Part shown: one piece after another, positions 1 to 64,000 of the stretch
Layout of the letters: every line of letters starts with the position of its first letter
Numbering within the stretch: the stretch's first letter is position 1
Position numbers and translations under genes: made by a program
Assembly (NCBI GenBank): GCA_023515795.1
Contig: JALGPX010000056.1
Coordinates: forward strand, 1 to 64,000
Length of the DNA stretch: 64,000 nucleotides
Reading direction: 5' to 3'
DNA from: Amoeboaphelidium occidentale
Taxonomy: Eukaryota; Aphelidiomycota; Aphelidea
Notes under the pieces: model-generated
What the model was told of the DNA's origin: nothing
Seen by the model: only the letters and a program-made list of their open reading frames with translations
Database searches by the model: none

Positions 1-9692: not shown

Positions 9693-11537
9693 ATGGACGA
9701 TTCTTATCATGATCACATGGAAGAAGATGAATATATCGCTAAAGAAGACACAGAAAGTACAGTTGCTGACGTACAAATGGAACAGTTACCGAAACAAGAC
9801 ACGAAATCAGATCTGACTCAGTTCCAGCCAGAATTACCATTCGCAACCAATGCAGCAAATGATCATAAAGAGTCTTTGATGTACTCTATTGGACTGAACG
9901 ATTCCGTACCAGCTGGGCATGTTTCCGGAGGCTTCGATTCTATACCAATTCTTGCTATAGATCTAAACAATGCTCTTTCTATACATTCCGGTAGGAAAAC
10001 ACAAAAACAAAAGAGGCCATTGAATGCTTATGATAAGTTACTTCCAGATGATGAAGAAGGACTGGATTCTGGAGGTGAGAGATCTTACAACAAAAAGATG
10101 CAGGATTCTCGGATAGACGAGAAACCAGGAGGATTACACAAACATCCAGACTCTTTCAAAGACCTGCCATTTTCAGGACTTTTTATTCTGGCCCAGGTCG
10201 CAATGATCATAACTGGGTTGGTTTACTGGATAATATCAAAAACTTCTGGATTGTCTCAGCTCGGTCGCGAGGTCAGAAACAACATTTACTTTGGGTTCAG
10301 CGAGTCCTATGGTCAAATATTGACAACCCTTGCCATATCTTTTGGTGTAGGCTTTTTGTGGATCTATCTTTTGAGTAGATATCTGCGGAAAGCGCTTTGG
10401 GCAACGATATTCCTTATTCCAGCTGCATTCTTCGCAGTAACCATCTTTAGCTTTAAAAGTGCTTTTGATGGAGGCAGATTTGAGTCTGAGGGCAAGTGGC
10501 TAATACCAGAATCTATAATTTCCTTCATGCTGGGTATTATATCAAGTGTACTGGTTCACAAAAAACGAACAAACATATCTCGCAGTATTGCTCTAGTTGA
10601 ATTATCTTTTCAGATCATCAAAGACAATGCTGGGATTATTTTCATAAGTTTACGAATATTGATAAGTTACTTCATATTCTGCGTAGTATGGCTAGCACTT
10701 TTCTGTTCTTTGATGCTCATCGGTCACATCGAAAAGAACGCAAATGAACGAACATGGATTCCAGATCCTTCTTCGCCTGTGGTTATTGCATTCTTCGTAT
10801 TCATGTTCATGTGGACATCCGTTACGTTTTCATATGTTGAAAGATGCATGATATCCGGTGTTGTTTGTGAATGGTATTTCCATCGAAACGATCCTGTTCG
10901 AACAATCGCAAAGAAAGACTTGGCAAAAGAGTCATTGAAACGATCACTTACATACACATTTGGTTCTATTTGTTTTGCATCCCTTGTTCTATCGGCAATA
11001 CAAGCAGTAAGACTCTCTATGCACACAGTCAGAAAAATCGGTCGTTGGGTAGTTTCAGATACAATCTCCAACTTATTTGGTTCATGTGCAGAAATGATTG
11101 AAGGCCTTGTTGACGGAGTGAATTCTTTCGCCTTAGTTTACATTGCTTTCAATGGAACTGATTTCTGTACAGCAGCCCAAAAATGTGCCTTCTTGTTTAG
11201 AAGAAACCTTATTTCCGCTGTTCTGTTTGATAACATCACAAGAATGCTACTGCTGTTTGGAGTTTACGCAGTATCTTTGATTTGTTTTCTTGGAACTTTT
11301 AACTTTGCTGTGGACGTGTCTGGATCTTCGTATAGTTGGTTTATCGCTTTAATCGGAAGCTTGCTTCCATTTTACATGCTTCGTTTCTGTTCTTTCATTT
11401 TGCTTCAAGTTATGGATGCAGTATTTGTTTGCTACGTAATCGATTTGGATTCTAACCAAGTGAATTCCCAACTGGCTCATGCTGCACTTTCGGGCGACGA
11501 AGCAACGATATGGAATAATCACTCTGTTTCAGTTTAA
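9693..11537 (+). CDS. Choline-transporter-like (CTL/SLC44, PNS1-like) membrane protein
   Basis: 614 aa. A hydrophilic acidic N-terminus (about 150 residues) precedes roughly ten membrane helices, the first near residues 158-178. The C-terminal block SFILLQVMDAVFVCYVID followed by DSN matches the family hallmark near the last helix, where CTL proteins show a D..F.C...D pattern. In animals and plants these proteins move choline or related compounds; yeast Pns1 has no proven choline role, so substrate is uncertain. The upstream 235 bp contain several in-frame stops. The gene is intronless. TAA stop. Confidence 0.85.
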   Translation: MDDSYHDHMEEDEYIAKEDTESTVADVQMEQLPKQDTKSDLTQFQPELPFATNAANDHKESLMYSIGLNDSVPAGHVSGGFDSIPILAIDLNNALSIHSGRKTQKQKRPLNAYDKLLPDDEEGLDSGGERSYNKKMQDSRIDEKPGGLHKHPDSFKDLPFSGLFILAQVAMIITGLVYWIISKTSGLSQLGREVRNNIYFGFSESYGQILTTLAISFGVGFLWIYLLSRYLRKALWATIFLIPAAFFAVTIFSFKSAFDGGRFESEGKWLIPESIISFMLGIISSVLVHKKRTNISRSIALVELSFQIIKDNAGIIFISLRILISYFIFCVVWLALFCSLMLIGHIEKNANERTWIPDPSSPVVIAFFVFMFMWTSVTFSYVERCMISGVVCEWYFHRNDPVRTIAKKDLAKESLKRSLTYTFGSICFASLVLSAIQAVRLSMHTVRKIGRWVVSDTISNLFGSCAEMIEGLVDGVNSFALVYIAFNGTDFCTAAQKCAFLFRRNLISAVLFDNITRMLLLFGVYAVSLICFLGTFNFAVDVSGSSYSWFIALIGSLLPFYMLRFCSFILLQVMDAVFVCYVIDLDSNQVNSQLAHAALSGDEATIWNNHSVSV

Positions 11538-11609
11538 GAAAATAGACTTCGTGTATAACAAATAGTTGTGTGTTTCAAGCTCGATTATGCCTTTATTGAT
11601 GCAAGACTT

Positions 11610-13384
11610 TTAGCGTCCTTGTACAATGTCATCGATCTTTAAGATCATTCTTACAGTTTCTGAAGCGAGTTCAATAGCACTGGTACATACCAACAATGGT
11701 TGAATAACATTCTCTTCCAGAATATTAGAAACTGTTCCTTTCCTTACATTAATTCCAGCTGTTTTCTCTCCGTTAGCATGACGGGTGCGTAAATCCGTTA
11801 CAATGCCAACGGGATTCAAACCAGCGTTTTCAGCCAAAGTTATAGGGACAATTTCCAATGCATCAGCAAAAGCCTGCAAACAGTATTGATCAACTCCCTT
11901 CAAAGTTTTAGCATGCTCTGCTAGTCTGTGTGAAACTTCGATTTCTGGTGCTCCACCTCCAGCAATTAGTGCCTTCTTTTTTACCAAACATCTGATAACG
12001 CAAAGAGCATCGTGAAGAGATCTTTCAGCTTCTTCTAGAACCAAATGATTTGCACCATGAACAATAACAGAAGTAGTTTTGGCGGTACTCTTAATACCAG
12101 TAATCTTGACAACTTTACTTCCAACTGATTGCACTTCTTCGACAAGATCAGCGACTCCCAATTTATCTTCGGTAAATCCTTCAATATCAGCAATAGGTTT
12201 ACATCCTAGTGTCTTTGTAATGAACTCAATCTCATCTCTCTCAATGTCTTTGATAACCATAATTTTTAACTTTGACAAGAAATGTAAGGATAATTCATTA
12301 ACTGCATCACGCAAAATCGACTTTTGGATAAGCAAAACATTGCAGCCGGCCTTCTTGATTTTTTTGCACATGTTCAACAGGTACTGACGTTCCTCTTGTA
12401 GAATCTTGTCCATTTGACGGTAATCTGTGACAACAATCTGATTGTCCATATCAGGCTTTGGAGGAGACAATTGGAACTGAATAAGACCAATTTTGGCCTT
12501 TTCCATACGAGCAGGGCCTCCTGCAGATTTTATAACATTCTGAGTCAATACCAAACCATTAACCATCTCGGTATCATCAATTGTTCCTCCCAACTTGGTG
12601 ACAACACGAATATCTTTCAAATCAACATTGCTGGCATTAGTGTCAGTGACATTCATGACAGCATCAACAGCCATAGGTGCAAGTAAACTAGAGTATTGCG
12701 AAACAACCTTTGAGTTTAAAGACGTAGTTGCACTCTTCAGCAAAGACTCGCGATCAGCCATATCCAATTTAACGGACATATCTGTAAGGATTTCAACGGA
12801 CTTCTGGGCTGCTTTCTTGAAAGACTCTGCAATAACTGTTGGATGAATGCCTACAGGAGTTAAAACATGGTTGATTCCAATAGCGGTACCTTGTCCTAAA
12901 AGCTTTTCTGCGGCACCTAATAAACTTCCAGCCAAAACAACGACAGAGGTAGTTCCATCACCAGCCTCAACATCTTGAGCTGCAGATAAATCGACCAACT
13001 AGAAATAATCATAAGTACGAACTTTAAGAAACAGCTACCATCTTTGCGGCAGGGTGCATTACGCTCATGTGCTTCAGGATTGTTGCTCCATCATTAGTGA
13101 TTAAGACTTCACCAGTTCCAGTTTGAATCTAATAAATTAACTATCAGGACACGAATATTGAAGTGGTTGTACCATCTTATCCATTCCTTTAGGACCTAAA
13201 CTCGTGCGAACAGCATCAGCGACAGCTAAAATGTAAAGAAACACGACGCATAACTCATACCTTTCGCAGCGACAATATTGGAGTGGCGCACTTCTCTTGG
13301 CTTCTCCTTGTCTTTGAATGCACCAGGCCTCGATCCACTGGATGAAGTTGGGTTACTAGCTGAAGGCTGAACGTCGACTGACAT
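11610..13384 (-). CDS. CCT4: T-complex protein 1 subunit delta (CCT4)
   Basis: 551 aa from four exons: 13384-13261, 13225-13173, 13128-13039 and 12998-11610. The introns are 35, 44 and 40 nt, all GT-AG. Conserved group II chaperonin motifs include [32 protein letters not shown] (nucleotide site) and [10 protein letters not shown] near the C-terminal equatorial domain. One of eight subunits of the cytosolic TRiC ring that folds actin and tubulin. The exon joins restore [17 protein letters not shown] and [14 protein letters not shown] without gaps. The N-terminus is Ser/Pro-rich and slightly longer than in yeast. TAA stop. Confidence 0.96.
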
Positions 13385-13755
13385 TTATTTTCGTTTTATT
13401 CAAAAGAGATCTGTGGCGCAACTTCCAAAGAAAAAACGAGCAGTTTAAAGGGAACTAGTTGCGCGCTTAAGCACAGACTTTTAATTACATAAGGGCTATA
13501 CAAGACTATGTTTCATGGCATGCTCAACTGTGTCGCGTGTAAAAGAAGCCATGAACTTTAAAAGGCATGACCCATTAAACTCTTATTGTTAGCAAACGAC
13601 TAACAATTAAGACCAAATCGTAAGGTTTAGCTGGTGAACGATGAATTTACAGACCCAACTGATTGACTCCTGCTGATGTAGATTGAATCAACACAATCCA
13701 GAACTTTGATCAAAGATAAGTTCATGACAATAATCTAAAGCTTTTCTCCAAAACA
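13385..13755. other. Divergent intergenic region, no gene seen
   Basis: 371 bp between the CCT4 start and the METTL24-like start. I see no ORF, tRNA or obvious repeat. TTGTTAGCAAACGACTAACAA (13587-13607) has TTGTTAG and CTAACAA arms, a 7-bp inverted repeat with a 7-nt spacer. The region presumably holds both promoters. Confidence 0.5.
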
Positions 13756-14859
13756 ATGTCTTATGACAAAGTAATTTACCCTTCGAATGCTGTTTCAGCT
13801 TATTCATACGTTCAGAATGATCAAAAGAAGAAAAGACACTTTGGAATTGGAGTTGTAACAAGCGTGTCTTTGGCTTTGATCTACGTCGTATTCTTGGTTT
13901 GTACTCACTGGAACACACTTGGATCTCGTGTTATGCCAACGGGAACATCCAGCTACGAGCCATCGGTGGTGAAACCTATTGAAGAACCATCCACGGTTGA
14001 TAATGATGTTGATACAGCAGTTCAGCTGAACCAAACCAATTTCGTGAAAGATGGCATTCCAGTTTTACCGCACGAATGGACTTCATTCAAAAGACAGATC
14101 TTCCGTAAAGCTATGGATAAGATTATTTCAATGCCCGGTGAAGTTGGAGCACATCTTGGCCCACAAGAGACGTTTCAGTTCATTCCAACAACATATGATT
14201 GTCCGCGCGATAAGCTGGTTAGACTTGGGCATTACGGTGATACAACTGGGTGGGTTTGCTTGACTAACACAGATTTGCAAGAAGGCTGCAATGTTGTCAC
14301 TGCTGGTTACAATGATAATTTCAACTTTGAGGGCGCAATTAATGAATACTCTGGTGGTAAATGCAACATCTATTTCTTTGACTGTAATTTTCAAGAAGAT
14401 CACAAGCTTCCTGAGTTCGTTACTCACTATCCGTATTGTTTAGATGCAGAGAACTTTGATGATCATCAAGGCAGACAATACAGAAATTGGGACTACATTG
14501 TTGACGAGATGCAAGTGGGACATGTCGATTATATGAAGATAGATGCCGATGCTTACGAATGGTCTGTGTTACCAGATATATTTAAGCATAGTGAAAAGGT
14601 AGGCAGCGTGTTGCCAAAACAAATTGCATTTGAACTTCACATTGTCGAACAAGTTGAGGGACATATTCAACAGCCTGAAGATACGCCAAAAGAGTTGGTT
14701 GCGAAAAACAATAACTTTCTCTCTCCTATTGCGCGCCTCTTCAAAATGGCTGATAGTGCTGGATATCTTGTTGCATCCTCGGAATTTGTAAGTAACTATG
14801 AAAAGCCATGCTGCAACGATTTCGTTCTAGTAAGAGACGACGAAAAGCTTCATCAATAG
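13756..14859 (+). CDS. Type II membrane METTL24-like methyltransferase-domain protein
   Basis: 367 aa. A short cytosolic N-terminus is followed by one membrane helix (about residues 35-56) and a luminal domain with the methyltransferase-like order of the METTL24/FkbM-type family: a VVTAGYNDNFNFEGA loop where AdoMet would bind, an acidic strand NIYFFDCN, and VDYMKIDADAYEWSVL with the family's KID.. motif. The expected site of action is the Golgi or ER lumen. The substrate is unknown. A single exon, stop TAG, with AATAAA soon after at about 14879. Confidence is good for the fold, low for activity. Confidence 0.7.
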   Translation: MSYDKVIYPSNAVSAYSYVQNDQKKKRHFGIGVVTSVSLALIYVVFLVCTHWNTLGSRVMPTGTSSYEPSVVKPIEEPSTVDNDVDTAVQLNQTNFVKDGIPVLPHEWTSFKRQIFRKAMDKIISMPGEVGAHLGPQETFQFIPTTYDCPRDKLVRLGHYGDTTGWVCLTNTDLQEGCNVVTAGYNDNFNFEGAINEYSGGKCNIYFFDCNFQEDHKLPEFVTHYPYCLDAENFDDHQGRQYRNWDYIVDEMQVGHVDYMKIDADAYEWSVLPDIFKHSEKVGSVLPKQIAFELHIVEQVEGHIQQPEDTPKELVAKNNNFLSPIARLFKMADSAGYLVASSEFVSNYEKPCCNDFVLVRDDEKLHQ

Positions 14860-15166
14860 AATGGCAACGTGTAAATTGAATAAACATGTACTACTTAAAG
14901 CACCAAGTTGATGAATTTAAGTTAGTTGAGATAATTTGGCTGTTTCGTGGTAAAAGAGTTGTTACTCTGGACATCCTCTTTTGGCATGAGCTTTTAGCGT
15001 ATGACAAACCAGTTCTTGAAGAATATATGTTCCGTTTTATCAGTAATAGCAGCTGATGTAAGCTTAAATACGCAAAAATTCTTGCTGGAACAATTTGTCA
15101 CATGAAAAGGGGCAAAAACTGCTCCTGATCTGCAAGATGCAAAATTCTTTTTTGAAGTCCGCGCAA
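14860..15166. other. Intergenic region with 3' UTR and promoter
   Basis: About 300 bp. It begins with the AATAAA signal of the upstream gene (about 14879). It contains no convincing gene on either strand. An ATG at 15095 in frame with the next gene is judged too early, because the signal peptide begins at 15167. Confidence 0.45.
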
Positions 15167-16735
15167 ATGCTTCGTTACTCTGGCATACAATTCTTGATTT
15201 TATTGGCCGTGCTGGCAGTTTCTGTGTTCTCAAAAAGACAGTTGATCGCTTTTGGCCACAAGTTGAACGAGCACTCAGAGTCTGGGAGCCGCGCAATGTT
15301 GGTTTACGGCGATCAAACAGGCCTGTATAGCTCCAAGCATTACTGCCAAATACGTGATTTAATTTATGACGCTAAAGAGAACGCTCTTACTTTGGCTTAT
15401 CACTATGAAAAGCGAAGAACCTTGCAACAATCCAATCCTGGCGCGTTTCGAAAAGGACTCTCCAGAAATGAAGAGCGTACGTGCAATGAAGCCTTTGAGT
15501 CCCTCAAAAAGAAAGTTCAAGATCTTAAAAACATTCTTCTAGGCGATGAGATGAATCTTGAAGCTACTGATGAACTGACTCAGTACATTGATCAAAACGT
15601 GCAGTACTTGGCTGGTCTTGACTTCAAGAACATCTATGAAATGTTTCAGAATGATCCGGAATCTTTGTTCTCGCCTTTATGGAACCTTCAAGCTATATTC
15701 AGCTACGATGATGCGTTTTCTTTGCCTCGTGCGGCCCAAGAAAGTTTCTCTGTGTTCCTGGGAGATGTTGGAGCTTATTTGGAAGCTTTTGAACAATTTC
15801 TGAAAAAAGTAGAAGCCGGACGTAATTTTGGAAGAACTCAGCAGGTGTTGACTTCAATGTATCAAATGTCGCATGATATATTGGAATTCACGGAATCAAT
15901 GCAGTCTTCAACACCTTCATTAGTTGATCAAAAGATAACCTATGGATTTGAATCTATCGTCCAAAAATACACAGACGAAGTAAGATCCGTTCCAGATGAG
16001 GAATTTCGTTTGGTTGCTACGGACTTTTTGGGGAAGTTTGAAAGTTTAAGTAGCAAGCTGAAGTCTCTTGGAAATGAGAAGAAATGCTCTTTGACAAGGG
16101 ATCATGTAGTTGGATTTTCTGTGTGGAAGCGACATTTCGCTAATGTGTGGGAAAACATGCGATCTTGCTTCCCTAAAGTGTTACCTCGTTCTAAAGCTGT
16201 GGAGCTAAATGAGAAGGTTGTTAATGGAGACCAAAATCTAGTTATGATGCCATTTTACGACAATTCCAGACTAAAGGGTATGGTCGAAGCAGAAGTTAGA
16301 TTCAGAAAACCTTTGCAGAAGGCAAAAGACTTGGTTGAATACTTGAAGAGCTTTCAAATTGAGTACCCAATGAAAGATTTCAAATTTTCGATTGCTACCG
16401 AAGCGCTTTTGAATGAGCATCTGAAGATTACTAAAGGCTTCCTGACGTCTAAAGAATATCGTAACCAAAAGTTATCTGTTTTCAAACTTTATGAAAAATG
16501 GTTACATGAGGCCGGCTTTTCCGAGTCATGCGTCCGTGATATTTCTATGGATTTGAAAAGAAAGTCTATTCAACAAGATCTCGACATCACAAGAAGAATT
16601 ATGGAGTACAACGAGGTTGTGGAAGAACTTGAAAGATTGCACACCGAAAAAATGATCGAGTTCAACGAAATGATAAGTCGAAAAATGTTACTCCAGATGA
16701 AGAGGAAACCATCAAAAATTAGAGTTTATCAATAA
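15167..16735 (+). CDS. Secreted helical protein of unknown function
   Basis: 522 aa from the Met that opens a good signal peptide (MLRYSGIQFLILLAVLAVSV). Two earlier in-frame Mets (15095, 15137) would put a polar leader in front. The mature part is highly helical and charged, with a likely coiled coil at the C-terminal end (about residues 460-510), few sequons and four or more cysteines. I recognise no family. The stop codon TAA is embedded in CAATAAAG, so stop and poly(A) signal overlap. It is convergent with the SURF6 gene, whose stop is 41 bp away. Confidence 0.72.
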   Translation: MLRYSGIQFLILLAVLAVSVFSKRQLIAFGHKLNEHSESGSRAMLVYGDQTGLYSSKHYCQIRDLIYDAKENALTLAYHYEKRRTLQQSNPGAFRKGLSRNEERTCNEAFESLKKKVQDLKNILLGDEMNLEATDELTQYIDQNVQYLAGLDFKNIYEMFQNDPESLFSPLWNLQAIFSYDDAFSLPRAAQESFSVFLGDVGAYLEAFEQFLKKVEAGRNFGRTQQVLTSMYQMSHDILEFTESMQSSTPSLVDQKITYGFESIVQKYTDEVRSVPDEEFRLVATDFLGKFESLSSKLKSLGNEKKCSLTRDHVVGFSVWKRHFANVWENMRSCFPKVLPRSKAVELNEKVVNGDQNLVMMPFYDNSRLKGMVEAEVRFRKPLQKAKDLVEYLKSFQIEYPMKDFKFSIATEALLNEHLKITKGFLTSKEYRNQKLSVFKLYEKWLHEAGFSESCVRDISMDLKRKSIQQDLDITRRIMEYNEVVEELERLHTEKMIEFNEMISRKMLLQMKRKPSKIRVYQ

Positions 16736-16776
16736 AGATGCGTATTAGTAAATCTTTATTCTCTAGATTCGACGGT

Positions 16777-17706
16777 CTAACGTTTGGCTCTACTCTTCTT
16801 GGCCTTTTCGATTTTCCTTTGTTTAACATCTTCCTTGCGCTTCTTAATATTTGCTTCCCTCTTGTCAATCTTCTTCTTTTCCTTTTCCTTGTTATTGCTT
16901 AATCTTTCCTTCCATTCTCTTTCAGTCTTCTTCTTTAGCTTCTCTTTCTTCTTCAAAGTTTTCTTCAATAGCGCGGCATCATCTTGCAATTTAACTCCTT
17001 CTGCTTTCTTCATTGTCTTATTCCATGCAATTTGTTCAGTTTTCTTTTGGTCCTCAGGGCTTTCGGCCTTCTTCTGAGCGACTTTCTCCAACTTCAAAAG
17101 CGCGGATTTCGGATCCAACTTCTGCTTCTTCTTTGGTTTCTTCTCGTCATCATCGTCTACTTTTGTGAATGTGAAGTCGATTTCGTCAATTTCGTTATCA
17201 TGAGCATCGTTCATTTCTGGAGGAGGAGTAGGAGGCATTGCGTTCTGTTTTGTGACAGGAATCTGATTTTCTTTCGCAGCATCAGCTTTAGCTTTAGCCT
17301 TCTGCTTCTTCGCTTCCTTCTCTGCTTCTCTTTTCCTCTTTCTGTCTGCGAGCAACTGCGTTCTTCCGGCAACGTTTTGCTTTGCTTCCAAGCGTTTTGC
17401 TTTCAATTCTTCGATGCGCTTTCTGAGCCTTTCGCGTACATCATCCGCCGTGTTTTCTTCAGCCTTCTTCTCGCCTTCCTCTTTCATGCCGTCATTCGAA
17501 GACTGTCCACCATCTGCCGGTGCCAATTTACGTAGCTTTTCTACTTTCTTGATCACCTTCAAATCTTCCTTATCTTTCTTACTCAACTTCCTCTTAAACA
17601 TAAGATCATTGGGTGCATCCTCTGGGGGCCGATAAAACTTTGAAGGAATAAGCGACACGAGCGTGTTGAAGTACGAATACGTCTCCAAAACTGATGATTC
17701 TGCCAT
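16777..17706 (-). CDS. SURF6 / Rrp14 nucleolar ribosome-biogenesis protein
   Basis: 309 aa from MAESSVLETY. An N-terminal LVSLIPSKFY block and a C-terminal Lys/Arg/Glu-rich region with AWNKTMKKAEGVKLQDD and the following LLKKTLKKKEKLK are the SURF6 signature. The family acts in pre-rRNA processing of both subunits in the nucleolus. An acidic patch lies in the middle (about residues 200-220). The reading frame extends upstream to 17775, but that leader is hydrophobic and unlike the family, so it is probably not coding. Stop is TAG. Confidence 0.88.
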   Translation of the reverse strand: MAESSVLETYSYFNTLVSLIPSKFYRPPEDAPNDLMFKRKLSKKDKEDLKVIKKVEKLRKLAPADGGQSSNDGMKEEGEKKAEENTADDVRERLRKRIEELKAKRLEAKQNVAGRTQLLADRKRKREAEKEAKKQKAKAKADAAKENQIPVTKQNAMPPTPPPEMNDAHDNEIDEIDFTFTKVDDDDEKKPKKKQKLDPKSALLKLEKVAQKKAESPEDQKKTEQIAWNKTMKKAEGVKLQDDAALLKKTLKKKEKLKKKTEREWKERLSNNKEKEKKKIDKREANIKKRKEDVKQRKIEKAKKSRAKR

Positions 17707-17951
17707 TCGCCTGTGCAAAAAGCAAATTTGCGATCCGAGAAGAAAAGCATTCAAAGAGTAAAGTAGCAGTTGCATGCTTTGAACAGACCTTTAGCGGAGC
17801 CATAGTAAATTTAAAATGTCTGATGTCACCTCGGAAATAGATTTAAGTGAAGTTTTTAAAGGAATCTTGTTTCGATCTGGCCTGATCGTTTTCTGCTTAG
17901 CATCCGACTTTCACGTAACCAAGAAAATCAACTTATTCTCTACGATTCCTG

Positions 17952-18688
17952 ATGCCCAACTTCGACCAGCTACGATCCTCACAATTCCTCCCTAAGGAAC
18001 AAGACTTTACGTCCAGTTCATCAAATGATCACACTTTAGTCTTACTGGAAGCTTTGGGTCCATCAGCTTATGCACGGTCCTCAGAACTACTACAAGATAA
18101 TCAGAATCAAGAAGAATTGTCCGTTTTTGATGAGAATACACCCACTCTGTCAGTTCACAACGAGTCAGATGTTTCTAAAAGGAAGCGTTACTGGGACAGT
18201 GTCGACACTGATCAAGAAGATTGCTACCTGTTCGAAGCACCTAGACCGATGCCACCAAAGAAATCAAAAAAGAAAATATATCAGGGAGATATGGTACAAG
18301 GTTTATGGAAATCGCATGAAGTAGTGAAATGTTCCAATGAATGCTGCGCTATTGAACTGTCACCTTTAAAAACTTCTCAGTGGAGATATTTTGAGTCAGA
18401 TAAGAATCGATTATATCCTTATTGTTCATCATGCAAGGTATATTTCATATGATCAGATTAATATGTTAGAATTATTACGATCACAACGGTAAAATGCGCC
18501 CAAAGGAAGGCGCTGACAACAATTCATCGAAAAAGTTCAAACTGAACTTGATTCCATTTCCGGAAAGGAAGTGTACATTTTGCGATATTACGAAAACTTC
18601 TCTGTGGCGTTTCGTTGGTGACGACCTGTCATGCAATGCTTGCTACATGCGATCGCGAAGAGGGAATCTAAGAAAGCCCTTAAGATAA
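17952..18688 (+). CDS. GATA-type zinc-finger protein A (two fingers)
   Basis: 234 aa after removing a 32-nt intron (18438-18469). An acidic/Ser-rich N-terminus and a basic stretch PPKKSKKKI precede finger 1, a variant with CSNECC...SQWRYF...YPYCSSCK and NYYDHNGKMRPK after the splice. Finger 2 is closer to canonical: CTFCDITKTSLWRF followed by CNAC. The W-R core and the RP motif are as in GATA fingers, so DNA binding to GATA sites is likely. The join gives CK-NYYDHNG, parallel to CKLYYDVHG in the next gene. Likely a nuclear transcription factor. Confidence 0.78.
18438..18469 (+). other. 32-nt intron in GATA gene A
   Basis: GTATAT at the donor, ATTAATA as possible branch site and TTAG at the acceptor. 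Phase 0. Removing it restores a finger that matches the tandem paralogue. It is the shortest well-supported intron in this window. Confidence 0.85.
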
Positions 18689-18900
18689 TTATTATAAACT
18701 TCTCAAGAGAAAATAAATCATTCACACTTCATTTCATTTTTCTTGCAGCTTGATTTCTTTCAGGATGTTGCCAAGATCCTGAATGATGTCTGATTCGCAC
18801 AGTGTTTCACGTCAACAAATGTTGCCAAATTTGATACTTGATTTAGTTACTTAACTAACGGCTTTTCTTTTTCAATTTCTTTCGCGAATTACACATACGA

Positions 18901-19779
18901 ATGAACCTTGCTACATTGCTTAATGCTGCAGAAGTTCCTTACTCTACAGATGCCTTTGGTGAACCACGCAGTATGACGATATCAAACAATTCAAACGATA
19001 GTCTTAATATGAGTGATGTGACAGAAAGTGATGCAGAAAGAAAAGATTTGGGTATCAAGATGCTCTTCTTGGCTGCTGTTTCATTACACGAAGATGAAGA
19101 ATCTGTCGCTGATATTTCACCAAGCAACTCGTTTCATGATCTTAGACGTGCATCATCTGGTTCTTTTCAGTCACTTTTAAAGGCCGTTTCATTTCAGGAA
19201 AGTTTCATGCCACGATCATATTCTACTTCAACTATGGGATCACTCAAACCTGGTTCAAAGAAAAGGTGTTCCAACGAAGAGTGTAACTGCGTGATCACAA
19301 TGCCTCATTGGAGATATATCATCCAAGATGGCGCTTCAAGTGAGAACCCACGTGGAAATCCTTATTGCGTTGCTTGTTTCAAGTATTACGAACAGTACAG
19401 ACAAATGCGACCAAAGAGTATGATAAATCCTGCTCAAGTATCCCACGAAAAGCAGTGTTCTAATCCGAACTGCAAAACTACGACTGCTTCAAACTGGAGG
19501 TACTTAAAGATTGATGAATTCCATCAGAATCCTTACTGCTCACCATGCAAGTTATACTACGATGTTCATGGTGTCCAGAGACCAGAAAATTTGGTTAAAC
19601 AACCAAAAAAGCAACAAAGACTTCACAAGATCCCACATTCAGAACGTGTTTGCACTGCATGCAAAACTACAGCAACTCCTTTGTGGAGATTTGTTGGAGA
19701 CGAATTACATTGCAATTCTTGTGCTCAACGAAAGAATAAGAAGGGAAGACAAAACAGGTCACCAAAGCCAGCGCGATAA
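18901..19779 (+). CDS. GATA-type zinc-finger protein B (three fingers)
   Basis: 292 aa, intronless. An N-terminal acidic/Ser-rich half (possible activation region) is followed by three fingers. Fingers 1 (about residues 122-165) and 2 (about 180-218) have a wide first pair, CSNEECNC and CSNPNC, with WRY and PYC..CK..Y. Finger 3 (about 246-280) is CTACKTTATPLWRF with CNSC, near the fungal GATA consensus but with a 16-residue loop. A basic tail follows finger 3. It is the tandem paralogue of gene A 212 bp upstream. Likely a nuclear regulator; targets unknown, though GATA/TATC sites occur in several promoters here. Confidence 0.82.
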   Translation: MNLATLLNAAEVPYSTDAFGEPRSMTISNNSNDSLNMSDVTESDAERKDLGIKMLFLAAVSLHEDEESVADISPSNSFHDLRRASSGSFQSLLKAVSFQESFMPRSYSTSTMGSLKPGSKKRCSNEECNCVITMPHWRYIIQDGASSENPRGNPYCVACFKYYEQYRQMRPKSMINPAQVSHEKQCSNPNCKTTTASNWRYLKIDEFHQNPYCSPCKLYYDVHGVQRPENLVKQPKKQQRLHKIPHSERVCTACKTTATPLWRFVGDELHCNSCAQRKNKKGRQNRSPKPAR

Positions 19780-19800
19780 ACATAGATTTCCAACATGGGG

Positions 19801-20439
19801 TTATTTATTAGAGTCAATGCTCAATAGATCATCATATTTCTGCATTTGTTCAATTATTAGAAGGCTATTCAAGTAATCATTAGATGAAACACGTTCCTTT
19901 GCTTCTTCTTCTGAATTCGCAATACCCGCAGCCAAATGCCTTTTGATCAAGCGCTGCTGAGTAACAGACAAGTCGCATTTAACGAATATCTTGACATCAA
20001 ACAATTCATGAGCCTCTGACCAAGGTTTGTCGTTGTAAAGAACATAATTACCCTCCACAAAAACAACTTTAATCTCTCGAGTTATTTTAATATCATTTGG
20101 TACAGGATCGCCAATGCTATGGTCAAATGAGGGTGCAATAACTTCATCCTTCTTCTTAAGTTTTGCAACACAATCTACAAAGCTTCTTGCGTCAAAAGTC
20201 CAAGGCGCACCTCTCCGTTTTACTAATTCAGGCGTGTTCAATTCTTTCTTATAAAGATGAAACCCATCCATTGGAAGTATCGCAGAGTTGCTAAATTCCT
20301 TTAAAAGCTTCTTGGCCAAAGTGGATTTTCCGCTTCCTGGAACACCAGAAATTGCCACAAGGACTCTAGTAGTTCCATTTATGCATTTAAGTTTATTCCG
20401 TATTGTATCAACAAGCTCTGGATACTCCATCAGTAACAA
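19801..20439 (-). CDS. P-loop kinase of the uridine kinase/YFH7 type
   Basis: 212 aa. Walker A GVPGSGKST lies near residue 34, then PMDGFHL (the substrate loop of the PRK/pantothenate-kinase-like group), RRGAPWTFDA and VFVEGNYVL (Walker B region). The LID-like RLIKRHLAAG follows. Relatives include bacterial PanK-like/FrcK proteins and yeast Yfh7, whose substrates are poorly known, so the phosphate acceptor cannot be stated. The start could also be the Met three codons in. It lies only 30 nt downstream of the cyclophilin stop on the same strand. Confidence 0.85.
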   Translation of the reverse strand: MLLMEYPELVDTIRNKLKCINGTTRVLVAISGVPGSGKSTLAKKLLKEFSNSAILPMDGFHLYKKELNTPELVKRRGAPWTFDARSFVDCVAKLKKKDEVIAPSFDHSIGDPVPNDIKITREIKVVFVEGNYVLYNDKPWSEAHELFDVKIFVKCDLSVTQQRLIKRHLAAGIANSEEEAKERVSSNDYLNSLLIIEQMQKYDDLLSIDSNK

Positions 20440-20469
20440 AAGTTGTCTATTTCAACGATTTATTATAAC

Positions 20470-21140
20470 TCAGTTCTTCACTTCGCCACAATCGACAATC
20501 TCGACGTTCTGCAACGGACGACCACTTCTTGTTCCAACAGCTTCCAACTGATCCAAAACTTCAGCACCTTCCTTCAACTGTCCAAACACGACATGCTTTC
20601 CATCCAACCAAGGAGTCTCAGTGAAACAGACAAAGAATTGACTTCCATTCTAGTGAAATTAAAACCAGTATCCAGCTGATAGCGCTTACCGTATTTGGTC
20701 CTGCATTTGCCATGCTCAAAATACCTCTACCAGTGTGCTTCAATGCAAAATTCTCATCTGGAAACTTCTTGCCGTAAATAGACTCGCCACCGCGACCTTT
20801 AAAATCAGCATTCAGAATCGACTGCAATTTAACAAATTTACCATCGCCATGAGTGAAATCACCACCCTGTGCCATAAATCCAGGAATAATACGATGAAAG
20901 AAACTATTCTTGAACTGCAGCGGTTTTCCTGATACTTTTGATGATCCCTTTTCACCGGTACTACACAGACAATGACGCGCGTGTGATTAATAATCTCTTG
21001 GATAATCACAAAATGTCTCACCATAAAGCACGAAAGTTCTCTGCTGTTAGTGGCACTTTATCTTTGAATAACTCAAAAACCATTCTACCAGCGCCTTTGC
21101 CTTTGATCGCAACGTCCATGAACACTTTTGGATTTGCCAT
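20470..21140 (-). CDS. Cyclophilin A-type peptidyl-prolyl isomerase
   Basis: 174 aa from four exons: 21140-21022, 20960-20842, 20796-20690 and 20649-20470. The introns are 61, 45 and 40 nt. Family motifs are [25 protein letters not shown] (catalytic Arg), [20 protein letters not shown] and GSQFFVC...[10 protein letters not shown]. The 45-nt intron is a multiple of three and contains no stop, so the frame stays open through it. Removing it turns an odd 15-residue insertion into the conserved [17 protein letters not shown]. Cytosolic/nuclear proline isomerase. The stop TGA is followed by AATAAA. Confidence 0.94.
20797..20841 (-). other. 45-nt in-frame intron in cyclophilin
   Basis: GTAAAT at the donor and TTAAAG at the acceptor, phase 1, length divisible by three, no in-frame stop. 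If retained it would add 15 residues between GDG and RGGES, where cyclophilins have none. A gene caller that trusts the open frame would miss it. Confidence 0.85.
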
Positions 21141-21216
21141 GATGATATTTCTAAATAAGAAAAGGAAGTATCATTTATTCTACCCTTGAAAAACAAGTTT
21201 AAAAATGTAATTGGAC

Positions 21217-22158
21217 TCACTTTGGACCAGAACAGCCAATGAGCCCTGCACTTGAGACATTGTTCCTTTCGCCACGCACGGAAAAGAACACACAATTACC
21301 ACTCTGTCTAGCTTGACCATTCTGTTCATTGAATGTCTGACATATCTGAATAGGAGGAGAATATAAATGTAAACTGACGGCATCAATTTCTTCGGACGGG
21401 TTACTGACTCTGTGTAGGCCTATTTCATCGTGCATGTAACCAGTCTCATTTTCTGATAATTCATCAGCTGAAGTTGGTTGCATTTTACTGCATTCATATT
21501 CAGCTGAGTTCTTTGGCCACGGATAACGTGTCTCAACTAATGATCCCTGCATGACCTTTAAAATGCAATGCGATCCAGCGTGATCATGAATTGGAGACTG
21601 ATGCCCTTTACCCCAACACAGCAGCAGTAAATTATAACGACCATTTCCATCGTCCACAAGATTTCGAGTGTATCTGAACTTGTCGAAAAATGCAAACTTT
21701 TCCCATTCGTGCTTTTTGGAAGTGTAATTGTTGATTATCGCTGTTAATCTTGGCAAAGAGAACTGTCCATGGTCCATCAGTCCATGCGGGCCAAGTTCTT
21801 CTCTAACAAGCATAACTAAATCAGCAAAAGTATTCGGAATAGGAAAGCCATTCTTATCAAGAGTATATGAAGGCTTCAAAGTGATTTCATTTGATGGGGC
21901 CAAAGCAGGAGAAGAAGCAGCCAAAGTATTTCTGTTCATGTCCAGCTGGAATACATCATTTGAATCTTCATTGTCTTTGGTATGACTCTGCTGACTGCGA
22001 GAAGAGGCTGAATCTGAGAAGTCTGACAGTGGAGGGGAATCACAAGCATTGTGGGCTGAGTCGACGCTGCCAGCCATGACGACAATTTCCGATTCTTTTG
22101 TCGCTAAATTTCTGTGTTCGTGAAGAGAGCCGCAATTACATCCTCTGATCGATTCCAT
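21217..22158 (-). CDS. Cysteine dioxygenase
   Basis: 313 aa, longer than the usual 200 because of a Ser/Asp-rich N-terminal extension of about 100 residues. The cupin core shows HDHAGSHC (two iron-binding His and the Cys of the Cys-Tyr cofactor), GLHRVSN (third His) and LHLYSPP (the Tyr partner). Oxidises L-cysteine to cysteine sulfinate, the entry to taurine and sulfate formation. A decarboxylase gene able in principle to use its product lies at 29403. The tail after the core is longer than usual. Stop TGA. Catalytic residues are all present. Confidence 0.93.
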   Translation of the reverse strand: MESIRGCNCGSLHEHRNLATKESEIVVMAGSVDSAHNACDSPPLSDFSDSASSRSQQSHTKDNEDSNDVFQLDMNRNTLAASSPALAPSNEITLKPSYTLDKNGFPIPNTFADLVMLVREELGPHGLMDHGQFSLPRLTAIINNYTSKKHEWEKFAFFDKFRYTRNLVDDGNGRYNLLLLCWGKGHQSPIHDHAGSHCILKVMQGSLVETRYPWPKNSAEYECSKMQPTSADELSENETGYMHDEIGLHRVSNPSEEIDAVSLHLYSPPIQICQTFNEQNGQARQSGNCVFFSVRGERNNVSSAGLIGCSGPK

Positions 22159-22356
22159 TTCTGTTCAATAATTCAGAGTCGTCAAGAGCAAAAAGGAAAA
22201 TTTTGTGATGTTGCCGTTTGGGAAAAGCAAATTGCAACACGCTGATTGGCTCGAGATTCACAGTCAACTGGTCAAATGACCTGAACATTATCAGGACATG
22301 GAACAATTGACCGTCCATAAGATCCAGCCGATTTATCTTTGTCTATTAATGTGAAT

Positions 22357-23240
22357 CTATTTGTTGTTGCTTTTTAGTTGGGACAACACCACTTGGTAAC
22401 AAAACATGTATTGAGCAAAAGTTTCAACTAGACGCATTCTGTACTTTCTGATTTGAGCAAGGCATTCATATACAACGTCTCTTTCACCAACATCATTGTT
22501 CTTGAGTAAGTTAAGACAGCAGTTAATAGTAATAAATGTTCCAGTTCTGCCAACTCCAGCACTACAATGCACCACGACAGGAGAAGATGTGGAACTAATA
22601 ATATCATTGATCTGTAGTAATGCTGGAATCTGTTCACTGCTTGGAACGTCGTGGTCAGGCCAACCGATAAAGTGTAGCATTGTAACTATTTTGTTTTTCA
22701 GTCGGAACTTTCTTATAGCAAGATCGCCATAGTTAACAATTTCCTCACTCAGGTTTAGAACCTTCAAGTCAGCGCTTAATTCCAATGTACAATTCAAATC
22801 TGGCCAGTATTTGTAGCACTTTTCTCTTCCAGACTCTTCCAAATTCGCCACCACTACGATAAATTCAACATTATTCTCCAAGATCATCAACCAAAAGTCT
22901 TTAACAGTAGAACGCAGAGGACCCTGAGCAGCAATGAATTTCCTATTTCCATTGAAAGGATCCGGAACCATAGATGCATTAATGTAATCGTTGTCTTGTT
23001 TCGTGAGCAGCTTAACTCTGGAATGATCATCTACAAAGTAAGAGATTAGTTGAACATCAAAAGCGTAGTAAGATTACATGGTAAGATATTGGTGTAACGA
23101 TTCAGCTCCCTGTGAGAAAAAGCAGCTGTGCATGAGACGTTCGTGTCATCCTTTCCAACGCTCTCGTAAAGCTGAAGAGCCTTTTTATGAATTAACTTTG
23201 CGTAAATCTGCGCTAATTTTCCATTAGAGTTCGCAGTCAT
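22357..23240 (-). CDS. Classical protein tyrosine phosphatase
   Basis: 278 aa from two exons joined across a 47-nt intron (23031-23077). The splice restores NILPYDHSRVKL, a PTP hallmark. Then DYINAS, the WPD loop GWPDHDVPSS and the active site VVHCSAGVGRTGTF with Cys and Arg are all present, as is the Q-loop region near the end. It is a single domain of near-minimal length with no membrane segment or targeting domain, so probably cytosolic. It lies in a run of minus-strand genes from 19.8 to 24.1 kb. Confidence 0.93.
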
Positions 23241-23655
23241 CTCTGCGTTGCGTCAATTGATAGAAAAAAAACAATTTGAGAAAGTTGATGTCACAGCGTC
23301 AAAGAAACTCAGTTGGCCGTCATACAACAAATATTATCGAATGATGACGTCGTCAGTGCGTAAGACTTTGATAGAGGCAATTTTCAGTTACGGAGATGAT
23401 ACAATAGTTGCGTAATAGGTCTTTGGGAATGTTGATGGTAGCGCGAAAACCTGTGCGTCTTGGGGACATGCGCAATCGTGATACTTGCATTGTGACCTCA
23501 CACATCAAGACATTGTGAACAAGAACACTTGGACCTGTTACAAACTCAGCGATAAATCATCCTTGTAATAATATAGAAGATATGGAATAATATTTAATAA
23601 TTGTTGCTCAAGTCATGATATCACTGCTCCCAAAAGAAAATCATAAAGAATTGTC
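23241..23655. other. Intergenic region without a recognised gene
   Basis: 415 bp upstream of the PTP gene and downstream of the cupin gene. TGATGACGTCGTCA (about 23342-23355) contains a near CRE/ATF-like site (TGACGTC). No ORF of note, tRNA or repeat was seen. Confidence 0.45.
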
Positions 23656-24066
23656 TCACTTGCCCTTCATTTGATCTATCAGAGACCCAACTTCGTCTTT
23701 CCCTGAACTTCCATTACTTGAAGTCAAAGGAGAATTAGTTCGAATTAAAGTCCATGTGATAGTGCAGTCTGTAGAGCTTTCATTCTTAAACTCGTGTTCC
23801 ACGCCAGTCTTCAAATGCACAGAATCGCCCTTGTTAAGTATCATGGACTCTGTGTCTACTGTGCAGTTAAGGATGCCCTCGTGTACGAATATTATCTCGT
23901 CTTGACTCTGGTGAGAATGTCTTGGTATCTCTTTACCGCTTGGTAGTGTTTCCATTCCGTACTCAAACTGCGCAGTCTTTGTTAGTGGATACAAAACACG
24001 ATGATACTTTGTGCCTTCACCAAGTACTGTACCACCGGTTATCTTTATCGGATTTGGAAGTTTCAT
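23656..24066 (-). CDS. Small single-domain cupin protein
   Basis: 136 aa. The cupin 2 pattern is present: RHSHQSQDEIIFVHEG is the first motif (G..H.H..E.. form) and LKTGVEHEFKN carries the later His. Metal-binding His/Glu positions look intact. This superfamily ranges from enzymes to sugar-binding proteins, so no reaction can be assigned. No signal peptide. The tail ends in a short Ser/Lys-rich segment. It may be acquired from bacteria, in which such stand-alone cupins are common, but that is a guess. Confidence 0.75.
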   Translation of the reverse strand: MKLPNPIKITGGTVLGEGTKYHRVLYPLTKTAQFEYGMETLPSGKEIPRHSHQSQDEIIFVHEGILNCTVDTESMILNKGDSVHLKTGVEHEFKNESSTDCTITWTLIRTNSPLTSSNGSSGKDEVGSLIDQMKGK

Positions 24067-24125
24067 AGTTTCGAATTCTATTAGAGATTATCTTATGAAA
24101 GAGTGGTTCCAGTTTCGTGCTCGCG

Positions 24126-24615
24126 ATGACTGAGAAGCCAAATGACAAAAGAAGGAACAGCTTGTCAAAATCTTGTGATAAAACAAGAAAGAAGAAGGCT
24201 TATGAGTACATTTGGAAGTTATCAGGTACGCTATAGCAAAATATCATGTGATTATTAATCATTCGCAGATATGCTGCCTCGGAATGAAGCATCCGACGCT
24301 CTATTGCACAAGCTAGCAAAGGAAATAGATGGTTTCGAACGAGATATCGCTAATCTGAACTTCAGTCTACGCACAACTATGGAGTCAAACGAGGGACTTG
24401 TTAGGGAAAACTCAGAGCTAAAACAATTGGTTACAGCATATGAACAAAAACTAGATTATCTTGATGGTGAAGCTATTATGAACATTAAAAGTAACTTGAT
24501 TAAAGAAAGAGAATGTAAGGATCACGTTAAAGAGCCAGAAAATACCGACTCAGCTAAAAACCAACAAGTATCAGAAGATCTGAGTAAAGCTATATCAGAT
24601 TTACTAGTAGAATAA
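24126..24615 (+). CDS. Small coiled-coil protein, function unknown
   Basis: 148 aa from exons 24126-24225 and 24269-24615, with a 43-nt intron. A basic N-terminus (KKKAY region) is followed by heptad-like helices (about residues 40-105) rich in Leu, Glu and Asn. The splice gives WKLS-DMLPRNEAS. No family was recognised. Its size and composition resemble small kinetochore, SNARE-adaptor or centrosomal subunits, but nothing decides between them. Stop TAA with AATATTTAATAAA following. Confidence 0.6.
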
Positions 24616-24682
24616 TATTTAATAAACTCAGTCTAGGCCGCTCTTATTGGCGATTGATTTTGAAGGGGTGTCGTGTAACACT

Positions 24683-26201
24683 ATGGCGGACTTGTCGAAT
24701 CAATCAGATTCTAGTATTGTATTTTGGAAAGTCTGTGATTATGAGTTTGAAACAGATAAGCGGTCATTCTATAGCAGTGAACAAAAGCTGGCAGGACTTA
24801 TGGATTGTATTGACCTATGGGGATTCTGAAAACACGCCCACAATGATCCCTCATGAATTCTTGGCTGGATTACTATGCGTTCTTGTTCCTCAGCTGACAG
24901 AGGCATTGAAAGCTACTGGAACAGTACTCCTGAAGAGTGGGGCTTTGAATGAATGGAATGCGCGTAGAAATCTTTATGATTCTATGGTAGATATTCTAAA
25001 TCTATTGCAAGAGCTTGAAACACAAGGCTCTGAATCTGCTGCTGAATTGTCAAGGAATGACTTCACTGCAAGTTTCAATGACATCAAAACGAGATTTCGC
25101 AAGTGGATAGAGAATTTCAATGCGCATGTTAGTCAAGCTCTAGAAGTTGTTCCTGAAGAAGAAGCAGTCGTTGAATCTGCTGAAGAAACTAAAGTTATTG
25201 AAAGAGTAGACGAAACTGAAACAACTAGTGATACGGTGGTATCCAAAGAGCCAGCGGTCAGAGAACCTCCTGCTGTTACATCATTTCCACCTGCTGACGT
25301 TGATGCAGATGAAACAGTCGATTCCGTGCTTGATAATGAAGTAAGCATGTTGTCTGTTGAGAGGTACAGTTCTCCGCGCAGAAACAAGAATGCAAAGAAG
25401 CGTCAGTCTATGATGCCATCCAAGAGAGCAATTACTGCCAAGAACAATGACGATGACTTTGAAATTGACTTGTACAGTTCCTCCATCACGACAAAAATCG
25501 TTCCGCAACAGGATGAAGATTCGGTGGTTATTCATTACACTACAGACGATGAGGACGAAGATACTCGTGTTCAGGAAGCAACGCAGTCTTCCGCGAACGT
25601 TACACCTCAAACACCCAAAAGTCAGATTATCGACATTCCAAAATTATCAAGGTCTCCAGACGCAGATGATGTTCACAGAAGACCAAGTACGAGATCTAGT
25701 GAGCTCCATAGAGAACTGGATAGCTTGATAAAGTACGAAGAGCTTCTTAGCAGTTATGAGTTCTCTGGTTCACAAAGCACCACAAACACGAATTTGGAGA
25801 AAGAATTGCCGCCACCACCTGTCGCAAAAGACAGTATCTACGGTGGAAACTTTGACTACAAAAAGTATATGGCTACATCCAATAATGGTTCAAGAAGCTA
25901 CAGAAATCATGCTGCTCCAAAGTCAAAGCAACATACTTCATCCAACAATCCGAAAAAGTATTCTACGCCGGGTCGCGAAACTAAAGACGCGTTTGCCAAG
26001 TTTCCTTTCAAAGTTGCAGCCAAAATGTCAAGCTTTGTTAGCAAACTTAAATCTTCTTTAATCAACCAGGATGATGAGCCTCAAGTACAAATTGGTCTTC
26101 CAACTGAAGTTGTTCATGTTGGCCATATTGGGAAAAGAGAGTCAAGCGGGTTATTGGTTTTCCAGAACGTTCCTAAAGAATTTGAGCAAGTAAGTCATTA
26201 G
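24683..26201 (+). CDS. CRIB-motif Cdc42/Rac effector-like protein
   Basis: About 493 aa if a 37-nt intron at 24719-24755 (GTATTT...AACAG, phase 0) joins MADLSNQSDSSI to the main frame. Without it the main frame has only less likely starts. A helical N-terminal part (to about residue 150) precedes a long acidic, disordered middle. The C-terminus carries a CRIB-like motif: IGLPTEVVHVGHIGK fits I-x-x-P-x(4)-H-x-x-H-x-G. It would bind activated Cdc42/Rac and act in polarity or actin control. No kinase domain is present. The N-terminal model is the least certain part. Confidence 0.62.
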
Positions 26202-26307
26202 AAATAAATTGATTTCATTCAACCTCATGACTATCGTGTGACGTTTCAGCTTCAATCGAAAGGTTTGATCAACAATCGAAGTTTTGACTTCTTGAAACAA
26301 CCGGATC

Positions 26308-28089
26308 ATGGCTTCAGCAGCAACAGTTACAACAGGATTAGTTAAACAGCATTCAGAAGAAGCCGATGAACTTGACTTCCTATGCAGAAAGTTATCAGAC
26401 GTCAGAGTAAGGCGAAATCAAGACAATTCATCAAGATCAGGAATCATTGAAGAAGAAGATGTTCGCTTATCAGACATCTCTGATGAAACGCTGCAACAAA
26501 TGGTTAGGGATATGAACTCAAACCTTTTGGATATTCTGCGCAAGACAGCGATCAGGTTCAGAAAACTCTTGGCTCATGAAGATATCCAGAGGTACTTGAA
26601 CAAGATTGTGGAAAGCGGCGTTGTTCCCCTATTCGTTCAATTACTCAATGACTTCAATAATCCAGAACTACAGTTTGAAGCTGCATGGATCTTGACCAAT
26701 ATCGCTGCTGGGACTTCATCTCAAACGGTTCATGTAGTAGAATGTGGCGCTGTAGCAGGTCTTGTCAGATTATTGGAAGAATCCAAGTTCAAAGAGATCA
26801 AAGAACAAGCGGTATGGTGCCTTGGAAATATTGCAGGTGATTCTGCAGAGTTAAGAAAGATTGTATTGGAGTGCAATGCCATGAAACCTTTGCTGAAGTT
26901 GATTGAAGACGAAATGAATGGCTTCTTACAGAGCGAGTCGTTCTTTGCAGCCATTCCAACTCAATTCAACCATGGTAATGCCGCACCGCAATCCCCTTCA
27001 AAGACTCATAATTACAACATATCAACTCTTCGTATTGCTTTATGGGCTCTATCGAATTTCTGCAGAGGAGTTGGCAGCTCCCAGTTGGATTTTGATCTTA
27101 TCGAAGTAGCTCTACCTATACTATCACAAGTCATATCAGTCTGCTTTCCTGGGTCAGTTCATTGTGATGATGAAATCCTGATGGATACGTGTTGGGCTTT
27201 GAGCAGGACTTTGCGCGGGATTCACGAAGGAGTTGATAAAGTCTTTGTTCAACCAGATGTCTGCCAGAAATTAGGTTTACTTATTCAGTATCAAAGTCAT
27301 GAGGTTCAGATTCCAGCACTGAGATGTCTAATTAATATCGTGTCTGGATGTGATGCGCAAACGCAAGCAGTTGTTGATGCTGGGTTATTAGAGCCATTAC
27401 ACGAGTTGCTAAGATACCCTGCAAATGATACAGTTCGCAAAGAGTCTTGTCTTATTATTAGTAACATAACAGCAGGAACCGTTGAACAGGTTCAGTCATG
27501 TATTGACGCTGGAATAATTCCAACCTTGGTTGATATCCTATGGTTTTCTGATTTTAGAACAAAAAGGGAAGCGTGTTGGGCTCTTAGCAATGCTTTACTC
27601 AACAGAAACTCTAAGCAGATTGATTATTTGATTGTCCAAGAGAAAGTTTTGAAGCCACTGTTCCATCTAATCATTCCTCAATTATGCCACGATGACAGAA
27701 TCGTGATAAAGACTTTGGAAGCTTTAAAGAATGTTTTATCTGTTGGAGATAAAGTCGCATCATTGCTATCTGCTACTTCTGATGTCGAAGAAGCTCTATT
27801 GGAAAAACTTGGTGGAATGTCACTAGATACAGGAAAGAAATCAGGAGAAGATTCGACTTATGGTTCCATGACAAACTTATTCCCAAAGAAGAACGTTTAT
27901 GCTTCACTTTTTGAAAACCCAATTTGTTGTAAAGGAATATGCAGCCTGCAAGGACCACATCCTTCAGCTTTGGATGTGTTAAAACTGTACTCTAATGGTG
28001 TCAGAAAAAGCGATGTACTGTACTGTGGCCAAGCTGTATCTCGCGACGTTAAACGCTTAGCAATGGAGATTATGCTTGGTTGGTTCTAA
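26308..28089 (+). CDS. Importin-alpha-like armadillo protein
   Basis: 593 aa, intronless. Tandem ARM repeats carry the W-x3-N pattern (AAWILTN, AVWCLGNIAGDS, ALWALSN, ACWALSN) that lines the NLS groove of karyopherin alpha. An insertion (about residues 207-235) breaks one repeat. The N-terminus is acidic and lacks the long Arg/Lys-rich importin-beta-binding domain expected in importin alpha; only VRVRR is basic. The C-terminus after the repeats is lineage-specific. It should bind classical NLS cargo, but how it contacts importin beta is unclear. Confidence 0.85.
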   Translation: MASAATVTTGLVKQHSEEADELDFLCRKLSDVRVRRNQDNSSRSGIIEEEDVRLSDISDETLQQMVRDMNSNLLDILRKTAIRFRKLLAHEDIQRYLNKIVESGVVPLFVQLLNDFNNPELQFEAAWILTNIAAGTSSQTVHVVECGAVAGLVRLLEESKFKEIKEQAVWCLGNIAGDSAELRKIVLECNAMKPLLKLIEDEMNGFLQSESFFAAIPTQFNHGNAAPQSPSKTHNYNISTLRIALWALSNFCRGVGSSQLDFDLIEVALPILSQVISVCFPGSVHCDDEILMDTCWALSRTLRGIHEGVDKVFVQPDVCQKLGLLIQYQSHEVQIPALRCLINIVSGCDAQTQAVVDAGLLEPLHELLRYPANDTVRKESCLIISNITAGTVEQVQSCIDAGIIPTLVDILWFSDFRTKREACWALSNALLNRNSKQIDYLIVQEKVLKPLFHLIIPQLCHDDRIVIKTLEALKNVLSVGDKVASLLSATSDVEEALLEKLGGMSLDTGKKSGEDSTYGSMTNLFPKKNVYASLFENPICCKGICSLQGPHPSALDVLKLYSNGVRKSDVLYCGQAVSRDVKRLAMEIMLGWF

Positions 28090-28131
28090 TAGAGCAGCTT
28101 CTGTTCATTGAAGTTTATTGATCAACACCTC

Positions 28132-28791
28132 TTAAGCTTGACGTTGCTTCAAAACACGCTTCTTCCATGATTCTAGAGTACCGTGTTCATTGTGGAACTT
28201 CACGTAACAACCATCAGGCTGCAACATACCAGCAGCACGCTTCTCTTCGTATTCAGCTCTGTCAAGAGGAGTGAAACCCCATTTCCTGCTGATAAGAATC
28301 TTCTGACGTCCAGGGAACTTGTACTTGGCTCTACGTAAAGCTTCGATAACGACAGCCTTGTTTGAGTCCTTTGTGCGGACTGAAATCAAGATCTGACCAA
28401 TATCGACACGAGCAGCCAAACCTTGTGGCTTACCGAAAGCACCTCTCATACCCTGTTGTAATCTATCGGCACCAGCACAGGACAACATCTTATTGATTCT
28501 CAACACGTGGAAAGGATGAACTCTGACTCTCATGTGGAAAGAATCTTTACCAGTCAACTTTGCAATGTACTTGTTTGCGCAAATACGTGCAGCTTCCAAA
28601 GCCTCGGAAGACAATTGTTGGTACTCATCAGAAATCATGTGAACACATAAAGGAAATTCGTCAACATTGGCCTTCTTTCTTCCCAAATCGTAGATTCTAA
28701 TCTTTGGGTCTGGAACACCGCGGTTGAATCTAGATTTTGGATATGGCTTGTTCTTGCAGTAACGATAGCAACGAGCTGGACGACGACCCAT
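28132..28791 (-). CDS. RPL10: 60S ribosomal protein L10 (uL16)
   Basis: 219 aa, the standard length. It begins [20 protein letters not shown] and contains [19 protein letters not shown] and the P-site loop region [12 protein letters not shown], all typical of eukaryotic uL16. Essential for the final maturation of the 60S subunit. A 58-nt intron appears to end exactly at the ATG (see the 5' UTR intron entry). Stop TAA; next to it on the plus strand is the 3' end of the importin gene (43 bp apart). Confidence 0.98.
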
Positions 28792-28849
28792 CTACACAGA
28801 AGCAAAATGTTTTAGATTTCTTTCTTTTTTGCGTCGCAGTAGTATTTAC
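28792..28849 (-). other. 5' UTR intron of RPL10 ending at the ATG
   Basis: On the minus strand AAAG|GTAAATAC starts and TGTGTAG|ATGGG ends a 58-nt GT-AG interval whose acceptor touches the start codon. Ribosomal-protein genes often carry introns at or near the start codon. Transcript data would confirm it. Confidence 0.65.
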
Positions 28850-29402
28850 CTTTGATCACAATTGAAAGAAAATTTTTGCGGAATCTCAACCGAAATCTCT
28901 GTTGGCCAATCACAGCGCGCCGCTTACGAGAGATAACGTTTTGGATTGTGGTGTGATCATTTGTGATATGATCTTTATGAAAGCGATGCATCTCTGCAGA
29001 AATACGGGTTGTACCAGCAGTTATCTAAAGAGAATAAGATTTTATTGAAGTTAATGAAACTGCGCATTATCCACAATTAATAGACAAACGTGGCAAATAA
29101 TCAAAACGTGTTATCACCTATTCTGTCTTGTCTAGTTTCCACAAGTCTCACTTGATACAACTCACGAGCCCGGTTTGAAAGGTAAGATCCTCTGCTATTT
29201 ATATCTTGGCCTCGAGCTGTCCCAAAATAGATAAGTACCAAAATATCGCAGGAAAAGTATAAATGCATCGTTTGAGGCGACTTTACTGTATGTGCATTTG
29301 TTATTGTTTACTTGTGTACAGATTTCTGATGGATATTTAAGCCGAGCATGATTTGGAAATGTTTCTCTTCAGTGATTCACCGAAATTCAGCACTCAAGCA
29401 AT
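28850..29402. promoter_or_regulatory. Divergent promoter region of RPL10 and decarboxylase
   Basis: 553 bp. GGCCAATCA (about 28899-28907) is a CCAAT box on the plus strand, close to the RPL10 side. AT-rich TATAAATG (about 29259) and other TATA-like runs lie on the decarboxylase side. AGATAAC and AGATAAG GATA-type sites occur (about 28929 and 29229). No ORF or RNA gene recognised. Confidence 0.45.
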
Positions 29403-31146
29403 ATGTCACAGGACAGCGATCGATGTACGTTACAAGCACAGGAAACCGTTCAGCTTCTTGAGTTGATCATGCCCGTATTAACATCATGTACATCTTGTCA
29501 TTATATGCTAATGATCTTTAGATATCAAAGAAACTTCTGATATTGATGCAAAAGTAGTACCAACCGAATCATTATCACCAGGAAAGTACGCTGCAATGCT
29601 CTCTAAACGTGGCCTTCTCGCATTACCAGAAAACCCAATGAAACATGAGATTGTTCCTTTGGTTTCAGCCATCTTGCAGAACTCAGTTCACACGTTATCA
29701 CCAAAATTCCTTGACAAGTTGTATGCTGGTTCTTCACCAGTTGGTATTTTGGCTGAGGTACTGTTGGCTGTTACAAATACCAATGTGCACACATACGCAG
29801 TGTCTCCCTTCTTGTCAATTGTCGAGCGTTTGGTCTTGAAAGAATTGGGAACGTTGTTTGGATTCACGAATGCAGGTGGCTTATTTAATCCCGGTGGTGC
29901 TTACTCGAACCTTGCTGCTTTGATCACTGCAAGAAATGCCATGTTTCCTGAAATCAAGGAGTTTGGTTTCTCACAGCCAGCAAGTGTTTCCGATGATGAC
30001 AACAACGATGACGAAGTTGAGTTTGAACAAACTGTTATGAGTGGTGCTACAAAAGGACGTAATGAAAGTGTTCAGAAAGAAGAAGAGATTCTCAGTGATA
30101 TCATTCCTTATAGACACGCAAGAAATGATGGTCCATTAGTTATCTTTGCTTCTGCACACGCACACTTCTCAGTTTTGCGTTCTGCAATTATTGCTGGTAT
30201 TGGCAAGTCTAATGTTCGTTCAATTCCTTCTCCTAACGGTTACATGATCATTTCAGAATTAGAGAAGGCTATCAAAGCTTCATTGGCTGCCGGTGAAAGA
30301 CCTTTCTTTGTGAATGCCACTGCAGGTACAACAGTTCTTGGTGCATTCGATAAGATTGAAGAAATTGCAGTACTTTGCAAGAAATATGGCTTATGGTTGC
30401 ATGTTGATGGTTCATGGGGCGGTTCATTGGTTTTCTCTGAATCTATCCACAATACAAATGCTTCCAAGTTTAAAGGCTGTGAATTAGCTCACTCCGTCAC
30501 TATGAATCCTCACAAGCTTCTCGGTGTTCCTTTGTTATGCTCTGCATTATTGATGAAGGACAGAAAGATCATGCCTCGCGTGAATGCAATTAAGGCTTAA
30601 TATCTGTTCCACGATGATTCTGAGTATGATCTGGGAAATAGTTCTCTTGGTTGTGGCAGAAAAGGTGATGCGTTGAAATTGTACATGTCATGGAAGTATT
30701 ACGGAAAGTCCGGTTTGGGCCAGAGAATCGACATTGCACTTGGAAACGCCAAGTATTTGAAGGATCGTTTAAGCACTGGTGACTATGCAGGGCATTTTGA
30801 ACTTGCTGCAGAGCCAGAATTTATCAATGTCTGTTTCTGGTACTTTCCACCATTACACAAGTTGGACAAGGCTCTTGTTTCTCGTTATCCATCCGCAAAA
30901 ACATGTCAAGAGTTATTTAAGATGCTGAAAAGCGAAGATGTTTCTTTATATGAGAAGCTGATCAGCAAGATCACGAAAACATATCACGACAAATTGGTTC
31001 ACACAGGCGATTTTATGGTTGATTATGCAACAGTCGAATTAACAAACGGAAGACACGTTCCGCACTTCTTCAGGGCTGTATTCAACAATCCTGCAGTTGA
31101 GCATGTTCACATAGACAGGCTATTGAACAAAATTGATTCTCTATGA
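29403..31146 (+). CDS. Glutamate/cysteine-sulfinate decarboxylase-like gene with internal TAA
   Basis: Exon 1 is 29403-29424 and exon 2 starts at 29522 after a 97-nt intron (GTACGT...TGCTAATGA...TTTAG). The total is 548 positions including one in-frame TAA at 30598-30600. Group II PLP decarboxylase motifs are LHVDGSWGG (Asp facing the pyridine N), MNPHKLLGVP (PLP-binding Lys) and downstream CGRKGDALKLYMSWKYYGKSG. The frame continues across the TAA into YLFHDD, a conserved block, so it is one gene. An acidic insertion (about residues 150-200) is lineage-specific. Either a nonsense allele, readthrough or a sequencing error. Substrate may be glutamate, aspartate or cysteine sulfinate. Confidence 0.85.
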
Positions 31147-31279
31147 AAGCAAAGCAATAGCAAAAGGAAAAAAATGAAATAGATGATAGATGGTTTTGAA
31201 ATCCGAAACACGAAGTCCTAATCACACAAGTCGTCCAATCATGTGATGTTGTGAGCTTTTTGATCCTTTCTCCTTTCAA

Positions 31280-32563
31280 ATGAACTCGAGTCAATGGAAC
31301 ATTACAGATTTAGCAGGTGGAATGCCTATGCCCTCCTGCAATGGATCTCTACTGGGCATTCATTCGCCTTCATTATCTATTACAGCTTGTGTAGCTGCCC
31401 TTTTGGCTTTGGGATTTGGAATAACATCCTGTCGATACAACAGAATTAGACTATTCGGACGAACAATACGCTCCACTTACATTTCTAATCATCTTTGGGT
31501 GTACTTCTTTCTTGTGGTCGCTGCAGAAATGACGCTACAGACTGTTCGATACGCCTTGAACACACCAAATTACATTTATCAACCTCTACCTGAGATAAAA
31601 TCGCCTTCGCTCGATAACTTGAAAGATTCTGTTTACTGGAAAGATGTTTTAGCCGTCCAGAGAGTTGACTCTGGAATGCTCACGGCTCAACTGACTTTGC
31701 GCGTTGTCTCGTTGTTTTTGTTGGCTTTGGCTTTACTTTGGCAGTGTCGGTATCGAAGTGGAAACGTTCCGATGAAAGACTCATTCATGCCACGCTACAG
31801 GAGGTTTCAAAGGGTCGTTGATGAAGACTCAGAATCCGCATCGTTAATATCACCATCAGAATCCGTAGAATCTGTTCAAGAATGCACATCCTCAAGAAAC
31901 ATTCCAATAGCGAGAGATCAAACTAGCACTTCAGTGTACGAAGTTTTTATATTCGTGCTCTTTATAATCACTCTGATTTCTCTGTATTTCAACTTGACTT
32001 ACATTCCTGGCACTGATCCAGCATCTTGGTTCTATGGATTCGCTATTCTAACTCTTGTTTGGCAGGTGGTAATCATTGTTCTTTCGATCGCTGTCTTATC
32101 TTCACCTACTAGTCCTTCTTCCTCAAGCACCGAGTACATTCTTTCTCTGTCTGCAGGAGAGAATCAACCAGAAGGACCAAGTTATGCTACAAAAGCATAT
32201 TTACTAATTGGAATGCTCCTACACACGATATATTCATTCCTGCCCTTGAATCTATACTCTCGATTCTTCTTTGCTTTATCTATCAACAACACTATTGAAT
32301 ACGCCAAAGGTTTCATGAGACCAGATTTGATTAATGATTATCCTAACCACAAGAACGGAATCGATTTGCTGAAATGCTTCCCATTGTTCAATACTCCATG
32401 GTTCACAGTAATGGATATAGTCCAATTCACAGGCGTTCTGTCTCTTGTATTCGTATTCCTGTTTGTGCGGTATGAGTTTATGAGAGTGAAAGAACGTTGC
32501 ATTTGGTTCACGGTAAGAAGAGTAACTGGAACATTTGGATTCTCGTACTTTGATGAGCGGTGA
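31280..32563 (+). CDS. Seven-transmembrane protein of unknown family
   Basis: 427 aa. The N-terminus has two sequons (NSS, NIT) and no signal peptide. I count seven hydrophobic helices, near residues 36-56, 73-95, 133-153, 216-238, 250-274, 304-324 and 384-406, with a 60-residue polar Ser/Glu-rich loop between helices 3 and 4. N-terminus outside and C-terminus inside would match receptor-like topology, but no GPCR family motif was recognised. A transporter or scaffold is also possible. Single exon, TGA followed by AATAAAT. Confidence 0.65.
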   Translation: MNSSQWNITDLAGGMPMPSCNGSLLGIHSPSLSITACVAALLALGFGITSCRYNRIRLFGRTIRSTYISNHLWVYFFLVVAAEMTLQTVRYALNTPNYIYQPLPEIKSPSLDNLKDSVYWKDVLAVQRVDSGMLTAQLTLRVVSLFLLALALLWQCRYRSGNVPMKDSFMPRYRRFQRVVDEDSESASLISPSESVESVQECTSSRNIPIARDQTSTSVYEVFIFVLFIITLISLYFNLTYIPGTDPASWFYGFAILTLVWQVVIIVLSIAVLSSPTSPSSSSTEYILSLSAGENQPEGPSYATKAYLLIGMLLHTIYSFLPLNLYSRFFFALSINNTIEYAKGFMRPDLINDYPNHKNGIDLLKCFPLFNTPWFTVMDIVQFTGVLSLVFVFLFVRYEFMRVKERCIWFTVRRVTGTFGFSYFDER

Positions 32564-32597
32564 TGAATAAATCAAATATTTTCCCTTATATGGTTAT

Positions 32598-33104
32598 CTA
32601 GGATAATAGTACCACATTGATGTAATCCAAGGGAAGGTGAACAGTTCTGATCATCATGAGTTCCATTTGAATTGAAGAGATCGGATTATAATCCATTATG
32701 CTTGCCATCTGCAATACACTCAAATCATTTAGTACTGAGTTTGCTGTAGATTCTAGTAGTCTACTTAAGTGTTCTCTAACTGTTTTATATTGTGCATGTT
32801 CCTGAGTGATTGATAGCCATTGAGGTGCAGCAATTGGAGCTGAAGGTTTGTTATGTTGTTCTGTAGTAGCATCGATTGTCTTTGATACTTTCTCAGAGTG
32901 AATACTGTTATCATAGTTACCATTAGATTTGGAATGATCATGATGCTCAGGCAGTTGCACTTCAAAAGCTCTTCTGATATACACAGTTTTCAAAGCCTTA
33001 TGATAACTATCATTCCCTTGCTCTATCGCAGTAACAGAAGCAGGCGCAACTTTATTATTCCTTTTCACAAGCGATGAAAAGCATGTGAAGCATCCACCCA
33101 TCAT
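32598..33104 (-). CDS. Small protein with possible lipidated N-terminus
   Basis: 168 aa. If translation begins at the second Met, MGGCFTCFSSLVKR fits N-myristoylation with adjacent cysteines for palmitoylation and a following basic patch. The C-terminal half is helical and the end hydrophobic. No family recognised. Its start codon lies 11 nt after the stop of the secreted-protein gene on the same strand, leaving no room for a normal poly(A) site plus promoter. Confidence 0.5.
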   Translation of the reverse strand: MMGGCFTCFSSLVKRNNKVAPASVTAIEQGNDSYHKALKTVYIRRAFEVQLPEHHDHSKSNGNYDNSIHSEKVSKTIDATTEQHNKPSAPIAAPQWLSITQEHAQYKTVREHLSRLLESTANSVLNDLSVLQMASIMDYNPISSIQMELMMIRTVHLPLDYINVVLLS

Positions 33105-33115
33105 GAAACCAATCT

Positions 33116-35629
33116 CTAATCTGAATAAAGAATCTTTAGTTTTTCAACCATTGTTTCATACTCTTGTTCGTGTTGTTTAAATCTCATTGATAATTTCAAC
33201 ATGAAACCATTCTCAATTTCCCGTTCACTCAACTGATGTTCCTGTTCTTCGCGTTCCAGAATCGTTTGGACAAAAGTCAGTGCCATTTTGGAATTCTGAC
33301 AAACCAACAGTCCACCTTCAATAGCATCTTTAACATTGAATTTAAAAGTCTGTTTCTGAAGAACGCCTGGTCCGTACAATTTCTGTAACCTTTCAATCCT
33401 CTTGATTCTATCAAGTATTGTCTGAAAATACTCCAATGTCGTCATTTTCTTTGTATCCTTTTGGAAATTCAAAGCATACTGTTTGGAAGATTTATAAACT
33501 CTAGAAAACATTTCCGGAGTCCTATCCATAGAAGCACGCATTAACTTTAGAATTTTGGAAACTTCAATCATGTAATCTTGAACAATAGGTTGCAGTAATA
33601 CAACTTCAAAATTCAACTTGATATACTCTACACACAATAGTAGTTTCATATCTTCATCATCTTCATAGTGTACATTCTTACAAACTTCCAATGCCATCTT
33701 CAAATCTCTACGAACTTGTTGTGTCTTGAATATCTCAAGAGGTCCTTCCAACAAATCACGACCCGATTCCAAGAATCCTTCATGATTATTATTTCCAATT
33801 TTCTTATTAGAATCTATAGAAGAAGACGTTTGAAGCCTTTTCATCTTCAAAGCAAAAGGAAGAGGATTCACAACCAATCGAACAAACAAAACATCTTTTT
33901 CACCATCTGCTTGTTTCAATTCTTCAAACCTGAAATCTTTTGTAAAGTCTTCAGCAAACAATGCTCCATTAGAAGAAGAAGAAGAAGAAGAAGAGCCTTC
34001 ATTCCTTGTAGCCAATACTTTATAAAACGTCCTTAAAAAACTAAACTGATACTGCATAGCATCCAACACTTCATAAATTCTAGTAGTAGTTTTATCTTCA
34101 GGGTTAGCACTGTCACTGATTATAAACTCCTTGTCTATCCTTTGCAATAACTGATCCATTCTTTCATACTCTCTCTTTGCAATTCTCTTGTACACTGCAA
34201 AATTCTTTTTCAGTTTCATTGAATACACTCGAACAGTACCCATCAATTCCTCCAACTCACTCTCATCAACTATAGCAGGACTATAAGAAGGTTTCTTCTT
34301 TCGTTGATGCTTCAAATGCTCCAAGCCTGATTCTACTCTTTCCAATGCAGCCTTGACCATTCGATAACTCTCATGCTCTGCTGCAGCGAAATGCTGTAAA
34401 TCATAATACTTGAATACATGTAATAATTCTTCATGAATCTTTTGGAAAGAATGAGGCAGAGTATCCCAATACAAACGTTCCCATTCCTGCGCTTTTTGGA
34501 GTAATTCTTTGCACCCTGGAACTGATAAACAAGCTTCTACAGAAGGAAACTCGCTCTTGCTTTGATTATCCTTTGTATTTACTTCCTTCTCATCTTCTGA
34601 AGAGGGAAATTCTAAATCATTAACAATCTGTTGTTGTTGTTGTTGCTGTTTCTTATTTGCCTTGTTCTTGTTCTTCTTTTTCTTTTTTGAAGAAGATCTT
34701 GTAGTTGTAGCAGCAACAGTAGTAACTTTTTCTTCTTCTTCTTCTACTTCTTCTACTTCTTTTATACTCCCCAGCACAGGAACATATTTTTCTTTATCAA
34801 TAGAATAAAAAGTTCTTGCATCTCCTACTTCACCTTCTATACCATCCCTCTCCAATTGGAACCAATGCACCAATCCTGGACTCTTTATATCATCATCATC
34901 ATCATCATCATCATCAACACTTTTCAAATTCTCATCAAAAAATGAAGGAAATCCATAAAACCCAACTTCATATTCAACATTAACAACAGCAGAGATTAAT
35001 TCATCACCAGAAGAAGAAGAAGAAGAAGAAGAAGAAGAAGCAGAAGAATCGTGATACAAGGCACGCAAAGGCACCACAATCTCATTTGTTGTTTTAAGCT
35101 GTGGTAGTAACTTTTTAATAGTATCCCTCTGATACTCCAACCTATCCGTACTCTTTCCATAATAATAAACACCAGGATTCTCTCTTTTGTCTTTAGTACC
35201 ATCCAATACCAATAAAACAGGCGCATCTTCATCACTTCCATTAGAATAAGAAGGAGGATAACCATAAACAACAACTAAACCGTTCTTATTCTGATTCTTT
35301 ACAATCCTATAAACAGGCACCAATTCTGAATCAACAGTAACAAGAAACGACTGGAACACCACCAGGATATTGCTGTCTGAATCATAGAATGATAATTGTT
35401 TGGATTCTTTAGGAATTCTCCTTTGTTGTTGATATAAAAGTGCTAATTGATGAGCATACTCATAGGATGAATCCATAAATTCAGAACCATACTTTTGGAT
35501 CAATTGATTTATAAAGTGTTTGTCTGCATTCAAATTCTTGTTTGGATTGAATTGATAAGTAGTAGAAGTAGAAGTGGTGGTAGTAATTGGAGATATTAGT
35601 AATAGTAATAGGATAGTTAGAAATATCAT
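33116..35629 (-). CDS. Secreted/ER helical protein with homopolymer runs
   Basis: 837 aa with a signal peptide (MIFLTILLLLLISPITTT). It contains runs of Ser, Asp, Glu, Lys and Gln made by trinucleotide repeats (for example around 34997-35040 and 34893-34916). The N-terminal third is beta-like; the C-terminal two thirds are helical with coiled-coil character. No known domain recognised. Length of the runs differs between this copy and the partial copies after the N joins. It is divergent to SPO11 with about 120 bp between start codons. Stop TAG. Confidence 0.7.
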   Translation of the reverse strand: MIFLTILLLLLISPITTTTSTSTTYQFNPNKNLNADKHFINQLIQKYGSEFMDSSYEYAHQLALLYQQQRRIPKESKQLSFYDSDSNILVVFQSFLVTVDSELVPVYRIVKNQNKNGLVVVYGYPPSYSNGSDEDAPVLLVLDGTKDKRENPGVYYYGKSTDRLEYQRDTIKKLLPQLKTTNEIVVPLRALYHDSSASSSSSSSSSSGDELISAVVNVEYEVGFYGFPSFFDENLKSVDDDDDDDDDIKSPGLVHWFQLERDGIEGEVGDARTFYSIDKEKYVPVLGSIKEVEEVEEEEEKVTTVAATTTRSSSKKKKKNKNKANKKQQQQQQQIVNDLEFPSSEDEKEVNTKDNQSKSEFPSVEACLSVPGCKELLQKAQEWERLYWDTLPHSFQKIHEELLHVFKYYDLQHFAAAEHESYRMVKAALERVESGLEHLKHQRKKKPSYSPAIVDESELEELMGTVRVYSMKLKKNFAVYKRIAKREYERMDQLLQRIDKEFIISDSANPEDKTTTRIYEVLDAMQYQFSFLRTFYKVLATRNEGSSSSSSSSNGALFAEDFTKDFRFEELKQADGEKDVLFVRLVVNPLPFALKMKRLQTSSSIDSNKKIGNNNHEGFLESGRDLLEGPLEIFKTQQVRRDLKMALEVCKNVHYEDDEDMKLLLCVEYIKLNFEVVLLQPIVQDYMIEVSKILKLMRASMDRTPEMFSRVYKSSKQYALNFQKDTKKMTTLEYFQTILDRIKRIERLQKLYGPGVLQKQTFKFNVKDAIEGGLLVCQNSKMALTFVQTILEREEQEHQLSEREIENGFMLKLSMRFKQHEQEYETMVEKLKILYSD

Positions 35630-35752
35630 TAGAATAAAGAATTCAAGGAGTAAAAAGAGAAAATTTTACTCTTTTGACCCCTGATTGGCAGTGATTGGTT
35701 GACAGATTTCAACAACAACAACAACAACAACAATTTCAATTGTTTCCTTAAA
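35630..35752. promoter_or_regulatory. Short divergent promoter with two inverted CCAAT boxes
   Basis: About 123 bp between the secreted-protein start and the SPO11 start in the collapsed assembly. GATTGGCAGTGATTGG carries two ATTGG (CCAAT on the minus strand) 12 bp apart, followed by a (CAA)n run. The same segment recurs at 35981-36103 and 36814-36936 because of contig overlaps. Confidence 0.5.
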
Positions 35753-35753
35753 N

Positions 35754-36138
35754 GATTCTTTAGGAATTCTCCTTTGTTGTTGATATAAAAGAGCTAATTG
35801 ATGAGCATACTCATAGGATGAATCCATAAATTCAGAACCATACTTTTGGATCAATTGATTTATAAAGTGTTTGTCTGCATTCAAATTCTTGTTTGGATTG
35901 AATTGATAAGTAGTAGAAGTAGAAGTGGTGGTAGTAATTGGAGAGATTAGTAATAGTAATAGGATAGTTAGAAATATCATTAGAATAAAGAATTCAAGGA
36001 GTAAAAAGAGAAAATTTTACTGTTTTGACCCCTGATTGGCAGTGATTGGTTGACAGATTTCAACAACAACAACAACAACAACAATTTCAATTGTTTCCTT
36101 AAAATGATGATTTCAAATTCTAGTTTAATACTACAATC

Positions 36139-36169
<31 letters not shown>

Positions 36170-36936
36170 ATTATATCCTCTTCTAATTCTACTAATTCTA
36201 CTGTTTTATGTTGTGATGACAGATTACAGATTCAACGCCAACAATTACTTGAAATCATATCCAATATTCAAAGGGATAAAAATAGATTATACTTTACAGT
36301 GGGAGACAGAAATAAGAGAGTATACNTATCCGTACTCTTTCCATAATAATAAACACCAGGATTCTCTCTTTTGTCTTTAGTACCATCCAATACCAATAAA
36401 ACAGGCGCATCTTCATCACGTCCATTAGAATAAGAAGGAGGATAACCATAAACAACAACTAAACCGTTCTTATTCTGATTCTTTATAATCCTATAAACAG
36501 GCACCAATTCTGAATCAACAGTAACAAGAAACGACTGGAACACCACCAGGATATTGCTGCCTGAATCATAGAATGATAATTGTTTGGATTCTTTAGGAAT
36601 TCTCCTTTGTTGTTGATATAAAAGAGCTAATTGATGAGCATACTCATAGGATGAATCCATAAATTCAGAACCATACTTTTGGATCAATTGATTTATAAAG
36701 TGTTTGTCTGCATTCAAATTCTTGTTTGGATTGAATTGATAAGTAGTAGAAGTAGAAGTGGTGGTAGTAATTGGAGAGATTAGTAATAGTAATAGGATAG
36801 TTAGAAATATCATTAGAATAAAGAATTCAAGGAGTAAAAAGAGAAAATTTTACTGTTTTGACCCCTGATTGGCAGTGATTGGTTGACAGATTTCAACAAC
36901 AACAACAACAACAACAATTTCAATTGTTTCCTTAAA
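35754..36936. repeat. Assembly-duplicated contig overlaps (two copies of the 35.1-35.75 kb segment)
   Basis: Single Ns at 35753 and 36326 join overlapping contigs. Bases 35754-36103 repeat 35403-35752 (350 nt), and 36327-36936 repeat 35143-35752 (610 nt), each with a few substitutions. Bases 36104-36325 repeat 36937-37155 with a 3-nt difference in a TTC run. Partial copies of the secreted gene and of SPO11 here are therefore not separate genes. The differences look allelic. Left unresolved, these would be mis-annotated as gene fragments. Confidence 0.9.
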
Positions 36937-39226
36937 ATGATGATTTCAAATTCTAGTTTAATACTACAATCTACTACTTCTTCTTCTTCTTCTTCTTCTA
37001 TTATATCCTCTTCTAATTCTACTAATTCTACTGTTTTATGTTGTGATGACAGATTACAGATTCAACGCCAACAATTACTTGAAATCATATCCAATATTCA
37101 AAGGGATAAAAATAGATTATACTTTACAGTGGGAGACAGAAATAAGAGAGTATACAATTACCAGAGGGATGGTAAAACGGAGAATTTAAAATTCAAGAGA
37201 TTGTTTCGGTTGATTCAGATATTATTGAAACAACAACAACAACAACAACAGGAGGAAGGAGTAACTGTCGTAACTGTTAGAGATTTGTACTATAGAGATG
37301 TTGAATTGTTTCATAATCAGAATGTTGTTAGAAATTTATTACAAAAGGATTTATACTTTATAGATTTGGAATTATTTAATGTATATTCTTCAAGTAAAGG
37401 ATTATATTACTATGATTCTTCTTTTGAATTGGAATTAGTTGGAAGTAGTAGTAATAACTTATTACAAAAGGCTGAGTACAATTGTATTCCATTCAAGTAT
37501 ACTCAACTAAAATTGTCATCTTTTAATTCTCCACCATTGTTGACGGTGTTGATTGTTGAAAAGGTTGCAGTGTTTACTTCTCTAGTTGCTAATAATAATA
37601 ATACTAATAATAATAGTTGTTGTTTTAAAGATGTTTTACTATTAACTCCAAGGGGATATGCTGATACTTGCTTTATTAAATTTATTAACAATTGTTTGTT
37701 GTTAAAATCTAAAGAGGTGGATATAAAAGTGTTGTTTCTTGTGGATGCAGATCCTTATGGAATACATATTCTATTGGATATTAAAAGAAAGATACTATCG
37801 GATGATGTTTCCAAGTTGAAATGGATTGGTGTGGATTTGATGGAATTGATTGAGTACAAGGATTTACTATTAAAAATNCTTCTTCTTCTTCTTCTTCTTC
37901 TATTATATCCTCTTCTAATTCTACTAATTCTACTGTTTTATGTTGTGATGACAGATTACAGATTCAACGCCAACAATTACTTGAAATCATATCCAATATT
38001 CAAAGGGATAAAAATAGATTATACTTTACAGTGGGAGACAGAAATAAGAGAGTATACAATTACCAGAGGGATGGTAAAACGGAGAATTTAAAATTCAAGA
38101 GATTGTTTCGGTTGATTCAGATATTATTGAAACAACAACAACAACAACAACAGGAGGAAGGAGTAACTGTCGTAACTGTTAGAGATTTGTACTATAGAGA
38201 TGTTGAATTGTTTCATAATCAGAATGTTGTTAGAAATTTATTACAAAAGGATTTATACTTTATAGATTTGGAATTATTTAATGTATATTCTTCAAGTAAA
38301 GGATTATATTACTATGATTCTTCTTTTGAATTGGAATTAGTTGGAAGTAGTAGTAATAACTTATTACAAAAGGCTGAGTACAATTGTATTCCATTCAAGT
38401 ATACTCAACTAAAATTGTCATCTTTTAATTCTCCACCATTGTTGACGGTGTTGATTGTTGAAAAGGTTGCAGTGTTTACTTCTCTAGTTGCTAATAATAA
38501 TAATAATAATAATAATAGTTGTTGTTTTAAAGATGTTTTACTATTAACTCCAAGGGGATATGCTGATACTTGCTTTATTAAATTTATTAACAATTGTTTG
38601 TTGTTAAAATCTAAAGAGGTGGATATAAAAGTGTTGTTTCTTGTGGATGCAGATCCTTATGGAATACATATTCTATTGGATATTAAAAGAAAGATACTAT
38701 CGGATGATGTTTCCAAGTTGAAATGGATTGGTGTGGATTTGATGGAATTGATTGAGTACAAGGATTTACTATTAAAAATGAACAAGTGTGATTATAAGAG
38801 GGCAATTTTAGTATTAAATATGTTAAAAGATGATGATTCTTCTTCTTCTTCTTATTCTGATGATGATGATGATGATGATCATCATTTATTGTCTTTGGAA
38901 TTACTCCTGACTGTACAGAGGATGATGTGGTATGGGGTAAAGGCAGAGATTGATGTGNAATGAACAAGTGTGATTATAAGAGGGCAATTTTAGTATTAAA
39001 TATGTTAAAAGATGATGATGATTCTTCTTCTTCTTCTTCTTCTTATGATGATGATGATGATGATGATCATTTATTGTCTTTGGAATTACTCCTGACTGTA
39101 CAGAGGATGATGTGGTATGGGGTAAAGGCAGAGATTGATGTGTTGCATGAGATTAACGAGAGTGATTATGGGCATGAAGTTAAACAAGAAGGGTTGGTGG
39201 AGTATGTTAGAAGAAAGGTTAAATAA
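36937..39226 (+). CDS. SPO11: SPO11 meiotic DNA double-strand-break protein (split by N joins)
   Basis: Collapsing the overlaps (36937-37877, then 38780-38957, then 39143-39226) gives 401 codons, about 400 aa, close to known SPO11. VRDLYYRDVELF holds the catalytic tyrosine (second Tyr, by analogy with yeast Tyr135). LIVEKVAVF gives the Toprim Glu, LLTPRGYAD the glycine-arginine motif, and LFLVDADPYG the Asp-x-Asp metal site. It cleaves DNA by a topoisomerase VI-like transesterification to start meiotic recombination. Homopolymer Ser, Gln, Asn and Asp insertions come from trinucleotide repeats. Bases 37879-38779 and 38959-39142 are overlap duplicates at the Ns 37878 and 38958. Confidence 0.9.
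37879..39142. repeat. Further contig-overlap duplications inside SPO11
   Basis: After the N at 37878, about 900 nt (37879-38779) repeat 36976-37877. After the N at 38958, bases 38959-39142 repeat 38778-38957. Copies differ mainly in AAT, TTC and GAT repeat number, as expected for alleles or misassembled microsatellites rather than real tandem duplication. Confidence 0.88.
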
Positions 39227-39259
39227 TTAGAGGTTTATGGAATAGAAGTTGTGTATCAA

Positions 39260-40423
39260 TTAGAATGGAGGTCTTTCTCCTCTTCTTCTGTCTCTGTTTC
39301 TGTTGTAGTAAGGAGATCGTCTGTCTCTTTCAAAAGGTGAGGGTGACCGTCTTCTTCTTTCTCTTTCAAAAGGTGAGGGTGACCGTCTTCTTCTTTCTCT
39401 TTCAAAAGGCGAGGGTGATCGTCTTCTTCTTTCATATGGAGATGGCGACCTCCTCCTTCTGTCTCTTTCAAAAGGTGAGGGTGACCTGCTTCTTCTGTCT
39501 CTTTCGAAGGGTGAGGGTGACCTGCTTCTGCTTATTGTTCTCCTCCTTCTTCTTCTGTCTCTTTCATAATAAGGAGAGCGTGACCTACTCCTGCTCCTGC
39601 TTTGTCTTCTTTCAAAGTCATCGTCATCATTCTGTCTGCGGTTGCGACGTGGTGGTGGCGGTGGTGATGGTGATGACGAATGTTCCCTTGATCTTGCTCG
39701 TTCCCTGAGTATTTTCCTTTCTGGCGACACAACTACCCGCTGCTGCTGCTGCTGCTGCTGCTCTTCGCCCTCCTCAACCTCTACTTCNCGTGACCTACTC
39801 CTGCTCCTGCTTTGTCTTCTTTCAAAGTCATCGTCATCATTCTGTCTGCGGTTGCGACGTGGTGGTGGCGGTGATGACGAATGTTCCCTTGATTTTGCTC
39901 GTTCCCTGAGTATTTTCCTTTCTGGCGACACAACTACCCGCTGCTGCTGCTGCTGCTGCTGCTCTTCGCCCTCCTCAACCTCTACTTCCTCTTTTATACC
40001 AAGTGCCATTCTAAACTTTTCATTCTCCACTTCCTTAGCACGATTATTATTATCTTTTGTAGATCCTTCAAGATGATTAATGTGTTCCAACTTCTTATAC
40101 TTTTGTTCTTCCTTTTCTATAATTTCCTGTATTTCTTCTTCTGTTAATCCTTCTTCCTGTAATTCTGCCACTTTCAATGCTCTTCTTCTCTTTAGTTCGT
40201 AATCTCCATTACCATTCGCAGTAGTTATAGAAGAAGTCCTGTTTTTCAAGAATGCAAATGGATTCCCTGCACCTGCACCTGCACCTGCACCTGCACCTGA
40301 ACTGGAACTGGAACTGGAACTAACTTCCACTCTCTTGTTTGCCCTCAAATGACTGAGATTCTTTTGGACGTATCCATTTGTGCCGGAACCTCTGACAGTT
40401 CTTAATCCCACTCCATTATTCAT
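39260..40423 (-). CDS. Cwc21/SRRM2-like spliceosome protein with RS tail
   Basis: The N-terminus YNGVGL-type block (here NNGVGLRTVRGSGTNGYVQ) and the helix EEEIQEIIEKEEQKY match the cwf21 domain of Cwc21/SRRM2, which contacts Prp8 and the pre-mRNA exon in activated spliceosomes. A poly-Gln run and a long Arg/Ser/Pro-rich tail with repeated SPSPFERDRR units follow. An N at 39788 splits the frame; 39789-39988 repeat 39579-39787 with a 9-nt difference. The collapsed protein is about 320 aa. Divergent from the uL10m gene, with start codons 40 bp apart. Confidence 0.82.
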   Translation of the reverse strand: MNNGVGLRTVRGSGTNGYVQKNLSHLRANKRVEVSSSSSSSSGAGAGAGAGAGNPFAFLKNRTSSITTANGNGDYELKRRRALKVAELQEEGLTEEEIQEIIEKEEQKYKKLEHINHLEGSTKDNNNRAKEVENEKFRMALGIKEEVEVEEGEEQQQQQQQRVVVSPERKILRERAKSREHSSSPPPPRRNRRQNDDDDFERRQSRSRSRSXEVEVEEGEEQQQQQQQRVVVSPERKILRERARSREHSSSPSPPPPPRRNRRQNDDDDFERRQSRSRSRSRSPYYERDRRRRRRTISRSRSPSPFERDRRSRSPSPFERDRRRRSPSPYERRRRSPSPFERERRRRSPSPFERERRRRSPSPFERDRRSPYYNRNRDRRRGERPPF

Positions 40424-40463
40424 TTTCTTGTGGCAAGTGATTCAAAAAAAAGAAAAAAGAGAA

Positions 40464-41132
40464 ATGCTGCGAAAGAAATTCAAGCCACAGACTGTAATTC
40501 CCCAAAAACAGCAACATAAAATTGCATCTAAAAAGAGCTACGAACTGTTGCAGTTGAACACTTTTAAATTCACAAAGGATCGTAAAGTTGAATTGATGGA
40601 TTCTGTGGAAAAGTACACTGTAGAAAAGTACAGAAGAATTCTACTGCAAACGGATAAAAGTATATTTGTTCAAGCGGTGACGAATATGACGACAAGACAG
40701 ACAGAGTCAATAAGACGCGCTTTATCGACAAGAGGAATTAATTTTACATTTATTAAACCAAAAGAGTTCCGTGTTGCTACAATGTATGGTAAATTGCATA
40801 ATCTCAGTGGGATAAGTTCAGGGCCTAATGGGTATATCCTGTCTCCATCTTCTTCCAGGGATCAAAGTTTGAAAGATATGGTGGATGCGGTGAAGGAACA
40901 TAAAGCGTTGTTGGTGTTGGGTGGCTTGGTTGATGATAGATTAATGTCTGCTAAGCATTTGGAGGAATGTTGTCAGTTGGATGGATTAAGAGAGTTTGTG
41001 TCGTTGTTGTCTACAGGGGAACAGATTGTTTCGACACTGGAGACTGTGCAGTTTGATGTCGTGAGGTTATTGGAAGCGCATATATCAGCACAGCAGAAAG
41101 AAGATCATCAGAAGACTCCAGTTAGCGCGTGA
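40464..41132 (+). CDS. Mitochondrial ribosomal protein uL10m
   Basis: 222 aa starting MLRKKFKPQ, a basic leader compatible with mitochondrial import. The body has the uL10 stalk-base pattern: VELMDSVEKYT, then VQAVTNMTTRQTESIRRAL, then ALLVLGGLVDDRLMSAKHL. It lacks the C-terminal extension of cytosolic P0. uL10m anchors the L7/L12 stalk of the mitoribosome. The frame extends upstream to 40380 without a better Met. It ends in TGA. Confidence 0.78.
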   Translation: MLRKKFKPQTVIPQKQQHKIASKKSYELLQLNTFKFTKDRKVELMDSVEKYTVEKYRRILLQTDKSIFVQAVTNMTTRQTESIRRALSTRGINFTFIKPKEFRVATMYGKLHNLSGISSGPNGYILSPSSSRDQSLKDMVDAVKEHKALLVLGGLVDDRLMSAKHLEECCQLDGLREFVSLLSTGEQIVSTLETVQFDVVRLLEAHISAQQKEDHQKTPVSA

Positions 41133-41283
41133 TCAGAATAGATCCTATTATCATGTACGCTTTGTAACTACTTTTCCTACAACGTTGTCGTTTTTGGCTC
41201 TCGCTTGCAAAACTCAAAAATTTTGTCAATCACGGAAACCGAAAAATTTTTTCTTTACATTCTTGGAATAATAATACAGTCAA

Positions 41284-41826
41284 ATGCCACCAAAAGCAGA
41301 TCCAAACGAAATTAAAATCAGTAAGTACTATTGAAGCTGAATGGACGCGTACTTATTCTTTGTAGTTTGCCTCAGATGCGTTGGAGGTGAAGTTCCTGGT
41401 GGTTCAGCTCTTGCTCCAAAGATTGGTCCTTTGGGTCTAAGTCCAAAGAAGGTTGGTGATGATATTGCCAAGGCTACATCGGACTGGAAGGGATTGAGAA
41501 TAACCGTTAAATTGACTGTGCAGAATAGACAGGCTGCTGTCGAGGTTGTGCCATCTGCATCGTCTATGGTCATCAAGGCTCTCAAGGAACCTGTTAGGGA
41601 TAAGAAGAAGGAGAAGAACATTAGACACTCTGGCAATTTGAAGCTACAGGACATTATCGATATTGCAAAGAAGATGAGAGCAAAATCTTTTGCAAAGACT
41701 CTAGAAGGTTCCGTCAAGGAGATTCTTGGTACTGCATTCTCTGTCGGTTGCACTGTCGACGGAATGAGTCCAAAGGATGTCAGTGACAAGATTGCAGCTG
41801 GAGAAATTGAAATTGCTGATGAGTAA
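41284..41826 (+). CDS. RPL12: 60S ribosomal protein L12 (uL11)
   Basis: 165 aa, the same length as human RPL12, from exons 41284-41320 and 41366-41826 joined across a 45-nt intron (GTAAGT...TTGTAG). The first exon encodes [12 protein letters not shown]; the second begins with the conserved [31 protein letters not shown] and [15 protein letters not shown]. It is part of the GTPase-associated centre of the 60S subunit. The start of the second exon inside an open frame could mislead a gene caller into MDAYLF..., which is intron sequence. Confidence 0.98.
41321..41365 (+). other. 45-nt intron in RPL12
   Basis: GTAAGT donor, CTGAA branch-like sequence and TTTGTAG acceptor. It lacks an in-frame stop downstream of its own ATG, so the apparent ORF from 41341 starts inside the intron. 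Exon joining reproduces the RPL12 N-terminus. Confidence 0.95.
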
Positions 41827-41980
41827 ATAATAAAAAGACAAATCGCGGTTTATGTTCCTGCGCAGCAGTCGTGTCCCTAAGTGAGGGTGGTTGTAGTATC
41901 CCAACAGTGGTCTTTCTTAGCCGATGAAAAAACTTCTACGAGGCACACTTTTAACAGTAAAACGCGTCTATTGTTTCAAT

Positions 41981-42976
41981 TTATGCAAATGGAGAGGTCG
42001 GATTCTGCGAGAATATCGCTGACTTTGGTGACATTGAGACTGGCGATGATAGTAGAGATAGTGGTGAAATCGTTGTAGAGTCCAGTTTGATTCTGGATGG
42101 TGAAGTGCCGGTGCTCTTCTTTTCCATTCTTCTTGATCTTTTTGGCATGTTGTAATTTTCCTGCAGGATATTCAGTAGAGTTTCCCTGGCAAAATGCTTG
42201 AAGGTAACTTGGTACTTTGAAGCAAATTCGTCTGGCTTCATTGTAATCATAGATTCTGTTCGGGTCATGAACTTCTTCTGTATTGCCAACATTCTTGCTT
42301 TTGCAGATTCGCCTTCCAATGCCTTAATGTCATCGCTTGCAGAAGTACCAGAGAAGTACACAATGACATTCTGTAAATATTCTGATTTCCAATGTGATCT
42401 TGCAGCTACAGCCATGACTAAATCAGTAGCAGTTTCAGGATCCCATGTTCTAGTCACATGGTACAAGAACTTTGAGACAATCTTTTCGTCTTCACCAATT
42501 ATCAGCGCGACTACGAGTCCTTCAATGAATTTCCATTCTTTTCCAACCAATAATTCTCCTATTAATTGACCAAATTCTGGTTGATCCAAGCCCTTCTCAT
42601 AAAACAGCTTGATCAATAGAGTTGCTACTGATCTGAATTCCCATTGTTGAGCAGGAGTTCCGTGAAAGAATAACCAATTCAAAGCTCTGACTTGTTGTAC
42701 CATAGAATAGTCACCAATGACGCGTTTCAAATGAATTGCAATGTAATCGGTATTATTCTCATTTCTGATCCACTCATAGAATGAAGTCTTGTGTTGCTTG
42801 TCCATTAAACTGATTGCCAAATCAACTGACTTTACATCAGATAGATCTTGTTCTGAACAGTCCAGAAGATATGTTTGTTTTGGGAAAACTGGTAGAGGTG
42901 GAGAAGTTGAAACAGATTGCATAAGTGCTGTTGCAGGTATTTGTGAGGATCTACCGCGGAGTTGAATGTTTGACAT
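41981..42976 (-). CDS. Helical-repeat protein of unknown function
   Basis: 331 aa. Residues about 40-250 form an all-helical, HEAT-like or CID-like domain (FYEWIRNENNTDYIAIHLKR, ALNWLFFHGTPAQQWEF). A basic patch KRSRRMEKK and a Ser/Pro-rich tail with SPSR and SPVSMSPK sites, possibly CDK-phosphorylated, follow. No signal peptide or membrane segment. No family recognised. The N-terminus is Ser/Pro-rich and disordered. Confidence 0.6.
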   Translation of the reverse strand: MSNIQLRGRSSQIPATALMQSVSTSPPLPVFPKQTYLLDCSEQDLSDVKSVDLAISLMDKQHKTSFYEWIRNENNTDYIAIHLKRVIGDYSMVQQVRALNWLFFHGTPAQQWEFRSVATLLIKLFYEKGLDQPEFGQLIGELLVGKEWKFIEGLVVALIIGEDEKIVSKFLYHVTRTWDPETATDLVMAVAARSHWKSEYLQNVIVYFSGTSASDDIKALEGESAKARMLAIQKKFMTRTESMITMKPDEFASKYQVTFKHFARETLLNILQENYNMPKRSRRMEKKSTGTSPSRIKLDSTTISPLSLLSSPVSMSPKSAIFSQNPTSPFA

Positions 42977-43293
42977 GTATAATTTGTAGTTGTAATGATC
43001 TAAGTTCTTTTAGCTGAAACAATATAAATGGCTTTAGCTTGGTGTTTTATGGGAACGGATTTATAGAAACTGATCTTTGATCTGATTCGACTGCAGTTTA
43101 GATTTAGAATCTTTGGTTTCCAGGTTAAGGTGATCTAATTCATATACACTGAAAACTCAACTAAGCGTCCTGCAGAAGAATATCCATCATCGACACTTTT
43201 GCCAATAGAACGTTTTGGAGGACTGATGTAACCTTGTGATCATGGCTCCGTTGCATGCGATTTCAAACCGTGTTGGTTCTTCTTTGAAATATA
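42977..43293. other. Divergent intergenic region
   Basis: 317 bp between two start codons. TATAAATG (43023-43030) is a TATA-like element. GATC-rich segments occur (TTGATCTGATTCGA, TGTGATCATGG) but no ORF, tRNA or clear repeat was seen. Confidence 0.4.
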
Positions 43294-45015
43294 ATGGTGC
43301 CTCGCAACTTTATAGCAGTTTTAGTTTTATGGTTTCAAGTTTATAACGCGATGCCACCCATGAAAACATTCCGCGACAAGAATTCAGTTGAAGCGGAGAA
43401 ATTATCGTCACACCACATTAGTTTTGACGCAAGTCAGGATGGTTCACTTATTTCAGACGAAGAGAAAAAAAGTTCAAAGAACGCCCCAGAGAGCGAATTT
43501 GATGAAGACGGCGATTTCGATGATGCCGACATGTTTGATTTAGGACCAGGTCTTGATGAAGACACTTCTAACAGTGTTTCAGATGAAGTTAACGAGCCAG
43601 CCCCGATGACTGATGAGCAATTCAAAGATGTTGGAAAGAATCTTTTCAAAGCATCCGACAAAAAGACGGTAGCCAAAGGAGGGGTCTCTGCTACGGAAAA
43701 ACACTTTACGAAATTATACTTGAGATTCTGCCACGAAGCCTTAAGAAGAGATCACAAATTCTACAGACACATGTGCAAAGTTAAATTTTCAAGTCGAATT
43801 ATTGCCCCAGAGAAGTTAAAACGCTATCTTAAACCTCGTTTTGAGCTTGAAACTGATTATTTATCCGAAATTGGCATCTTTGGAAACATTACTAGCAAAA
43901 TATCATATTGGTATTATCATCTACCTGGCTCTTCTAAAGTCATCTTGTGGAGCGATGGCCAATTCAATTTGGCTGGGCATCCTGGAATAAGAAGGCTTCT
44001 AAATACCATGGCGAATACATTTAATGCCTCAATCTTGCATTACGACTATCCTAACCGTGGTGAGAGTACAACACCCAGCTTTCCACATTCAAGCCGAAGC
44101 TTACAGCGAGATTTGGAACTGTCTCTTGAAAAAATGATCAATATTCTAAGTGAGAGATTTGGTTGGAGCAGAAAACAAATGATCCTTGGTTGTCGGTGCC
44201 TAGGATGTTTCCCGACTAGCTGGATTGCTTCCTTGCAGCAGCACGGCGATTTTGGTGCTGTTATAATGCTTACGCCGATGGTAAATGCCGAGGATGCCTT
44301 TAATGTAGGTTACGGAATGGAAGAAACAGTAAAAATACCCGATGAGCTCAACCTCAAGTTAAGCCATACTAGGCAAGAAACTCCGCTCCTAATTCTTGCC
44401 GCCGATAAAGACGAATTCAGCTCTTTAGATAAAGTCAAAGGATATTTCGAGGATGGAGGTCATGCTGAAAACGATAACTCTTTATTTGTGACACTATTGG
44501 ATTCTACGCACAAAAGATGGAACGAAGCGTTTGTGATAAACTCTTTGAAAATTTTTTTACTTGGATTACAAGTAAAACACAGATTTCAACCTGCGAATAC
44601 GGAATTCTTAATCTCAAGACGATTTTGCTCGGAGATGCTTGGTTTCTGGGATGATCTCGCGAAGAATCCCAGGAAGTATCATATTTCATACTTTATGGAA
44701 TCCTTTTTGGGTGATGACATCTTCTCAAAATTTCTTTTATTCTACTCAAATTGGTGTACTTGGATGTTTACCACTCCACTTGCAAAAGGAATGCAAAAAA
44801 TACTCGATACTTGGTCAGAAAACCTGAAACTATTCAATAGGAATGATTATTGTGGCTCATTCATTAAGACGCCAGTCATTCTGCCTTCACGAGAAGAAGC
44901 AGGAAAACCTTTCCAAAGACCAATTTATGAAGAATCCGATTCAAAGGAAGAAACGGTGAGTCGCTGCTCTTTTGGAACCAACTCAGCCGGAAGAAGAGTT
45001 AAATTTTGCTTTTGA
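43294..45015 (+). CDS. Secreted alpha/beta-hydrolase-like protein lacking a catalytic serine motif
   Basis: 573 aa with a signal-peptide-like N-terminus (MVPRNFIAVLVLWFQVYNA), an acidic linker (residues 45-110) and an alpha/beta-hydrolase-like core. ILHYDYPNRGEST is the oxyanion-side loop, MILGCRCLGCFPTSW occupies the nucleophile elbow, and LLILAADKDEFSSL holds the Asp strand. The usual G-x-S-x-G is replaced by GCRCLG, with no serine at the elbow, so hydrolase activity is doubtful. It neighbours two paralogue-like genes with intact GYSLG and GFSLG motifs. Convergent with the next gene (26 bp between stops). Confidence 0.55.
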   Translation: MVPRNFIAVLVLWFQVYNAMPPMKTFRDKNSVEAEKLSSHHISFDASQDGSLISDEEKKSSKNAPESEFDEDGDFDDADMFDLGPGLDEDTSNSVSDEVNEPAPMTDEQFKDVGKNLFKASDKKTVAKGGVSATEKHFTKLYLRFCHEALRRDHKFYRHMCKVKFSSRIIAPEKLKRYLKPRFELETDYLSEIGIFGNITSKISYWYYHLPGSSKVILWSDGQFNLAGHPGIRRLLNTMANTFNASILHYDYPNRGESTTPSFPHSSRSLQRDLELSLEKMINILSERFGWSRKQMILGCRCLGCFPTSWIASLQQHGDFGAVIMLTPMVNAEDAFNVGYGMEETVKIPDELNLKLSHTRQETPLLILAADKDEFSSLDKVKGYFEDGGHAENDNSLFVTLLDSTHKRWNEAFVINSLKIFLLGLQVKHRFQPANTEFLISRRFCSEMLGFWDDLAKNPRKYHISYFMESFLGDDIFSKFLLFYSNWCTWMFTTPLAKGMQKILDTWSENLKLFNRNDYCGSFIKTPVILPSREEAGKPFQRPIYEESDSKEETVSRCSFGTNSAGRRVKFCF

Positions 45016-45041
45016 GAGGGGATAAACTGAAATAAATCGTT

Positions 45042-46196
45042 CTATTGATTTTCTTCTTGTTCGTACTTCCTCAAAAACTTGCGCACGAGAAGCTGCACGC
45101 TTTCGCTGTCAAGGATTAAATGATCCCTACCAGCTAGGATCGATACTTGTTGGCGATCTTTGGAAATTTGAGCGTTACTCAACATCTTAGTATGTTGTGC
45201 GCTTAAAACTTGATCCTCATGGCCATGAACAAAAAGTGTTGGGCATGTAATTTCAATGATGTTCTTGTAGTTCTTGAATTTTTCGTTAACCAAGTATCCA
45301 CCAATTTTTGTAACGTGATTAGCAGCCATCTGAATCTTGTAGAATGGAGCTAGCAAAATTAATGCAGAAGGACCTCCATCGGTTCTGTTAAGAGAAAGGT
45401 CGCTAAACTTTGTAAGACCCAATGCAGCTTCCGTTGCTGAACCACTTCCTAAAGAATAACCAACCACGATGATTTTAGACGGATCGATCTTAAGCTCGCG
45501 GACCAAGTATGCAGTAATAGCTCTTGCAGAAAGTATGAAGTTCTCTGGACTAGCGGTCCAACTACCTATGTCTCTCAATGTTCCATATCCAGGATACTCA
45601 ACGAAAATTTTTCTGAAACCCTTTCCAAATATTTTGTCGCTCCAAGTCGTACTTGAAATTCTCATGTCCATGCAGTTTCCTGGAAAGAACAAGAGAACCT
45701 TATCCCACTTTTGATTTTTGTCTGGATCATAAATATGAGTTTCTAAATTGAAGATGCTGCGCGGTTTCATCATGTTCATGTACCATTCATCCTTTCCATC
45801 AATATCAGGATCAACAGGGACATCATGAATAAGATGATTTTTGTCAGAAACCCATTCATAATCTGGATATGTTGGATAGAAGAGGTGCTTTTCCAGAAAC
45901 CGGTCACCTTGCGACCTGATCGTTTTATGGGCTAAAGACAAAGTAGTTTTAGCCGCGTTACCAACATAGGTCAACATATTATGAGCGGCAACGTGTGGTT
46001 TGAACGGTAAACACGAAACCCTCCCAGTGCATTGTTCAGACACATCATCGTTTGAAAGTTGATCTGACATACCATCTCTAGTCATTTCTTTGTTCAGTTC
46101 GAAATTATCACCATAAAGCGGCGCGTCCGCCTCAGAAGGAAACGGTGGCGCGCAATAAATCAAGCTTGCACATACGAGGAACGATAGCAGTTTCAT
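45042..46196 (-). CDS. Secreted alpha/beta hydrolase 1
   Basis: 384 aa from the Met that opens a clean signal peptide (MKLLSFLVCASLIYCAPPF); an earlier Met at 46250 is less likely. The core has LLFFPGNCMDM, EYPGYGTLRDI, nucleophile VVGYSLGSGSAT, Asp in FVHGHEDQVLS and a final His in AGRDHLIL. It resembles the ABHD12/13 and bem46-like serine hydrolase group, which act on lipids or peptides; substrate unknown. About 115 residues of low-complexity leader precede the core. Stop TAA. Confidence 0.75.
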   Translation of the reverse strand: MKLLSFLVCASLIYCAPPFPSEADAPLYGDNFELNKEMTRDGMSDQLSNDDVSEQCTGRVSCLPFKPHVAAHNMLTYVGNAAKTTLSLAHKTIRSQGDRFLEKHLFYPTYPDYEWVSDKNHLIHDVPVDPDIDGKDEWYMNMMKPRSIFNLETHIYDPDKNQKWDKVLLFFPGNCMDMRISSTTWSDKIFGKGFRKIFVEYPGYGTLRDIGSWTASPENFILSARAITAYLVRELKIDPSKIIVVGYSLGSGSATEAALGLTKFSDLSLNRTDGGPSALILLAPFYKIQMAANHVTKIGGYLVNEKFKNYKNIIEITCPTLFVHGHEDQVLSAQHTKMLSNAQISKDRQQVSILAGRDHLILDSESVQLLVRKFLRKYEQEENQ

Positions 46197-46355
46197 ATTT
46201 ACAAAAACTTTTGACATCCGAAAGTTCTCAATAATCAAGGGGTAAATCACATGTCAGCACGTGTTCAGACAATCCAATAATCAAAAAGAGGTTAATTCTT
46301 GCGCCAATAGAAGTATATAAGTGCTCGAAATCAAGCATATTTGGAACTGGCTATA

Positions 46356-46478
46356 ATGATACTCTTTAAAATCATTTTATTGACCGCAATCTTCCAGACG
46401 TTGATAGGCGAATGCAGATGGTTCCAGCCATTGAAACAAGAAAGCTTCAACCTGAAATGCCATGATGTCGCTCCATAA
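46356..46478 (+). CDS. Possible 40-aa secreted peptide, antisense to hydrolase 2
   Basis: MILFKIILLTAIFQTLIGEC has the shape of a signal peptide. It is preceded by TATATAAG at about 46314-46321, a plausible distance for transcription start. It lies antisense to the 3' end of the hydrolase at 46377, so it may be chance or a relict of a third gene's start. No homologue recognised. Confidence 0.2.
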   Translation: MILFKIILLTAIFQTLIGECRWFQPLKQESFNLKCHDVAP

Positions 46479-47447
46479 ACCACCAATGATGCTATGCCCA
46501 GCGTTTGGTAGGACAATACGCTGTTTCACTGGAGACCTACTCTGGAGACACAAATTTCTCGACTGACTCGCTGAAACAACCTTGTCTTCCTCGCCGTGAA
46601 TGAAAAGCACCGGAGAAAAGATTTTGTCGATCTTCTTGAAACTATTGAAAGAATCTGGAAGAATATTAGGAACAATCGGAACGTGATCTTTGAACGCGTC
46701 TCTGAGTGACGTAAATGGTGCAAGTAGAGCTAATGCTCCAGGAGAAGATCCTTGAATTTTCTTGGACTTGCCATAAGCTGTCAAACCATATGCAATATCA
46801 GTTGCTACTCCGGTACCCAAAGAAAATCCTACAAGAACCATTTTATCAGATCTAAGTCCAAGTTCTCTAATCAGATAAGCTGTTACTCCGCGCGCGACAG
46901 TCAAAAACTTTGCCTCTGAAGGCGAATCCCATGAACTTAGAAATCCATAACCTGGATATTCAACATAAATTCTTCTGAATCTATCGGTGTATTTTTCCGT
47001 AGAATCACCAAGGGTACCATCAAATGGCCACATTTCAACGCCGAGTTTCAGATCCATATTGTTGGCTCCAAAGAAAATCATTGTATAATCTGTGGCGTTG
47101 AACTGATCTGGGTCGTATATCAAAGCTTGTCTTGATGATGGTTTTCTCTTTGTTTCAATGTTCTCTGGATGCCACCACTCACCAGAGGAATCAATTGTTT
47201 CATCAATGCTAATCCAATGAAAAGCATCCACGTTAACACTTCTATACCAAGAGTCACTGCCCTTCGTTGGATGAAACAAGAAGCGATCGCGCAGTTTCTC
47301 GAGAGGGCCAGTTTTGAATGGATCTTTGATGCGCTTTGAAGGACCACAACCTAAACAATCACTACCATTAGTAGGGTCAGCTGAACAGAAAGTCAAAAGG
47401 GTAAGCGCGACAACACTTATTAGATTCAATAATCTCATTACTCTCAT
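46377..47447 (-). CDS. Secreted alpha/beta hydrolase 2
   Basis: 356 aa with a hydrophobic leader (about residues 8-23). The core parallels hydrolase 1: MIFFGANNMDL, EYPGYGFLSS, nucleophile LVGFSLGTGVAT, Asp in FIHGEEDKVVS and His in NAGHSIIGG, so the triad appears complete. Same orientation as hydrolase 1 and probably a tandem duplicate. The stop TAA sits inside CAATAAAA, overlapping the poly(A) signal. Substrate unknown; an ABHD/bem46-like lipase or peptidase is likely. Confidence 0.78.
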   Translation of the reverse strand: MRVMRLLNLISVVALTLLTFCSADPTNGSDCLGCGPSKRIKDPFKTGPLEKLRDRFLFHPTKGSDSWYRSVNVDAFHWISIDETIDSSGEWWHPENIETKRKPSSRQALIYDPDQFNATDYTMIFFGANNMDLKLGVEMWPFDGTLGDSTEKYTDRFRRIYVEYPGYGFLSSWDSPSEAKFLTVARGVTAYLIRELGLRSDKMVLVGFSLGTGVATDIAYGLTAYGKSKKIQGSSPGALALLAPFTSLRDAFKDHVPIVPNILPDSFNSFKKIDKIFSPVLFIHGEEDKVVSASQSRNLCLQSRSPVKQRIVLPNAGHSIIGGLWSDIMAFQVEAFLFQWLEPSAFAYQRLEDCGQ

Positions 47448-47640
47448 AAAAAAGAGCTCAATTCATGAAAAGGCATGCTGCATGATACTGTTACATTTTG
47501 TCCACGAGGTAATCATTCTTATGCAAAAAAGGTCAGCCGACTCTTACTTTGTCTGCCGGAACGTCCTCGCCAGAAATTTTAGTAGTTATTGAAACAAGCG
47601 CGAATTTCTATGATGTAATCGCTGATGCAAACAAAATTTC

Positions 47641-48933
47641 TTGTTCATGATGTTGAGATTATTCGGCTCAAAGCTGCACACAGGCTTGAAATTGCCTATT
47701 AATACATCCAAGAGATTCTTTGGAGTAGGCACGAAGCTATTCTCTGCTGCATTACGTGTATCCAAAGATTCCGTTGCCTTTAGAAACTCGATCAAGAAAC
47801 CTGATATTCTGGAATCTGCCGCCGTAAAACAGGAAACCAAACCAATTGTCGCTTACTGGTTGTATGGAAATTGCGCATTAGTGTTCAGTATTGTTGTAGT
47901 TGGTGGACTTACCAGATTAACGGAAAGTGGCCTGTCGATGGTTGACTGGTCGTTACTTGGCTCAAAACCACCTCTTAACCAAGAAGAATGGGAAGAATAC
48001 TTTGAGAAATATAAACAGTTTCCGGAATATAAATTGCTGAACCAAGGCATGACTGTTGATGAATTTAAGATGATATATTATTACGAATACTCTCATCGTA
48101 TGTTGGGAAGAGTTATTGGCGCTTTCTTCTTGATTCCTGGAGCTTATTTCATGTTAAAGAAAGGTTACGCGTCAAGTGGCATCAAGAAAGTAATAGGAGG
48201 AATTGGTACTTTGATTATGGGTCAAGGCTTAATGGGATGGTACATGGTTAAAAGTGGATTAGATCATGAGATTGTTGAGAATAATGATGTTCCTCGTGTA
48301 AGTCAATACAGGCTAGCTGCACACTTGACTTTGGCTTTCACTATATTCATGCTCTCTTTAGGAGCAGCATTGCGCATCAAGGGACCAAAGATTGGATCAA
48401 TGACAAACTTGTTACAAGCTGAACCGTCTGTACAGAAACAGGTTCTCAAGTTTGCGTCATCTTATCATACAGTAGCTTCATTAATTTTCCTTACGGCAAT
48501 CTCTGGCGCATTCGTTGCTGGACTTGATGCTGGTTTGATTTACAACACTTTTCCTTTGATGGGCGATAGAGTTATTCCTGAAGATGTTGCTGCTTTTAGT
48601 CCTTGGTACAAGAATATGACTGAAAACCCTTCTACTGTTCAATTTCAACACAGAATGTTAGCTACGACCACTTACGCTGGAATTATTGCGATGACTTTAT
48701 GGTCTCGTAGACTTCCTCTGCCATCGGGTGTAAAGTCATCATCATTACTGGTAGCCGGATTAAGTACTTTGCAAGTTGCATTGGGTATCAGTACATTGAT
48801 ATATTTGGTCCCTATTCCTTTGGCTAGTCTTCATCAAGCAAATTCTTTGGCTTTGTTAGGTTCTGCTGTCGTTTTGTTGTCTCAGTTAAAAAAATGTAGA
48901 GTACAGCTAAATCCCACTAAGCTCGCCAAATAA
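47641..48933 (+). CDS. COX15: Cytochrome c oxidase assembly protein COX15 (haem A synthase)
   Basis: 430 aa. A basic, Ser/Leu-rich mitochondrial presequence (to about residue 60) is followed by eight membrane helices. Conserved haem-ligand His segments are YEYSHRMLGRVIG, RLAAHLTLAF, QFQHRMLATTT and LASLHQANSL, with VVGGLTRLTESGLSM at the first helix. It oxidises haem O to haem A in the inner membrane. This shows that the organism keeps cytochrome oxidase and so a respiring mitochondrion. The stop TAA is 5 bp from the stop of the convergent ZIP gene. Confidence 0.96.
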   Translation: MFMMLRLFGSKLHTGLKLPINTSKRFFGVGTKLFSAALRVSKDSVAFRNSIKKPDILESAAVKQETKPIVAYWLYGNCALVFSIVVVGGLTRLTESGLSMVDWSLLGSKPPLNQEEWEEYFEKYKQFPEYKLLNQGMTVDEFKMIYYYEYSHRMLGRVIGAFFLIPGAYFMLKKGYASSGIKKVIGGIGTLIMGQGLMGWYMVKSGLDHEIVENNDVPRVSQYRLAAHLTLAFTIFMLSLGAALRIKGPKIGSMTNLLQAEPSVQKQVLKFASSYHTVASLIFLTAISGAFVAGLDAGLIYNTFPLMGDRVIPEDVAAFSPWYKNMTENPSTVQFQHRMLATTTYAGIIAMTLWSRRLPLPSGVKSSSLLVAGLSTLQVALGISTLIYLVPIPLASLHQANSLALLGSAVVLLSQLKKCRVQLNPTKLAK

Positions 48934-48938
48934 AGATT

Positions 48939-50234
48939 TTATTCAGTCAAAGAAATCGCAGTCATGAAAATAACTCCATTCAACAATGAGCACAAACTGA
49001 ACATGAATGAGAAGAAACCGCTTGATTCCAAGATTTCCGGCAAAATACCTACACAAGCAGTGTATAGTAAGCCACCAGCAGTAGCCGGCAGAATCCACTT
49101 TTCCAAACTATCAATGTCTTCTTTCACATTCCCTACTCCAGAGCCACTGAATTGGTATACATACATTCCCAAACCAACACCCAACAACGTGCCCAAAGAC
49201 AATAAACCTTGCATAAAGAACGCATAACGTTTTGAAAATCCACTTTTACGCATAATGGCATAATCACCCATCTTATGAGGAACTTCATGTAAGAAAATTG
49301 CCAAAGAAGTCGAGAAAGCAATCAAAGGATTTGAAGAATAATGAGCAACAGCCAAAGTGAATCCATCCGAAACAGTGTGCAAAATATTTGCAATAACAGT
49401 TAAATAGCCAAAACTAGAAGGCTTTGTTTCATGAGTACCATGGGAGTGCTTGTGCTCCTTGTGTTCTTTCCGAGGGGATTTACCAGTAGTATTTGATGGA
49501 TTTCCACCTGCAACGTTTCTCTTTCTCAAACCATCTTGTTGGTCATTGTAGACGATGTTTCCTTGTGAGAATGAAGTGCTTGAACCAAAAGATTCAACAT
49601 TTCCCTGCACAGGACCATCATTCTTCTTGTCACTGTGGTTGTGATGATGATCATGATGATGTCCAGATGATCCACTCAAAGCACGGATAAACTTATCCAA
49701 AACAACAAACCCAACGATACCACCAACTACACATAAACCAACCAAAATCTTGTCCTGCTCATTTGAAACTGAGCTGAAAGTGTGCGGTAGAATGTGAACG
49801 AAAACATCACTCAACAAAGTCCCAACTGCGAAACCAACAAGACTCAGCAAAATGAACTCTGGAATTTTCGCTGGCAACAGCTGAACCAGTAACAACGGTG
49901 TAAATACGATTGCACCAGCAACAACAGCCAACGATCTGAGAGGATCAGTATTCTTCAACCATTCGATTGCAGTGGTTTTAGCTGACAGTAAGCCAGTGGA
50001 AGCCTTCTCGAATACCTTGTGCTGTTGTTCAGCTTTGTAAAACTCTGCCATTTCATTGGGAAAGTTCTGGTCCAAGTAAGCAACTGTTTCAGTCCATTTA
50101 GACTTGAAGAACTCAATTAACTTATCGCTCTCTCCATGATTATGCCCGTCATGGCTGTCGTGGGAGTGCGAGTGGCCTTTGTGAGCTAAAGCTAACTGAA
50201 GGAGCAAGACTATTGTGACAAGGAAAAACTTCAT
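48939..50234 (-). CDS. ZIP-family zinc transporter (SLC39A7/LIV-1 type)
   Basis: 431 aa. A signal peptide, a His-rich luminal N-terminus (HSHSHDSHDGHNHG), membrane helices and a His-rich cytosolic loop (HHHDHHHNHSDKK) are followed by HTVSDGFTLAVA and HEVPHKMGDYA, the paired metal-site helices of LIV-1/KE4-type ZIPs. Such proteins release zinc from the ER or Golgi to the cytosol. The usual HEVPHE second His-Glu is here HEVPHK, a substitution that may alter the binuclear site. A potential stop/poly(A) overlap GAATAAAA is shared head-on with COX15. Confidence 0.88.
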   Translation of the reverse strand: MKFFLVTIVLLLQLALAHKGHSHSHDSHDGHNHGESDKLIEFFKSKWTETVAYLDQNFPNEMAEFYKAEQQHKVFEKASTGLLSAKTTAIEWLKNTDPLRSLAVVAGAIVFTPLLLVQLLPAKIPEFILLSLVGFAVGTLLSDVFVHILPHTFSSVSNEQDKILVGLCVVGGIVGFVVLDKFIRALSGSSGHHHDHHHNHSDKKNDGPVQGNVESFGSSTSFSQGNIVYNDQQDGLRKRNVAGGNPSNTTGKSPRKEHKEHKHSHGTHETKPSSFGYLTVIANILHTVSDGFTLAVAHYSSNPLIAFSTSLAIFLHEVPHKMGDYAIMRKSGFSKRYAFFMQGLLSLGTLLGVGLGMYVYQFSGSGVGNVKEDIDSLEKWILPATAGGLLYTACVGILPEILESSGFFSFMFSLCSLLNGVIFMTAISLTE

Positions 50235-51365
50235 CTCAAGGAAATTTTTTTATTCTCGCGGATCCGGTCGGTGTTGCAATATTGTTTGGAAAATCCGGTC
50301 GGCCCGAGCAGCTTACCGGATTGAGCCGGATTACACCGTATTTAGCCTTAAAACCAATAGAACTCAAGCTTACTAGAGTAATATCACTCCGTACCATGCC
50401 CGGCGACAGGCTTTACCTGATATCTACCGGAAAGAAGGACCACTGTGGTCACTTGCATCACTAGGAGCCATCTGACCATATGTTCTGCACTTCCATCATG
50501 ATAATGACTACAACTCCATATCACTACAGACATTGTTCTCGCAGCAACGATTTCAGTCCTTAACGGCTCTGAGCACATATGATCAGCGGACATAAGCCAT
50601 ATGTTCAAAAAACTCTGCTATACAAGCTAGCCATCAAGCGATCCGTTTCCTTTTTTTCAAAATGATTTCTTTGATCTTGAGCTGATGTCTGCTTCTTTCA
50701 TCATTAGTTCAGGCTTTACTTTCAAGATCAAAGGCTTTCATTCGCAGATCGATGACAAGACTGATTATACTACTGGTCCTTTGGCCTCATTGAATGGTGT
50801 ACTCTTTGGCCATCCACTGAGCCCTCATGGTCAATAATTAAAACTTTACACCACGTGCCACTCTACATCAACCGGAGACTGTGGGGCAAGGAAGAATCAG
50901 CTGTAACAACCCCCTTTTTACTAATCTTTTAGACTCCAGAAACATGGCTGCAAAAGAAACTGTTCAGAATGAAAGGAGAAGAAAGACACAGACCGCCGCA
51001 GGAACAATCTACCCACAGCTTTGGAGGTAGCCGTTATAGTGCAAGATAACCAGCTTGATGTTTCATCCAGAGAGATTGTTTTATAAAAGGTGGATGGTTA
51101 TATACGGCGAATATCTGATATTAGCGGCGCTAATGATCCTCTTCATTATGTTCTATTCTTTCCTGGAGGTGACTATGGATATCATTAAGTACTTGAATAC
51201 TCTGATATGCATGTTAGACGGCGCCGCATTGTTACTACTGCTTGTCGCAAAGTAATGATACTTAGACATCTGAAGTCCGTATGCTCCTTATATCTTCTAT
51301 AGATGGCGTGCTCTCAAATCAATGAAACAATAAAATAAAATCTTTAGTTCTCTCTGACTACAGCA
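50235..51365. other. Long gene-poor stretch with a CCGGAT cluster
   Basis: 1.13 kb. Four copies of ATCCGG or its reverse lie within 80 bp: ATCCGGTCGG near 50263 and 50292, and CCGGATT near 50320 and 50331. GACCACTGTGGTC is a small palindrome at about 50438. Downstream there is little coding signal except the small membrane ORF at 50944. The stretch could be the left part of an inserted element that includes the two genes that follow. Confidence 0.4.
50944..51255 (+). CDS. Possible small two-helix membrane protein
   Basis: MAAKETVQNERRRKTQ opens an ORF that ends in TAG at 51030 unless a 27-nt GT-AG interval (51027-51053) is spliced. The join then reads to 51255, giving 94 aa with two hydrophobic helices (YLILAALMILFIMFYSFL and LDGAALLLLLVA). 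The intron is shorter than the others here. Without it only the 66-codon downstream frame, without a good start, remains. No family recognised. Confidence 0.3.
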
Positions 51366-52147
51366 ATGCCAAAGAAAGTTTCCAAGAACTACAGGAACAA
51401 GACTCCTGCGCAGATCAACGAGATTAGACGTAAGAACAGAGAAATCACCGCTTACAGAAGATCCATTGAAGGCAGAGTAAGAAAAGGATTGAAACAACTT
51501 GAGGAAGATGGAACAGAATACGTTGTTATTCCAAAGATCTTGAGCACAATGGCTGACACATCATATAGAAGATGGCAGGAAGAAAGAAATTCAGTTCCTC
51601 TTCCAGAAGTCTGCGGTTATATTCAACCGAAACATGGAAGAAGGCAGTTTGATCTTGGCCAGAACAGCGCTTACCGCCAGAACTTATACCCAAAACTAGA
51701 TAAATTGGAAAAAGCCTTGAAGATTATTTTCCCGATGATCCTTGGCATCATGTGATGAAATATCTGGTTTCTGATCCTGGAACAACTGCCCAGGTTTTAC
51801 ACACTGACAATCCCGATCCTAATCGTTTCGTTTTCTTCGGAGGAATGGAAGCAAAGAGTGTACTCGCCGTTTTTAATAAGACATCAAAGAAGATGAAAAA
51901 GGTTGAGTACAACCGTGGTGATTTGGTCATTATCAAAAGCACAACTATTCACGCTGGCTGGTTTAATGATTCTGATGAACCACACTACAGGGCCTTTTTT
52001 GATATTGGAAAGTTCCTTTTGCCTCAAGCGGGATACAAACAGTTGACCAAGTATCCTGTTGAGACATTGAAAGAAACCTTTGGAGTCTCTAAAACATTTG
52101 CAGAAGGGCTTGGCTCGTCAAAATTATTGGACCCTATGTTGAAATAA
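51366..52147 (+). pseudogene. Putative 2OG-Fe(II) oxygenase-like gene with a frameshift
   Basis: The first frame (51366-51734) encodes a basic N-terminus and a helical segment. The second frame, one base behind, runs to 52147 and has a double-stranded beta-helix look: VLHTDN (H-x-D), RGDLVIIKSTTIHAGW (distal His) and HYRAFFDI (Arg for 2-oxoglutarate). The two frames meet at TTTCCCG (51728-51734); a -1 step there, or one missing C, gives IIFPDDPWHHVMKY and 260 residues. No GT-AG intron fits. Either programmed frameshifting, an error, or a decayed gene. Substrate unknown. It sits directly upstream of the Fanzor gene. Confidence 0.5.
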
Positions 52148-52804
52148 ACCAAACGATCTTTTTATTACTCAGAGCTGTGCCTAATTGCAAAATAATCATA
52201 ATGTAACAATCTTTCGTTAGTATCATTGCGCATCATAAGCTATTTGTAAAGCATAGAGACAAGACTCTCAATCATTACAACGCTAACATTTTTTTCTACT
52301 TGGTTCATATTCATTGTTTCACGCATGCCACACACACGCCAACTGTTTTTTATCCTTTGAATAGCCAACCATTAACCTGTAGAACGCCTCACTATGGACC
52401 TGCAACAATTCCTGAAGTCTGTACCAAGTCATGACACAATCTGCAAAAATGTGTCATGACTCTTACAGAAGACGTAGCAGCGCACCAGATAGTTCTTGTG
52501 CTCGTTTCCGCTCGTAACACACAAAGTTAGTCTTTTGTTCCTTCCTAACGCAAGATATAATATTTAATCTCATCGCAAGTCACTAGAGACGACAAGCTCC
52601 CGCTTTTGATTCGTGCTGTTATGTACACAAGATATAGATCAATCTTGTCGATCTCTTCGGTTACAAATATGGAAAATCTTTTTCTCAGAATTGAATTCGG
52701 TGTTCTTTGAATAAACCTAGCTTTCATTGACTACCGCAATTCTACACGTGCTGTTTCACTTTTTATAACTCATTTGTGATCACGTTCTGCGCAAAATTTA
52801 ACTA
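52148..52804. other. Intergenic region upstream of the Fanzor gene
   Basis: 657 bp without an ORF of note. It contains a perfect 12-bp inverted repeat at 52427-52461 (separate entry). AT-rich CTTTTTATAACT (about 52758) may be the Fanzor promoter. It could also encode a noncoding RNA for the nuclease, but no conserved structure can be claimed. Confidence 0.4.
52427..52461. repeat. Perfect 12-bp inverted repeat (stem-loop)
   Basis: AGTCATGACACA, an 11-nt loop (52439-52449) and TGTGTCATGACT form a perfect 12-bp hairpin 344 bp before the Fanzor ATG. The arms contain the palindrome GTCATGAC. It could be a hairpin of a guide RNA, a binding site or an element end. It is the strongest inverted repeat I found by eye in this region. 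Confidence 0.7.
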
Positions 52805-55800
52805 ATGGGGATAAAAGGCTTTGCGGCATTTTCCAAAAAGCACAGTTTGTTTCCAGAGGAATTAAAACTAGAACAATTCAAAATAGATTTCCAGAACTCC
52901 GAAATTATTGTGGATTTGTTTGGGTCCTTTTATAATCTGTGTACTAGTTACGCAATGAATAATGAGTTTTCGAAATTGGCCTACTGCATTAAATCAATCT
53001 TTAAAGGGATGAACGTAATTTTTTACCTGGATGGTGCTAGATCAAAGCAAAAGCACAACACTCATACTTTGCGACATACAGCAAGACAATTTAAAGTTCA
53101 ACAGTTGAATAACCTGGTTGATGGGCTTAAGCCGTAGCAGAAAGTTAAGAAGTCTAAGTGGAAAAAATTGCATAGTTTACAGAAAAGCTGCTTTCGTATT
53201 ACTAAAGATCACACAGAAGCTTTGAGAACTTCATTTGAATCAATTGAATTGAAGACAGTCATTTCAAATTACGAGGCTGATGTTGCTATTGCAAAAATTA
53301 TTTCAGATATGAACGATGACAAAAGAAACTCCGTTGTTGTTGTCTCCGGAGATTCCGACCTTATAATTCACAATGCTCCATTGGTTGCAAGACCTTGTTT
53401 CAACAACAAGTTTGACTCCCAGTCGCTTTAATTCAGACTTGCAAAAAGAACTCAGATCTTAAAATGCTTGAATATTTCAAGCTTCGGGTTGATTGCTCTT
53501 GGAATACTCTCTGGCAATGATTATTGCGAAAACATTAAGGGGTTTGGATTGAGCAAAGTCCATCAGTTCATTATAAGCTGTGATGCAGATAAGACTATGA
53601 CTACGAAGGAAATAATCAATGCATTTACTCAAATACACGGAGTCTGTAATCACTTTGATATAGCATATAACGTGTTTGTGAATCACAAAGAAGAACAGTG
53701 TTTATTGTGCATAACACATACAGTTCAAGAACATTATGAAAAGATCTTGTTTAAAGTTGATGAATTTAAGAAGCTTTATGAAAATTGGAAAGCTGAACAG
53801 AAAGCTGCATATGAAATTCGATCGTTAGAACAATTGAAACACCTAGTGTTAAACGGGCAACGGACTCGGTTCAGTCCTTTAGTAAATGCAGAATATGGGA
53901 GGTACAAAACAAAGCTGCTGAATAAGACTAAAATAAGTTCGNNNNNNNNNNNNNNNNNNNNNTAGAACAATTGAAACACCTAGTGTTAAACGGGCAACGG
54001 AATCGGTTCAGTCCTTTAGTAAATGCAGAATATGGGAGGTACAAAACAAAGCTGCTGAATAAGACTAAAATAAGTTCGATCACTGGGCCAGAAGCAAACG
54101 CTAAGGACCCTGAAGAAACTAGTCCACCCAGTAATCCTTCAAAGCGTAAAAGCAAAAGAAAAGCTTACCCAAAGAAACCGCGAAATGGAAAAACGAAGAA
54201 GACACCAAGGCGTAAGAAATCTAATATGGCGACTCGCTCTACCAAGTCTGATAAACCGCGTAAGACGGCTGTCCATACACAGGCTACCAAGGATATGCAA
54301 GGTCTCAAGAAACAATATGAGACAAAAACATGGAAACTTGGCACATTGAAGGCTTGTCTAAGAAGATCAAGTTTACCTGAAGATTTCAAATCAACTTTAT
54401 TGGATCGAATTCAAGGTGTAGTTGCATTGATCAATAGGGCAACATACGCTGCGGTTATCATCACAGAGCTCTATTATAAACAAAGCACCGCTTCCAAAGA
54501 CACTGATGACGAATTCCTAATTGATGTTGGTGGTGGCAAACAGTACTGGGGAAATCTTATTGCCTTTCTTGTTAAGCCATGCGATTTTGGTAAGAATGGT
54601 CCAAGATTATACCAGAAAGTGAGAAAATTTATGGATGACAACAAACTCAAGTTCACGTTAACAGAAGCAGAGTCGAAATATGTTGAATTTATTTACTGCA
54701 AGCTACTTCATTATCACGGAACATCAGTTGACAGAATCATGGCACTTCACTTCATCGGTTCTTCGACAGTTCTTGCTGCCAAAGTTTTGGAGGTTTGCCC
54801 AGAAAAGGCAAAAAAAGTTGAAAAGCTTATGGAAATGGTAGATCAAACCATATTAAATAAGGGCAAGAAAAATAAGAAAAATGTAGAAGTAGAAATCGAC
54901 ATAAGCGGGCAGTCGTCTAGTAATATTACTGGTAAAATTTGATTTGGTATTGAAGATTAAACTAATTTTAAGATCAACTAGTACCGAACGTGGTCTTGAA
55001 GCTTTCTACAACTGGTGCTAAGAAATTATCAAAAAAGCGAAAAAGAGACGAGGCAGAGAAGGATGAAGAAAAGGTTAAGAATGAAGTTCTTTATAAGCCT
55101 GGTGTATTTGAAACATACTCGTTAGTCAGATCGTTTGCAACCATGAATGAAATGTTGCCACAATGTGAACGATTCAAGGCTTTTCCGCAATACTCTCCTT
55201 CCCACAGTTCTGTGGATCTTACCGAAGACTTTTTGCTAAGTATAATTGGCAAAGAAGATTCAAAAGAGTATCTGGCTGATTATTTGGTTAAGAATGGCGA
55301 GAAAACAAATTTTAAGTTAAATCACGACTGCAATGGCATGGTTTTACAACACGTTTTTGGCCTGAGATCAAGAGGCTACAGATCGTATTCTCTCATAGGA
55401 AATCAAGACACACAGAAAAGGTTTGTGCTTATGACTTCGTTTAGCACGGACGGTTTCAATCTCTTGGTCAATGTTATTGATAAGCATGCAAAAAAAGTCA
55501 AACATGAAACAGGACCACCAATGGCAGCGAAAGATTTAAGGTTCAACAAGTCGACCGATATAATCTTGGGATTAGATCTTGGTCAAACTTATACTGTTGG
55601 AGCTGTGTCGTGGCTCCCTGATGGTAGTAAGAAAATCTTGGCTGTGAAGAAAACTGCGCTTGGCGAGCCTGGCCGACTCCATAGAAACTGGCTCAACAAG
55701 ACTAAAATGAAGGATGAGCACAAGATTTTGAGAGACGCTGAGAACAGTGTTGTTGGACAAGTAACAGAGGAGTCCGATGAAATTTACTTCACTCGCATAA

Positions 55801-56411
55801 TGGAACGATACTCAACAATATCTCTATTCTACAACTCTCATGCTGTACGCAAACGAAGTTTTGAATACCAGTGTGCCATGCAAAGAGAAATGGACAGCGT
55901 CTTTTATGCATTGATTTCAATGGTTGGCTTGAAACCGAACCAGAAAGTCAAAGGTAATAAGCGCATATATGTTGGAGTTGGAACTGGAGACTTTGATTCA
56001 ACTGGCTCTTTTCATACATCTTTCCTTAAATACTTTGTAAGAAAAGCAAAACCAATGGGTCTTACTATACTTGGTGTTGATGAATACTTTACTTCTCAAA
56101 AATGTGTTCGTTGTCACGACTTCACAGAATCACTGTCAATGAGAGCGAAACAGTGTCCCAAATGCAAAGTTGTGTTTCACAGAGATATATTGGCTGCTGA
56201 TAATATGTGCGCTGCATTATCTGCGATGTTGGAGAAGGGTGAACGCCCCGAATATTTGTGCAAGCCTCCTGATGATGAAACAGAAGAAGCGACAGAAGAA
56301 CCTGTTCAAGATGTCAAGAAGAGTAGTATCAAAGGGCGCAACCCGAAAGAGAAAGACAAGAAGGACAAGCAAGAGGGTTTAAGAAGAAGCTCTCGACACA
56401 AAAAGCGCTAG
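52805..56411 (+). CDS. FEN1/XPG-like nuclease plus Fanzor (TnpB-type RuvC) composite gene
   Basis: Segments 52805-53941, 54079-54931 and 54982-56411 join into 1140 codons after collapsing a gap overlap and a 50-nt intron (54932-54981, CTAAT branch-like). The N-terminal module is FEN1/XPG-like: MGIKG, VDLFGSF, YLDGA, YEADVAIA, SGDSDLI and GNDYC cover all seven acidic sites. A Lys/Arg-rich nuclear-localisation-like middle and a helical domain follow. The C-terminal module is Fanzor: GLDLGQTY (Asp), LGVDEYFTSQKC (Glu), CVRC...CPKC zinc ribbon and RDILAADNM (Asp). In-frame stops TAG (53135) and TAA (53429) interrupt the FEN part only. Known Fanzors are RNA-guided DNA nucleases of eukaryotic mobile elements. 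Confidence 0.8.
53942..53962. other. 21-N assembly gap with duplicated flanks
   Basis: The 116 nt before the gap (53826-53941) and after it (53963-54078) are identical except for one base, so the gap joins overlapping contigs. Collapsing one copy keeps the Fanzor gene in frame. Confidence 0.92.
54932..54981 (+). other. 50-nt intron in the Fanzor gene
   Basis: GTAAAA donor, ACTAATT branch-like site and AACTAG acceptor. Phase 1. It contains the TGA that would end the first frame and restores the frame leading into the RuvC domain, which otherwise has no ATG. Confidence 0.75.
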
Positions 56412-56486
56412 AAAATGCCGCAAAAAAGAAAAAGGCCAACTGTCACGGAATTAGAACCGGATCGGCAGTCGGGAAACCTTTTTTTA

Positions 56487-59400
56487 CTAAAAATCCACTT
56501 TGGTTTCACCACTACCACTACCGGCTGATTTCAATTTACTATTTCTTCTGTCTAACGGATTCCACCACTTTTTCTTCTTTTCTTCGCTTCCTTGACTTCC
56601 TTCTCTTTTATGGCTTGAAGCACTTTTAGGTCCATTCGATGGATCCAACAAGAAATGCACAGCTTTTGGAACGTCGAAATCGTATCTTGATAAAGCATCA
56701 CTAGCCTGTGCCTCGGTAAATCCCATATCCATGACCTCCTTAATAGATGCCTCCGGAGCCTTTTGCTTTCCGGACGTGACGCTAGTTGGTTTCTTTTCCG
56801 CGAACGGATCTTCAGAGAATGCAGGAACCTTATCAAATGTACTGAAAGGATCATCTTGAAAAACATTAGTGCTTCCAAAAGGATTCTCTGTTTTTGATGT
56901 AGTTGTTGCAAAAGGATCATTATCAAAGGTGGATAATTGTGTTCCAACCTTCGCTATGTTGCTATTGGAATCTGGGAAAGCGGAAGAGAAATCTTCAAAC
57001 TTGAAGGGTTCATTACCATCTGCCAACTGGTTCAAGTTTCCTTTCGTAGCAAAAGGATCATCTCCAACTGTAACAGGAGACGAGAGTCCAGACTCCATTG
57101 TAGGACTCTTCTTCGGCTTTAAACCACTCTTGTTCTCACCAAAAGGATTGCTTTCAAAGAAATCTGCAGTAAAGTCTTTCTCTATAGCAACAGTAACTAC
57201 AGGCGGGGAAGCAGTTGAAAGTTTCTTGAATTCTTCTTCAAAGTCGTCAAATGGAGATTTAGTCTTGGATGGCGCAGGAGCATTTTTCGCCTCTGTAATG
57301 ATTCCTTTGCTCTCCATTTGCTTCTCGAAATTATCCAAAGTAGGAAACTTTTCTTGAAAGTCAGAATCGGCGCTCTTAATGTCTGATTTAGTCGGAGATG
57401 AGCTTCCCAAATCTTCGAAATCGCTAAAAGGGTCTTTTGCCTTCTTTGAAGAAATGGAACCTGCAGTGGTCGGAACATTAAAAGCATCAGAAAAGGCAGA
57501 AGAAGCATCGATCGGTACTTTTTCAGCTGTTCTTTCTGGTTTTGCAGGCGATGGAGTTGAAGAGAAAGCATCGTCAAAAGTTGTTTCAAATATCGCATTT
57601 GTAGGAGGTGATACCAAATTAGATTTGTTGCTTGGTGTAGTATCAGGAAATAGAGGTACCAGAACTGCAGGTGATACTCCGGCTGAAAAAGACCTTACAG
57701 AATCTTTTCTGTCAACCACATTCGGCTTTATCGAAGCAGCAACAGAGTCTGATTTTGCTGATGTGATTGAACGAGCATCCCAATTGACTGCAGAAACAGG
57801 AATTTCACTCTCAGTCGCTTTTTTAACTGAAAGTACTGGCGTAGGTCCAAAGGAAGCGCGCTGCTTAAGTTCCATAACATCAACTTTTTTTGAAGCGATT
57901 TGTTCAGTGAGTTTTGATATATCATTTTGAAGCTTAGGCGCCTGTTCTTTTGCTGTCTCTATCTTTCTCTGTAATTCTTCATATTCAGCCTGCTGTCTCT
58001 TGAATTGATTTTCTAAATCAAGTTTGATCTTTTCCAATTCAGCATTCTGGCTTTCCAACATTTGCAATTCTTCCGTTAAATCATTGATCCACTTCTTTCC
58101 ATCAGAAGTACGTTGCTTTAACATTTCACTCTCTCTGTTATCGATTTCAACTTTGGCACGCAAGCTCGTTATTTGTGCGCTAATGGAAGTGTATGTGCTT
58201 TGCAATTCTAAGAATGACTTATACTCAGCATCTTTTGATGCTGTGGATCCTTGAAGCTTCTCTTCCAATTCTTTCTGTTCCGCCGTCAATGACTTTATCT
58301 TGTTTTCAAGTGCTGCTTTTTTGGCAGTATACTCAGCCAAGTCATTTTGAGCTTGTAAATTATCTCTCTGTAACTGATTATTCTTGTCATGAATGAAATT
58401 AAATTCTTTCTGCTTTTCTAAAAACGCACTCTTTGCTTCTTTCAATCCTGGAACATCAGCAATTGATGACGACAAACCAAGCGGACCACCAAACATACTG
58501 GCAGCAGGAGATACTAAAGTGGAATGAACCAAAGAGTTAGGCAGCAGAGATTTTGGTAAACTTGGTGGCAATTGAGCTCCGTTTCGTTTCTTCTGTATCA
58601 AGAACCATCCAATACAAAAACGTTCCTTATCAACCATTCTGTTACTAGTTTTATCATAATCCATAAGCTCCCAAATTTGAGATAAGACTTGATCAGGAAG
58701 TTCAGATTTCTTGAAGAAATTAACAACTTCATCGGGATTCAGGTAGCCTCTCTTTGTAGTATCCAAATTAGAAAAAAACTGTTCTGCTTTTGCTCTTTCA
58801 TCTACAGGCATGACCCATTCCGTCCCTAATACTGATGACGATGAAGGCAATAAACTTGGCTGTAAAGCACTTGGAGGAATGGATGCAGGCAAAACTTGCA
58901 TTACGCCTTGCAGTTTTAGCTGTATCAACCACATTGCCATCAAGAACGATTGCTGATTGAGAAAGCCATTCTGTTGGGTATCAACCAATTTCCAAACCTG
59001 AGATAGAAAATCTTCCGGAAGCCTTGACTGTAAAAATATACTTCTGGCAGAGTTTGCATCGATCTGTAGGTTCCTTTGCGACTTATTGAACATGTCCAAA
59101 TATCTCTGCTTATCTGCTGGAGGAATATTAAACATATCAGGGTTGGAAGACCCAGTAACATGGAGTGGAAGAACTGATGCAGATGTACCAAGTGAAACAG
59201 AACTTTCAAACCCTTCCAGCTTGACCAATACTTGCACTGGCTGGTTCATTGCATTTAGATCAATCGGCCTTTGGTTCTGAGCTGCAGACATAAGCCTCAA
59301 AGCCTGAGCAAATCCTTTAGTCCTCACATTCCCTGTAGCAGAATCTTTTTCTACCATGTTCCATATTTGAGACAGAACTTGCTCAGGTAACTTTGATCTT

Positions 59401-59525
59401 TTCCATAACTGAACAGACTCTGGAGCAGTAAAGAATCCCTTTTTGGTTGTATCAGCAGAGTTAAAGACGTTTGCGTAGAATAATTTTTCCTCTGGAGACA
59501 ATTGGATGTCGTTAAATTCCACCAT
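56487..59525 (-). CDS. EPS15/Ede1-type endocytic scaffold
   Basis: 1012 aa. Three EH domains (about residues 8-95, 128-215, 243-330) each have the W.....D..G.L pattern, for example VWKLVDTQQNGFL. A long coiled coil spans about 360-560. The C-terminal half is disordered with many DPF/NPF-like motifs (DPFAT, NPFGE, DPFST) for AP2 and clathrin adaptors. A UBA domain (VMDMGFTEAQASDALSRYDF) lies near 925-960, then a basic WWNPLDRR tail. Ede1 also ends in UBA. It nucleates early clathrin endocytic sites at the plasma membrane. The gene is intronless. Start is 85 bp from the metacaspase start. Confidence 0.95.
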   Translation of the reverse strand: MVEFNDIQLSPEEKLFYANVFNSADTTKKGFFTAPESVQLWKRSKLPEQVLSQIWNMVEKDSATGNVRTKGFAQALRLMSAAQNQRPIDLNAMNQPVQVLVKLEGFESSVSLGTSASVLPLHVTGSSNPDMFNIPPADKQRYLDMFNKSQRNLQIDANSARSIFLQSRLPEDFLSQVWKLVDTQQNGFLNQQSFLMAMWLIQLKLQGVMQVLPASIPPSALQPSLLPSSSSVLGTEWVMPVDERAKAEQFFSNLDTTKRGYLNPDEVVNFFKKSELPDQVLSQIWELMDYDKTSNRMVDKERFCIGWFLIQKKRNGAQLPPSLPKSLLPNSLVHSTLVSPAASMFGGPLGLSSSIADVPGLKEAKSAFLEKQKEFNFIHDKNNQLQRDNLQAQNDLAEYTAKKAALENKIKSLTAEQKELEEKLQGSTASKDAEYKSFLELQSTYTSISAQITSLRAKVEIDNRESEMLKQRTSDGKKWINDLTEELQMLESQNAELEKIKLDLENQFKRQQAEYEELQRKIETAKEQAPKLQNDISKLTEQIASKKVDVMELKQRASFGPTPVLSVKKATESEIPVSAVNWDARSITSAKSDSVAASIKPNVVDRKDSVRSFSAGVSPAVLVPLFPDTTPSNKSNLVSPPTNAIFETTFDDAFSSTPSPAKPERTAEKVPIDASSAFSDAFNVPTTAGSISSKKAKDPFSDFEDLGSSSPTKSDIKSADSDFQEKFPTLDNFEKQMESKGIITEAKNAPAPSKTKSPFDDFEEEFKKLSTASPPVVTVAIEKDFTADFFESNPFGENKSGLKPKKSPTMESGLSSPVTVGDDPFATKGNLNQLADGNEPFKFEDFSSAFPDSNSNIAKVGTQLSTFDNDPFATTTSKTENPFGSTNVFQDDPFSTFDKVPAFSEDPFAEKKPTSVTSGKQKAPEASIKEVMDMGFTEAQASDALSRYDFDVPKAVHFLLDPSNGPKSASSHKREGSQGSEEKKKKWWNPLDRRNSKLKSAGSGSGETKVDF

Positions 59526-59610
59526 TTTTTAAAGCTGCAAGTTGTGATTCTGAAATGAAGTTCTGATTCACTGATTTCCTACGTCGCACAACTTTAATCT
59601 CCTTCACGAA

Positions 59611-60681
59611 ATGTCCTTCTTGAAAAATTTGGCTAAAAACGAACAGCTTATCAACAAAGCAATTGATATGGGTGCAAAGTTCCTTGGTGGTAACGATGGT
59701 ACGGCTGGAAGGGCCTCTGAAACTGCAAACGAAGAATGGTCTTCTCATCAGCACCAGTCTCAAGGAAGTACTAAGAAGGCGCTATTTATCGGTATCAACT
59801 ATTTTGGCACGAAGGCTGAACTGCGCGGTTGTATTCAGGATGTTAAGAATATCAAAGCGTTTATCGAGCAAGTTGGCTTTCCTCAAGAAAACTTTGTGGT
59901 ACTAACGGATGACCAGCAAAATCAACAATTCCAGCCTACCAGGGAAAACATTCTAAATGCGATGAAATGGTTAGTCAGTGGAGCTAAGCCTGGTGATGTG
60001 TTGTTTTTGCATTACTCTGGACATGGTTCTCACCAGAAGGATCAGGATGGCGATGACGGAGATGGTCGTGATGAAACCATCTGTCCAGTTGATTATGAGC
60101 GTGCAGGCATGATTTGTGACGATGAAATGCACGAACTTATGGTGAAACCATTGCAAGCTGGTGTCAAATTTGTTTCCATTTTTGATTGTTGTCACTCTCA
60201 TTCCATTCTGGACCTTCCTTACACATACAGCGTTGATGGTCATTTGGAAATTATTGAAACTGATAATCGTATCGCTGCAGCTAAACAATTCGCTAAAGCT
60301 GGAATCCACTACATGAGCGGTCGAAAGCAAGAAGCTGTTCGTGGCTTGATGGACAGTTTCAAGACTTTGTCAAGTTCAAGCTCAAGTCAGTCCGGTAGCG
60401 CAGTCTCAAAAGAAAAACAGGAAGAGAAGACTGCCCAGGCTGACGTTATTCAGTTCTCTGGTTGTCTTGATAGTCAAACTAGTGCTGATGCGACAATCAA
60501 TGGACATGCAACTGGTGCCATGTCTTATGCTTTCATGGAAGTTATGAGAAGAAATAATTTTAGTGTCTCATTTCAGCAATTATTGAAAGAAATCAGAGAA
60601 ATCTTGCATGGAAAATATTCTCAGACTCCTCAAATGTCTGCAGGAAGGAAGCTTCGAATGGATGTCCCATTCCACTTATGA
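59611..60681 (+). CDS. Type I metacaspase
   Basis: 356 aa. A short, acidic/Ser-rich prodomain precedes the caspase-like p20 region: KALFIGINYF, then FLHYSGHGSHQKDQDGDDGD with the catalytic His and the acidic calcium-binding stretch, then VSIFDCCHSHSILDLP with the catalytic Cys. The p10 part includes FSGCLDSQTSADA and GAMSYAFMEVM. A linker with Ser-rich repeats (about residues 250-275) joins them. These calcium-dependent cysteine peptidases cut after Arg/Lys and act in stress and aggregate control. No Pro/Gln-rich long prodomain as in yeast Mca1. TGA stop. Confidence 0.94.
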   Translation: MSFLKNLAKNEQLINKAIDMGAKFLGGNDGTAGRASETANEEWSSHQHQSQGSTKKALFIGINYFGTKAELRGCIQDVKNIKAFIEQVGFPQENFVVLTDDQQNQQFQPTRENILNAMKWLVSGAKPGDVLFLHYSGHGSHQKDQDGDDGDGRDETICPVDYERAGMICDDEMHELMVKPLQAGVKFVSIFDCCHSHSILDLPYTYSVDGHLEIIETDNRIAAAKQFAKAGIHYMSGRKQEAVRGLMDSFKTLSSSSSSQSGSAVSKEKQEEKTAQADVIQFSGCLDSQTSADATINGHATGAMSYAFMEVMRRNNFSVSFQQLLKEIREILHGKYSQTPQMSAGRKLRMDVPFHL

Positions 60682-60844
60682 GGGGATTTAATGAATAAAC
60701 GCTTTTGTTAAGTGAGGATACAGCGCGATGTTTCGTGAGTCAGAAGCTCCGCTGATTCAGTGTGAGTCACAATGCATCCCATATAAAGACACCGCAAAGT
60801 CAATCATTTCATATTTGTTTGTGAAACGCGAAGGATTATTTCTC

Positions 60845-61555
60845 ATGTCTCTAAGTAAGCCTGAACACATCGACATGCAAAAGGTCTACACTGACCCCGT
60901 CTACAGATTTGAATATTTGGCCAAGTTTGCTGATTTTGGCCAAGAAGACATCGACGCTATCCACGCCTCAGCTGGCGCAGTTGCTCCTTTGGTTCCTGTG
61001 ATTGTCGACAAAGTCTACGAAAAGCTCTTCTCATTTGATGTTACCAAGGAAGTGTTCTTGAAAAGAAATGCTGGTTTCAGTGGCAAATTGGCTCACGATT
61101 TAACTGACTTGACACTGGAGAATGAACAAATCAAGTTTCGTAAAGATTTCTTGGGAAAGTATCTGACAAAGCTCGTTACTGGAAAGTACGATCACAACTT
61201 CATCAGATATCTTGACTATGTTGGCAAGATTCATGTAAACTTGAAGGGAAGTTCCGGAAAGGCGCATATTGATTATGTGCATTGTTCTGCTCTGTTTGGC
61301 TTTGTGACTTCTTTTGTTGTTGATGCTTTAATGAATGCTGGTTTGCCTCACGATGTTGAAAAGAAGACTGTTTTGGCATTTAACAAGTTGTTGTGGATTC
61401 AAAACGATTTCTTTGCAAAGTGGTACGTACGTGACGGTGATCAGTACACCCATTTGAGTGAAACCACAAAGACTCCTTTCCAGAAGGCTGTCACTCCACT
61501 CTCGATTCTCGTAGCAGGGTTTGCTATTGCAGCAGCCATCTACATGAAGAAATAA
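60845..61555 (+). CDS. Tail-anchored protoglobin-domain protein
   Basis: 236 aa starting MSLSKPEHID. A protoglobin/globin-coupled-sensor-like domain spans about residues 10-195: KFADFGQEDIDAIHASAG, then DYVGKIHVNL with the likely haem-ligating His, followed by HIDYVHCSALFGF. A hydrophobic helix near the end (SILVAGFAIAAAIYM) with Lys residues after it fits a tail anchor in ER or mitochondrial outer membrane. The frame opens at 60728, but ATATAAAG at about 60781 is a better promoter for the internal Met. It may sense or bind O2/NO. The stop TAA is within GAAATAAAG. Confidence 0.85.
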   Translation: MSLSKPEHIDMQKVYTDPVYRFEYLAKFADFGQEDIDAIHASAGAVAPLVPVIVDKVYEKLFSFDVTKEVFLKRNAGFSGKLAHDLTDLTLENEQIKFRKDFLGKYLTKLVTGKYDHNFIRYLDYVGKIHVNLKGSSGKAHIDYVHCSALFGFVTSFVVDALMNAGLPHDVEKKTVLAFNKLLWIQNDFFAKWYVRDGDQYTHLSETTKTPFQKAVTPLSILVAGFAIAAAIYMKK

Positions 61556-61589
61556 AGTCAAAAAGAAGCTTTATTCTAATAAAAGACCA

Positions 61590-63200
61590 TTAAAGCGCCA
61601 ACAATAGACCTAATATCAAGCAGAACCCCATGTAATTCTTTCCAATTGATCTTGAAGCATCACTTTCAATCCCACCAACTGGAGAAGTCTGCGTTGGCGT
61701 CTGTGACGTTGTTGCTGAAGTAGATTCAGCAGTTGTGATCGTTAACTCGTAACTTTTAGTAGGAGGAAATTCTGTTTCAACATCTGAACTAAAGCTTGAG
61801 CTGGAACTTGATGAATAAGATTCGCTGCTACTGGTTGATGTACTTGTTTCTGGCGTGGTTGGTGTGGATATACTTGGGGTAACCTCGTTAGACGTACTTA
61901 AATAAGTAGTGGTCTCTTGAATACTTGAATGCATAGTTGTTGTTTCAAAAGTGGTCATCTCATATGTGGTCGAGTACACAGTAGTTGGAGTTGTAGAAGC
62001 AGTTGTCTCTGGGTTTTCAGGTTCATTAAAATTAAAACTTAAAACCTTGATCGTGCTTCCATATGCAACAGCCAACATTTCTGTTGCTGTATTCCAAGCC
62101 AAACTATTTGGTGTTCCAGATCCTAGCGGTGCAGTCACAAGTTGAAGTTCTCCATTAATATCATAAAAGCCGATCTCAACATTATTCCCTGCAACAAAGA
62201 AATCTGTGCTGCCAGGAACAAAAATAATCGGATTCACACGGAAGCCGAATGAATCCGAAACAAATTGTGTCGTGATATTCGCTAACACAATCGAAGTAGA
62301 ATATCTAAAATTAGCATCCAAAATATTTGCCTCTCCGGAAGCTGAGGTCAAATACATGAAGCCAGAAGACGGCGCTGGTCTCGCGACTAATTGAAGCGGG
62401 AATGTTGCAGATGTAGAAGTTGTGCCAGAAGACAAAACATTTCCGTTTGATAACGAATGGACACTGTAAGCAAAAGTCGTCGATCCACCAACTGAAGATT
62501 TCGCCATGATGTACAACTTGCCTGCACCTGCATCTGAAGTCATACGAGCATACGGTGCTGCATAAAGGGCAGTATTACCAGTAGAATAGGATTTGGAGTA
62601 AATTTGAACTTGATTGACGATTGATGACACTGACGCCTTGATTCCATAGTACACAGGATTTCCATTGTAAACATTGATCATGGAGTAGAGAAAATAGACA
62701 CCGCCCTCTGGCAACACAACACTATCGATCAATCTTCCGACAACGCTTGTACCTCTGAAGAATTGTGACGATATCAAAGTTCCGTTTGAAGCGTAATACA
62801 TGTTGACAAAAGCAGCATATTCACTTGAAGGAATATAGTTGTCCGCAAAGAAACCTGAACAGTAAATCTACATGATTATGATGGTATTATTACCCCACGT
62901 GGTTCCAAATACTAAAACTCTATCAGAAATGTAGGCAACGTTTGAAGGAGCACATGCGCCACCTGTAACATCTAAGCTTGATCTCCATTGTTCCGAGCCA
63001 GCACTATCGTATCTGATTAAGATCAGCTTCCTTGGAGTTCCAGCAACTGAAACGCTGTACATATCACCATCTTCCGTTGTACAGACTTGAGCTTGACCTC
63101 CTGGGAGATCCAAAGTCATTTCTGTGGTGTAGTTCAACGGAGATACTGCAGAAGCGCAAACAAGGAACAGGATAAGTAGAAGATATTGATGAAGCATCAT
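61590..63200 (-). CDS. Ser/Thr-rich cell-surface protein, possibly GPI-anchored
   Basis: 523 aa from exons 63200-62894 and 62854-61590, joined by a 39-nt intron (GTAATA...TTCAG). A signal peptide (MMLHQYLLLILFLVCASAV) is followed by a beta-rich domain to about residue 370 with repeated short strands that resemble a propeller or SBBP-like repeats. Then a Ser/Thr/Glu-rich stalk and a hydrophobic C-terminal end (NYMGFCLILGLLLAL) fit a GPI signal or membrane anchor. Expected to be exposed at the wall or plasma membrane. No enzyme family recognised. Confidence 0.75.
62855..62893 (-). other. 39-nt intron in surface-protein gene
   Basis: Donor GTAATA and acceptor TTCAG on the minus strand, phase 1. 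It joins TTWG to FFADNYIPSSEY and removes the TAG that would end exon 1. Confidence 0.85.
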
Positions 63201-63427
63201 TTCTTAGCTCACAAAGAATTAGCGTGGACGCTACTGGTTGTGAACGCTGTAACCATGGCAACGAGCAATCCACTATACGCACGTGAAGCATTCACCTGCG
63301 GTGAAAGCACTACTTGGTCGAGAGGCAAAGTTTTAAGTTTATTTATGTTGCTTTCAACAGCGTCTTCAAACCTTATTGGTGCTTCGACGTTGACTCACCA
63401 AATGCGACGAAATATTTGTTTCTAAAA
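63201..63427. other. Divergent intergenic region
   Basis: 227 bp between the surface-protein start and the F-box gene. A plus-strand ORF at 63186-63425 overlaps the start of the surface-protein gene and looks non-coding. No RNA gene seen. Confidence 0.4.
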
Positions 63428-64000
63428 ATGACACACAGAAATCTATTGGATCTTCCTTCAGAACTTATACAGTTTATTGCATCATTCTTGGATGATTACA
63501 GCCTTTGTTGCTTCAAGGAATCTTCGGTGATCATAGAATCAACACTGAACTGTATCGCGTTTGATATCGCATGGCTGAAAAATATCGCCGAAGAAAGTAG
63601 TATAATCTACCTACTCAATAACGAGTACATGTTTAATAATTGGAAGGAAATTTTAGAACGTCTTCTGGAGGACGAACAGGAGTTTGTTCGACATTTCACT
63701 GCTCGACTTACGAAATATGCTCATACATGGAAGAGAGAAGTGGATCAAGTTGGCTCTATTTCCAAAAGACGCTCAACAATGATTCGTATAACTCACGAGT
63801 TGAGGTGCATATTTGATAGACACGCATGCTCCGCGCCGAAAAATCTCAAACTTGTGAGTAAAGAGTTTGAACAATGCAAGAATCAGAATCTTGAGCTATT
63901 GAAATCAAACACATGGCATTTAATGGAAGATTTATTTTTCAAAATGTGGTTTGCTGAGCAGCTCCAGTATAAATGGGATTATGATGAAAACTTTGACATT
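63428..64000 (+). CDS. F-box-like protein, 3' end outside the window
   Basis: Open for 191 codons to the window edge. The N-terminus MTHRNLLDLPSELIQFIAS has the LP.E....I..FL pattern of an F-box, which would dock on Skp1 in an SCF ubiquitin ligase. The remainder is charged and helical without recognised repeats; the substrate-binding part is not in view. The last codons show no stop. It begins 228 bp from the surface-protein start. Confidence 0.65.
   Translation, partial: MTHRNLLDLPSELIQFIASFLDDYSLCCFKESSVIIESTLNCIAFDIAWLKNIAEESSIIYLLNNEYMFNNWKEILERLLEDEQEFVRHFTARLTKYAHTWKREVDQVGSISKRRSTMIRITHELRCIFDRHACSAPKNLKLVSKEFEQCKNQNLELLKSNTWHLMEDLFFKMWFAEQLQYKWDYDENFDI

What the first reader, a model, noticed from the sequence alone, without database searches (positions are those of the whole stretch)
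52805..56411. Dual-nuclease gene: FEN1/XPG-like module fused to a Fanzor RuvC module
One collapsed, spliced reading frame of 1140 codons links two different nuclease folds. Seen: all seven FEN1-type acidic positions, a basic NLS-like middle, then RuvC Asp-Glu-Asp and a CxxC...CxxC ribbon. The divisibility of the joined length by three after removing a 116-nt overlap plus gap and a 50-nt intron supports the model. Known Fanzors are RNA-guided nucleases; a flap-type nuclease fused to one could process ends or the guide RNA. I have only a vague impression of related long proteins in other early fungi and cannot check it.
Basis: partly seen in the sequence, partly recalled or inferred. Interest (0 to 1): 0.88.

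Follow-up and report, generated by a model that had tools for sequence, protein, structure and literature searches.

The report
Two-nuclease fusion carried by a transposon
A parasite of algae carries mobile DNA whose gene joins a FEN1/XPG-type DNA-repair nuclease to a CRISPR-like RNA-guided nuclease (Fanzor); the copy in this window is damaged, but an intact copy lies elsewhere in the same genome.

Summary
The window is from Amoeboaphelidium occidentale (an aphelid): NCBI protein MP638_002087 matches this locus. The fusion is real: an XPG/FEN1-type nuclease, a lysine-rich linker and a Fanzor-type RuvC nuclease lie in one gene. The window's assembly gap falls between the halves, so contiguity rests on copies C197, C146 and C119, which have no N inside the gene. 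C119 is intact: 1157 aa, one 35-nt intron at the place and phase of the window's 41-nt intron.

The window copy is a decayed copy in a mobile element (~50248-56478) whose ends resemble Helitron2. The FEN module shows purifying selection (dN/dS 0.16 and 0.19 in the two unsaturated within-family pairs) and keeps seven acidic residues in 4 of 4 models. Fanzor membership is imperfect: displaced Glu present, DPG absent. My paper searches found no described fusion of this kind; one preprint names 'Fanzor flap endonuclease homologs' in viruses in a single sentence. Function is inferred.

The parts
50248..56478 (+). Mobile element carrying the fusion gene (6231 bp by these ends), between a ZIP-transporter gene and an EH-domain gene
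   Evidence: Left and right ends shared with copies in C197, C146 and C46 while flanks differ; neighbours by Pfam
50248..50500 (+). Left end, TTTTATTCTCGCGGATCCGGTCGG..., repeated in C197, C146, C46 and, truncated, in C189
   Evidence: the 4 of 4 complete left ends read TTTTA before TTCTCG; bases further out differ
51366..52147 (+). Second gene of the element, broken here (two frames): 2OG-Fe(II)-dioxygenase-like (HxD...H...R, motif recalled); open in C197 (258 aa); not found in C146
   Evidence: Pfam PhyH only 0.032, below cut-off; no PDB match
52805..53794 (+). FEN1/XPG-type nuclease module, residues ~1-330
   Evidence: XPG_I 24.0 bits as read with X at stops, 25.9 bits in the six-frame search, cut-off 24.9; C119, C146, C197 36.4, 28.7, 27.6 bits, C188 none; profile vs PDB EXO1 3.2e-10, RAD2 5.6e-10, FEN1 1.3e-9
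53135..53137 (+). In-frame TAG, nonsense codon rather than intron
   Evidence: C197, C146 and C119 code straight across
53429..53431 (+). In-frame TAA, nonsense codon rather than intron
53826..54078 (+). Assembly seam: 116-nt repeat (53826-53941 and 53963-54078, 115 of 116 identical) around 21 N (53942-53962)
54097..54321 (+). Lysine/arginine-rich linker (residues 386-460), NLS-like
54322..54931 (+). Presumed N-terminal lobe (WED/REC) of the Fanzor module, in the same exon as the FEN module; assigned by length and position only
   Evidence: Collinear in C119 (one open frame of 691 codons, stop to stop) and other copies; no structure could be predicted
54932..54972 (+). Intron, 41 nt, GTAAAA...TTAAG
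   Evidence: Position and phase kept in C119 with a 35-nt GTAAGT...CTAG intron of different sequence
54973..56411 (+). Second exon: RuvC (D at 55575-55577, E at 56082-56084, D at 56184-56186) and C4 zinc ribbon
   Evidence: PF07282 8.1e-11; motif spacing
56405..56431 (+). 27-nt motif GCGCTAGAAAATGCCGCNAAAAAGAAA kept at the 3' ends of these elements; possible guide-RNA scaffold or transposition signal
   Evidence: 10 places in the genome at up to 3 mismatches, reversed control 0; low third-position divergence in the last 60 codons, clear only in the two pairs with C146
56412..56478 (+). Right end, ...ACCGGATCGGCAGTCGGGAAACC
   Evidence: Six family-1 copies align here, with changes; inverted match GATCCGGT to the left end

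Best explanation
Shown by sequence: this is a decayed copy of a transposon-borne gene in which a FEN1/XPG-superfamily nuclease is fused, through a basic linker, to a Fanzor-like RuvC nuclease; one copy elsewhere in the genome (C119) is intact. Inferred mechanism: the gene rides on a Helitron2-like element in which no transposase was seen. The Fanzor half, guided by an RNA read from the element's 3' end and the flanking DNA, recognises the insertion site beside a T-rich left-flank motif (TTTA/TTTT) and cuts an allele from which the element is missing, so that repair copies the element back in. The FEN half acts on the single-strand/double-strand junctions made there (displaced strand of the R-loop, 5' flaps, terminal hairpins), trimming ends so that repair by homologous copying or strand annealing is favoured. 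The confidence given is for the anatomy. For the inferred steps I would give about 0.6 that the Fanzor half is RNA-guided and about 0.4 that the FEN half trims DNA ends at the Fanzor cut.
For: Intact C119 gene with both modules in 1157 aa; its first exon alone joins the FEN domain to the next module. Same order in C129, C197, C146 and, in separate frames, in C11 and C188; C5 and C38 run from FEN into the same downstream region before an N gap or the contig end. Seven FEN acidic positions and the RuvC D-E-D kept in 4 of 4 models. FEN module dN/dS 0.16 (C129-C197) and 0.19 (C129-C146), near the RuvC part's 0.12 and 0.14 in the same pairs. FEN homology: XPG_I above cut-off in C119, C146, C197 and, in the six-frame search, also in C5, C38, C189 and C129; fen_arch 8e-13 for C146; EXO1/RAD2/FEN1 by profile. 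RuvC: displaced Glu six residues before CxxC in 6 of 6 FEN-fused rows, the arrangement given for Fanzors in PMC10711439 (section 23 read). Mobile element: shared ends, different flanks; 11-nt asymmetric inverted repeats in C145 and C146, 0 of 5000 shuffles each; hairpins at both ends of family 2. Bao and Jurka (PMC3627910, passages) describe Fanzor1 in non-autonomous Helitron2 elements of Chlamydomonas, whose Helitron relatives insert after TTTT.
Against: The window copy has two nonsense codons; C197 and C146 have one each, elsewhere; only one intact copy was seen. C145 has both family-2 ends and Fanzor pieces but no FEN half between them (the stretch is rearranged, with four single N), and C185 (DVG) has no FEN in the ~3.3 kb upstream, so FEN is not found in every relative. 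No expression data. No guide RNA shown: the 3' end folds no better than shuffles (z -0.89 and 0.26), covariation is weak. DPG of known Fanzors is absent. The profile of FEN-fused copies alone reaches no solved Fanzor at E up to 0.1 (best LaTranC 4.2e-6); SpuFz1 (8.8e-14) came with a profile that also held FEN-less DPG copies. No Helitron replicase found, but that search had no working control. Family-1 ends fold weakly. XPG N-region (PF00752) not detected. No structure predicted.
Confidence: 0.86

Rival explanations
1. The FEN module serves transposition itself: as a structure-specific nuclease it cuts or trims the hairpins and 5' flaps of a rolling-circle (Helitron2-like) intermediate, and the Fanzor half only brings it to the donor or target site.
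For: Family-2 ends form strong hairpins (DNA fold z -2.62 left, -3.81 right) with an asymmetric inverted repeat; no transposase was recognised among the frames looked at in these elements.
Against: Family-1 ends fold weakly. The family-2 left end is shared by dozens of short elements (44 matching places, a lower bound), so something else probably mobilises such ends in trans.
Confidence: 0.25
2. The FEN module processes RNA: it trims the guide RNA or RNA:DNA hybrid ends rather than DNA.
For: Position next to the RNA-guided module; signs of nucleotide-level constraint at the element's 3' end.
Against: The closest solved relatives are DNA nucleases (EXO1, RAD2, FEN1); no stable RNA fold seen.
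Confidence: 0.1
3. Two adjacent unrelated genes, or an assembly artefact that joined two contigs at the N gap.
For: In the window the gap and the 116-nt repeat lie between the halves; in C11/C188 the halves are in separate frames; C145 has Fanzor pieces without FEN.
Against: C197, C146 and C119 have no N in the gene; C119 reads through FEN and the next region in one 691-codon frame. The FEN profile hits eight loci among the 33 fetched stretches scanned, the window copy being the ninth; in eight of these nine the sequence after FEN is the Fanzor module or its start; the ninth (C189) is rearranged.
Confidence: 0.04
4. The two stops in the window are real introns or recoded codons, so this copy makes a full protein (NCBI model P0001 and the first reader).
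For: GT...AG borders exist around both places and P0001 lacks those stretches.
Against: Related copies code across both places with conserved residues such as KKSKWK. Four nonsense codons in three copies at four different places look like decay.
Confidence: 0.06

Closest known systems
Fanzor1 (SpuFz1 of Spizellomyces punctatus; PpFz1; GtFz1)
   Same: RuvC D-E-D with the Glu six residues before a C4 zinc ribbon; carried by eukaryotic transposons; SpuFz1 is the best solved match of a mixed profile.
   Different: FEN/XPG module and basic linker in front; DLG/DMG instead of DPG; a profile of the FEN-fused copies alone misses solved Fanzors.
Fanzor1-bearing Helitron2 elements CRe-1, 2, 3 of Chlamydomonas (PMC3627910, passages read)
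   Same: Fanzor gene in a non-autonomous element; hairpin ends with asymmetric inverted repeats (family 2 here); T-rich DNA at the left end.
   Different: No FEN module is mentioned in the passages read; here a dioxygenase-like second gene occurs in some family-1 copies.
'Fanzor flap endonuclease homologs (Fendons)' of two large DNA virus contigs (PMC11071296, section 18 read)
   Same: The name joins Fanzor and flap endonuclease.
   Different: One sentence only; it does not say whether both nucleases are in one protein, and no sequence was compared here.
FEN1 / EXO1 / RAD2 (XPG) family
   Same: XPG I-region, seven acidic positions, MG[IV]KGF start.
   Different: XPG N-region not recognised by Pfam; fused to a RuvC nuclease.
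TnpB / Cas12f / LaTranC
   Same: RuvC and zinc ribbon; LaTranC is the best solved match of the FEN-fused profile (4.2e-6).
   Different: Prokaryotic; Glu in the canonical place in typical TnpBs (PMC10711439, section 23); no FEN module known to me.

Membership tests
Fanzor | Motif D-X(125,275)-[TS][TS]-X-X-C4 finger-X(5,50)-RD (Bao and Jurka) | tested here: met
   171 residues between D865 and T1037, then TSQKC, C4, 5 residues before RD
Fanzor | Alternative Glu six residues before the zinc finger | tested here: met
   EYFTSQKCVRC; 6 of 6 FEN-fused rows
Fanzor | DPG motif in RuvC-I | tested here: not met
   DLG or DMG in 6 of 6 FEN-fused rows, DVG in C185; DPG in the four FEN-less rows of this genome and in P0003 and P0004
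Fanzor | Closest sequence relatives are Fanzors | tested here: inconclusive
   Mixed profile: SpuFz1 8.8e-14; FEN-fused profile alone: LaTranC 4.2e-6, no Fanzor at E up to 0.1; a FEN-fused profile finds FEN-less DPG copies of the genome at 5.6e-17 (C196), 1.5e-14 (C12) and 4.5e-14 (C188:54k) in a small set of fetched stretches
Fanzor | Guide RNA (omega RNA) and RNA-guided DNA cleavage | not testable with these tools
   Only indirect: third-position constraint and a 27-nt motif at the 3' end
FEN1/XPG superfamily | XPG I-region | tested here: met
   36.4, 28.7, 27.6 bits in C119, C146, C197, cut-off 24.9; no match in C188; window 24.0 read with X, 25.9 in six-frame search
FEN1/XPG superfamily | XPG N-region (PF00752) | tested here: not met
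   No match at E up to 10 or 1, with HMMER's filters on; MG[IV]KGF start and two N-terminal Asp present
FEN1/XPG superfamily | Seven active-site acidic residues (recalled from FEN1) | tested here: met
   4 of 4 models; second Glu of the ExE pair is Asp
Helitron2 | Asymmetric terminal inverted repeats | tested here: met
   11 nt in C145 and C146, 0 of 5000 shuffles each; weaker, 8 nt, in C119 (72 of 5000), C129 (135), C197 (172), C46 (177); the end stretches were chosen after the match had been seen
Helitron2 | Hairpins at both ends | tested here: inconclusive
   Family 2: z -2.62 and -3.81; family 1: z -1.19, 1.07, -0.96
Helitron2 | No target-site duplication, insertion beside T-rich DNA | tested here: inconclusive
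   Family 2 (C119, C145): right flanks show no repeat of the left flank; in C129 and C46 T-rich repeats (TTTTTTTA, TTTTA) stand on both sides and could be duplications
Helitron2 | RepHel replicase in an autonomous partner | tested here: inconclusive
   PF14214 found nothing, but the control genomes rang nowhere

The most novel reading that the evidence does not exclude
A distinct lineage of eukaryotic TnpB relatives (displaced Glu with DLG/DMG in RuvC-I) has made a structure-specific FEN/XPG nuclease part of its RNA-guided enzyme, giving a single protein that finds a site by RNA, opens an R-loop and processes the strands itself, as the retention machinery of a rolling-circle transposon family.
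Probability: 0.35. Interest if true: 0.88.

Novelty: new variant of a known kind. Interest (0 to 1): 0.7.

Why it matters
A natural fusion of an RNA-guided nuclease with a flap/structure-specific nuclease would suggest that strand processing after RNA-guided cutting is worth building into one enzyme, and it bears on how Fanzors help transposons persist. It also offers a natural design for testing how end processing steers repair at RNA-guided cuts, with an intact member (C119) that could be expressed.

Tried and rejected
Introns at 53.1 and 53.4 kb: rejected, sister copies code across them. One-off fusion or misassembly: rejected by C197, C146, C119. A 3157-aa frame next to FEN in C5: an N gap read as open frame. 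IS200/IS605-like reading of the ends: considered; the asymmetric inverted repeats fit Helitron2 better; no Y1 transposase was searched for. Guide RNA at the 3' end: not supported by folding. FEN in C145: not found even without filters (best chance match E 0.47).

Relatives elsewhere: searches returned only this species; one search returned nine proteins (only the 8000 candidates sharing most words were scored), seven of this species, plus P0004 and P0010. Viral contigs: 44 stretches matched a pattern, none a relative; the FEN alignment could not be used. Bacterial and archaeal genomes: 79 stretches matched, none a relative. Absence elsewhere is not shown.

Papers: searches of the open-licence library (12, 43, 79 and 81 listed 12 of 13, 40 of 54, 20 of 33 and 20 of 106 papers); judged by titles and abstract starts, none listed describes such a fusion. 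I read section 23 of PMC10711439 and section 18 of PMC11071296 whole, and passages of PMC10432273, PMC10711439, PMC3627910, PMC11071296 and PMC12719977; a term search in PMC11423790 had no hits. [quoted passage not shown] I saw no sequence or domain order for them. Other listed papers were seen as listings only. Supplements were not searched.

The tree has long branches and warns of false joins; I use it only for the coincidence of DPG with lack of FEN, which C185 (DVG, no FEN seen upstream) does not fit fully.
Full report
What organism and gene. A search with the joined window protein (X at two stops) returned two proteins, both from Amoeboaphelidium occidentale: MP638_002087 (1047 aa, 97% identical over 94%) and MP638_001650, partial. 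The first matches this locus and is annotated as one protein. The window is contig C129 of an 11.3-Mb assembly; taxonomy places the species in Aphelidiomycota.

The observation. A frame of 1142 codons runs from 52805 to 56411 once the 116-nt repeat around 21 N is counted once and a 41-nt intron is removed. The repeat is 115 of 116 identical and looks like an unmerged contig overlap. The N half matches XPG_I (5.4e-5, 24.0 bits, just under the cut-off of 24.9) and FEN1 structures (4.7e-4); the C half matches the Cas12f1-like TNB domain (8.1e-11). The frame contains TAG at 53135 and TAA at 53429.

Sister copies. Searching the genome with P0001 gave 42 matching places. C197, C146 and C119 hold both halves in order. 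C11 and C188 hold both halves, in separate frames, of a third, more distant family; whether by introns or decay is unresolved. C5 and C38 hold the FEN half and the start of the next region before an N gap or the contig end. C13, C145, C46, C141 and C76 hold pieces of the Fanzor half. A profile of the FEN half hits eight loci among the 33 stretches scanned: C146, C197, C119, C5, C38, C188, C11 and C189 (number of stretches); with the window that makes nine. C189 is rearranged. XPG_I over its cut-off also marks C157, C145:107665 and C105, presumably host repair genes, and C51 below it. Against a fixed pairing, C145 has both family-2 ends and Fanzor pieces but no FEN half in between; that stretch is rearranged and holds four single N.

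The stops are not introns. Aligned proteins of C129, C119, C197 and C146 run without gaps across both stops; for example the window's P-stop-QKVKKSKWKKLHSLQKSC corresponds to PNKKLKKSKWKQINILSKSC in C197, and FDSQSL-stop-FRLAKR to FDIHSMYLQMEMR. P0001 lacks just these stretches, so its two introns there are most likely artefacts of gene prediction. C197 and C146 each have one nonsense codon elsewhere (TAG at residue 645, TAA at 587). C119 has none: 1157 aa with one 35-nt GTAAGT...CTAG intron in the same position and phase as the window's 41-nt intron but with different sequence.

Contiguity. In the window the N gap is at residue ~379, between the halves, so this copy alone cannot prove the fusion. 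L031 and L032 (C197, C146) have no N, and L033 (C119) has one run outside the gene. C119's first exon lies in one open frame of 691 codons, stop to stop, reaching from FEN well into the next module.

Domains. FEN half: XPG_I 36.4, 28.7 and 27.6 bits for C119, C146 and C197, no match for the partial C188 row; archaeal FEN-1 model 8e-13, 2.5e-9, 5.5e-5 and 3.9e-4 for C146, C119, C197 and C188; profile against solved structures EXO1 3.2e-10, RAD2 5.6e-10, FEN1 1.3e-9. Seven acidic positions are kept in 4 of 4 models. Pfam's XPG N-region is not detected. Fanzor half: D865, E1034, D1068; the Glu lies six residues before CxxC in 6 of 6 FEN-fused rows, the feature that PMC10711439 (section 23) gives for Fanzors. 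The same section calls DPG near-exclusive in Fanzors; here RuvC-I is DLG or DMG. Four FEN-less Fanzor rows of this genome (C12, C188:54k, C196, C185 minus strand) have DPG; C185 plus strand has DVG and no FEN upstream. A mixed profile finds SpuFz1 at 8.8e-14, PpFz1 at 2.3e-12, GtFz1 at 7.4e-7; the FEN-fused profile alone finds LaTranC at 4.2e-6 and no Fanzor at E up to 0.1. I therefore call it Fanzor-like, with one defining feature tested and not met.

Selection and mosaics. Within family 1, FEN-module dN/dS is 0.16 (C129-C197, dS 2.55, close to saturation) and 0.19 (C129-C146, dS 1.03); the third pair is saturated. The RuvC part gives 0.12, 0.14 and 0.15. Between families the FEN values that could be computed (0.29 and 0.31) rest on nearly saturated sites. 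C197's FEN half is far more diverged from C129 (dS 2.55) than its RuvC half (0.32); as C197 has no N, this looks like exchange of the FEN half between copies.

The element. Copies share DNA up to a right end at window ~56478 and a left end at ~50248. Four of four complete family-1 left ends read TTTTA before TTCTCG. In family 2 the left end TTTATC[TG]CGCAGAGC is seen in C119, C38 and C145, and the right end ...GACTCGTTGATT in C119, C13 and C145, with hairpins (z -2.62 for the common left-end form, -3.81 for the right end) and an inverted repeat of 11 nt in C145 (0 of 5000 shuffles). C119's element is 4073 bp. The family-2 left end occurs at 44 or more places, mostly as its first ~100 bp. In the ten stretches fetched the flank just outside TTTA mostly differs; L054 and L060 share their flank, L059 reads TTAA. 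These features resemble the Helitron2 elements of PMC3627910 (passages). A second gene in family 1 is dioxygenase-like, present in C197, C129 and C189 and not found in C146, and broken in the window; its assignment rests on a recalled motif and weak Pfam scores. Whether TTTA belongs to the element or the target cannot be told without empty sites.

Possible guide RNA. Third-position divergence in the last 60 codons is 0.09-0.10 in three of three pairs, against 0.22-0.40 in the other windows of the two C146 pairs; in C129-C197 the contrast is small (0.03-0.39 elsewhere). A 27-nt motif there is nearly identical between families 1 and 2 although synonymous sites are near saturation; it occurs at ten places, by position all 3' ends of these elements or their fragments (C184 is a family-2 right-end fragment). 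Folding gives no support. The signal could equally be a transposition signal.

How it probably works. From known Fanzor and TnpB biology (PMC10432273, passages) the RuvC half should make an RNA-guided cut beside a flank motif and so help the element persist. XPG/FEN-type enzymes cut at single-strand/double-strand junctions (general knowledge), which an R-loop, a 5' flap or a terminal hairpin provides. I think end or strand trimming at the Fanzor cut is most likely; a role on rolling-circle intermediates is the main rival. None of this was tested.

Novelty. In the paper searches named under Tried and rejected no description of a FEN/XPG-Fanzor fusion turned up. [quoted passage not shown] it does not say whether both nucleases are in one protein. 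Subscription papers and supplements were not searched. I rate it a new domain combination in a known kind of enzyme and element; that sentence made me lower the interest slightly (0.72 to 0.70).

Noticed in passing
window 51366-52147; L031:7321-8097 (-): Dioxygenase-like gene inside the family-1 element; matches at C197, C189, C129 and C38:179234.
   Followed up: partly
window 33116-39788: Single-N positions (35753, 36326, 37878, 38958, 39788) next to partly duplicated reading frames, and GC down to 0.30; possibly further unmerged contig overlaps.
   Followed up: no
window 36937-37875: Spo11/topoisomerase VI A-like gene (TOP6A-Spo11 Toprim 6.1e-11) next to one of those N positions.
   Followed up: no
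C185 (L040) 2295-3278 (-) and 3294-4301 (+): Two different Fanzor-type frames back to back, one DPG and one DVG.
   Followed up: partly
C192:12114-12914 (L057): Short elements sharing the family-2 left end occur as a tandem pair of 359-nt units.
   Followed up: no
C145 (L035) 2331-7280: Element of 4947 bp with both family-2 ends and Fanzor pieces but no FEN half detected.
   Followed up: partly
window 60728-61555: Protoglobin gene (4.5e-39) in an aphelid, next to a caspase-domain gene (59611-60681).
   Followed up: no
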